Shown: one piece after another, positions 1 through 34,872 of the stretch
Numbering within the stretch: position 1 is the stretch's first letter
Layout: each line of letters begins with the position of its first letter
DNA from: a virus
Virus record (IMG/VR): IMGVR_UViG_3300032238_001564
Location: 1 to 34,872 of that record
Direction: 5' to 3' (one strand)
Length of the DNA: 34,872 bases
Made by a program: the position numbers and the translations under genes
Notes under the pieces: model-generated
The model's input: only the letters and a program-made list of their open reading frames with translations
The model's database searches: none
Told to the model about the DNA's origin: nothing

Positions 1-150
1 TATTCAATGGGCAGAAGTCATTATTCTTATAAAGACCATAGTTATACCCAGACTTAAAACCTTTAGAAAAGTCCTTAAGATAATGAAACCGCAGAAGTAA
101 CTCTGCGGCTTCGGACTTACTTATACGATCAATACAATAGTCCGATTTCA

Positions 151-151
<1 letters not shown>
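1..151 (-). CDS. Probable Mom-like DNA-modification protein, N-terminal part (cut by window edge)
   Basis: Fifty codons are visible from the ATG at 151 to the window edge, with no stop. The start MKSDYCIDRISKSEAAELLL is followed by HYLKDFSKGFKSGYNYGLY. From memory, this layout (EAxxLLxxxHYL, then SKGFKSGYNYGL) resembles proteins of T4-like cyanophages related to phage Mu Mom, a GNAT-fold enzyme that modifies adenine in phage DNA against restriction. The catalytic part lies outside the window, so function is inferred from the N-terminus only. The start overlaps the previous stop by one base (TGATG) and has no clear ribosome-binding site, which suggests translational coupling. It is the last visible gene of the tRNA/ahcY cassette. 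It could be another acetyltransferase-fold protein. Confidence 0.45.
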
Positions 152-1722
<1,571 letters not shown>

Positions 1723-1727
1723 AGTTA

Positions 1728-1809
1728 TGCTCCAAAAGGGACTTGAACCCCCACGAATTACTTCACTGGAACCTAAACCCAGCGCGTCTACCAATTCCGC
1801 CATTGGAGC
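1728..1809 (-). tRNA. tRNA-Leu (UAG)
   Basis: An 82-nt cloverleaf with a long variable arm. The acceptor GCTCCAA pairs with TTGGAGC, discriminator A. The anticodon stem CTGGG/TCCAG encloses loop TTTAGGT, giving anticodon TAG, which reads CUA. The T loop is TTCAAGT. CCA is not encoded. It lies 3 nt from the 5' end of nothing but the next tRNA's 3' end (1813), so tRNA-Thr and tRNA-Leu are likely cut from one transcript. Confidence 0.93.
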
Positions 1810-1812
1810 GGA

Positions 1813-1884
1813 AGCCCCCGACTGGATTTGAACCAGCGACCAACGGTTTACAAAACCGTTGCTCTACCACTGAGCTACAAGGGC
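1813..1884 (-). tRNA. tRNA-Thr (UGU)
   Basis: A 72-nt cloverleaf. The acceptor GCCCTTG pairs with CGGGGGC using two G-U pairs, discriminator T. The D arm is GCTC...GAGC. The anticodon stem ACGGT/ACCGT encloses loop TTTGTAA, anticodon TGT, reading ACA. The T arm is GCTGG-TTCAAAT-CCAGT. CCA is not encoded. It sits 2 nt downstream of the 89-codon gene and 3 nt upstream of tRNA-Leu(UAG). Confidence 0.94.
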
Positions 1885-1886
1885 AA

Positions 1887-2156
1887 TTAATCAACAGGCA
1901 GTGCCTCTGGATTTTCCAGATCAACTTCAAAAAGCATTGGGTGTGCTTCTTCGTCTATAAGGTAGAAAGAAGTTCTATAAAGATCTTCTGGATTCCACCG
2001 AAGTTGTTGATCTGCTTTTTTGATGATTTCAGGATCTTCCATCACAAAGTCAGGAAGTTCATCAAAAGTAAATGGGATATGATTGATAAAGTACATCAAA
2101 ACAATTTGAGTTCCTTTGTCGTACCAGCAATATGCTTTTTCAATCTTATATCCCAT
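1887..2156 (-). CDS. Hypothetical acidic protein (89 aa)
   Basis: An 89-residue acidic protein starting MGYKIEKAYCWYDKGTQIVL and ending ...ENPEALPVD. AAAGGG lies 8-9 bases before the ATG. It contains short beta-like stretches (YKIEKAYCWYD, QIVLMYFINHI) followed by an acidic helix (DPEIIKKADQQL). No signal peptide or recognised domain. It is wedged between tRNA-Leu(UAA) and tRNA-Thr on the same transcript, where cyanophages often carry fast-evolving small host-takeover genes. That role is inference from position only. Confidence 0.75.
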   Translation of the reverse strand: MGYKIEKAYCWYDKGTQIVLMYFINHIPFTFDELPDFVMEDPEIIKKADQQLRWNPEDLYRTSFYLIDEEAHPMLFEVDLENPEALPVD

Positions 2157-2188
2157 ATTGGTTTCCCTTTTGGATATTTAGAAGGGAA

Positions 2189-2273
2189 TAGGAGCAGCGA
2201 GACTTGAACTCGCACGGGCTATACGCCCAGCGGCTTTTAAGGCCGATGTGTCTACCGATTCCACCACGCTCCC
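2189..2273 (-). tRNA. tRNA-Leu (UAA)
   Basis: An 85-nt cloverleaf with a long variable arm (TGGGCGTATAGCCCG). The acceptor GGGAGCG pairs with TGCTCCT using G-U pairs at both ends, discriminator A. The D arm is GTGG...CAC. The loop CTTAAAA gives anticodon TAA, reading UUA; the top pair of the anticodon stem is a T-C mismatch. The T arm is GCGAG-TTCAAGT-CTCGC. CCA is not encoded. Confidence 0.92.
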
Positions 2274-2279
2274 ATAAAA

Positions 2280-2462
2280 TCACGCTTGATACGTGATAGG
2301 ATTATACTTGAGGTACTCAAAAAAAGTCAACTTCATTTCCTTTTGAGTCATTCCACAATGCTTTGCTGCTTGTGGAAGATTCATTTTGGAGTAAAAAAGT
2401 GCTTCATTTGCCTCTTTTACATTCTGTGGTGTTGTTTTAACTCTAGATTCTTTTAAATTCAT
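2280..2462 (-). CDS. Small hypothetical protein, possible helix-turn-helix (60 aa)
   Basis: Sixty residues starting MNLKESRVKTTPQNVKEANE. The centre, NLPQAAKHCGMTQKEMKLTFFEYL (28-51), has the spacing of a helix-turn-helix: a helix with AA, a turn around CGM, and a second helix. This suggests, but does not show, nucleic-acid binding. It lies between tRNA-Gly and tRNA-Leu(UAA), 6 nt from the latter. No strong ribosome-binding site is seen before the ATG. Similar short proteins occur in T4-like cyanophages, without known function. Confidence 0.7.
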   Translation of the reverse strand: MNLKESRVKTTPQNVKEANEALFYSKMNLPQAAKHCGMTQKEMKLTFFEYLKYNPITYQA

Positions 2463-2482
2463 AAGTTACCGTTAAAGGTAAG

Positions 2483-2553
2483 AGCGGGCAACGGGGATCG
2501 AACCCGTGACTGGAGCTTGGAAGGCTCAGATGTTACCGCTACACCATGCCCGC
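2483..2553 (-). tRNA. tRNA-Gly (UCC)
   Basis: A 71-nt cloverleaf. The acceptor GCGGGCA pairs with TGCCCGC, discriminator T. The loop CTTCCAA gives anticodon TCC, reading GGA. The T arm is ACGGG-TTCGATC-CCCGT, with the last positions completing five pairs. The top pair of the anticodon stem is T-C, as in the neighbouring tRNA-Leu(UAA). CCA is not encoded. Confidence 0.93.
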
Positions 2554-2559
2554 GAAAGA

Positions 2560-2766
2560 TCACCCTTTCACAAGGGGATCCGAATATGCAAGAGTCTCCT
2601 CACCAAGAACACCCCGAACGAAAGAAAGCACATTCATGAATTCGTTAACATTAGCGCATTCAACCACCTTTTCTTCACCAAGATTAGAATACAAATTAAA
2701 AGTACGTGCGCTTGTGTTAATAACGCAACGAGTCAGATACTCGTCTTGTTTGATTTCGGAATTCAT
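2560..2766 (-). CDS. Small hypothetical protein, first gene of the tRNA cassette (68 aa)
   Basis: Sixty-eight residues starting MNSEIKQDEYLTRCVINTSA. The pattern ...EEKVVECANVNEFMNVLSFVRGVL... (31-54) resembles a short protein common in T4-like cyanophages (from memory; no function assigned). It is the first gene after the promoter at 2795-2823, with AAGGA ten bases before the ATG. It is therefore probably expressed early, and ends 6 nt before tRNA-Gly. Predicted fold is a small beta hairpin followed by a helix. No membrane segment. Confidence 0.8.
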   Translation of the reverse strand: MNSEIKQDEYLTRCVINTSARTFNLYSNLGEEKVVECANVNEFMNVLSFVRGVLGEETLAYSDPLVKG

Positions 2767-2794
2767 GTGGGGGCGTTCCTTCGATTACCCATAT

Positions 2795-2823
2795 ATTATA
2801 ACAGGTCTTGGGTGGGGCGTCAA
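2795..2823 (-). promoter_or_regulatory. Sigma70-type early promoter of the tRNA/ahcY cassette
   Basis: On the minus strand TTGACG (2823-2818) is followed by exactly 17 nt and a perfect TATAAT (2800-2795), close to the bacterial sigma70 consensus. It faces the 68-codon gene, tRNAs and ahcY. The -35 box contains the TGA stop of the glycine-rich gene (2822-2820). No terminator separates the late tail operon from this promoter, so late read-through into the cassette is possible. Confidence 0.88.
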
Positions 2824-3737
2824 GGGGCAATTTGATAACGAATGATTATGATACCACATCCTCCATTGCCGCCGTTACCAAAGTCGCCACCACCGCCTCC
2901 ACCTCTTCCATCCGTTCCAGCGGTCGCAGCGGTGAATCCATTGCCACCCTTTCCGCCGCCACTACCACCAAACCCACCAGTACCTCCTCCAGATCCATCA
3001 GTCGCAAATCCACCACCACCCGATCCATAAACAACAGAAGATCCAGATATATTATATGAAAAACCGGCTCCACCATTTCCACCAGTAGCTGTAGAAGATG
3101 TCGTTTGCCCATTAGCACCATTATTAGAAGTTCCTCCTACAGGAAAATCTCCAACTCCTCCGCCACCTCCACCAGCAGCAACACTAATAACTGGTTGAGT
3201 ATTAGTAGAAGATCCATTTCCCCCATTTCCACCAGCAGTTCCTGTTCCTCCATTATAAAATACACCATTACCTTGTTGAGCGCCTCCACCACCTCCGCAG
3301 GCTCCAGATACCCCATTTGAAAAATATCCACCAGCACCTCCTCCAACAGCAGTATAAGTGTTATTAGTAAGATTTGTAATTACAGGTAATGAACTATTTC
3401 TTCCATTATTTTGCAGACTAATATTAATATCACCACCGCCACCAACAGTTAATAGATAAGATCCTGGTTGATAAGATGCAATAGTATTGGATGATACATA
3501 TCGAACTCCACCACCACCACCGCCGCCGAAAGATCCGCAACCACCACCAGCAACAACAATAGAATCCCAAGTACTAAGTGGTATATTTACTATAAATCTA
3601 TCTTGAGTTGTTACTGTACCACTAGAAGTAAATGTATGCGTTCTCCATGTAATTCCACCTAAAGTATAAGTATTTACTGTACCACCAGTTGCGTAAATAA
3701 TATCTCCTCCAGCAAGGAGAGTTTGCATTATAGTCAT
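2820..3737 (-). CDS. Glycine-rich tail-fibre tip / adhesin-like protein
   Basis: A 305-residue protein. Residues 1-60 are an ordinary beta-rich domain (MTIMQTLLAGGDIIYATGGT...). From about 63 it is dominated by glycine runs such as GGGCGSFGGGGGGGVRYV and GGNGGAGFSY, ending GGCGIIIIRYQIAP. This Gly-run/hydrophobic-end layout is that of Gly-rich phage proteins. Known examples include fibre tips of T4-like phages (the gp38 adhesin of phage S16 folds as a polyglycine helix bundle). A receptor-binding role is inferred from composition and its place at the end of a tail operon. GGAGG precedes the ATG by 9 nt. The start overlaps the previous stop by one base (TAATG). Confidence 0.8.
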   Translation of the reverse strand: MTIMQTLLAGGDIIYATGGTVNTYTLGGITWRTHTFTSSGTVTTQDRFIVNIPLSTWDSIVVAGGGCGSFGGGGGGGVRYVSSNTIASYQPGSYLLTVGGGGDINISLQNNGRNSSLPVITNLTNNTYTAVGGGAGGYFSNGVSGACGGGGGAQQGNGVFYNGGTGTAGGNGGNGSSTNTQPVISVAAGGGGGGVGDFPVGGTSNNGANGQTTSSTATGGNGGAGFSYNISGSSVVYGSGGGGFATDGSGGGTGGFGGSGGGKGGNGFTAATAGTDGRGGGGGGDFGNGGNGGCGIIIIRYQIAP

Positions 3738-4546
3738 TAGGATAATCCTCCACCACTTATAACATAAGTATTACTAGCAACACAAAGAATTGTTGCTAAT
3801 CCTCTTTGTGGAATTGTTCTACTTCCTGTATTGGAAGTTCCAGCAAGATATAAAGTAACTCCAGTTGCAGTCAAAGATATTGATGAAGCACTGTTATTAA
3901 AAATAGTTACTGCTTCCCCAGCAGCAAATCCAGTAGAAGCATTAAGAGTAACTGTTGAAGTAGCAACGATAGTTTTTCCAGCATCTGAAGATACAATGGT
4001 TGTGTTTGTTGATAATGGTATAGATCTTACATTACCTTTACTGTCTTTAATTGATCCATTAACGTCCAAAGAAACAGTTGGTCTTGTAGATCCGATTCCG
4101 ATAGAACCTGCTGCAGATACTACAACTGAAGTCAATCCAGATCCAACTTGAAGAAGACCTGTTGGTATAGTAGTAGCAATACCAACAGAATTTGTTGCTG
4201 GATTAAAAACTAAAGATTGGGAATCAATTCTTACATGGGCATTGCCTGTACTTTCTTTAGAGAAAACAATATAATGAGTTTGATTTGTATCAGTTGTATC
4301 ATTAATCCTAACAGACGTTGCAGCACCAACTCCAAGACTTGATGCATTACCCCATGCAATTTTAGATCCGTCTGAAACTATAACTTGCCCACTTACACCA
4401 AAAGTACCATCAGATTGCTTAATTTTATCAACAGTAATATCTGAACTCACAATTAATGGCGAATAAACTGGATCTCGGTCTGTATAATAAATGCCAACAC
4501 TAGTAAGACCGGCGCTTGAATCTATTTGTACTATATTAATAGCCAT
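3737..4546 (-). CDS. Tail-fibre-like virion protein (269 aa)
   Basis: Starts MAINIVQIDSSAGLTSVGIY. It contains two fibre-type repeats, NSVGIATTIPTGLLQVGSG (about 118-136) and GSIGIGSTRPTVSLDVNGS (about 147-165). Their GIGxxxPTxxLxVxG pattern is typical of trimeric phage fibre shafts and also occurs twice in the fibre gene at 32856. The C-terminal third is Thr/Ser/Val-rich beta structure (STNTTIVSSDAGKTIVATST...). No chaperone (S74) domain is seen. GAGGG precedes the start. It is co-transcribed with, and overlaps by one base, the Gly-rich gene, so both may belong to one fibre. Exact role unknown. Confidence 0.8.
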   Translation of the reverse strand: MAINIVQIDSSAGLTSVGIYYTDRDPVYSPLIVSSDITVDKIKQSDGTFGVSGQVIVSDGSKIAWGNASSLGVGAATSVRINDTTDTNQTHYIVFSKESTGNAHVRIDSQSLVFNPATNSVGIATTIPTGLLQVGSGLTSVVVSAAGSIGIGSTRPTVSLDVNGSIKDSKGNVRSIPLSTNTTIVSSDAGKTIVATSTVTLNASTGFAAGEAVTIFNNSASSISLTATGVTLYLAGTSNTGSRTIPQRGLATILCVASNTYVISGGGLS

Positions 4547-4556
4547 TTTTTATCCC

Positions 4557-5339
4557 TCATAAACTGTTGATGATGTTAATAACGTTTTGATGATTTGTAC
4601 TTGTTGCCGTATTATCACTTTGAACATGATTAATAGACCATAATGATAATTGAGCTTGATGTTTATATCCTTTTAGAGTGGTCACATCAGTAACATTTAT
4701 TGAAGATCTAAGAGTTGCTATTTCACCAATTATGGTCGATATCGAACTTGCATATCCCGCACAAATCCCCGCAGGTCCAGAAAATCCATAACAGTAACCA
4801 AGAAAATCTCCAGAAGAATCATTTTCAAATAACTCGGTTCTATCTCCTGTCCCTTGATTTGAAGAACTTGTAATTACTGCATATGCAGCATTTTCCAAAG
4901 GATTGGTTGTATCATAAACTCCATTTTCTAAGTTTGGATATTGATATGCTTTAATGTTATCCTTTCTAATAATTCCATATGCAATTACACTTGTTGTCGC
5001 TAAACCAACTGTATTTCCATAAGCAGTTGCACCAGCACCAGTAATTACGGAATTTGTGCCTCCGTATTGCGAATCAATACTTGAAGCAATTGATGAAAGC
5101 CCACATGAACTTGCTTGAGAACAAATTGTAACTATTTGTTGTTTTTTAGTATTAATCTGGGCAATGATAGGGACAATATTTGAATCCAATGTTACGCAAT
5201 AAGGAGTATATTTGTCAACTAAATCTTGGGCATCATTAGTAGGTTGTGGTAATCCATTATCATTTGCGTCTTGTAAAGAAACTCTTGATGCGGATAGTAT
5301 ACCAACAACAGATTGAGAACTTGATAAATTAAAAGCCAT
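4557..5339 (-). CDS. Virion structural protein, unknown role (260 aa)
   Basis: Starts MAFNLSSSQSVVGILSASRV. Composition is rich in Ser, Ala, Ile and Asn, with Cys pairs (CSQASSCG near 73-80; GYCYGFSGPAGICAGY near 182-197) and a probable long helix at the end (QNVINIINSL). The first 60 residues (SRVSLQDANDNGLPQPTNDA...) look extended. A late promoter box lies 29 nt upstream, and its neighbours are fibre-like genes, which supports a tail or fibre role. Homologues are recalled in other T4-like cyanophages only as structural or hypothetical proteins. Confidence 0.75.
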   Translation of the reverse strand: MAFNLSSSQSVVGILSASRVSLQDANDNGLPQPTNDAQDLVDKYTPYCVTLDSNIVPIIAQINTKKQQIVTICSQASSCGLSSIASSIDSQYGGTNSVITGAGATAYGNTVGLATTSVIAYGIIRKDNIKAYQYPNLENGVYDTTNPLENAAYAVITSSSNQGTGDRTELFENDSSGDFLGYCYGFSGPAGICAGYASSISTIIGEIATLRSSINVTDVTTLKGYKHQAQLSLWSINHVQSDNTATSTNHQNVINIINSL

Positions 5340-5367
5340 TATAATTAAGACGACACTTATTTTTTAT

Positions 5368-5376
5368 GTATTTATT
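5368..5376 (-). promoter_or_regulatory. Late promoter box (AATAAATAC)
   Basis: The minus strand reads AATAAATAC 29 nt before the ATG at 5339, close to the T4 late box TATAAATA recognised by gp55 sigma. The same box occurs before several other late genes here. A perfect 6-bp inverted repeat (GGTTAT, 2 nt, ATAACC; 5377-5390) abuts it and includes the stop of the preceding gene. Confidence 0.6.
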
Positions 5377-5381
5377 GGTTA

Positions 5382-6191
5382 TCAATAACCGTTAATAATA
5401 TATCCACTATTATCTCCCGGATAATCTCTTGGGCTTGTACCAGGATATTCTGGAATATTCTTCTCAACGTCTTTTCTTTCTCCAGTTACCGTGTAATAAC
5501 ATTTTATTGAAGATCCTGCATTATTTCTAACAATAATCTTTCTTCCCCACTCGATTTTTTCAACAAATAATTCTTGATAATTACCAATTGGTGTGAGTTG
5601 AATACCGATAGTTTCTATATCAACCAATTCTGTCCAATATTCTGGAATTTCAATTTCAGTTTGGTCTTCTAATTTTCCTCTAAAATAAACTTCTGCACCA
5701 GGGCCTTCTAAACAAATATATCTTAGTCTATGGTTTTCTTTTGTTGGGTGAGGAATATCAAAAGATTTTTTTGTTGCGATTTGCGTTTGAAGGGATGTAA
5801 TTGTTGGACCTGAAATACTTCCTGTTACATTTAATGTTCCATTTACAACTTCATTTCCGTTTATAACTACTGATCCGTTAGTAATTGTACTATTATTTGT
5901 AATAGTTTTTCCATTAATAATGGTATTATCAGCCTGAATAATCAAAGTTGGAATTGTTCCCGTGCTTTTAGCCATCGTTAATACCGATGTAGCCGATCCA
6001 TTAATATACATTCCAACATAATCACCTGGAACATTATAAAGAACCATTGCAACATCAGTTAATTTGAATGATGTGTCTACTGGCAAATCAGTGTTCCAAA
6101 AGTTTTCTTGAGAAACTGCATCATAATTGTAGTCACCACCATTAGAGTTTGGTCCGGTAAAACAACCATATTGTTTAAATGTAAAAGTCAT
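5382..6191 (-). CDS. Tail-fibre-like structural protein with conserved C-terminal domain (269 aa)
   Basis: Starts MTFTFKQYGCFTGPNSNGGD. Residues about 85-130 are a beta-solenoid-like run of N-G repeats (ADNTIINGKTITNNSTIT...VVNGTLNVTGS). From about 138 a globular domain begins: KKSFDIPHPTKENHRLRY, CLEGPGAEVYFRGKL, IPEYWTELVD, IQLTPIGNYQELFVEKIEW, CYYTVTGERKDVEKN. The next gene carries a clear paralogue of this domain. The tail ends ...YPGDNSGYIINGY. From memory the domain is common in cyanophage structural proteins, where it ends fibre-like chains. No enzymatic motif is seen. Confidence 0.8.
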   Translation of the reverse strand: MTFTFKQYGCFTGPNSNGGDYNYDAVSQENFWNTDLPVDTSFKLTDVAMVLYNVPGDYVGMYINGSATSVLTMAKSTGTIPTLIIQADNTIINGKTITNNSTITNGSVVINGNEVVNGTLNVTGSISGPTITSLQTQIATKKSFDIPHPTKENHRLRYICLEGPGAEVYFRGKLEDQTEIEIPEYWTELVDIETIGIQLTPIGNYQELFVEKIEWGRKIIVRNNAGSSIKCYYTVTGERKDVEKNIPEYPGTSPRDYPGDNSGYIINGY

Positions 6192-6194
6192 TTA

Positions 6195-6875
6195 TCAATC
6201 TCCGTTATCAATCTCCGTTTTTAATTTTTCAACATCAATTCTTTCAGCATAGACATGATAATAACAATCGATAGGCATTTCGCCGGCAGACTGAAGAACA
6301 ATTTGATTATCTTTTATTCTTTTTACAATAATATTCTGATGTGCTCCAATTGGTTGAAGTTGTACTGTGATTGATTTTTCATCAACTAATTTAGACCAGT
6401 GTTCTGGAAGAAAAATTATTTTTTCGTTTCTAAGTCTTCCTCTGAAGTAAACTCCATGTTCTGGTCCTTCTAAACAACCATATACTAATTTTTTATTTTC
6501 ATATAAAGGGTGATCAATCACAAAACTCTTTGACTTTGCACAAAGAACCTCTGTATAAATTACTTTGGATTTGATTAGTTCTACTGTTAATAAAGTGTCA
6601 ACTTTAAGAAAACTTTGAATTCTAGCAAGAGTTTTTACAAATAAAGAGTAAAATGGAATAGGCTTCATATCAGAGTTAGTTGTCTCTGCAACCATCAATG
6701 TTCCCAATCGTGTTGGGACCGGACTACTAAAAGATCCAGGATTTCCAACAATCTGAGGTCCTTCAATATATGCAGAACCACGTACTTCTAATGGTCCTCG
6801 ACCCAAAATTTCTGGTTTTCCATCCCCTACAAATAATCTTTTTCCTGTAGCTAAATCAGTGTTAACGTTACTCAT
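6195..6875 (-). CDS. Tail-fibre-like structural protein, paralogue of the neighbour (226 aa)
   Basis: The N-terminal half (MSNVNTDLATGKRLFVGDGK..., about 1-110) contains extended beta motifs such as GPLEVRGSAYIEGPQIVGNPG. The C-terminal half (about 115-220) repeats the globular domain of the downstream gene: KSFVIDHPLYENKKLVYG, CLEGPEHGVYFRGRL, LPEHWSKLVD, VQLQPIGAHQNIIVKRI, CYYHVYAERIDVEK. The shared CLEGP...VYFRG..., LVD, PIG and ER.DVEK motifs in the same order indicate tandem duplication. The genes are 3 nt apart and co-oriented, so they may form one hetero-oligomeric fibre or baseplate part (inference). Confidence 0.8.
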   Translation of the reverse strand: MSNVNTDLATGKRLFVGDGKPEILGRGPLEVRGSAYIEGPQIVGNPGSFSSPVPTRLGTLMVAETTNSDMKPIPFYSLFVKTLARIQSFLKVDTLLTVELIKSKVIYTEVLCAKSKSFVIDHPLYENKKLVYGCLEGPEHGVYFRGRLRNEKIIFLPEHWSKLVDEKSITVQLQPIGAHQNIIVKRIKDNQIVLQSAGEMPIDCYYHVYAERIDVEKLKTEIDNGD

Positions 6876-6880
6876 AATTT

Positions 6881-7456
6881 TTAAAAAGATTTGTTTGCTT
6901 CTCTATTCTCAAGAGTTGAATTTGCTTTCGACTTATTAAGTTTAGTTGCACCATCGGCACTCTCAATAAGCCCTCCGTATATATTTAATAACCCATTACC
7001 AATTGTTTCTAAAGTACCAGAGGAAAAAAACTTAGCAACAGATGTTGCATTAACTTCTACGTGTTTAGATTTTAATTCAATCCTCTCATTAGCATCTAGA
7101 GTTATATTTCCATTCTTATTATCTGGACCCTTAGCAATAATATCAATATTTTCTGCTTGCATACGGATTCTTCCATTTAATGCAGATATAACAATATCAC
7201 CATTTACAGCATCAACAAAAAACGCTGGTTGCTTATCTTTTACATTATCACCACACTGTACTTGATATACTCCAGTGCATCTATTAGTTGTCCACCCCTC
7301 TCTTTGCCCATCAATGTCCATTTGCATGTAATGCAAATTTTCATGACCGCTTTTTACGGTAAATGCTGACGTAACTCCATCAACATGCATATGTCCAAAT
7401 TGTATCTCACCGTCTGCAGTTCCGTATCTAACTGTATTATAATTTTTATTGGCCAT
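6881..7456 (-). CDS. Baseplate-associated beta-rich protein (191 aa)
   Basis: Starts MANKNYNTVRYGTADGEIQFG. The middle (about 80-150) has short alternating repeats such as GDIVISALNGRIRMQAENIDIIAKG and GNITLDANERIELKSKHVEVNA. Their regular hydrophobic/polar spacing resembles the beta-helical needle of T4 gp5 and VgrG spikes. The gene begins one base inside the gp5 stop (TAATG), so it is translated right after gp5. In T4 the needle is fused to gp5, while here gp5 has no such segment. A separate spike or needle subunit is therefore plausible, but this is inference. The C-terminus (KLNKSKANSTLENREANKSF) is polar and probably disordered. Confidence 0.75.
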   Translation of the reverse strand: MANKNYNTVRYGTADGEIQFGHMHVDGVTSAFTVKSGHENLHYMQMDIDGQREGWTTNRCTGVYQVQCGDNVKDKQPAFFVDAVNGDIVISALNGRIRMQAENIDIIAKGPDNKNGNITLDANERIELKSKHVEVNATSVAKFFSSGTLETIGNGLLNIYGGLIESADGATKLNKSKANSTLENREANKSF

Positions 7457-9909
7457 TAAACTTTACCAACACAATCTATTACTTGAATGACCTTTGTTGG
7501 ATCAGGTTCTTCACCATCTAGATCATCTCCTATTCTATTTACACACATTAACGGAATGATTAATGCATTATAACCTGTTTCACTTTCAATGTAAATATCT
7601 GGAGTTTCTGTAAATCCCTCTCCACTACTAATAACATTAACTTTTACTAATCTACCAAATTCACCAAAAACTGGTTCCAATACTGCACCGTTAGTAGGAC
7701 TTATAGTAATTTTATCCACATTAGGATTGTAATTAATTCCACCATCTTTAACAAATACATCACATATTTTTGTAATTACTGGATATGATCCCTTGGAAGT
7801 AACAGCAGCATCCAATCCAAGATTAGCAATTGCTTGCTCAGAAAGACCTTCTCTGTTCAAGAAATCATAATCTTCATCAGAAATTCTAGGAGTAGTTAAT
7901 GTTCCACATTTATTTTGTACTATATTTTTACCACCAACCAATGTCTCTGTAGAATTACCTTCAGAATCATAAATTTCCGCAGTAGTGAAAAATGGAAGAG
8001 TTACAGTATCTCCAGGGCATACTTGAATTTCTATTCCAGGATTATAGGGTCTATCATATCTACCAGTGCCTCTATAGACAGTTGTTTGATAATTATCTGC
8101 CCAAGTTCTTTGCATACCTCCCTGACTTCCATTATACTTTGGAAGATATCCAGATCCAGGATCAATCATTACAACTTCCAAAATTCCAGTTCCAGGTTTT
8201 CCTCTATTCTGATCTGGATTTGATCCACTATTTGGTGGTTGTGACGGACCAAGTATCACTTTACCAATTGCTCCAGCACCTTGTCCACATGGATCTATAA
8301 TAGAAACTGTGCTTGTTTGGGTATAACCAGATCCTGTAGAAATAATATCAATTCCAAGAATACTTCCAGTTGGAGAAACAATCGCATTTCCCTTTGCACC
8401 AGACCCAGATCCAAAAAAGGATACCGCAGGAGGTCCACATAATTGAGGACCAACATTGCAAGATCCACCTGAGGCATTTGATGGACTTGCATTTGAACCT
8501 AGAGAACTGAAATTAAAATTATCAATATCAACTGCATCAGTTATCTGGCTTCCAATTGCTTTGGCTTGATCAAATAATCCTTGGAGTGATCCAGATAATC
8601 CTCCATTATCTCCTATACCACTCCACATACTCCATTCATTTGCCTCTGGGCATTCTCCATCTTTATCACAAGTCAAAAATCCTAATAATTTTGAAAGTAA
8701 TCCTAATATTTGCCCACCAAAACTAACTGCAGCTCCAAAAGTAGACAATAAGGAATTCAATGGACCCAAAATAGAATTTACTGCGCCATCAATAAATCCA
8801 AGCATTTCTCCTAAAAGAGATCCCATAATGTTTTCAACAGCACAGGATGCAACGTTGACCATTTGATCTAATGCATTATTTAAAGCATTGGTAATCATTC
8901 CAATAAGAGCATCAATAAGCAAATTAAACAAACATCCAAGAAGATCTAATATTTTTTCTTCAGCCTTTTTTAAGGTAGGTCTTTCATTGGGCATTAATAA
9001 GTAATAAACTTTTTTTGTTTGCTCCCGAGTAAATTCGATTATATATTTTCTAATATAATCAATAATCGTTTTCATAAAGCGAGCAATAAATTTAGCCGCT
9101 TTTCCAACTAATTCTTTAATTTTTTCTTGAGCATTACTTACAGCATCATTTACTGCAGATTGAAATTGATCAACTGAACTTTTAACTCGCTCAATCTGTT
9201 TCATCAACTTTTCAATTTCAAGTTGAATACCATCAAGATCATTACCACCACATTTTTGAGTTTTGGCTAAATGCGTTTTTATATTTCCATCTTTAACTTG
9301 CTCTAAATCATTATTGTTGGTCTGATTAATATTTGCACCGTCACCTTCTAAAGGTTTTGCACCATTGGAAGCAGATCCTTTTCCAGTTGCAGGACCCCCA
9401 CCAGGAGCTGTTCCAGAAGGAACTCCACTATTAGACGCTGCAGGTTTTGCATATCCTGGAACTTTTTCACCATTAGCAAATCCACTTATCGGTATAAATC
9501 CTTTTTCTGGTATTTTCTTTTCTAATGAGGTTTGTGCATTATTTCCCAATATTCCCATGATAATTGGTTGTTGAGCCTCAATACCATCCAGAAAAAATCC
9601 AAATACAATATTACCCTGTTTTATATTTGGAGTCTGAGACGCAGACATTTGACCACCGCCCGCAGTGATGGGCAACATTGCTTGCGCCCAAGGCAGGTCC
9701 ATATCTTTTATGTCATCTTTTTTATCAGTGTGATGACCAAAGATTCTTACTTTATACCTAGATCCAAAACCTTTTATCTCGTTTGCATTTATAAACTTTG
9801 TTTTTACAATGTTATCATTCCAAGTCTTATTATCGACGACTTGTCCTATCCACCAATAAAAACCCTCGGATCCTACGAGGTTGGAATTAAATAAAGAGTT
9901 TTCGAGCAT
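7456..9909 (-). CDS. gp5: Baseplate hub/spike protein gp5, without lysozyme domain
   Basis: 817 residues. About 15-125 match the gp5/VgrG OB-fold domain: FYWWIGQVVDN, RYKVRIFGHH, LPWAQAMLPIT, GNIVFGFFLDGIEAQQPIIMGILG. A Gly/Ser linker follows (155-195). Then comes a long helical region (about 225-415; EIEKLMKQIERVKSSVDQFQ and hydrophobic ...LLIDALIGMITNALNN). The rest is beta-rich with GSGY-type repeats (ISTGSGYTQTSTVSI about 523, IDPGSGYLPKYNG about 582, ISSGEGFTETPDIYI near 770). In T4 the centre of gp5 is a lysozyme, and none is visible here. A lytic domain lies instead in the gene at 11435. It forms the central membrane-puncturing hub and is coupled to its neighbours by TGATG and TAATG overlaps. 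Confidence 0.88.
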   Translation of the reverse strand: MLENSLFNSNLVGSEGFYWWIGQVVDNKTWNDNIVKTKFINANEIKGFGSRYKVRIFGHHTDKKDDIKDMDLPWAQAMLPITAGGGQMSASQTPNIKQGNIVFGFFLDGIEAQQPIIMGILGNNAQTSLEKKIPEKGFIPISGFANGEKVPGYAKPAASNSGVPSGTAPGGGPATGKGSASNGAKPLEGDGANINQTNNNDLEQVKDGNIKTHLAKTQKCGGNDLDGIQLEIEKLMKQIERVKSSVDQFQSAVNDAVSNAQEKIKELVGKAAKFIARFMKTIIDYIRKYIIEFTREQTKKVYYLLMPNERPTLKKAEEKILDLLGCLFNLLIDALIGMITNALNNALDQMVNVASCAVENIMGSLLGEMLGFIDGAVNSILGPLNSLLSTFGAAVSFGGQILGLLSKLLGFLTCDKDGECPEANEWSMWSGIGDNGGLSGSLQGLFDQAKAIGSQITDAVDIDNFNFSSLGSNASPSNASGGSCNVGPQLCGPPAVSFFGSGSGAKGNAIVSPTGSILGIDIISTGSGYTQTSTVSIIDPCGQGAGAIGKVILGPSQPPNSGSNPDQNRGKPGTGILEVVMIDPGSGYLPKYNGSQGGMQRTWADNYQTTVYRGTGRYDRPYNPGIEIQVCPGDTVTLPFFTTAEIYDSEGNSTETLVGGKNIVQNKCGTLTTPRISDEDYDFLNREGLSEQAIANLGLDAAVTSKGSYPVITKICDVFVKDGGINYNPNVDKITISPTNGAVLEPVFGEFGRLVKVNVISSGEGFTETPDIYIESETGYNALIIPLMCVNRIGDDLDGEEPDPTKVIQVIDCVGKV

Positions 9910-10121
9910 CAGTCTTCATAAATTTTACATTCCAGAGCATCTGGATTATCGTCACAATAAAGTTCTAAAGAAGATGGATCATGATCATCTTCGGGATGTC
10001 TTTCTATATATCTTTCTAATGCGGCAAGTTCTTCCTCAGTATGCCTACGTGCCTGAGGAGACGTTTGAGGGTCATCTAATATTTTTTTATCTTTTTCAAT
10101 ATGTTGGTGAATGTTTTCCAT
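9909..10121 (-). CDS. cp12: CP12-like protein (70 aa)
   Basis: CP12 is a small disordered redox protein of cyanobacteria and chloroplasts that ties up GAPDH and phosphoribulokinase, shutting the Calvin cycle. Cyanophages are known to carry it. The C-terminus SSLELYCDDNPDALECKIYED (50-70) keeps the CP12 pattern: C56 and C65 nine apart, NPDA(L/A)EC and a final Y-x-D that inserts into GAPDH. The preceding EEELAALERYIERHPED resembles the central CP12 helix. The N-terminal cysteine pair is absent. AGG lies 5 nt before the ATG, and the stop overlaps the gp5 start (TGATG). Odd context: it sits between baseplate genes, not in a carbon-metabolism cassette. A baseplate chaperone with a chance match is the alternative. 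Confidence 0.65.
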   Translation of the reverse strand: MENIHQHIEKDKKILDDPQTSPQARRHTEEELAALERYIERHPEDDHDPSSLELYCDDNPDALECKIYED

Positions 10122-10134
10122 TTTTACCTAAGGT

Positions 10135-11433
10135 TTATTTACCATAAGAATCTCTTACCAAATTTAATTTAGTAAAAGTATTTTTGGGAGTTATTAAATG
10201 GCATATATCTGATATCATATATATACCACCTAAACGCTTACTTGGTATTTGATTAGTTTTTCCAGACAGTTCTGGGAATTCGCATGATACAATATCTCCA
10301 GCATTTAATCGATAATATCCAGCAATAGTAATTTCAACTTTAGAAGCAAAAAGTTGATTATATCTCATCGGTGCTTGAATTAAAGCAGCATCAACATCAA
10401 AAGTTGATTTTTTTGAGTCCTTAAGTTGCTCATCTACAGAATTTCCACTTGGTAAAGCACCTATTGGTAAAATATTAGAAAATTGTCTTGTTGGTTTATC
10501 TTTCAACCAAGTAGGTAAATTAGAATTAAAATCTTTTCCTGCAGTTTTTATACCTTTTTTCTGTTTAGATCCTTCCAAGTCTTTATCTTGATATTTTACA
10601 TCATATGGATTTAACGTGCGAATCTTACTTCCATATGCACCCATCATCAATTTAGATTGTAAATCTAATCCACCACTATCTCCTTCTGTTGCTCCACTTA
10701 CAGAATAATCTAAAATTTTAATATCATATCCAGGAGGAATATCAGTACTATTATTATAGATCATCTTCTTAGGAGTTTTTCCTTCAGTAGAAAGAAGTTT
10801 ATCAATAGATTTAAAATTAATTCCTTTTGTAGTTTCATATAAAAAATACCCAGCTGCGGATCCTTTTGCATTAGGAAGATCTGGAATAGACTTTTTACAC
10901 AACCACATACAAACATAAAAAGGTTTTCTAGAATTTCCTATAAAATTATACTTATTCAATGTAGCATCTACAATTAATTTTTTTTCAGTTTTCAAAACAT
11001 CTTTTAATATCCTTGTAATAGAATCCGAAACTAAACCATCATATCTTTTTACTACACGAGCAACTTCATTTAGAAAAAATTCTTTTGTAACTAATTCCAT
11101 CGCAACAACATTTCTCATATTATCTTGAGTTGTGGATGAAAATTTATTTACATAAAGCTTTAGAGATATCTCTTGGTCATAATTATCACTCATAACCAAT
11201 TCCACTTCTTCACCACCAACAACAGGAAGTCCTTCAATTACTCCCATATTACCATCAATACTGTTTCCAGTATCCACAAAAATTAAATTTATAGCAATAG
11301 ATTCTTGTAAGATGCTTTCATAAAACTCTAACCGAACTAATCCAGTCGAAACATCAATAGATTTACCCCCTTGATTAGACTTAATCAAAAGTTTTTTTAT
11401 ATTACTAGATTCTGATCTTCTACTTTCAGCCAT
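10135..11433 (-). CDS. Baseplate hub protein, gp27-like (432 aa)
   Basis: Starts MAESRRSESSNIKKLLIKSN. Early beta strands (VSTGLVRLEFYESILQESIAINLIFVDTGNSI, about 28-59) fit the tube-like domain of hub proteins. The end ASKVEITIAGYYRLNAGDIV...MISDICHLITPKNTFTKLNLVRDSYGK fits the second hub domain, with the common TKLNLVRDS-type ending. In T4, gp27 forms the trimeric hub that holds gp5. Length (T4: 391) and position one gene before gp5 agree. The middle (about 225-330, GGLDLQSKLMMGAYG...) looks like a phage-specific insertion. Similarity is pattern-level only, so another gp27-fold tail protein is possible. Confidence 0.7.
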   Translation of the reverse strand: MAESRRSESSNIKKLLIKSNQGGKSIDVSTGLVRLEFYESILQESIAINLIFVDTGNSIDGNMGVIEGLPVVGGEEVELVMSDNYDQEISLKLYVNKFSSTTQDNMRNVVAMELVTKEFFLNEVARVVKRYDGLVSDSITRILKDVLKTEKKLIVDATLNKYNFIGNSRKPFYVCMWLCKKSIPDLPNAKGSAAGYFLYETTKGINFKSIDKLLSTEGKTPKKMIYNNSTDIPPGYDIKILDYSVSGATEGDSGGLDLQSKLMMGAYGSKIRTLNPYDVKYQDKDLEGSKQKKGIKTAGKDFNSNLPTWLKDKPTRQFSNILPIGALPSGNSVDEQLKDSKKSTFDVDAALIQAPMRYNQLFASKVEITIAGYYRLNAGDIVSCEFPELSGKTNQIPSKRLGGIYMISDICHLITPKNTFTKLNLVRDSYGK

Positions 11434-11434
11434 T

Positions 11435-14371
11435 TTATCCTAAAGCATATAGTTTGTTGAATGGATCATACGTATTTGAATTACTAGATTCTCCCCTAAA
11501 TGGATCACTTTTTGGTTTTGGTGAGGCATTTTCTTGTTGGCTTACTGGAGATGGACCAGGATCAACAACCATAATTGGTGCCCCATTTTCATAACCAGCA
11601 TAACTATTTAACGTATTAATAAGTGATCCTGCATGTTTTTTAAGTTGAGATTTATTTTCAATCGCGTTAATTGTTGCAAAGAAACTCTTACCTAATAATT
11701 TTGTAGAATCTGCATCAGTAATTGCTTCAGTACCTTCTTCTCCCAACATTGCATATTGTGGTCCATTGGCAAATCCACCTTCTCTATATGCAACGTGAAC
11801 ATGATCACTATGTCCAGGATCTCCTGCTTTCAACAATTCAACAGGTTTTACACCCTTCATTTTATTAAAGTCTGCAATTACTTTAAGAATTGGTCCTTGT
11901 TCATATGCATAGGCACCAATATCAATTGCTCTTCCAGAATAATGATATGAATTTTTGGCATGTGTACCTTTTACTCCACCAAACTCTGGGTGCTCTGCAA
12001 TTGCCTGAAAATCTGGTCCTTGCCTCAATCTTTTCTGTATAAATCTACCAAGTTCTCCAGAAATTTTACTTCCAGCAGAACCATATCCTTTTCCCAAAGA
12101 TATTCCACTACTCCCACCACTCGTAAACGTTCCTTTCTCACCTCTTTGTAGGGCAGCTAATATTTGTGAAGAATATTTCCAACGAGCACCAACATCACCC
12201 CACCCAATGTACTTATAAGATGCTGCTTTTAATTGATCCTCAGTTGCCTTTGGATTCATGAAATCATCAAGAAGTCCGTATTGTTTTAATTCCTCTTTAA
12301 TCCATTTGGTTTGTTCTGCATTACTTGCTTTTTCTAAAGGCTTACCTAAAAACTTTTCGGCGTTTTTAATTCTACCCCTGTTCCAACTAATTAGTCCTTT
12401 ATTAGTCCCAGCACCATCATTCAACACCCAAGGTGTTCTTTGACCCTTCCATCCGGATTCTTGTTGTATATTACCAGATAAAATGGAAGCAGCAAGCATT
12501 GGGAATCCCAATTGCATAAACAATCTTGCTCCACCAACAGAATCATTGGCTGCACCCATTGCTCCACCATCCATACCCGATCCAGGTTCTTCTCCAGGAG
12601 CAGTTGTTTTGGTTTCAGTTGCTGGTTGAAGCATCAAGTTTTTCATAATATTTTTTGTGGATTCATCGACCGCAGAATTTAAAAGATCTTTGGAAGAATA
12701 TTCAACCCACTTACTTATATCACTGTCCCCAGTTAAAGATGAAGAATCAACAACTCCACCTTCAGCAAAAGCTGCACTGATTCCTCCCTTTATATCTCCA
12801 CTATTAATTCCTTTGGTAATCCAAGCATTAATACCCAATCCAATATTTTCATAATCTTTTGCAGAAGGTTTTTGTCCCAATAATACTTTTGAAAAGACTC
12901 CAAATAATGGTCCAAGATAATTTACTCCACTAAATTGCTTAGCAGTACCTTCAACTACACCAAAAGGACTCATGGTTTTTGGATCAGAAGATTCTGGGAA
13001 AAGTTTTTTAAGATTTGTATCTCCACCAATACCTTCACCAGGATTCAATTGAACATCATCAGGCATCCTTGCTTCCAATTTCCTTTTTGTTTTTTTAAGA
13101 GATCTTGTAGCGCCTCCTCCAACAATTTTACCAGATCTGGTAGTTACTTTACCACCTTCAGCCATTTTTTGCTTTGTTCCCACTAATACATCATAAAGAG
13201 ATCCGCCTATAGCATCTCCCAATAATCCACCTAGAGTAGCTCCAATTAATCCACCAACCATTGTTCCCGCAATCGGAACAATGCTACCAACTGCCCCAGC
13301 AGCAACTCCCCCAAGAGATGCCCCAATAGAAGATCCAACAGCTCTAGCTGCCGCTCTTCCAGGATTTTCACCTAACAATAAATTAATTGCAAAATCAATC
13401 AATCCACCAACAATAGGAACTCTACCTAAACCCTTACCCAAAAGTCTAGCAATTCCTTTATTAGCTCCATTTCCAGTAATTTTTGGTTTTGCTCCAAAAG
13501 GATTTCTAAATCCACCCGCTCCACCACCACTCGTAGTTACTCTTGGTCTTTGTCTGAATGGATTTCTTACGGCAGGTCTACCCAGACCTTTTCCACCGCT
13601 TGTAGTGACTCTAGGTCTTCCACCTTGACCGGGTTTAGATTTTGGACCTCCACGACCACCTCTACCACCACCCAGACCTCCAGAAGATACAGCAAGAAGT
13701 CCAGCAACAATTGCTAAATTAATAAATTTATTTAAATATTCCGAAAATCCATCAAATTTTTTAGCTAGATCATCGCCGCCAATATTTTTTAAGAATCCAC
13801 GAGTAGCATCATATGCTTTGTATCCCCAATCAATAAAGGTAACTAAACCATTTAATAATTTACCGCCAACATCAATAATAAAATCTGCAACATATCCAAC
13901 AACAGTTAAAAATTTTGTTAGTAATGGAAGTTGATCTAATATTCTTACTGCAAAAAATCCAAGGACTGTATTTAAAATAAATTTTTTAATTGTATCTAAG
14001 AGTCCAACCTTAGGGAAACTTTTTATTTTTGGAATATTTAAATCCCTTTTTGGTTTCTCTTCAAGTTTTTTCTCTTTACTTTCCCTTCTACCCTTTTCAA
14101 CTGTTCTTCTTTTTCTATCCGATAACTTTTTCTGCTCAGAAAAACTACTCTTAAGTAATTTTTCAATATCAATTACTTTTACCTTAATTTCATATATATC
14201 CTCTTGAATTTTATCAGAATAATCTTGCTTTTTGCTAGATTTAACTACATCAGATACATTAATTTTCTTAGTACCTATCATTTTTGATTGAGGTACAATA
14301 AAAGAGTTCTTTGTTTTCGCAAGAAAACTCTTTGAAGAAGGCAACATTTTTTTAGGATCTAAATTAGCCAT
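11435..14371 (-). CDS. Tape-measure-like tail protein with lysozyme and M15-like peptidase domains
   Basis: 978 residues in four parts. (1) 1-120: basic, coiled-coil-like. (2) 120-225: hydrophobic helices (ILNTVLGFFAVRIL, LLTKFLTVVGYVADFIIDVG), then a Gly/Arg-rich linker (230-300) with PRVTTSGG twice and RNPF twice, then Gly-zipper helices (305-395). (3) About 605-745: a phage tail lysozyme domain with NIQQESGW and probable catalytic E638. (4) About 770-863: a peptidase M15-like domain with THAKNSYHYSGRAIDIG (H810, D817) and DHVHVAY (H857, H859), the usual zinc-binding set. A tape-measure signature, YAMLGEEGTEAITDAD, follows at 873-888. It probably bores through peptidoglycan at DNA entry. 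Tight spacing places it in the tail operon. Confidence 0.87.
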   Translation of the reverse strand: MANLDPKKMLPSSKSFLAKTKNSFIVPQSKMIGTKKINVSDVVKSSKKQDYSDKIQEDIYEIKVKVIDIEKLLKSSFSEQKKLSDRKRRTVEKGRRESKEKKLEEKPKRDLNIPKIKSFPKVGLLDTIKKFILNTVLGFFAVRILDQLPLLTKFLTVVGYVADFIIDVGGKLLNGLVTFIDWGYKAYDATRGFLKNIGGDDLAKKFDGFSEYLNKFINLAIVAGLLAVSSGGLGGGRGGRGGPKSKPGQGGRPRVTTSGGKGLGRPAVRNPFRQRPRVTTSGGGAGGFRNPFGAKPKITGNGANKGIARLLGKGLGRVPIVGGLIDFAINLLLGENPGRAAARAVGSSIGASLGGVAAGAVGSIVPIAGTMVGGLIGATLGGLLGDAIGGSLYDVLVGTKQKMAEGGKVTTRSGKIVGGGATRSLKKTKRKLEARMPDDVQLNPGEGIGGDTNLKKLFPESSDPKTMSPFGVVEGTAKQFSGVNYLGPLFGVFSKVLLGQKPSAKDYENIGLGINAWITKGINSGDIKGGISAAFAEGGVVDSSSLTGDSDISKWVEYSSKDLLNSAVDESTKNIMKNLMLQPATETKTTAPGEEPGSGMDGGAMGAANDSVGGARLFMQLGFPMLAASILSGNIQQESGWKGQRTPWVLNDGAGTNKGLISWNRGRIKNAEKFLGKPLEKASNAEQTKWIKEELKQYGLLDDFMNPKATEDQLKAASYKYIGWGDVGARWKYSSQILAALQRGEKGTFTSGGSSGISLGKGYGSAGSKISGELGRFIQKRLRQGPDFQAIAEHPEFGGVKGTHAKNSYHYSGRAIDIGAYAYEQGPILKVIADFNKMKGVKPVELLKAGDPGHSDHVHVAYREGGFANGPQYAMLGEEGTEAITDADSTKLLGKSFFATINAIENKSQLKKHAGSLINTLNSYAGYENGAPIMVVDPGPSPVSQQENASPKPKSDPFRGESSNSNTYDPFNKLYALG

Positions 14372-14375
14372 TTAC

Positions 14376-17189
14376 TTATCTGATTCCGTGCGTTGCTTTT
14401 GCATTTTTTGTACCACTCGGTCTTTGTGCATTTATTCTTGGAGTGGTTACTTTTGGATTTCCACCACCTTTACCGACAGTATCTGCCTTTGTTCTTGGTT
14501 TTGATATAGTTACAACTGGAGCTGGAGGTCTAGGTGGTGGAGGAGTTAAAGATTTAAGTGGTTGCCTCTTTGATATTCTTGCTTTTGCCGCTTGCTCTTT
14601 TGCTACTCTAGATCCTCCACCAAACCACCCTGCTTTATCCCACCAAGGACGGTTTGCTTCTAATGCTTGCTGGTTTTTACTCTTTGGTTTACCAGACATA
14701 CCCAACAAAGCACCAATCGGATTTTTACTTCCAAGTAAACCCATCATTTCTGAATTGGTTCTGTTTCCACCAAGAACCATATCAACATCACCTTTTCCTT
14801 TAAAGGGATTCAATAAATGAGCTGCTTGAAGTCGTTGCTGTGTAGTTTTTCCTTTTCCAAAAATACCCTCAGTGATAAGTTCACCAGTATTCATGTCGCG
14901 CATTTTACCAGTTCTATCATCTTTCTTTTTGAGCATATCAAAATCATACTTATCTTCTATTCTATATCCACCACCTTCTTTTTTATTTCTTTCATTAGCC
15001 CAAAACTGACCAAGAATATTCTTAGCATTCTTTGCAGATTCTGATAATTTACCCTTTTCATCATTATAGTCAGTGTATTGTACTCGTATTCCGCCCGACT
15101 TCAATTTCTGTAAGAAACTTCTTTGTGTTGCTAAAGCCTCTTTACCTTTAGCAGTTTTTGATGCCCCAGAAGCTTCAAGTTCTTTTATTTTTGCTTCTGT
15201 TTTTGAAATTTCAGAACCAGTTCTTTTCTTTGCCCTTTCAATTGCTTTCTGAAGTTCTCCTTTAGATTCTTTACTTAAATCCAATTCACTTAATGGTCCT
15301 CCCATCCCACCCATCATTTGTTTTGCATAGATTGACCCAGCATCCCTATAAGTAGCACTTTTAAGATTATCAATAAATCCTTTCTCTCCTGGTTTTTTAG
15401 GAGAACTAAATCTATCCTGCATTTTCTTTATTGTATCACCAACACCCGATTTCACCCTGTTTAGTTTATTCATAACAGAAGAACCAATTGAAGGCGTTTT
15501 TATATTAGAAAAACCAGACAATTTTTGAGAGACTACTTTGTCCAAAATCTTCATAGAATTGGTTGCAGCAGAACTAGGTCCAGCTGCAGAAATTCCAGGT
15601 AATCCAGGCATTCCAGGAATTGAAGGCATTCCACCAGAACCTTTTTCTCCCCAAGTGGATGGTTTTCCTAAGTCAGAACCAAATTTATATTGAATAAATT
15701 TATTAACTGCTTCTAGAGGATCTTTTGTTAATTTACTATTTGAAAGATCTCTCAACCCTTTTGCTAGAGTCTGATCAATCCCTTTCGATCTTTCTCGCCT
15801 TATCTTATCAGAAAAACCTTTCTCAGAAGATCCCTCACCTATAAGACCACCGCCAGCTGCATGAGGAACTCCACCAAGAATTTTTGGTCTATTATTTCCA
15901 CCACCGGCAGAGTTTAATGACTCCAAAAATCCCAGTCCGAATTTATCAACTGCCCCACGAGACATGACAAATTCGCCATCACTTAGCATGGCTGGGACTT
16001 TATCTACCCCCTTTTCACCACTAACAAATCCACCAGAAGCAAACCCATAACTCTGAGTTTTCCCGGTTTTTAAATACTCAATTTGCTCATCAATCTCAGC
16101 ACCTTTACCTTGTAATTTCTCAAAAAGGTTTAAGTTAGCTTTTTGCGTTTCTAGTGCTTTTATTTTTTCAGAATTATTTCCTGGAGCATTTTTAGTATTT
16201 CTTTCCTGCTCATCAACAGTTCCAGGGAACATTGCAGGTATAGTTGCACCTGCAGTAAAAAGACCTAATGCTATTGCCGCTACCCTATTTTTGGATATAA
16301 ATTGAATCAGTTTGGGAATTGCAGTCCTTGAAAGTAATACAATCCCACGCAGAACAATCTTTGTAATTGATCGAACAAATTTACCTAAACTTGTACCAAA
16401 AATAATATATGCACCAAGTAAAGCAGGCCACCAATCTTTTACGAATCTTATAATAGATTGTATTTTATCCTTATTAGCAGGATCAGCAAACCAATCTATT
16501 AACTTATATACTACTCTACCCAAAAATGTTTGTACAAAGAAATTAATAATCTTCTCCCAAATAGACTTAACTGGAGCAAGAATCCCATTAATTGCTTTTT
16601 GAATTTTTTCAAAAGGTTTTTTTTCTAACTCGTCTTCCTTTTTACCTCTTCTTCTACTCTCATCAGACTTTCTTTCAGATTCTCTCTCTTTCTGTAGAAA
16701 AGAAAATTGATTTTTTAACAATTCATAAATCGAGAATACAGATTTACGAATTGCTGCAATATTATTTTCTAGTTCATCCCCAAGAACTGGTTTAACTTTA
16801 TCACTTACGTCAGATGTTTTAGATCCAGGTAATAACTTCTGTGGTGATATTACGTTAACAGATGAGGCTATAAAATACTTTTCCTTTGTTATTCTTAAAG
16901 GACCTTTAGTCTTTATAGTATTAACGTTTATTTTTTTCTTATTTACTTTAAATCTTCCAGTTTTGCCCTTTACCTTTTTATATTCATCACGAATCAATTC
17001 ATCTTCTTCAACTGGAATTTTACTTCCAGTCATTCTTGCAGAAACAAGTTTTTCTTTTAGAAGCGTTAGGTAAGTATCATAATCTAAGTCAAAAACATCA
17101 TCCAAACCAAGTAGTCTCAGAATTCTTTCATCAACTTTTTCTGAGACATTTCCTCGGTTCGATTCTGCTTTTGGATTACCAACCACCAT
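14376..17189 (-). CDS. Tape-measure-like tail protein (937 aa)
   Basis: Residues 60-100 and 165-195 are strongly basic. Hydrophobic helices follow at about 205-320 (IWEKIINFFVQTFLGRVVYKLI, WWPALLGAYIIFGTSLG, AAIALGLFTAGATIPAMFPG). The region around 382-420 (FASGGFVSGEKGVDKVPAMLSDGEFVMSRGAVDKFG) is a hallmark of phage tape-measure proteins. The remainder is low-complexity and helical, ending in Pro-rich PPPPRPPAPVV. The gene starts directly downstream of the tail-chaperone pair, the classic place for a tape measure. The paired neighbour shares its N-terminal layout. Which of the two sets tail length (T4: gp29) cannot be told from sequence. The ATG at 17189 overlaps the preceding 58-codon frame by 14 nt. 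Confidence 0.82.
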   Translation of the reverse strand: MVVGNPKAESNRGNVSEKVDERILRLLGLDDVFDLDYDTYLTLLKEKLVSARMTGSKIPVEEDELIRDEYKKVKGKTGRFKVNKKKINVNTIKTKGPLRITKEKYFIASSVNVISPQKLLPGSKTSDVSDKVKPVLGDELENNIAAIRKSVFSIYELLKNQFSFLQKERESERKSDESRRRGKKEDELEKKPFEKIQKAINGILAPVKSIWEKIINFFVQTFLGRVVYKLIDWFADPANKDKIQSIIRFVKDWWPALLGAYIIFGTSLGKFVRSITKIVLRGIVLLSRTAIPKLIQFISKNRVAAIALGLFTAGATIPAMFPGTVDEQERNTKNAPGNNSEKIKALETQKANLNLFEKLQGKGAEIDEQIEYLKTGKTQSYGFASGGFVSGEKGVDKVPAMLSDGEFVMSRGAVDKFGLGFLESLNSAGGGNNRPKILGGVPHAAGGGLIGEGSSEKGFSDKIRRERSKGIDQTLAKGLRDLSNSKLTKDPLEAVNKFIQYKFGSDLGKPSTWGEKGSGGMPSIPGMPGLPGISAAGPSSAATNSMKILDKVVSQKLSGFSNIKTPSIGSSVMNKLNRVKSGVGDTIKKMQDRFSSPKKPGEKGFIDNLKSATYRDAGSIYAKQMMGGMGGPLSELDLSKESKGELQKAIERAKKRTGSEISKTEAKIKELEASGASKTAKGKEALATQRSFLQKLKSGGIRVQYTDYNDEKGKLSESAKNAKNILGQFWANERNKKEGGGYRIEDKYDFDMLKKKDDRTGKMRDMNTGELITEGIFGKGKTTQQRLQAAHLLNPFKGKGDVDMVLGGNRTNSEMMGLLGSKNPIGALLGMSGKPKSKNQQALEANRPWWDKAGWFGGGSRVAKEQAAKARISKRQPLKSLTPPPPRPPAPVVTISKPRTKADTVGKGGGNPKVTTPRINAQRPSGTKNAKATHGIR

Positions 17190-17352
17190 TTTGCTGTGCC
17201 ATTTGTTTTGAGTTTTCTTCCTCTAGATGATTTTTCAATAAAGAAACATAAATGTCCCTTTCCCAAGGCATTAAATTTTCAATCTCTGTTAATGAATATT
17301 TATGATACTGTACCAGAGAAAAATTTAATTTATAATAATTTTCTAAGTCCAT
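17176..17352 (-). CDS. C-terminal extension of the tail-assembly chaperone, probably made by -1 frameshift
   Basis: A 58-codon frame, MDLENYYKLNFSLVQYHKYS... with LTEIENLMPWERDIYVSLLK (21-40) and a basic/acidic helical end. The (T)EIE.LMPWER.IY..LL pattern is frequent in short proteins just before myovirus tape-measure genes. The frame lies in -1 relative to the upstream chaperone and is open from the slippery site through its ATG. It can therefore be fused as chaperone residues 1-238, RIALVH, then these 58, about 302 in total. Independent initiation is possible but poorly supported, because the ATG lies in a predicted hairpin loop without a clear ribosome-binding site. By analogy with lambda G/GT it would recruit the tape measure. 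Confidence 0.8.
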   Translation of the reverse strand: MDLENYYKLNFSLVQYHKYSLTEIENLMPWERDIYVSLLKNHLEEENSKQMAQQNGGW

Positions 17353-17376
17353 GTGGACTAGGGCTATGCGAAAAAA
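17343..17376 (-). promoter_or_regulatory. Programmed -1 ribosomal frameshift signal
   Basis: On the minus strand the chaperone gene ends AGT TTT TTC GCA TAG. This contains the slippery heptamer T-TTT-TTC (17376-17370) in the correct frame. Eight bases downstream a hairpin can form: CTAGTCC, loop ACAT, GGACTTAG (17361-17343), with 7 pairs and one bulged T. After a -1 slip the reading frame avoids the TAG and continues without stop into the 58-codon frame. Slippery site, spacer, structure and open frame all fit the lambda-type G/GT mechanism; the frameshift itself is inferred. Confidence 0.75.
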
Positions 17377-18083
17377 CTTGAAAGACCCTCCAGGACAACC
17401 TCGCTCTCAACTTCTGTGACTGGATTTTTAACATTTACTTTATGAGTTAATCTAGGCATAGTCTCAAAGAATTTCTCAATCTTTTTAAACTGAGAAGAAT
17501 TCATTTGATCTAAGAAATCTGAAAATTCTTTTTTAGTTGCATCAGATGAAGACCAAACTTCTTCTTCAGTATATACCTTATCAATACAAGCAGCAATTAA
17601 ATCAAATGACTGCTCTACATTTGTGTTTCCACTCAAATCAAAATTGTTTTTAATAAACTGATCGAGTGAAGGATATCTCATTTCCATGGCGATTTTATCA
17701 TCAACTTGAATCACCTTAGAATGATCTTCATTCTTTTGCACTTTAATATCATCAATACTAATCTTCACAAGAACTGAAGTATCTTCATCATCCGGACAAA
17801 TAATATTTACTTCTACTTCTTCTCCAACAGATTTTCCTCTGATGTTTAAAAAGAGATATTCAATATCAAATGTTGGGAGATTTTCTACTTTAATATTTTT
17901 TGTGATGATACAATTTTTAATTACGGTCTTAATCGCTGTTGTAATTTGTTTTGTATCTTCACTCTCTAATGCTAAAACAAGAAGTTTTTCTTCTCGTACT
18001 AAGAAAGGTCTATATTGAATTGACTGTCCAGTTGATGGTAATTCCAACTCATACGTTGGTGTAGAAATCTTTGGTAAAGGCAT
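17364..18083 (-). CDS. Tail/baseplate assembly chaperone (T4 gp26-like family)
   Basis: 239 residues starting MPLPKISTPTYELELPSTGQ. The region YRPFLVREEKLLVLALESED (24-43) followed by NLPTFDIEYLFLNIRGKSVGE and the NIICPDDED strand is characteristic of the T4 baseplate-chaperone family (Pfam T4_baseplate, which includes gp26). The C-terminal half is helical. In long-tailed phages this gene precedes the tape measure and makes two products by frameshifting; the last codons here form a slippery sequence. AGGA lies 6-7 nt before the ATG, and a late box lies 23 nt upstream. The short product would chaperone the tape measure and hub, without entering the virion. Confidence 0.85.
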   Translation of the reverse strand: MPLPKISTPTYELELPSTGQSIQYRPFLVREEKLLVLALESEDTKQITTAIKTVIKNCIITKNIKVENLPTFDIEYLFLNIRGKSVGEEVEVNIICPDDEDTSVLVKISIDDIKVQKNEDHSKVIQVDDKIAMEMRYPSLDQFIKNNFDLSGNTNVEQSFDLIAACIDKVYTEEEVWSSSDATKKEFSDFLDQMNSSQFKKIEKFFETMPRLTHKVNVKNPVTEVESEVVLEGLSSFFA

Positions 18084-18105
18084 AATGTCCTATAAAATTC
18101 AGTAT

Positions 18106-18116
18106 GATTATTTATT
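18106..18116 (-). promoter_or_regulatory. Late promoter box (AATAAATAATC)
   Basis: The minus strand reads AATAAATAATC 23 nt before the ATG of the tail chaperone, in the 40-nt gap after gp54. It matches the AATAAATA box seen before other late genes in this window. It would drive the chaperone, tape measures and downstream hub genes. Confidence 0.55.
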
Positions 18117-18123
18117 CCTAATG

Positions 18124-19047
18124 TTAAAACCTAACATTAGGATTATATGTTTGAGCTTTTTGCAATAATTGAGCTCTTTGAGGTGATCCTGCAGGATATG
18201 TTGCGTTTGCGTTTGCAAGAATTTGATTTTGACTTTCGATATTAACAGGAGCACGATTTTGATTTTGAATCATCTTCTGATTAGAAAGTGCCCAGATAGC
18301 AAGGTTATCATCAACTGGTGGATTGTTGCTTGTGGGTACATCCGGATTTCCAGGTGAAGGTGCGGAAGGTGGAGATTGTTGAGGTTGAATAGACGTTGCC
18401 TTTACTTTATCTACAAAATATCTAGAATATGAAAAAGATACTGTACATTTTAATAAACTTGCTGATTCATATGTAACAGGCATTGATGCAATGCTTGTTG
18501 GGAAGGCATTGATAAAATGATAAGCTAATTTTGTGTTGTTTATTCCATATGATGCGCCATAATCTTTTTCAAATTTTGTAATTACGATAGTTGTTTGAGA
18601 TAGAGTGGGCCAGTTTACCCTATAAGTATAATTTTTATTTCTAATATCATTACCACCATCACCACCAGAACTCACTTGCTCATTCACAATATATCTCATC
18701 CAAGCCTCAAAATATCTGATCTGATAGTAGTTTCTATCGACATAGAAAGTAAAATCTGCTTTATCATCATATAATCTCCTATACCCATGCCTTTCAGTAA
18801 CACCAGAAAAATCATTAGTAATTTCATGAGTTGCGATGGAAGATCCGGGAAGACTTGCTTCAGAACAAGACAAGATTAGTTTTTCTGGATCATCGATTAT
18901 TCCATTTGCGGGGAGAATACCCTTAACTCCCTCTGGAGTTAAGGTATAAACTTCAAAATTATTAGTTAAAGCTGGTTGAAGTAACGCGGACTTGATGTCC
19001 GACATTCTTCTTGGTCTTACTGCTGGTGTCTGAATAGACTGAGCCAT
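18124..19047 (-). CDS. gp54: Baseplate tail-tube initiator, gp54-like (307 aa)
   Basis: Residues about 25-225 have the tail-tube fold pattern: NNFEVYTLTPEG, KLILSCSEASLPGSSIATHEI, YRRLYDDKADFTFYVDRNYYQIRYFEAWMRYIVNE, TIVITKFEKDYG, LAYHFINAFPTSIASMPVTYES, LLKCTVSFSYSRYFVD. The ...LPG.S...F.VD.....FE.WM... order matches gp19, gp48 and gp54. Length (T4 gp54 320) and the neighbouring gp48 favour gp54, which tops the baseplate and starts tube polymerisation. The C-terminal 80 residues are Pro/Asn/Gln-rich and probably disordered (PQQSPPSAPSPGNPDVP). It diverges from gp4 across a 65-nt promoter region. No strong ribosome-binding site. Confidence 0.8.
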   Translation of the reverse strand: MAQSIQTPAVRPRRMSDIKSALLQPALTNNFEVYTLTPEGVKGILPANGIIDDPEKLILSCSEASLPGSSIATHEITNDFSGVTERHGYRRLYDDKADFTFYVDRNYYQIRYFEAWMRYIVNEQVSSGGDGGNDIRNKNYTYRVNWPTLSQTTIVITKFEKDYGASYGINNTKLAYHFINAFPTSIASMPVTYESASLLKCTVSFSYSRYFVDKVKATSIQPQQSPPSAPSPGNPDVPTSNNPPVDDNLAIWALSNQKMIQNQNRAPVNIESQNQILANANATYPAGSPQRAQLLQKAQTYNPNVRF

Positions 19048-19053
19048 GTATGA

Positions 19054-19064
19054 ATTTATAAATA
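19054..19064. promoter_or_regulatory. Palindromic bidirectional late-promoter element
   Basis: The 65-nt gap between divergent gp54 and gp4 contains AATTTATAAATA. On the plus strand it holds TATAAATA (19057-19064), identical to the T4 late box, 49 nt before gp4. Its palindromic core ATTTATAAAT gives TTATAAATT on the minus strand (19062-19054), 7 nt before the gp54 ATG, too close for a usual leader. A second minus-strand AATAAAATA lies further upstream (about 19066-19074). Confidence 0.55.
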
Positions 19065-19112
19065 TTTTATTGCTTTATATATTATGTAGACAAGAATTTG
19101 TAAATTATTACC

Positions 19113-19574
19113 ATGCCCCGTGACTCAAAATACTATCAAGGAAAATTTAACCCACAAAATCCAGAAAAGTATAAGGGTGATTACAATAATATAATTTATA
19201 GGAGTTCCTGGGAACTCAAATTTATGAGATATTGTGATAGAAATAATGCAATACTTGAATGGGGTAGTGAAGAATTTTTTATTCCATATTTTGACCCAAC
19301 TACAAAAAAAGTTCGTAGATACTTTCCAGACTTTATCATGAAGATAAAAGAAAGTAGTGGAAAAATTAAAAAATATTTAATTGAAATAAAACCTCAAAGA
19401 CAAACCGTACCACCAGTAGCAGGAAAAAAGAAAAGAAAAACACTAATTACTGAAGCTTTAACATATGAAAAAAATAAAGCAAAATGGAAAGCAGCAGAAG
19501 AATGGTGTTTGGATAGAGGATTAGAATTTAGAATCATAACAGAAAAAGAACTAGGAATCAAAGATGGCGATTAA
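19113..19574 (+). CDS. gp4: Head completion protein gp4 (PD-(D/E)XK fold)
   Basis: 153 residues, the same length as T4 gp4. YRSSWELKFMRYCD (29-42), RRYFPDFIMKI (68-78) and YLIEIKPQRQ (88-97) give the nuclease-fold set E34, D73, E91 and K93. T4 gp4 finishes filled heads, probably by processing or protecting the DNA end at the portal before tail joining. First gene of the plus-strand late island, with a TATAAATA box upstream. Its last 11 nt overlap the next start (ATGGCGATTAATAG). Confidence 0.92.
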   Translation: MPRDSKYYQGKFNPQNPEKYKGDYNNIIYRSSWELKFMRYCDRNNAILEWGSEEFFIPYFDPTTKKVRRYFPDFIMKIKESSGKIKKYLIEIKPQRQTVPPVAGKKKRKTLITEALTYEKNKAKWKAAEEWCLDRGLEFRIITEKELGIKDGD

Positions 19575-19932
19575 TAGAATCCAATATATTAAAAATCATC
19601 TATATGATTATGAAACTAACCAAGAATTAATAAATGAAATTTTTAATGTTCTAAATGTAACAGAAAATGTTCCGCAAGTAGGTAAATACTATACATTTAA
19701 ATACGATCCAATATCAAAACAAAAAGAATATGATCAATATCCATTAATAGCACTAATGGATGCTAAAGAATGGGGATTTAGGGGGTATAACTTTCATTGG
19801 AAATCTGATAAAAATTACTCCTGGGAATCTGTTAAAAGTAATTTTTATCTAGTGTACAAAGAAGAACTTAACGATCTAATTGAACTTAGATATGGGAAAT
19901 ACCATCTAAATAGTTGGTATAATAAAAAGTAA
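19564..19932 (+). CDS. Conserved hypothetical protein in the gp4-gp48 island (122 aa)
   Basis: Starts MAINRIQYIKNHLYDYETNQ and overlaps the end of gp4 by 11 nt. GGAAT and AAAGATGG are the only purine stretches before the ATG. A central segment reads VGKYYTFKYDP...YDQYPLIALMDAKEWGFRGYNFHWKSD (39-80), followed by YSWESVKSNFYLVYKEELND. The aromatic-rich (WGFRGYNFHW) centre and helical end suggest a small globular protein. I recall homologues next to gp4/gp53 in other T4-like phages without assigned function. A head-completion or baseplate role is inferred from the neighbours only. Confidence 0.78.
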   Translation: MAINRIQYIKNHLYDYETNQELINEIFNVLNVTENVPQVGKYYTFKYDPISKQKEYDQYPLIALMDAKEWGFRGYNFHWKSDKNYSWESVKSNFYLVYKEELNDLIELRYGKYHLNSWYNKK

Positions 19933-19944
19933 TATATTCCCATA

Positions 19945-21348
19945 ATGGCGACACCGACTACTATTCCTGCGGGTTGGGTTAGAGATGGAAATAATGGATA
20001 CTATTCTGCTGAATTTAGATCAGTAACAAAAAGTTCTGCTAATCCTGGTGCAAACCCAAATCTAAACTATACTTATTCAGTAAATCCACAAACAGGTGAT
20101 AGGATCGTATACGCTAATGCACCACAAATTTCAACAGGTCTTCAAAATCAAGTAAGTGGACAATACTTCAATGTGGGTGGAAGTAGAACTCCGGTAATGT
20201 CTATTGATTCATCTGGAAATGTTACTAAGTTACCCGGATATGAACAGATAAAGTCAAGTTACGGTGATCAAGGATTAGTAACGTTACAAAATAATAGTAA
20301 AGGTGCTGCATCCACTTTAATGCAAAAAACTGGAACATCAGATGCAGTAAAGAACTCTTCAGAATTTAAAAGTTCACTCTCAAATGCATCTCCTCTGAAT
20401 AAAGATACACAAAAAGCAGGTGGATCATCTGAAAATGGTGGATTTGATTCTTCAAAAATGAAAGATATTAACGTATCTATTGGAGATAATCCAGGTACAA
20501 GAGGATCTTATGGTAATTACAAATATCCAAAGAATCTTTCCCTGGAAATTCAAGATTGTATGAGATTTTCAATGTTAAAATACTCAGCAAAACCACTTTC
20601 TGCTAGTAAGATATCAGAAGGAACTGGATTTGCAGCAAGAAGTGGCACCGAAAAACGTTTAAAAGATGCAATTGGTAGCGCAATCTTACCAATTCAAGGT
20701 GCAATGGATACAAATACCGTTGATTGGGCTGGTAGTGGAATAAATCCAATGCAAGCAATGGGAGCATCTGCATCTGCAGATATGATTACTGGGGGTATTG
20801 GTCAAGGAGCTGCAGCAAGCGGTCAAGATCTAGTTAAACTAGTTGGAAACAGTAAATCTGATATTCAAAAAGCATTAGCGGTTCATTTTGCTGGAGAAGC
20901 GGTTGGTGCTCAAAATTTACTATCTAGAACTTCAGGTGCAATTTTAAACCCAAACTTAGAATTGCTATTCAATGGACCTCAATTAAGACAATTTTCATTC
21001 ACATTTAGAATGACGCCAAGATTTAAAGAAGAAGCGGAAGAGGTCCGCAAAATAATTAGATTCTTTAAACAAGGAATGTCTGTAAAAAGAGGAAAATCAG
21101 AATTATTCCTCAAAGCTCCAAATACTTTTCTTATTCAGTACTTAAATAATAGTAAGGATCATCCATATATTGGAAAAATTAAAGAATGTGCATTATTAAG
21201 TTGTTCTGTAAATTATGTTCCAGATCAAACTTATATGACTTTCTCTGAAATTCCATCGATGACTGCATATGAAATGAGTTTAACATTCAGCGAACTTGAA
21301 CCAATATATGATGATGAATATGGCGACGAAGGTAGTGTAGGATTCTAA
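19945..21348 (+). CDS. gp48: Baseplate tail-tube cap protein gp48
   Basis: 467 residues starting MATPTTIPAGWVRDGNNGYY. The first 190 are Ser/Asn/Gly-rich and extended. The tail-tube-like domain lies at about 195-455: NLSLEIQDCMRFSMLKYS, AILNPNLELLFNGPQLRQFSFTFRMTPRF, AEEVRKIIRFFKQGM, FLKAPNTFLIQYLN, LLSCSVNYVPDQTYMTF, AYEMSLTFSELEPIYDDEY. The FNGP.LR.FSF.F...P....EA..V..II..FK pattern identifies gp48 of T4-like phages, which caps the baseplate and starts the tube with gp54. The gene lies 12 nt after its neighbour and 2 nt before gp53. Confidence 0.9.
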   Translation: MATPTTIPAGWVRDGNNGYYSAEFRSVTKSSANPGANPNLNYTYSVNPQTGDRIVYANAPQISTGLQNQVSGQYFNVGGSRTPVMSIDSSGNVTKLPGYEQIKSSYGDQGLVTLQNNSKGAASTLMQKTGTSDAVKNSSEFKSSLSNASPLNKDTQKAGGSSENGGFDSSKMKDINVSIGDNPGTRGSYGNYKYPKNLSLEIQDCMRFSMLKYSAKPLSASKISEGTGFAARSGTEKRLKDAIGSAILPIQGAMDTNTVDWAGSGINPMQAMGASASADMITGGIGQGAAASGQDLVKLVGNSKSDIQKALAVHFAGEAVGAQNLLSRTSGAILNPNLELLFNGPQLRQFSFTFRMTPRFKEEAEEVRKIIRFFKQGMSVKRGKSELFLKAPNTFLIQYLNNSKDHPYIGKIKECALLSCSVNYVPDQTYMTFSEIPSMTAYEMSLTFSELEPIYDDEYGDEGSVGF

Positions 21349-21350
21349 AA

Positions 21351-22022
21351 ATGTCTAACCCTTATTTCAGAAAAGTTCCAGATTTCGACTACGTTAGTAG
21401 AACAACTGATAAAAAAAATCTATCAGATTATATCTCTGTAAAAAATCTCTTTAAACGAGGAAAAATTCGTGAGGATATCATACAGGACTTAAGTTTCTTC
21501 ACAAAATACAAGATTATAGGCGACAATCGTCCAGATAATGTTGCTTATGAATTATATGAAGACCCCACTCTAGATTGGATAATTTTACTTTGCAATAATA
21601 TTCAAAATGTGTATACAGAGTGGCCTCTGCCTCAAGATGCATTTTACAAATTTATTGATCAAAAATATGGATCCTTAGATGCATCGTATGAAACAAAACA
21701 CTATGAAACTATTGAAATCAGGTCATCAGATAATCAGATTATAATTCCACAAGGACTTGTTGTGGATAAAGATTTTGAAACCAGATATTATGATGCTGGA
21801 TTGGGCAGTGATACATTTGTTTCTAACATTACAATACCAGTAACTTATTTTGAATATGAAAATAAAATTGAAGATAAAAAAAGAAATATCTATGTACTAA
21901 AATCTAGATATCTAAATGTAGTATTGAATGATATGGACCAAATCATGGCATATAAAGAGGGTTCCACCCAGTATGTGAGTGAAACCCAAAAGAAATCTGA
22001 TAATATCAGACTATTCAGTTAA
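21351..22022 (+). CDS. gp53: Baseplate wedge protein gp53
   Basis: 223 residues. MSNPYFRKVPDFDYVSRTTD, YISVKNLFKRGKIREDIIQDLSFFTKYKIIGDNRPDNVAYELYEDPTLDWIILLCNNI (about 27-83) and EWPLPQDAFYKFIDQKYGS match the gp53 wedge family, including the LysM-like DNVAYELYEDPTLDWIILLCN segment. The C-terminal half is beta structure, ending in a charged helix. gp53 joins wedges around the hub. T4 places genes 4 and 53 close together, as here. It is the last gene of the plus-strand island and converges on gp32 with a 4-nt overlap at the stop codons and no visible terminator. Confidence 0.93.
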   Translation: MSNPYFRKVPDFDYVSRTTDKKNLSDYISVKNLFKRGKIREDIIQDLSFFTKYKIIGDNRPDNVAYELYEDPTLDWIILLCNNIQNVYTEWPLPQDAFYKFIDQKYGSLDASYETKHYETIEIRSSDNQIIIPQGLVVDKDFETRYYDAGLGSDTFVSNITIPVTYFEYENKIEDKKRNIYVLKSRYLNVVLNDMDQIMAYKEGSTQYVSETQKKSDNIRLFS

Positions 22023-22987
22023 CTTTCTGCAAGTTTCTGAAAATAACTCAGAGCATCATCTTCATCATCATCGGATTGAGAAGAAAGATTATTCAATTCC
22101 TGCTTCATACTTTCAGGGATTGGAGGAGCGGACTTACTTCGCTGATAAGACTCCTCAAGTTCTTGAATCACCCTATCCTCTTTAGTTTCTTTTTGGGTAT
22201 AGGATTCATACTCGTCTTCTTCTGCTAGAGTTTGATTACGAACTGAACCTTTTTGTCCAAGAACATATTGAAGACGCTTTTGCAGTTCTTCATAAGTTTT
22301 AAATTGGTCAGGTGCTACAAGTGCAGTCAGAGAATATTGTTTTTTCCAAATTGCTTCCATTGCATCATCATCATCCAGAAGAGGAACCGCACGATCAAAT
22401 TCAGATTTGTCGTAGTTCCAATAACCATCAACCTTACGGATTTTCAGTTTAAAGTTTGCACCTTGCCAAAAATCAAAAGGATTGATAGGCGTTTCATCTT
22501 CAAACTCAGGTTGCATAGCAGCCATAACCTTGTCGAAGATTTTTTTGCCGTACTTGAAGAGAAATACTTTACCTTCGTTGTTGGGGTTAGTGGGATCCTT
22601 CACAACATAAATGTTGCTGTAGTAAGACAGTTTACGCTTCTGCTTACGAACAGTTTCTTTATCCTGATCGTTACCACTATTCCAAAGTTCACGATTGTGT
22701 TCGGAAACAGGATCTTTTTGCCCAATTGTGGTCAGAGAGTTTTCAATATACCAACCTCCAGGACCTTGGAACCCATGACTATACATTTTGATCCAGGGAA
22801 GATCTTCTCCCTCAGGAGCAGGAAGGAAACGAATGATTGCAAAACCGTTTCCAGTTTTGTCCATTTCTGGTTTCCAAAGACGTTCATCAGAAAGTGATGA
22901 AGTGGAACTCATCTTCTCAACTTCTTTTACAAGTTTTTGAGTGAGAGAACCAATACTAGATTGCTTTTTAAGATCTTTAAAAGACAT
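22019..22987 (-). CDS. gp32: Single-stranded DNA-binding protein gp32
   Basis: 322 residues. The N-terminal basic motif LKKQSSIGSL (5-14) corresponds to the cooperativity (LAST) element. The OB-fold core includes GNGFAIIRFLPAP (47-59), WIKMYSHGFQGPGGWYIENSL, PVSEHNRELWNSG (93-105), KLSYYSNIYVVKDPTNPNNEGKVFLFKYGKKIFDKV (about 120-155) and NPFDFWQGANFKLKIRKV. The acidic tail ends SQSDDDEDDALSYFQKLAES. The protein has no cysteine at all, so the T4 zinc finger (His-Cys3) is absent, as in other cyanophages. It coats DNA in replication, recombination and repair. The leader carries periodic AATCC repeats. Confidence 0.96.
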   Translation of the reverse strand: MSFKDLKKQSSIGSLTQKLVKEVEKMSSTSSLSDERLWKPEMDKTGNGFAIIRFLPAPEGEDLPWIKMYSHGFQGPGGWYIENSLTTIGQKDPVSEHNRELWNSGNDQDKETVRKQKRKLSYYSNIYVVKDPTNPNNEGKVFLFKYGKKIFDKVMAAMQPEFEDETPINPFDFWQGANFKLKIRKVDGYWNYDKSEFDRAVPLLDDDDAMEAIWKKQYSLTALVAPDQFKTYEELQKRLQYVLGQKGSVRNQTLAEEDEYESYTQKETKEDRVIQELEESYQRSKSAPPIPESMKQELNNLSSQSDDDEDDALSYFQKLAES

Positions 22988-23041
22988 TTGGATTAATACG
23001 GATTACGGTGGATTTGGCCTTTGTGTACCTCGTACAGTCTA
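22988..23041 (-). promoter_or_regulatory. gp32 leader with 10-nt periodic repeats and a hairpin
   Basis: The 54-nt gap before gp32 contains, in the mRNA sense, a hairpin TGTAC-GAG-GTACA (23037-23025). It also has AATCC three times at exact 10-nt spacing (23015-23011, 23005-23001, 22995-22991), the last 3 nt from the ATG. There is no Shine-Dalgarno sequence. T4 gp32 represses its own translation by nucleating at a leader structure and coating the region over the start. This leader could act similarly, but that is inferred from position only. Confidence 0.5.
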
Positions 23042-23383
23042 TCAGAAAGCATCTGACTTGTCAATCTGCTTCCTCATGTTTTCGACAACCTGAGTCATAT
23101 TATTAAATATGACGTTTATATCCATATTTTGAGGAAGACCCATCATCTGAGCTGATTGAATGATCCGAGACTTCATTTTTTTAGCCTCTGGATCTTCTGA
23201 TAAACTTAACCGAGTGTATAGAATTTTTTGTTTATCTAAAAGTTTCTGAAGCAATTCTACGTGCTTTATTTTATCTCCTTTCAACATTGAAGGAAAACTA
23301 AAAACACTTTGATACACTTCCTCTTGCAGTTCTGCTATTTCGGTCATTTCTGCACGAACAACCTCAGAATCAAAAAAACTCAT
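23042..23383 (-). CDS. DUF1825-like protein shared with cyanobacteria (113 aa)
   Basis: Starts MSFFDSEVVRAEMTEIAELQ and continues with ...HVELLQKLLDKQKILYTRLSLSEDPEAKKM... and VIFNNMTQVVENMRKQI. The FFDSE(V/I)V start, the KQKI...R..LSED centre and the helical end with a Met-rich segment resemble the DUF1825 family, almost universal in cyanobacteria and of unknown function. The ATG at 23383 is chosen over an upstream GTG (23392) because GGGAG lies 8 nt before it and it overlaps the gp59 stop as ATGA. The protein is all-helical. It lies between gp59 and gp32, so it may work in replication (inference). Confidence 0.75.
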   Translation of the reverse strand: MSFFDSEVVRAEMTEIAELQEEVYQSVFSFPSMLKGDKIKHVELLQKLLDKQKILYTRLSLSEDPEAKKMKSRIIQSAQMMGLPQNMDINVIFNNMTQVVENMRKQIDKSDAF

Positions 23384-23967
23384 AAAATACACTCCCTAAG
23401 TATTTTTTTGTATCGAGGTACATCAATATTTAGAAACGGATTATATTTTTTAACTCTGCGACTGACGGTTTCCCACACCGGATCATTAAGTCGCTTATCA
23501 AAGTTATTCCCGAACAGGAATATTTTATCATATATGACCATTGTTTCCAGGCTAATCTTCCCGCTCAGGAACATTTTTAACAATGGTGGATGACCTTTGG
23601 AACAGTTAAAAACGTCCTCAAATTTATTTTCGCTGAATAATTTCTGAGATTCTTCTTTAAACAGATAAGAGAGTGACTGAATTTTCTTTTTCCACTCAGT
23701 ATAACTTGATTCCCCGTTCTTAATTATCTCGCCAATCCAAAGAGACTCTGGATCAGAACAGGAAACAAAATTAGATACAAAAAATTCTTCAATTTCTTTA
23801 TCAGTCTTTTGTCGAGAAATTTTTTCAAACCAGAACCTATCCTTCCTTTTATAAAAGGATTGGAGACTTGCCCTGCTTTTTCCACAATACTTATAATAAT
23901 CGTAATTGTCCCGCGTAAAATGATTTTTCAGGGCAATATAGTTCTTATAGCAATCAAAGGGCATCAT
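23380..23967 (-). CDS. gp59: Helicase loader gp59
   Basis: 195 residues from MMPFDCYKNYIALKNHFTRD. Matches T4 gp59 (217) throughout: YKYCGKSRASLQSFYKRKDRFWFEKIS (about 26-52), EEFFVSNFVS, LWIGEII, SSYTEWKKKIQSL, KMFLSGKISLETMVIYDKI, NDPVWETVSRRVKKYNPFLNIDVPRYKKIL. gp59 binds forks and gp32-coated DNA and loads the gp41 helicase. An in-frame TTG at 24015 would add 16 residues. The ATG at 23967 is preferred because T4 alignment begins there; neither has a good ribosome-binding site. The order gp33, gp59, gp32 is the same as in T4, with one DUF1825-like gene inserted. Confidence 0.88.
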   Translation of the reverse strand: MMPFDCYKNYIALKNHFTRDNYDYYKYCGKSRASLQSFYKRKDRFWFEKISRQKTDKEIEEFFVSNFVSCSDPESLWIGEIIKNGESSYTEWKKKIQSLSYLFKEESQKLFSENKFEDVFNCSKGHPPLLKMFLSGKISLETMVIYDKIFLFGNNFDKRLNDPVWETVSRRVKKYNPFLNIDVPRYKKILRECIL

Positions 23968-24022
23968 TTTAAAAAAGTAATATAGCGTTTTTTGCCGGGA
24001 GTTTTTTCCGACCAAAAATGGA

Positions 24023-24286
24023 TTAAAAAACCAATTTTGCTCTAGAAGTTCTCTTTAAGAAGTTCAACTCCATAGCGTCATACTTTATTTTTTCCTTTAG
24101 AGGTTTGGAAATTAATTTTGGAACGGACTCTAAATCAAGATTGTTAGTCTCGCAAAAATAAATGATCGCATCAATATAATTCATCTCAATATTATTTTTA
24201 ACAAGAGATTCAATCTCTTGAGAAAATTTTGATGGACAAAAAAACTTACTTTCTAATGCTTTTTCTAACTCTAATTCATGTTCCAT
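24023..24286 (-). CDS. gp33: Late-transcription co-activator gp33
   Basis: 87 residues from MEHELELEKALESKFFCPSK. The segment SQEIESLVKNNIEMNYIDAIIYFCETNNLDLESVPKLISKPLKEKIKYDAMELNFL (22-77) follows the core of T4 gp33 (IEKMVEEFGMSYLEATTAFLEENSI...), with the same helices. It ends in a short hydrophobic KLVF, comparable to the T4 LDFLL tail that binds the RNA polymerase beta flap. gp33 links polymerase to the sliding clamp for late transcription. A reading from 24409 lies within the upstream exonuclease frame and is rejected. The ATG overlaps the exonuclease end by 11 nt. Position between the exonuclease and gp59 mirrors T4. Confidence 0.82.
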   Translation of the reverse strand: MEHELELEKALESKFFCPSKFSQEIESLVKNNIEMNYIDAIIYFCETNNLDLESVPKLISKPLKEKIKYDAMELNFLKRTSRAKLVF

Positions 24287-24956
24287 ACTGCTCAAGCTTG
24301 GATTGAATAAACTCTCTAATATACTTGGTGAGTAACTTAATGTATTTTGTTTTGTCATACTCTTCATAAACGATAGATTCTCCATTTTCACAAGACATAA
24401 TAATAACAAATTTTTTAACAGATAGACCAGTCATTTCGTGCAGCATACAAGCGTAAGCGCAACATTGCACGAAATAGTGTTCTATCCAATCCCTTGGTTT
24501 TGGTGATTTTGATGTTTTAAAATCGATAATAGCGAGTTCGCCATTATACTCTGCAATACAATCTACGGTTCCAGCAACTCCTAAAAATTTGCTATATAAG
24601 GAACTTTCAAGCGCATAGATATTATTTATATTTCTTAAATCTTTCTTTGCAATTTGAAACAGAGTTTGAGAAATAGGAAGAATGTTTTTTGGAAGTTCTT
24701 CATTTTTTAAATACATCTCAACAAGTGTGTGCATATCTGTTCCACGACTTGTTGCAGCTTTTGTAATTCGATCCGCCTTCTCCTCACCGATCTTTTTACG
24801 CCAATTCGCAAAGAATTCTCGATTTTTATGACTGGTTACTGAAGTAATAGAGACTAAACGAAGGAGTTCATCATTATCAGGGACCTTATAATAACGAACA
24901 CCATCAATAGTCTCTCTTTCAAGTTGAGGAAGGTCAAGTTCAATATGATTAAACAT
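24276..24956 (-). CDS. PD-(D/E)XK exonuclease (Cas4/RecB/MGME1-like)
   Basis: 226 residues. The nuclease core reads YALESSLYSKFLGVAGTVDCIAEYNGELAIIDFKTSK (114-150), giving E117, D132, D145 and K147; it is followed by the helix YFVQCCAYACML (161-172) typical of RecB-like enzymes. An upstream motif SRGTDMHTLVEMYL (70-83) is the usual GTxxHxxxE element. Such enzymes degrade DNA ends in recombination or host-DNA breakdown. In cyanophages a protein of this type sits beside phoH and gp33. No Fe-S cysteine cluster is evident. The start overlaps the phoH stop (TAATG). Confidence 0.88.
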   Translation of the reverse strand: MFNHIELDLPQLERETIDGVRYYKVPDNDELLRLVSITSVTSHKNREFFANWRKKIGEEKADRITKAATSRGTDMHTLVEMYLKNEELPKNILPISQTLFQIAKKDLRNINNIYALESSLYSKFLGVAGTVDCIAEYNGELAIIDFKTSKSPKPRDWIEHYFVQCCAYACMLHEMTGLSVKKFVIIMSCENGESIVYEEYDKTKYIKLLTKYIREFIQSKLEQYGT

Positions 24957-25714
24957 TATAAATTTAATTCCATTTTAGCAATAATATACTCTTTAACAAG
25001 ACCAGACCTTACAATATCATCAACACCAAATTCGATAACATCAAATGAAGGCATTGCTCTCAAAATAGACATAAAATCAATGATACCATTACGTTCATTT
25101 GTTTTTGTTAGATCTGACTGAGTTGCATCTCCACAAAAACAAATTTTACTGTTCTCGCCTACACGAGTAATTATACTATCTAATTCATGAAAGTTCAAGT
25201 TTTGAAACTCATCGACAATAATAATTGCATTATCGAGAGTTGTTCCACGAAGAAAAGATGTACTCCAGAACTTAATCGTTTCCTGTGCCTTTAGATTTCC
25301 ATAAAGCATTTCAAACGATGCATCATCAGGCATACTAAACATATACTTCACCATATTCTTGTAAGGAATTTGATAAAGTGAGGACTTGTCTTCATGATCA
25401 CCAGGAAGAAAACCAATTTCACGAGTAGCAACAAGAGACCTAACGATATAAACTTTTTCGTAAGGAGTATTCTCATCTAAAACATCACGCAGAGCATTAT
25501 AAAAGGTAATGAAAGTCTTACCTGTTCCAGCACATCCATATGCAACTAACTGCTTCCCCTTTTTATAAGAATCAAATAGTTTAGTCTGATTGTTTGTAAG
25601 AGGATCGATGTCTAAAAGTAAATCCCAATTAATGGGTTTTTTTCGTTTCATTTGTTTAGCAGTCATACCAACACCAATTGGTTGATCGTTTCCTCTTCTT
25701 CTGTTTCTAGCCAT
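24956..25714 (-). CDS. phoH: PhoH-like ATPase
   Basis: 252 residues with a single PhoH ATPase domain. Walker A GCAGTGKT (60-67), YIVRSLVATREIGFLPGD (89-106), Walker B IIIVDEFQN (164-172) and a sensor-like CFCGDATQSDL (193-203) are all intact. PhoH is near universal in T4-like cyanophages; its role (RNA- or phosphate-related ATPase) is not settled. The basic start MARNRRRGNDQ and QMKRKKPINWDLLLDIDPLTNNQ precede the domain. It lies 8 nt after the FmdB-like gene and is coupled to the exonuclease. Confidence 0.96.
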   Translation of the reverse strand: MARNRRRGNDQPIGVGMTAKQMKRKKPINWDLLLDIDPLTNNQTKLFDSYKKGKQLVAYGCAGTGKTFITFYNALRDVLDENTPYEKVYIVRSLVATREIGFLPGDHEDKSSLYQIPYKNMVKYMFSMPDDASFEMLYGNLKAQETIKFWSTSFLRGTTLDNAIIIVDEFQNLNFHELDSIITRVGENSKICFCGDATQSDLTKTNERNGIIDFMSILRAMPSFDVIEFGVDDIVRSGLVKEYIIAKMELNL

Positions 25715-25722
25715 ATAAAAAA

Positions 25723-25971
25723 TCAGACAGGTTTTACTTGAGATTTTGGAACTTTTGATACTTTATGGAGGACATCATTCCACCCTGGATGAGACTTTTT
25801 CAATCTATCATAAATCTCACCAACCTCACCCGAAGAAGGGCAAGTTGCTGGATCTGACCAATCTCTATCCCACTCTGGATTATCTTGTCTCCATTGATCC
25901 CAGACGTGGATACTCATGACAATTTCTTTTTGCTCACCAGTAACTTTATTAATAACAGGATACGTTGGCAA
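25723..25971 (-). CDS. FmdB-like small protein with TTG start (82 aa)
   Basis: Starts MPTYPVINKVTGEQKEIVMS, a beginning characteristic of the FmdB-like zinc-ribbon family. Then follows HVWDQWRQDNPEWDRDWSDP and a helical end, SHPGWNDVLHKVSK. The start codon is TTG; a perfect GGAGGTG lies 7 nt before it (spacing TGTAACA) and no better ATG exists. The paired cysteines of a true FmdB ribbon are missing; only one Cys (CPSSG) remains, so zinc binding is unlikely. Function in cyanophages is unknown. A late-type AATAAATAT box lies 26 nt upstream of the start. Confidence 0.8.
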   Translation of the reverse strand: MPTYPVINKVTGEQKEIVMSIHVWDQWRQDNPEWDRDWSDPATCPSSGEVGEIYDRLKKSHPGWNDVLHKVSKVPKSQVKPV

Positions 25972-25996
25972 TGTTACACCTCCATTTTGTATAGGA

Positions 25997-26005
25997 ATAT
26001 TTATT
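25997..26005 (-). promoter_or_regulatory. Late-type promoter box (AATAAATAT)
   Basis: The minus strand reads AATAAATAT 26 nt before the TTG start at 25971, overlapping the TAA stop of thyX (26003-26001). It may supply a second, late transcript of the FmdB-like, phoH, exonuclease and gp33-gp59-gp32 genes. Confidence 0.45.
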
Positions 26006-26720
26006 CAATGCAGATAGAAGGTGCATCTACACATTCGGAGCATCCTTCACGAGTCCATTCAAGGGCAGCAGATACTGCAGGAAACTGGCAGGTAAAAATA
26101 CAACGAATTGCTTCTGCAATTTCCATATGTTCCTTCTGTGTTCCGTGTGCAGAACGTAGATCGATATAATGTATCCATGACCTTACAGAGCCCGTCATAT
26201 AGAGGCGTGTGGGCGTTGCTAGCGGCAATACGAACCTTGCACACTCCTTTGCTACTCCGTGCTCTAGAAGGCGATTGTAGAGACTCTGAGAGGCAGCAAA
26301 GTGAATTCGGATATCTTCCAGCAGTTTCAGTTTTAAATAGTCACCAAGGTCATCTGTGGAGTTCTGACGGTTCTTTGTATCCTGCCTACGAAGTTCTGGT
26401 AAAGGAATCGTCTTAGTCAGAAGATTTGTGTCCGCATAACGTTGACTGAATTCTTGAAATGTGAAACTCCTATGACGCAAGATTTGTGCAGCAATACCAC
26501 GAGTCGTATTAATCTCAACAGTCATTGATGCTTGTTCAAAGATACTCCAATGTTGATGTTTAATACAATACTTGAGCAGTCCAGAGAAGTTATCATTCTC
26601 TTGGTTATTTGGATTGCTTACACGAGCACAGTAAGCCATATGCTTCTCTGCATCTGGAGTAACACTAATCAGTGTGACTTTGGGTTTCATTAATTCAAAT
26701 TCTTCGTTGATTAGACTCAC
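26001..26720 (-). CDS. thyX: Flavin-dependent thymidylate synthase
   Basis: 239 residues. The ThyX signature RHRSFTFQEFSQRY (82-95), the preceding HQHWSIFEQASMTVEI (55-70) and a C-terminal RSWIHYIDLRSAHGTQKEH (about 178-196) are intact. It makes dTMP from dUMP with FAD, NADPH and methylenetetrahydrofolate, supplying thymidine for an AT-rich phage. The start chosen is GTG, overlapping the previous stop (GTGA), with GGAG 7 nt upstream. An ATG ten codons later (LMKPKVTLIS) is the alternative and has a weaker site. Confidence 0.95.
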   Translation of the reverse strand: MSLINEEFELMKPKVTLISVTPDAEKHMAYCARVSNPNNQENDNFSGLLKYCIKHQHWSIFEQASMTVEINTTRGIAAQILRHRSFTFQEFSQRYADTNLLTKTIPLPELRRQDTKNRQNSTDDLGDYLKLKLLEDIRIHFAASQSLYNRLLEHGVAKECARFVLPLATPTRLYMTGSVRSWIHYIDLRSAHGTQKEHMEIAEAIRCIFTCQFPAVSAALEWTREGCSECVDAPSICIE

Positions 26721-26956
26721 AATCCATCTCCATCATTATCGTTTGTAATCTTATATTTTTGATTTACTACTTTGAATAAATCATCATCTACGTCTTCATC
26801 ATAAAAAATCTCATCATAATCATCAATATACGGAGCTACTTCTTCATATCTTAGATCTTGTTTATAAGAGTTTGTATCAGAATAAACTTCAGATTTAAGA
26901 CATTCGACAAGAGACTCAAGGTTTTTTATGATTAGTTTAAGCTTTTCTCTATCCAT
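26717..26956 (-). CDS. Acidic hypothetical protein (79 aa)
   Basis: Starts MDREKLKLIIKNLESLVECL, a predicted amphipathic helix (2-23). A very acidic segment follows (YIDDYDEIFYDEDVDDDLFKV, about 43-63). The ATG at 26956 with GAGG nine bases upstream is preferred over an upstream TTG (26974). It is the first gene after the composite terminator-promoter and overlaps thyX by 4 nt, so it is probably expressed early with thyX. No recognised domain. Confidence 0.75.
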   Translation of the reverse strand: MDREKLKLIIKNLESLVECLKSEVYSDTNSYKQDLRYEEVAPYIDDYDEIFYDEDVDDDLFKVVNQKYKITNDNDGDGL

Positions 26957-26979
26957 TTTTATCAACCTCGACAAGGCTA

Positions 26980-27008
26980 ATTCTACACAAAAAAAGAGGG
27001 GGAGTCAA
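26980..27008 (-). promoter_or_regulatory. Sigma70-type promoter nested in a terminator
   Basis: The minus strand has TTGACT (27008-27003), exactly 17 nt, then TAGAAT (26985-26980), facing the acidic gene and thyX. The -35 box lies in the loop and first stem bases of the terminator at 26989-27021, and the spacer is the terminator's 3' arm plus T-tract. The same arrangement occurs at 29448-29489. Confidence 0.75.
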
Positions 27009-27021
27009 GTCCCCCTCTTTT
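26989..27021 (-). terminator. Intrinsic terminator after speD
   Basis: A perfect 12-bp stem, AAAAGAGGGGGA / TCCCCCTCTTTT, closes the 6-nt loop CTTGAC (minus strand) and runs into seven Ts. It begins 12 nt after the speD stop (27033). By symmetry it could also stop transcription from the other side, though the plus strand has no gene here. Confidence 0.9.
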
Positions 27022-27032
27022 GCAATTTCTTG

Positions 27033-27359
27033 TTATCGTTCAATGTAACTTAATGTATGATTAGTTGCATAAAGTTGTTGGATGATAATATCGCATCCAA
27101 TCTTTGGGTTACAGTCCCCACAAGTGTATACATCCACGGCTGCTTTACCTTCTTCAGGCCACGTATGAATGCTAATATGACTTTCAGACAGCAAACAAAT
27201 AACTGTTACCCCCTGTGGTTCAAACTTTTTGGATATAGTTTGAATCACAGTAGCACCACTTGCTTCTGCTGCATTTTCCAATAAGTCTATAAGGCAACGC
27301 TCGTCGTCCAAAAGAACGAACGAGCATCCATACAAATTAAGAAGATAATGTTTCCCCAT
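27033..27359 (-). CDS. speD: S-adenosylmethionine decarboxylase (pyruvoyl type)
   Basis: 108 residues, the length of the short prokaryotic class. The self-cleavage site LLSESHISIHTWPE (56-69) gives E59-S60, with S60 becoming the pyruvoyl group. H65 and C80 (DVYTCGDCNP) sit at the same offsets as S63, H68 and C83 of the Thermotoga enzyme. It makes decarboxylated AdoMet for spermidine synthesis. The ATG overlaps the upstream gene by 23 nt and has no obvious ribosome-binding site. It is last in the glutaredoxin operon and is followed by a terminator. Confidence 0.96.
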   Translation of the reverse strand: MGKHYLLNLYGCSFVLLDDERCLIDLLENAAEASGATVIQTISKKFEPQGVTVICLLSESHISIHTWPEEGKAAVDVYTCGDCNPKIGCDIIIQQLYATNHTLSYIER

Positions 27360-27540
27360 TTTTGTCGTCTAAATGCTTTAATAAATTTTTTACTACTTTT
27401 TCAGTTCCATCAATATTCTTGACTTCAAAAATAGAAGACTTCATATATCTTTTAATTCTTTTATAGTCTTTAAGAATTTTTTGAACTTCATCGGTGTGAA
27501 CTGTAACCTTCAGTTCTTTATTATTAAATCCTTCACTCAT
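27337..27540 (-). CDS. Small hypothetical protein (67 aa)
   Basis: Starts MSEGFNNKELKVTVHTDEVQ and ends ...HLDDKNGETLSS. Lys/Asp-rich; strand KVTVH (11-15), helix DEVQKILKDYKRIKRYMKSS, strand IFEVKN, and helix KVVKNLLKHL. The start overlaps the upstream stop (ATGA); the 3' end overlaps speD by 23 nt. No known domain, signal peptide or membrane segment. Its place suggests early expression with speD. Confidence 0.75.
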   Translation of the reverse strand: MSEGFNNKELKVTVHTDEVQKILKDYKRIKRYMKSSIFEVKNIDGTEKVVKNLLKHLDDKNGETLSS

Positions 27541-27845
27541 TTTCTTTTCTTTTTCTCAGGTGCTTTATATCCCCATGATCTGGGATTTACTTTTCCATAT
27601 CCCCAATTAATTTTTTGTAGGGATCCTGGACCATACTTATCATAGTAAAAGTCAAAAATATTTACCCTCTTCCCACCTCTACAAAGATCTAGGCATTCTT
27701 GACCATCTGCAATATATGTTACCATATACGCATCAGTTGGAAATGATGGATCTTTTGCTTGCTGCAAAGTAGTTTTTTCAAGAAGAACCTCACATCCATA
27801 AGATGAAGGATCGTTTGTATTTTCATCTACTCTTTGCTTAGACAT
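27537..27845 (-). CDS. Hypothetical cyanophage protein (102 aa)
   Basis: Starts MSKQRVDENTNDPSSYGCEV. Conserved-looking blocks are YMVTYIADGQECLDLCRGGKRVNIFDFYYDKYGPGSLQKINWGYGKVNPRSWG (about 39-91), with a basic PEKKKRK end. An upstream in-frame GTG (27884) is less likely because GGAG lies 7 nt before the ATG at 27845. Homologues are recalled in T4-like cyanophages next to the DUF6433-type gene, with no function known. The basic tail could bind nucleic acid (inference). Overlaps the next gene by 4 nt. Confidence 0.78.
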   Translation of the reverse strand: MSKQRVDENTNDPSSYGCEVLLEKTTLQQAKDPSFPTDAYMVTYIADGQECLDLCRGGKRVNIFDFYYDKYGPGSLQKINWGYGKVNPRSWGYKAPEKKKRK

Positions 27846-27865
27846 TTCTCTCTCCAATACCTTTG

Positions 27866-28432
27866 TCACGAACGACCTCCCCACTTAATGTCGGGATAGG
27901 CTTCTTTTACATTTTCAAAAGTAATTTTATATTTATCAGAAAGTTTTTTATCCTTTACAAGACAAACAAGTTCTGCTTCTCTGGGGTGAAGTCCTTGGAG
28001 AAGATTAATAAACATCATCTCCCTGCGAATAGAAGAAAGACTATCATTTCCACCTTTTACATAGTGATAAAGATTCTGATATTCCCTTCTTAGGGATGTT
28101 TTTCCTCTTCCATCTAAATCTTGTCCTGTAGCTGATTCTCCACCAGCAGATTCTCTTGAAAGGTTTTCGGATAAAGTTCCGCTGTAAACACTTTGTTCTT
28201 TAATTTCTGCATAGGGAACTTCTCCCTCAGGTAAGAGGGAGATTATACTAGAGTCAAAGTTCCATACAAAAATTACTTTAAGAGAATCATGTTCATATTT
28301 TCTAAGAAGTTCTACCTTCTTAGCATTAGATCTTTGCTTTGAAATAAGTTCTAAAATTTCAAAAACAAAAGGATTGATTGGTAATTCTGTTTCAATCTTC
28401 TTCGTCTTCGCTGTCGTCGTAGTCATAGTCAT
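27866..28432 (-). CDS. DUF6433-type cyanophage protein (188 aa)
   Basis: Starts MTMTTTTAKTKKIETELPIN. Characteristic blocks: PFVFEILELISKQRSNAKKVELLRKYEHDSLKVIFVWNFDSSIISLLPEGEVPY (about 21-74), REYQNLYHYVKGGNDSLSSIRREMMFINLLQGLHPREAELVCLVKDK (about 116-162) and a closing YPDIKWGGRS. I recognise these as a family of unknown function (recalled as DUF6433) widespread in T4-like cyanophages. Mostly helical. The first 14 codons overlap the previous gene by 41 nt in another frame, where the GAC/GAA-rich DNA codes an acidic tail upstream and MTMTTTT here. No closer alternative ATG exists. Confidence 0.82.
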   Translation of the reverse strand: MTMTTTTAKTKKIETELPINPFVFEILELISKQRSNAKKVELLRKYEHDSLKVIFVWNFDSSIISLLPEGEVPYAEIKEQSVYSGTLSENLSRESAGGESATGQDLDGRGKTSLRREYQNLYHYVKGGNDSLSSIRREMMFINLLQGLHPREAELVCLVKDKKLSDKYKITFENVKEAYPDIKWGGRS

Positions 28433-28625
28433 TTTCAATTCGTAGTGCGATTATTTCATCAGGAATAATATTCCCATTCCTATCAAACATTTCGGGGTGA
28501 GTATTTAATGAAGCGATATAATTTTTTTCGTAGAAATGTTGTTTAGATATCCACCCAACAATACCACCAATAAAAAAGAACATTATTGAAATTAATGTTG
28601 TGATGGTTAGAGTTACTGCTAACAT
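28392..28625 (-). CDS. Small membrane protein with acidic cytoplasmic tail (77 aa)
   Basis: Residues 2-25 (LAVTLTITTLISIMFFFIGGIVGW) form one membrane helix. A soluble part follows with NTHPEMFDRNGNIIPDEIIALRIENDYDYDDSEDEED, very acidic at the end. The HPEMFD.NGN.IPDEIIA motif is recalled from small cyanophage membrane proteins of unknown role. No cleavable signal is apparent, so it probably stays in the inner membrane. It overlaps the gene upstream by 7 nt and the one downstream by 41 nt. Confidence 0.8.
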   Translation of the reverse strand: MLAVTLTITTLISIMFFFIGGIVGWISKQHFYEKNYIASLNTHPEMFDRNGNIIPDEIIALRIENDYDYDDSEDEED

Positions 28626-28849
28626 TTTTCTTTCTCCCGAGATTTACTTTTCTTAAAGTCCAAAGATATTTCAAAATAAAAATGAATTTCTCGGTAAAAG
28701 AGAGAAACCATTTTACCAAACCTCAATCTAAATGACTTTGGATTCTCTTGGTTTCTCCTCCTATTCCTCAACAATAACTCAAAACCTCTATTGATATGAG
28801 GTTCTTTATTATTTAGATTCCTTTTTTCGTCTTCCTGGTCGTTTATCAT
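28619..28849 (-). CDS. Basic conserved cyanophage protein (76 aa)
   Basis: Starts MINDQEDEKRNLNNKEPHIN. The motif PHINRGFELLLRNRRRNQENPKSFRLRFGKMVSLFYREIHFYFEISLDF (17-65) is distinctive and occurs, as I recall, in many T4-like cyanophages without known function. Arg-rich in the centre, Lys/Glu-rich at the end. The ATG at 28849 is preferred to an upstream reading from 28867, since most known relatives begin shortly before the NKEPHINRG block. It overlaps the upstream gene by 41 nt. Confidence 0.75.
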   Translation of the reverse strand: MINDQEDEKRNLNNKEPHINRGFELLLRNRRRNQENPKSFRLRFGKMVSLFYREIHFYFEISLDFKKSKSREKEKC

Positions 28850-29168
28850 GGCTATATCTCCAGGCATCTTCGAGGATACTGTGTAGGTAGTTCCTTATTT
28901 TTCTAGCTTGAGGTTTAGGAATATGTCCATATCCCTCACGAAGTTGTTTATGAATTTCATCTGTACCACCTTCTAGATATTCATCTAGATCCATTACAAT
29001 ATTAGTAATATTTGATGCAGTAGAACTTTCAATAAAACTTTCAATCTCTCGTCTTAGAATACCTTTAATTTTTAGATAATCATAAAATTTTAACACAAAA
29101 TGTCCATCAAAAGCAAGATCAATTGCTCTTTCAACATCATAATAAATTTCATAAGACGTGCTTTCCAT
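28809..29168 (-). CDS. Hypothetical helical protein with basic tail (119 aa)
   Basis: Starts MESTSYEIYYDVERAIDLAF. All-helical pattern with FDGHFVLKFYDYLKIKGILRREIESFIESS (20-49) and an Arg/Lys-rich end KRPGRRKKESK (109-119), like a short DNA- or RNA-binding tail. The ATG at 29168 is chosen because it overlaps the glutaredoxin stop (TAATG). The longer reading to 29213 would be inside the glutaredoxin gene. No known domain. Confidence 0.75.
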   Translation of the reverse strand: MESTSYEIYYDVERAIDLAFDGHFVLKFYDYLKIKGILRREIESFIESSTASNITNIVMDLDEYLEGGTDEIHKQLREGYGHIPKPQARKIRNYLHSILEDAWRYSHDKRPGRRKKESK

Positions 29169-29407
29169 TAAACTAGTTTTTGCTCCTGAAGATATTGGAC
29201 AGTATCTACACATCCACCAAGTTGGGTTTGATCATTTAGAATTACCTGAGGGAAAGTAGATCCATTCCCAAATTCAGCATAAAATTCATCTCTATTAAAA
29301 TCTACATCTAATTTGTAAACCACATGTTGAAGTTCTGAAAGTTTTAAAACTTTTTCAATTTTATTACAATATGGGCAACCATCCTTAGAATAAACCGTAA
29401 ACTTCAT
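29168..29407 (-). CDS. Glutaredoxin
   Basis: 79 residues, the size of phage NrdC-type glutaredoxins. KDGCPYCNK (8-16) is the redox site (C11, C14); GSTFPQVILND (49-59) holds the cis-proline, and the glutathione-binding end is LGGCVDT (63-69). It probably reduces ribonucleotide reductase or phage/host disulfides to supply dNTPs. First gene of an early operon behind the nested terminator-promoter (29448-29489). AAAGAG lies just before the ATG. Confidence 0.95.
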   Translation of the reverse strand: MKFTVYSKDGCPYCNKIEKVLKLSELQHVVYKLDVDFNRDEFYAEFGNGSTFPQVILNDQTQLGGCVDTVQYLQEQKLV

Positions 29408-29426
29408 AACTCTTTATAAATGATTT

Positions 29427-29435
29427 TTATTTATT
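29427..29435 (-). promoter_or_regulatory. Late-type box before glutaredoxin (AATAAATAA)
   Basis: The minus strand reads CTAAATAAATAA, with AATAAATAA 20 nt before the glutaredoxin ATG. This resembles the late box, and lies downstream of the sigma70-type promoter. Dual early/late expression is possible, but the run is low-complexity AT and could be chance. Confidence 0.4.
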
Positions 29436-29447
29436 TAGCCTTGACTC

Positions 29448-29476
29448 ATTCTACTAAAAAAGAGGAGAGAAGTCAA
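29448..29476 (-). promoter_or_regulatory. Sigma70-type promoter nested in a terminator
   Basis: The minus strand has TTGACT (29476-29471), exactly 17 nt, then TAGAAT (29453-29448), facing the glutaredoxin-to-speD operon. The -35 box falls in the terminator's loop and first stem bases; the spacer is its 3' arm plus the T-tract. Both hexamers are identical to those of the element at 26980-27008. Confidence 0.78.
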
Positions 29477-29489
29477 TTCTTCCCTCCTC
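29456..29489 (-). terminator. Intrinsic terminator after the 1024-aa structural gene
   Basis: An 11-bp stem GAGGAGGGAAG / CTTCTCTCCTC with one G-U pair, loop AATTGA, followed by six Ts on the minus strand. It lies 24 nt after the stop at 29514 and ends the late unit. Confidence 0.9.
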
Positions 29490-29513
29490 ATATTTTTCAA
29501 TGAAATATAATTA

Positions 29514-32500
29514 TTATGCTTGTGCTTCAGTCCAAGATAGACGACCACTTACAGTTGCAATACCAGATCCTACATTAGTAACAACGATAGTAAGAGTGTC
29601 CGGACCATCAGGATAGATTCCAGATGCAGAAGTTGCAGCAGCACCAACAACTGGATGACCACCGCCACCTTGAATAGAATTACCAAGGTCTCTAACTCTA
29701 TCAAGTTCGATAGAGTTTGCCCCAGATCCTACAAAGAATCCAGCAACAACCTCTCCACCATTAACAGAAACTGTAGTTCCCGCTCCAGCTCCAAAAGGAT
29801 AGTCTGCAATTTGTGCAAAACTTGAGTTTGCTTGGTTTGGAACGTTACCAACAGCGTTTGTCCAAGTAACTCCAATTGAAGGAATAGAATTGAGGTATGT
29901 ACGAACAAGCAAGTTAGCGTTTGCGGAAACACCACCGTTAACCGTAATATCAAGAGTACGAAGAACTAATTGCATTCTATTAGTCAATTCTCTTTGACCA
30001 AATCCAGCAGCAATACCATTATCAACAGAAGGTGCTACACGAATTGCAAATAGAGCTCTTGATGCACCAGGAGAAACTGTAGAAGAAGCACGTTCTTGAC
30101 CATAAGTGAAGACCAATGATTTATCATCATCAAATCTTCCGTCCATAATTACACTTGTTCCCCAGTGCGATATTGATGGACCAAAGGTTGGAAAAGCTAG
30201 TTCAACACCAGTTGGATTAGTTTGAGAATAAGTGAAAGAACTAATAGTTCCAATTCCAATTGGATAAACTGTCTGAGCAACACCAGTGAGACTTGCTGTT
30301 GCAGACTGACTTATAAACATTGTTCCAATACCAATCGCAATTACAAAAGTATTGTCGGAGAAAGCATGTCCCAAAACTCTTTGACCTAGTTGCAAATTCC
30401 CTGTTTGTGCAATTGAAACTTTACTGCTACCCAAAACAGTAGTCATTGCAATACCTGTTGGATATCCAGTTTTTTCTCTAGTAATTCCAGTAAGGGCAGT
30501 TGTCCCAACTCCCGTATAAGTCATGAATTCAAACCTTGTAGTTCCAACTTTTATAGTTCCGCTAGGAGGGAATCCAGTAGTACTTCCTATACCAATATAA
30601 GTGTCTGCAGTAGTAACACTTGTTGTTATAGAAGATCTTGGTGGTTCAGTAGAACTTTCATATCTTGCTGGTAAATTACCAGATCTCATGTAAGCTTCAT
30701 AGTTTACATTATTATTTGGAATCTTATGAGCATAAAATACATTTCCATTATTTCCTCTAAATCCATAACGAATAAATCCTGCACCATACCAAGAGTAATC
30801 AATATAGAACATCTGCATCTTGGATATATCTAAATTATATCCAGAAGAACCTGTACCGTCACATTTATCAAGAGTCCATTCAGATTGTGGATACTTTATA
30901 TCGATTGTTTTTGAACAAATAGCAAATGACGCAGTGCTTCCTCTATAGGAAGGAGTAATAGTCATAGATGTATCACTTGCAATTTCTATAATTCTATATG
31001 ACTGTCCACGGATAACAATGGAATCTCCTATTTCTAATTGTTTAGCAAAATATGTTGGGAAAGAACTACTCGATTGAATTACGGTATTTTGCCCTTGAGT
31101 TACTGATATTTTGCCGGATATTTGGAATGTTGAAGATCTTCTAACTGCATATAAGTTAAGACCATCAAATTCAAAAAACATTCCATTTTGTTGATCAAAA
31201 ATTCCAAGTCTATTTACAGCACCGTACCATTTTGTTACAGACATCGAATAATTTCCAGATGCTGCAGTTTTTGATGGTGCAGAACTTGCTATGTATGTAA
31301 ACTGATTAAATCCAGTTACGGAGTCTACAGTAAATGTGCCGTTATATTCTGCTTCAATTGCGCCTTGAATTGTTATTTCAGTACCAGGAATAATATTTAA
31401 AATATTATGTGGTTCTTTAGTTGTTACTGTAACGACAGTTCCAGATGCGGTTAAAGAATCCAACTGTAAGTTTGGTTTTAAAATTGTACCAGAACTCGCT
31501 TGAATTCCTTTACCAGATTGATAACGGAAATATCTTCTTGTTTGGCGAACAGCTTGCTCATAATTTCCACCACCACCATTCGTGAATACAACGCCACCAT
31601 CAACTGGTCTATGTAAAAATTGAGCTTGTGGTCTTACAAAAACTCTAGAAGATGAAGTTGTTAATCCGCTTGGAACTCCACCTGGAGAATAAATTGTAAA
31701 TTTATCGCTGGTAGCTACTGATACTACAGTAAAAGATCCGTTTGGTGGGTTTGTACCAGTAATGTTTGTAATTGCAACCTCATTACCAATAGAAAGTCCA
31801 TGAGCAACAGGAGTGGTTACAGTAACTGCAAATCCAGCAGAAATATCAAATTTTGAAGCACCAGTTCCAATTGCAACGTTTGTAAATGTTGCTCCTGTAT
31901 AAATTCCCGTCTTATTTGTATCGAAAATACTTGTAATTCCTGTCGTATTTACTGCTCTTCCAGTGTAAGTAATAATTCCAACACCAGCAGCAGTGTTCTG
32001 GAATGATTGTTCTACGACAAAATTTCCATTAGCAATAGGTAAAAACGTATCATAAACAAATATAGGAGAAAATCTTTCAGGAATTGCTGTCGTGTTAAAT
32101 CCGATAGAAACTGATCTACTTCCAGTCTCCATAGAAACACTGGTAATACCAGCAAATGGAATTGAATATGAAAAAGCATATGGTCTATTCGCAATCATTC
32201 CCAGATTTTCCCATTTGGTAATCTGAGTTCCATATTCAAAGTCAGTATCGATCAGTGCCTGTGCTGTAGATGTTCTAAACTTATTAACAGGGTCTGTATA
32301 GACTTCACTTGGTTCAATATACTGGTTATCATCTTCAGCAAAAATTTGAATATGATCTTCTGCATTCATTGCAGAGCAATTATATTCTAAAACAAAAGTT
32401 GTTTTATTTGTATCATTATTATAAATTGCAGAAGATGCTCCTAAACTAGGATCGGAAAAATTATAAATTATAATCCCACGAGTAACATTAGTAACTAAAA

Positions 32501-32588
32501 GCAGTCTAATCTGATCAACATGACCATCCACAATTAAAGTGTTTGTAGATGGAGTAAAAGTATAATTATATTTTAATCTTTTAGCCAT
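29514..32588 (-). CDS. Large virion structural protein (1024 aa)
   Basis: Starts MAKRLKYNYTFTPSTNTLIV. The N-terminal 150 residues carry SEVYTDPVNKFRTSTAQALIDTDFEYGTQITKWENLGMIANRP (94-136), a block I recall from large structural proteins of T4-like cyanophages. Two related beta modules lie at about 246-303 (FAVTVTTPVAHGLSIGNEVAITNITGT...GSFTVVSV...KFTIY) and 378-435 (TVVTVTTKEPHNILNIIPGTEITIQGA...GTFTVDSV...QFTYI), like Ig-type phage decorations. The rest is repetitive beta structure, consistent with a fibre or baseplate-attached component. A late box is at 32621-32629 and a terminator follows. Position in the particle is unknown. Confidence 0.82.
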   Translation of the reverse strand: MAKRLKYNYTFTPSTNTLIVDGHVDQIRLLLVTNVTRGIIIYNFSDPSLGASSAIYNNDTNKTTFVLEYNCSAMNAEDHIQIFAEDDNQYIEPSEVYTDPVNKFRTSTAQALIDTDFEYGTQITKWENLGMIANRPYAFSYSIPFAGITSVSMETGSRSVSIGFNTTAIPERFSPIFVYDTFLPIANGNFVVEQSFQNTAAGVGIITYTGRAVNTTGITSIFDTNKTGIYTGATFTNVAIGTGASKFDISAGFAVTVTTPVAHGLSIGNEVAITNITGTNPPNGSFTVVSVATSDKFTIYSPGGVPSGLTTSSSRVFVRPQAQFLHRPVDGGVVFTNGGGGNYEQAVRQTRRYFRYQSGKGIQASSGTILKPNLQLDSLTASGTVVTVTTKEPHNILNIIPGTEITIQGAIEAEYNGTFTVDSVTGFNQFTYIASSAPSKTAASGNYSMSVTKWYGAVNRLGIFDQQNGMFFEFDGLNLYAVRRSSTFQISGKISVTQGQNTVIQSSSSFPTYFAKQLEIGDSIVIRGQSYRIIEIASDTSMTITPSYRGSTASFAICSKTIDIKYPQSEWTLDKCDGTGSSGYNLDISKMQMFYIDYSWYGAGFIRYGFRGNNGNVFYAHKIPNNNVNYEAYMRSGNLPARYESSTEPPRSSITTSVTTADTYIGIGSTTGFPPSGTIKVGTTRFEFMTYTGVGTTALTGITREKTGYPTGIAMTTVLGSSKVSIAQTGNLQLGQRVLGHAFSDNTFVIAIGIGTMFISQSATASLTGVAQTVYPIGIGTISSFTYSQTNPTGVELAFPTFGPSISHWGTSVIMDGRFDDDKSLVFTYGQERASSTVSPGASRALFAIRVAPSVDNGIAAGFGQRELTNRMQLVLRTLDITVNGGVSANANLLVRTYLNSIPSIGVTWTNAVGNVPNQANSSFAQIADYPFGAGAGTTVSVNGGEVVAGFFVGSGANSIELDRVRDLGNSIQGGGGHPVVGAAATSASGIYPDGPDTLTIVVTNVGSGIATVSGRLSWTEAQA

Positions 32589-32620
32589 TAGTGATAACTA
32601 CCCTTCTTCTTTTATTACTA

Positions 32621-32629
32621 GTATTTATT
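32621..32629 (-). promoter_or_regulatory. Late promoter box (AATAAATAC)
   Basis: AATAAATAC on the minus strand, 33 nt before the ATG of the 1024-residue gene, with GAAGGG as ribosome-binding site between. Identical to the box at 5368-5376. Confidence 0.62.
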
Positions 32630-32632
32630 AAT

Positions 32633-32821
32633 TCAACTACCAAAAGCAATTGCAAAAGCAATAGAATTTGATCTCGCAATTAACTCTGTTCCACCTTGAG
32701 TTTGTCCATCATGAGTGATCAAAACTTTTTTTTGAGTATCGTAAGTAACTTCTCCCTCAGCACCTGTAAATGTTGTATGTTGTGAAGTCGTACCTCTTCT
32801 TAACTGTACCTGCTTGGACAT
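32633..32821 (-). CDS. Mtd_N-like small virion protein (62 aa)
   Basis: MSKQVQLRRGTTSQHTTFTGAEGEVTYDTQKKVLITHDGQTQGGTEL covers almost the entire gene. The QLRRGT..QH..F.GA.GE.T.DT....L..HDG.T.GG pattern is the N-terminal domain of the Bordetella phage major tropism determinant (Mtd_N), a trimeric beta-prism that anchors receptor-binding proteins. Here it stands alone, with a hydrophobic end (IARSNSIAFAIAFGS). It may trimerise as a cap or connector for the fibres encoded on each side (inference). The late box 22 nt upstream indicates late expression. Confidence 0.85.
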   Translation of the reverse strand: MSKQVQLRRGTTSQHTTFTGAEGEVTYDTQKKVLITHDGQTQGGTELIARSNSIAFAIAFGS

Positions 32822-32842
32822 GGTTTCAGAAGTCTATTTACT

Positions 32843-32851
32843 ATATTTATT
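32843..32851 (-). promoter_or_regulatory. Late promoter box (AATAAATAT)
   Basis: AATAAATAT on the minus strand, 22 nt before the ATG of the Mtd_N-like gene, in the 34-nt gap after the fibre gene. Same family as the boxes at 5368, 18106 and 32621. Confidence 0.58.
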
Positions 32852-32855
32852 AGTA

Positions 32856-34872
32856 TCAATTAATCTTAAATATCTCCATCTTTGTCCAGGCACCATCAGA
32901 AGGTCCATTAACAACTTGATTAGTTGTATTTCCCGTAAATACTGTAAAATCAATATAATCTGATGTTCCATTCATCGTAACAATTCCGCAAGCAGTTTGA
33001 CTATAGGAAAAAGTTGTTATTCCAACTTGATGTAATGCAAATGTAGAACCATTTTTTCTGATTTGAATATTTGTTTGATTGTTTGTGATAGTTCCTGCTT
33101 GCCAGTTCACCATTGCATCAACACGATAAGTTCCTGCAACAGTTGGAGTTGTGCGAGTCGTAATACCACTATACCAACCATTAGTATCACTTGTTGCAGT
33201 AAAACCAAGTAAAGTATCAGTATTATTAGGTATAGTTTGGTTTGTTGTTCTTGCAAGTTTTACATAATAATTTCCAGGTGCGTTTAGATTACCGGTGATT
33301 GTCGTAACACCAGTCATTAAAGTATCGCCAGTTACTGTAAGACTTGATGTTGGTGTTGCCGAACCAATACCAAGATTTGTTGGGGACGGGATATAAACAG
33401 TACTTGCAGCTCCACTTGTAGCGGATCCCATAGTTATCAGTGTTCTTGATCCAGACCCACCACCTGTTCCAATATTAACTGTTTTAACTGTGGATGCAAT
33501 CGAAACCCCAGTAGCGATGTTGATTGTTTGAGATGTGGTTGATCTTCCTAGAGTAATTGTTCCAGTCCCACTTGTACCTCCAAGGATAAAAGTACCACTT
33601 GTCTGAGTAGGTATAAGTGTGACGTTAGTGGTCGTATTACCAGCAAGAAGTGATGTAGCCACATTACCTGCAGTGATTGTTCCACCAGAAACTGTTAAAT
33701 CTCCATCAAGTTGAATATTTCCTTGTGTTACAATAGAAGAATCAAAATGAGCAAATTCTTTTACATATAATTTATCTTTAATTCTTGTTTCATTATTTAA
33801 AACAATTGAAGAATTTGTAGAAATACCACTGGAAGAAATTACAACTGAATGTGTATTTGTGGAATATTGGAATACAATATCACTGTTAGTACCAACAATA
33901 TAAGCAACATTTTGTTCTGGTATTACATGAAGTCCTGTTACTGCGATTTCATTAAATCCAATATAAACATCATCATAGAATACAGCAGTAGAAATATCCC
34001 AAGCAGTTCCTAAACGGAATTCATAAATTCTATCATTTGTACTTCCAGCAATCCATAAAACTGTACCAGTAGAGTTGAATGAAATGTCAATCGGTGTAGT
34101 TTCTAATAAAAATGGATTTGTTCCTAAAACCAGTGAAATATTATCATAGGTTACACCAGAAGCAAGACTGTATGGTGTGGAAAGTGAATATTGATAGATA
34201 GTATCAGTTGTATTACCAAGCACAAACATTTTAGAACCACTATTACCAAAAATAACTCCTTGTGGTGCAGTATCTTGTGTTACATTAAAACTTGTGGTGT
34301 ATCCAACACTTGATGGTGCAACATTCCAAGGAGTTGATAATGAATATTCGTGAACATACTCAGATGAAGCAGTTAGTGGTGCAACACCAGTTTGACCACT
34401 AATAAACATTTTTGTTCCATCAGAATTAAAGTCAATTCCAGTTGGTACTGTTTCTTGTGCTGCAACAGAGAAGGATGTAGTTGCAGTACCAGCAGTGCTT
34501 ATATCATAAGGTGTTGTGAATGGATATTGAATAACCACATCACTATTATTACCAAGCACAAACATCTGCGTTCCTGCCGCGCCAATATAAACTGCCTGCG
34601 GAGCTGTATCACCTGCTGCTTTTGATTTATTGATATATTGCCAAGTTCTTATATCACTTGAAGATGATATTGTATTAACCCCCGCTAGTCCAAAAGTTAT
34701 GTCTCCACGAACATCAAGTTTTGATGTTGGATTTGTGGTTCCTATTCCAAGATTACCATCACCAGTCAGATTTGCAATGTTTGTGGTTCCTGCATACCAT
34801 TTGAATTGTGCTAATGAATTAGGAATAGAAGACCACAAAGCATTACTTTCAATACCCGTTGCATAATCAACA
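32856..34872 (-). CDS. Tail fibre with beta-propeller-like repeats and C1q-like end (5' end outside window)
   Basis: The frame is open to the window edge (VDYATGIESNALW...), so the TTG at 34838 is not the true start. Numbering from that TTG: a fibre repeat NLGIGTTNPTSKLDVRGD (29-46). Then five repeats of about 55 residues starting GTQMFVLGNNSDVVIQY (89), GTKMFISG (141), GSKMFVLGNTTDTIYQY (201), GTVLWIAGSTNDRIYEF (258) and NVAYIVGTNSDIVFQY (310). They follow the YVTN-like beta-propeller pattern. A beta-rich shaft with NLGIGSATPTSSLTVTGD (about 488-505) follows. The end (525-660; QTIPNNTDTLLGF, GTYRVDAMVNWQ, MEIFKIN) resembles a trimeric C1q/TNF-like jelly roll. A host-binding tail fibre is the likely role. 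Confidence 0.82.
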   Translation of the reverse strand, partial: VDYATGIESNALWSSIPNSLAQFKWYAGTTNIANLTGDGNLGIGTTNPTSKLDVRGDITFGLAGVNTISSSSDIRTWQYINKSKAAGDTAPQAVYIGAAGTQMFVLGNNSDVVIQYPFTTPYDISTAGTATTSFSVAAQETVPTGIDFNSDGTKMFISGQTGVAPLTASSEYVHEYSLSTPWNVAPSSVGYTTSFNVTQDTAPQGVIFGNSGSKMFVLGNTTDTIYQYSLSTPYSLASGVTYDNISLVLGTNPFLLETTPIDISFNSTGTVLWIAGSTNDRIYEFRLGTAWDISTAVFYDDVYIGFNEIAVTGLHVIPEQNVAYIVGTNSDIVFQYSTNTHSVVISSSGISTNSSIVLNNETRIKDKLYVKEFAHFDSSIVTQGNIQLDGDLTVSGGTITAGNVATSLLAGNTTTNVTLIPTQTSGTFILGGTSGTGTITLGRSTTSQTINIATGVSIASTVKTVNIGTGGGSGSRTLITMGSATSGAASTVYIPSPTNLGIGSATPTSSLTVTGDTLMTGVTTITGNLNAPGNYYVKLARTTNQTIPNNTDTLLGFTATSDTNGWYSGITTRTTPTVAGTYRVDAMVNWQAGTITNNQTNIQIRKNGSTFALHQVGITTFSYSQTACGIVTMNGTSDYIDFTVFTGNTTNQVVNGPSDGAWTKMEIFKIN

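Follow-up and report, generated by a model that had tools for sequence, protein, structure and literature searches.

The question raised by this locus is whether the putative tail assembly chaperone gene gp26 yields only the protein that ends at its stop codon or, through slippage of the ribosome, also a longer one that runs on into the short open frame behind it. The gene lies in the window, i.e., the whole 34,872-nucleotide stretch that was analyzed (IMG/VR record IMGVR_UViG_3300032238_001564), which looks like a cyanophage sequence, judging by a CP12-domain gene and by its nearest named relatives, which are Synechococcus and Prochlorococcus phages. CP12 genes belong to the auxiliary metabolic genes known from cyanophages; the one found here (positions 9909 to 10121, minus strand; PF02672, 5.1e-12) is located between the gp5-like and tail protein genes, inside the tail/baseplate cluster. 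On comparative grounds, gp26 of this Kyanoviridae-type cyanophage very probably encodes a tail chaperone that exists as two forms, the longer one arising through -1 programmed ribosomal frameshifting. The features of the locus are collected in Table 1.

Table 1. Features at and around the end of gp26 in the window
Feature	Positions	Strand	Basis or remark
gp26, tail assembly chaperone, short form (TAC-N)	17364..18083	-	Pfam PF12322 T4_baseplate, 3.3e-74; PHROG 150, 1.4e-79
Slippery heptamer T TTT TTC	17370..17376	-	Sequence; one codon ahead of the gp26 stop
-1 frame extension, "gp51" C-terminal domain; predicted to make the long form (TAC-NC)	17176..17370	-	64 codons plus stop; PHROG 634
Shine-Dalgarno-like GGAGGG, 9 nt before the heptamer	17386..17391	-	Likely upstream stimulator; conserved motif and anti-SD pairing
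Hairpin, 7 pairs and one bulged T, 8 nt past the heptamer	17343..17361	-	Likely downstream stimulator
Tail tube protein, upstream neighbor of gp26	18124..19047	-	PHROG 45, 1.3e-35; PF23849, 1.2e-13
Large 937-aa protein in tape-measure position, downstream neighbor	14376..17189	-	PHROG 35029 (unknown function), 6.9e-73

The 239-residue product of gp26, read in frame 0, scored 249.7 bits against the PF12322 profile (cutoff, 24.5), which places it in this curated family, and gp26 is the single PF12322 copy in the 34.9-kb record. On the minus strand, the junction reads CTG GAG GGT CTT TCA AGT TTT TTC GCA TAG CCC TAG TCC ACA TGG ACT. The preliminary description had placed a T-TTT-TTC at the end of the chaperone gene and proposed a -1 readthrough from RIALVH into MDL, open to position 17176 and giving about 302 residues. 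The heptamer is exactly there; it is in frame and fits the X XXY YYZ pattern, so that both tRNAs can re-pair, and the codons that follow a -1 slip are CGC ATA GCC CTA GTC CAC ATG GAC. From position 17370, the -1 frame encodes RIALVHMDLENYYKLNF...QQNGGW and stops at 17178 to 17176, in agreement with a predicted frameshift product of 238 plus 64 residues (302 in all). The ORF of 58 residues at positions 17176 to 17352 is the downstream part of this extension. PHROG 634, "baseplate hub assembly catalyst" (gp51), matched the -1 peptide from residue 2 onward (E value, 1.4e-29), so that the residues ahead of the ATG are included in the match. The -1 peptide also matched the C-terminal end of the PHROG 150 profile (237 to 280 of 282; 1.1e-5), suggesting that some PHROG 150 members are fused in frame. 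Among the minus-strand window genes examined, T-TTT-TTN occurs in frame at only two sites in 6,815 codons, which argues against chance as the origin of the junction heptamer. The other site, T TTT TTA in a tail protein gene (10135 to 11433, minus strand), showed no sign of function.

The gp26 gene is located directly downstream of the tail tube gene. The gene for the 937-residue protein comes next, sharing 14 nt with the end of the -1 frame, and its product gave weak matches to tape measure families but no clear one; going by gene place alone, it would be the tape measure. A 978-residue protein (11435 to 14371, minus strand) is strongly similar to a PHROG of unknown function and gave a subthreshold match to a phage tail lysozyme (PF18013; residues 618 to 723).

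In the AlphaFold2 model of gp26 (pLDDT, 85.8), residues 1 to 86 aligned with the HK97 tail assembly chaperone (2ob9; VIA-align Z score, 7.9; 84 residues aligned; 3.8 Å). The other top matches of this N-terminal domain were 3fgx (Z score, 8.1) and YqbN (3klu; Z score, 7.2), and the next row scored 4.9. The N-terminal part of gp26 is thus predicted to have a chaperone fold resembling that of the HK97 tail chaperone, at Z scores that are middling. Foldseek alone found no significant match to the PDB for the gp26 and gp51 models, a sequence search of the PDB found no match, and NCBIfam had none for gp26 or gp51.

We propose that most ribosomes would read TTT TTC GCA TAG and release the 239-residue short form. 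A minority, paused by the GGAGGG element upstream and the hairpin downstream, would slip back by one base, with the P-site and A-site tRNA-Phe both re-pairing on TTT TTT. Such ribosomes would bypass the stop codon and append the 64-residue "gp51" domain, giving the long form. If lambda G/GT is a guide, binding of the tape measure would fall to the N-terminal part that both forms share, and recruitment of tail tube or hub subunits to the scarcer C-terminal part.

The heptamer and the -1 frame were followed through 276 PF12322 frames, comprising all fetched loci and the window. A run with an adjacent -1 domain was present in 254 loci, with T-TTT-TTC in 235, TTT as the last codon in 18, and TTA in 1, and mostly it ends one codon ahead of the stop. 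The T6C run was found at the junction in 80 close IMG/VR relatives, with the gp51 domain in the -1 frame wherever the contig reaches it; one relative (L035) has a stop after residue 138 inside an otherwise intact gp26, which is probably an assembly or sequencing error. The heptamer ranges over the Kyanoviridae, the KVP40-type and Aeromonas 65-type Straboviridae, and phages of Sinorhizobium, Rhizobium, and Stenotrophomonas, and it is retained in gp26 proteins with as little as 23 to 30% identity to that of the window. Named carriers include S-SM2, S-RSM4, S-PRM1, S-SSM7, P-SSM2, S-RIM8, KVP40, Aeromonas 65, Cronobacter LPCS28, Stenotrophomonas YB07, Sinorhizobium phiM12, and Rhizobium I1_18. 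In Rhizobium phage RHph_I1_18 (locus L088, ~2200 to 2235), two heptamers overlap (T TTT TTA and T TTA AAC), and the frame 0 stop comes several codons late. Of the 105 Phe-Phe pairs at other places in these gp26 genes, just 3 use NNT-TTT-TTY; codon choice at the slip site is nonrandom. Dereplication at 80% identity left 94 loci, chosen for having the run. Since these loci were picked for the run and their lineages are not independent, a product of chance probabilities (~10^-40) was set aside as evidence. The diversity of alignment A1 was too great for scanning with a degenerate pattern, and scans started with gp26 of Aeromonas 65, KVP40, and VAP7 returned only five, two, and one loci, respectively.

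A homopolymer run could also act at the level of transcription, with RNA polymerase inserting an extra U at the T6 run and a fraction of the mRNAs then encoding the fusion; the run exists, and the protein product would be almost identical. However, T6 is short for slippage by bacterial RNA polymerase, and the C at position 7 in 235 of the 254 loci indicates that longer runs are not favored. Ribosomes are instead indicated by the constant codon phase of the run and by its spacing from the Shine-Dalgarno (SD)-like element and the hairpin, and we regard transcriptional slippage as extremely unlikely.

Two separate proteins are another way to read the junction: gp26 would end at TAG, and a 58-residue "gp51" would start by termination-reinitiation at the ATG at 17352. 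This ATG lies only 11 nt past the stop, many cyanophage GenBank records carry a separately annotated gp51, and the two frames meet in TAATG overlaps in KVP40 and VAP7. However, at 33 of the 94 dereplicated loci the opening 15 codons of the -1 frame contain neither ATG nor GTG nor TTG, making independent initiation there implausible. Moreover, conservation of the pattern R-[ILV]-[AGS]-[LM]-x-H-x-x-L begins with the very first codon read after the slip, and the part up to H lies ahead of the ATG of the window; together with the loci that lack a start, this leaves an independently started gp51 failing as an explanation. The "gp51" proteins of S-RSM4 and S-RIM8, annotated from an internal ATG, lose conserved residues, and the SD-like element is ~35 nt from the ATG, the constant distance being the one to the heptamer. 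Independent synthesis of gp51 thus appears very unlikely as the sole route. The preliminary description, which judged a -1 frameshift joining the chaperone to the downstream frame likely and pointed to related genomes as the place to look for the same heptamer, spacer, and open frame, is borne out by these comparisons, which show conservation of the heptamer, the spacing, and the open -1 frame, and the absence of a downstream start codon from many relatives.

The elements that flank the heptamer are likely to act as stimulators, as suggested by their occurrence in the sequences and by covariation. An SD-like GAGGG, GGAGG, GAAGG, or AAGGG was found 8 to 10 nt upstream of the heptamer in 82 of the 94 dereplicated loci. 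Pairing with the anti-SD sequence was stronger than in synonymous shuffles (z score, -0.94 ± 0.15, against -0.2 to +0.4 at nine other offsets). Downstream, folding at the junction was likewise stronger than in amino-acid-preserving shuffles (mean z score, -1.64 ± 0.18, compared with -0.3 to -0.7 at control places). The hairpin of the window itself (arms at 17361 to 17355 and 17350 to 17343) had a modest folding z score of -2.47. Its seven pairs, bulged T, and 8-nt spacer are as first described; the placing of the ATG (17352 to 17350) in the loop holds only for A and T, the G being part of the stem. Among 70 related sequences of the window's clade, 31 cells were changed on both sides of the stem, compared with 12.1 after shuffling, and none of 500 shuffles reached as high a value; kinship among the sequences inflates such covariation counts. 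The pairing and covariation score falls when the partners are slid. Changes on both sides were seen at five of the seven pairs of this short stem. The P-SSM2/S-SSM7 clade has an 11-pair stem that starts 5 nt past the heptamer, with one pair seen as U-A, G-C, and A-U. Consensus structures from RNAalifold were only weak, and pair counts on a fixed structure were more informative. The stem of the window is not preserved in every clade, and the idea of a single universal hairpin was rejected, the structures being clade specific.

An ATG soon after the slip site, at codon 7 in the window and at codon 4 in others, is present in many relatives, and some free C-terminal domain could also be initiated there. 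Both processes might then operate, frameshifting giving the fusion and reinitiation at the hairpin ATG adding a free C-terminal domain in the clades that keep the ATG. An ATG at -1 codon 4 or 7 is indeed common in the window's clade and in the P-SSM2 clade. However, this ATG lies within the stem or loop, and its bases are explicable by pairing and by a residue that tolerates M and L; we consider such a combination unlikely.

Loss of the T run with both frames kept, which the preliminary description had named as evidence against frameshifting, was encountered solely in loci of the Ackermannviridae type, which have a shorter T run. Among the loci with a recognizable -1 domain, these are the only seven without the run. 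Chaperone and -1 domain are both retained in K452, VAP7, D504, Kuja, UPM 2146, Ds3CZ, and SeSz-1, which are Ackermannviridae and Vibrio phages related to them, and in all seven gp26 ends [ACG]TT TT[CT] replaces the heptamer, with TAA one codon later. In UPM 2146 and SeSz-1 (Kuttervirus/Taipeivirus records), the -1 domain has no ATG, GTG, or TTG at its start and is unannotated. Either a different slip, involving the A site only, or a different mechanism may operate at this type of junction.

The preliminary description contrasted the locus with T4, which uses separate genes for gp26 and gp51. Two genes are indeed present, but their relation is closer than this implies, since T4 gp51 is itself gp26-like and carries the -1 domain in one frame. 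Both T4 proteins, listed as hub assembly chaperones in PMC3004832, match PF12322 over its whole length (8.8e-64 and 3.9e-52 for gp26 and gp51, respectively), and gp51 continues past it into the PHROG 634 domain. A profile of predicted frameshift products aligned without gaps through the junction in T4 gp51 (FFrlalsheslenyyktnF versus VFKLLVNPDEIFTFYQINH), and this presence of both parts in one polypeptide also speaks against two separate proteins in the window. Seven frameshift genomes examined have one PF12322 copy each, whereas T4 has two; the heptamer is absent from T4, and the Tevenvirinae loci show the same two-gene state without it. Gene duplication thus seems to give T4 the same pair of products, probably having replaced frameshifting there. 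In Enterobacter phage EC-F2 (MN508624, Pseudotevenvirus; locus L280, 1801 to 3094), a long gp51-type gene and a short gp26-type gene, the latter annotated only as hypothetical, lie in tandem on the same strand and overlap by a few bases, the arrangement that a tandem duplication would leave.

In a 48-row tree, the frameshift and Ackermannviridae-type rows were all on one side of a supported branch (98/89), and the long forms made up one group (100/98). The tree is consistent with a single duplication, although the positions of EC-F2 gp26 and of the root are uncertain. We tentatively suggest, as a possibility somewhat short of even, that frameshifting is ancestral in the whole PF12322 family, that the T4 type exchanged it once for duplication, and that the Ackermannviridae kept a degenerate [ACG]TT-TT[CT] at which the A-site tRNA-Phe alone would re-pair, allowing a -1 shift in the absence of a canonical heptamer.

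Taken together, the conserved site, frame, and flanking elements, the colinear in-frame homologue in T4, and the modeled chaperone-like fold strongly support frameshifting in gp26; slippage in the cell, its rate, its role in assembly, and a stimulatory action of the SD-like motif and the hairpin are inferred. A very abundant group of marine viruses thus probably needs ribosomal slippage for tail building. Frameshifting would also account for the many cyanophage records in which "gp51" is absent, cut short, or labeled hypothetical. In GenBank, the gp51 domain is cut at an internal ATG in S-RSM4, S-RIM8, and C48C1 and is unannotated in S-PRM1, MbCM1, and LPCS28, probably because the frameshift went unrecognized. 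Slip site, degenerate site, and duplicated genes form a natural series in which it could be tested whether selection maintains the product ratio.

Several known systems resemble the gp26 locus. The cassette of Escherichia coli dnaX consists of an SD sequence ~10 nt upstream, the slippery heptamer A AAA AAG, and a downstream hairpin. The window has the same three elements in the same order, but dnaX is a cellular gene with an A AAA AAG heptamer and encodes an unrelated protein. The slip site of lambda G/GT is G GGA AAG, whereas that of the window is T TTT TTC, flanked by the SD-like motif and the hairpin. The likeness is one of arrangement: in lambda, an occasional -1 slip shortly before the gene ends adds a C-terminal extension to the short chaperone, and the partners are the tape measure and the tail tube (PMC5009743). 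According to the same review, G-T frameshifting is a conserved trait of long-tailed phages "except T4." Pseudomonas phage Adele (Vandenendeviridae; PMC12846349) has a conserved -1 open frame with a poly-T sequence (GTTTTT) before the tape measure gene; it belongs to a different phage family, and the likeness is one of locus layout.

The closest counterparts are the T4-like chaperone genes themselves. The preliminary description knew of no established frameshifting in T4-like cyanophages; for T4-like chaperone genes generally, this does not stand, since a passage of PMC12846349 (2025) credits Vladimirov, Gautam, and Davidson (Virology 566:9, 2022) with poly-T frameshifting in them, and a passage of PMC10885494 credits the same work with the pair of a short and a fused gene in some T4-like phages. 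As described in these citing passages, that system shares with the window a T4-like chaperone with a poly-T signal in the short-form gene, short and fused long genes being found elsewhere, and frameshifting in the window is thus not new in kind. A literature search on gp26, gp51, and frameshifting found no paper on this site apart from the work cited in PMC12846349. As far as could be checked, the evidence for the SD-like element and hairpins, the genomes without a start codon, and the degenerate Ackermannviridae site are added here. Short and long forms sharing their N-terminal part are predicted from the sequence in the window and are encoded by two genes in T4 and the Tevenvirinae; unlike the window, T4 lacks the heptamer, yet both of its proteins belong to PF12322, and its gp51 ends in the same C-terminal domain, colinear with the predicted frameshift product of gp26.
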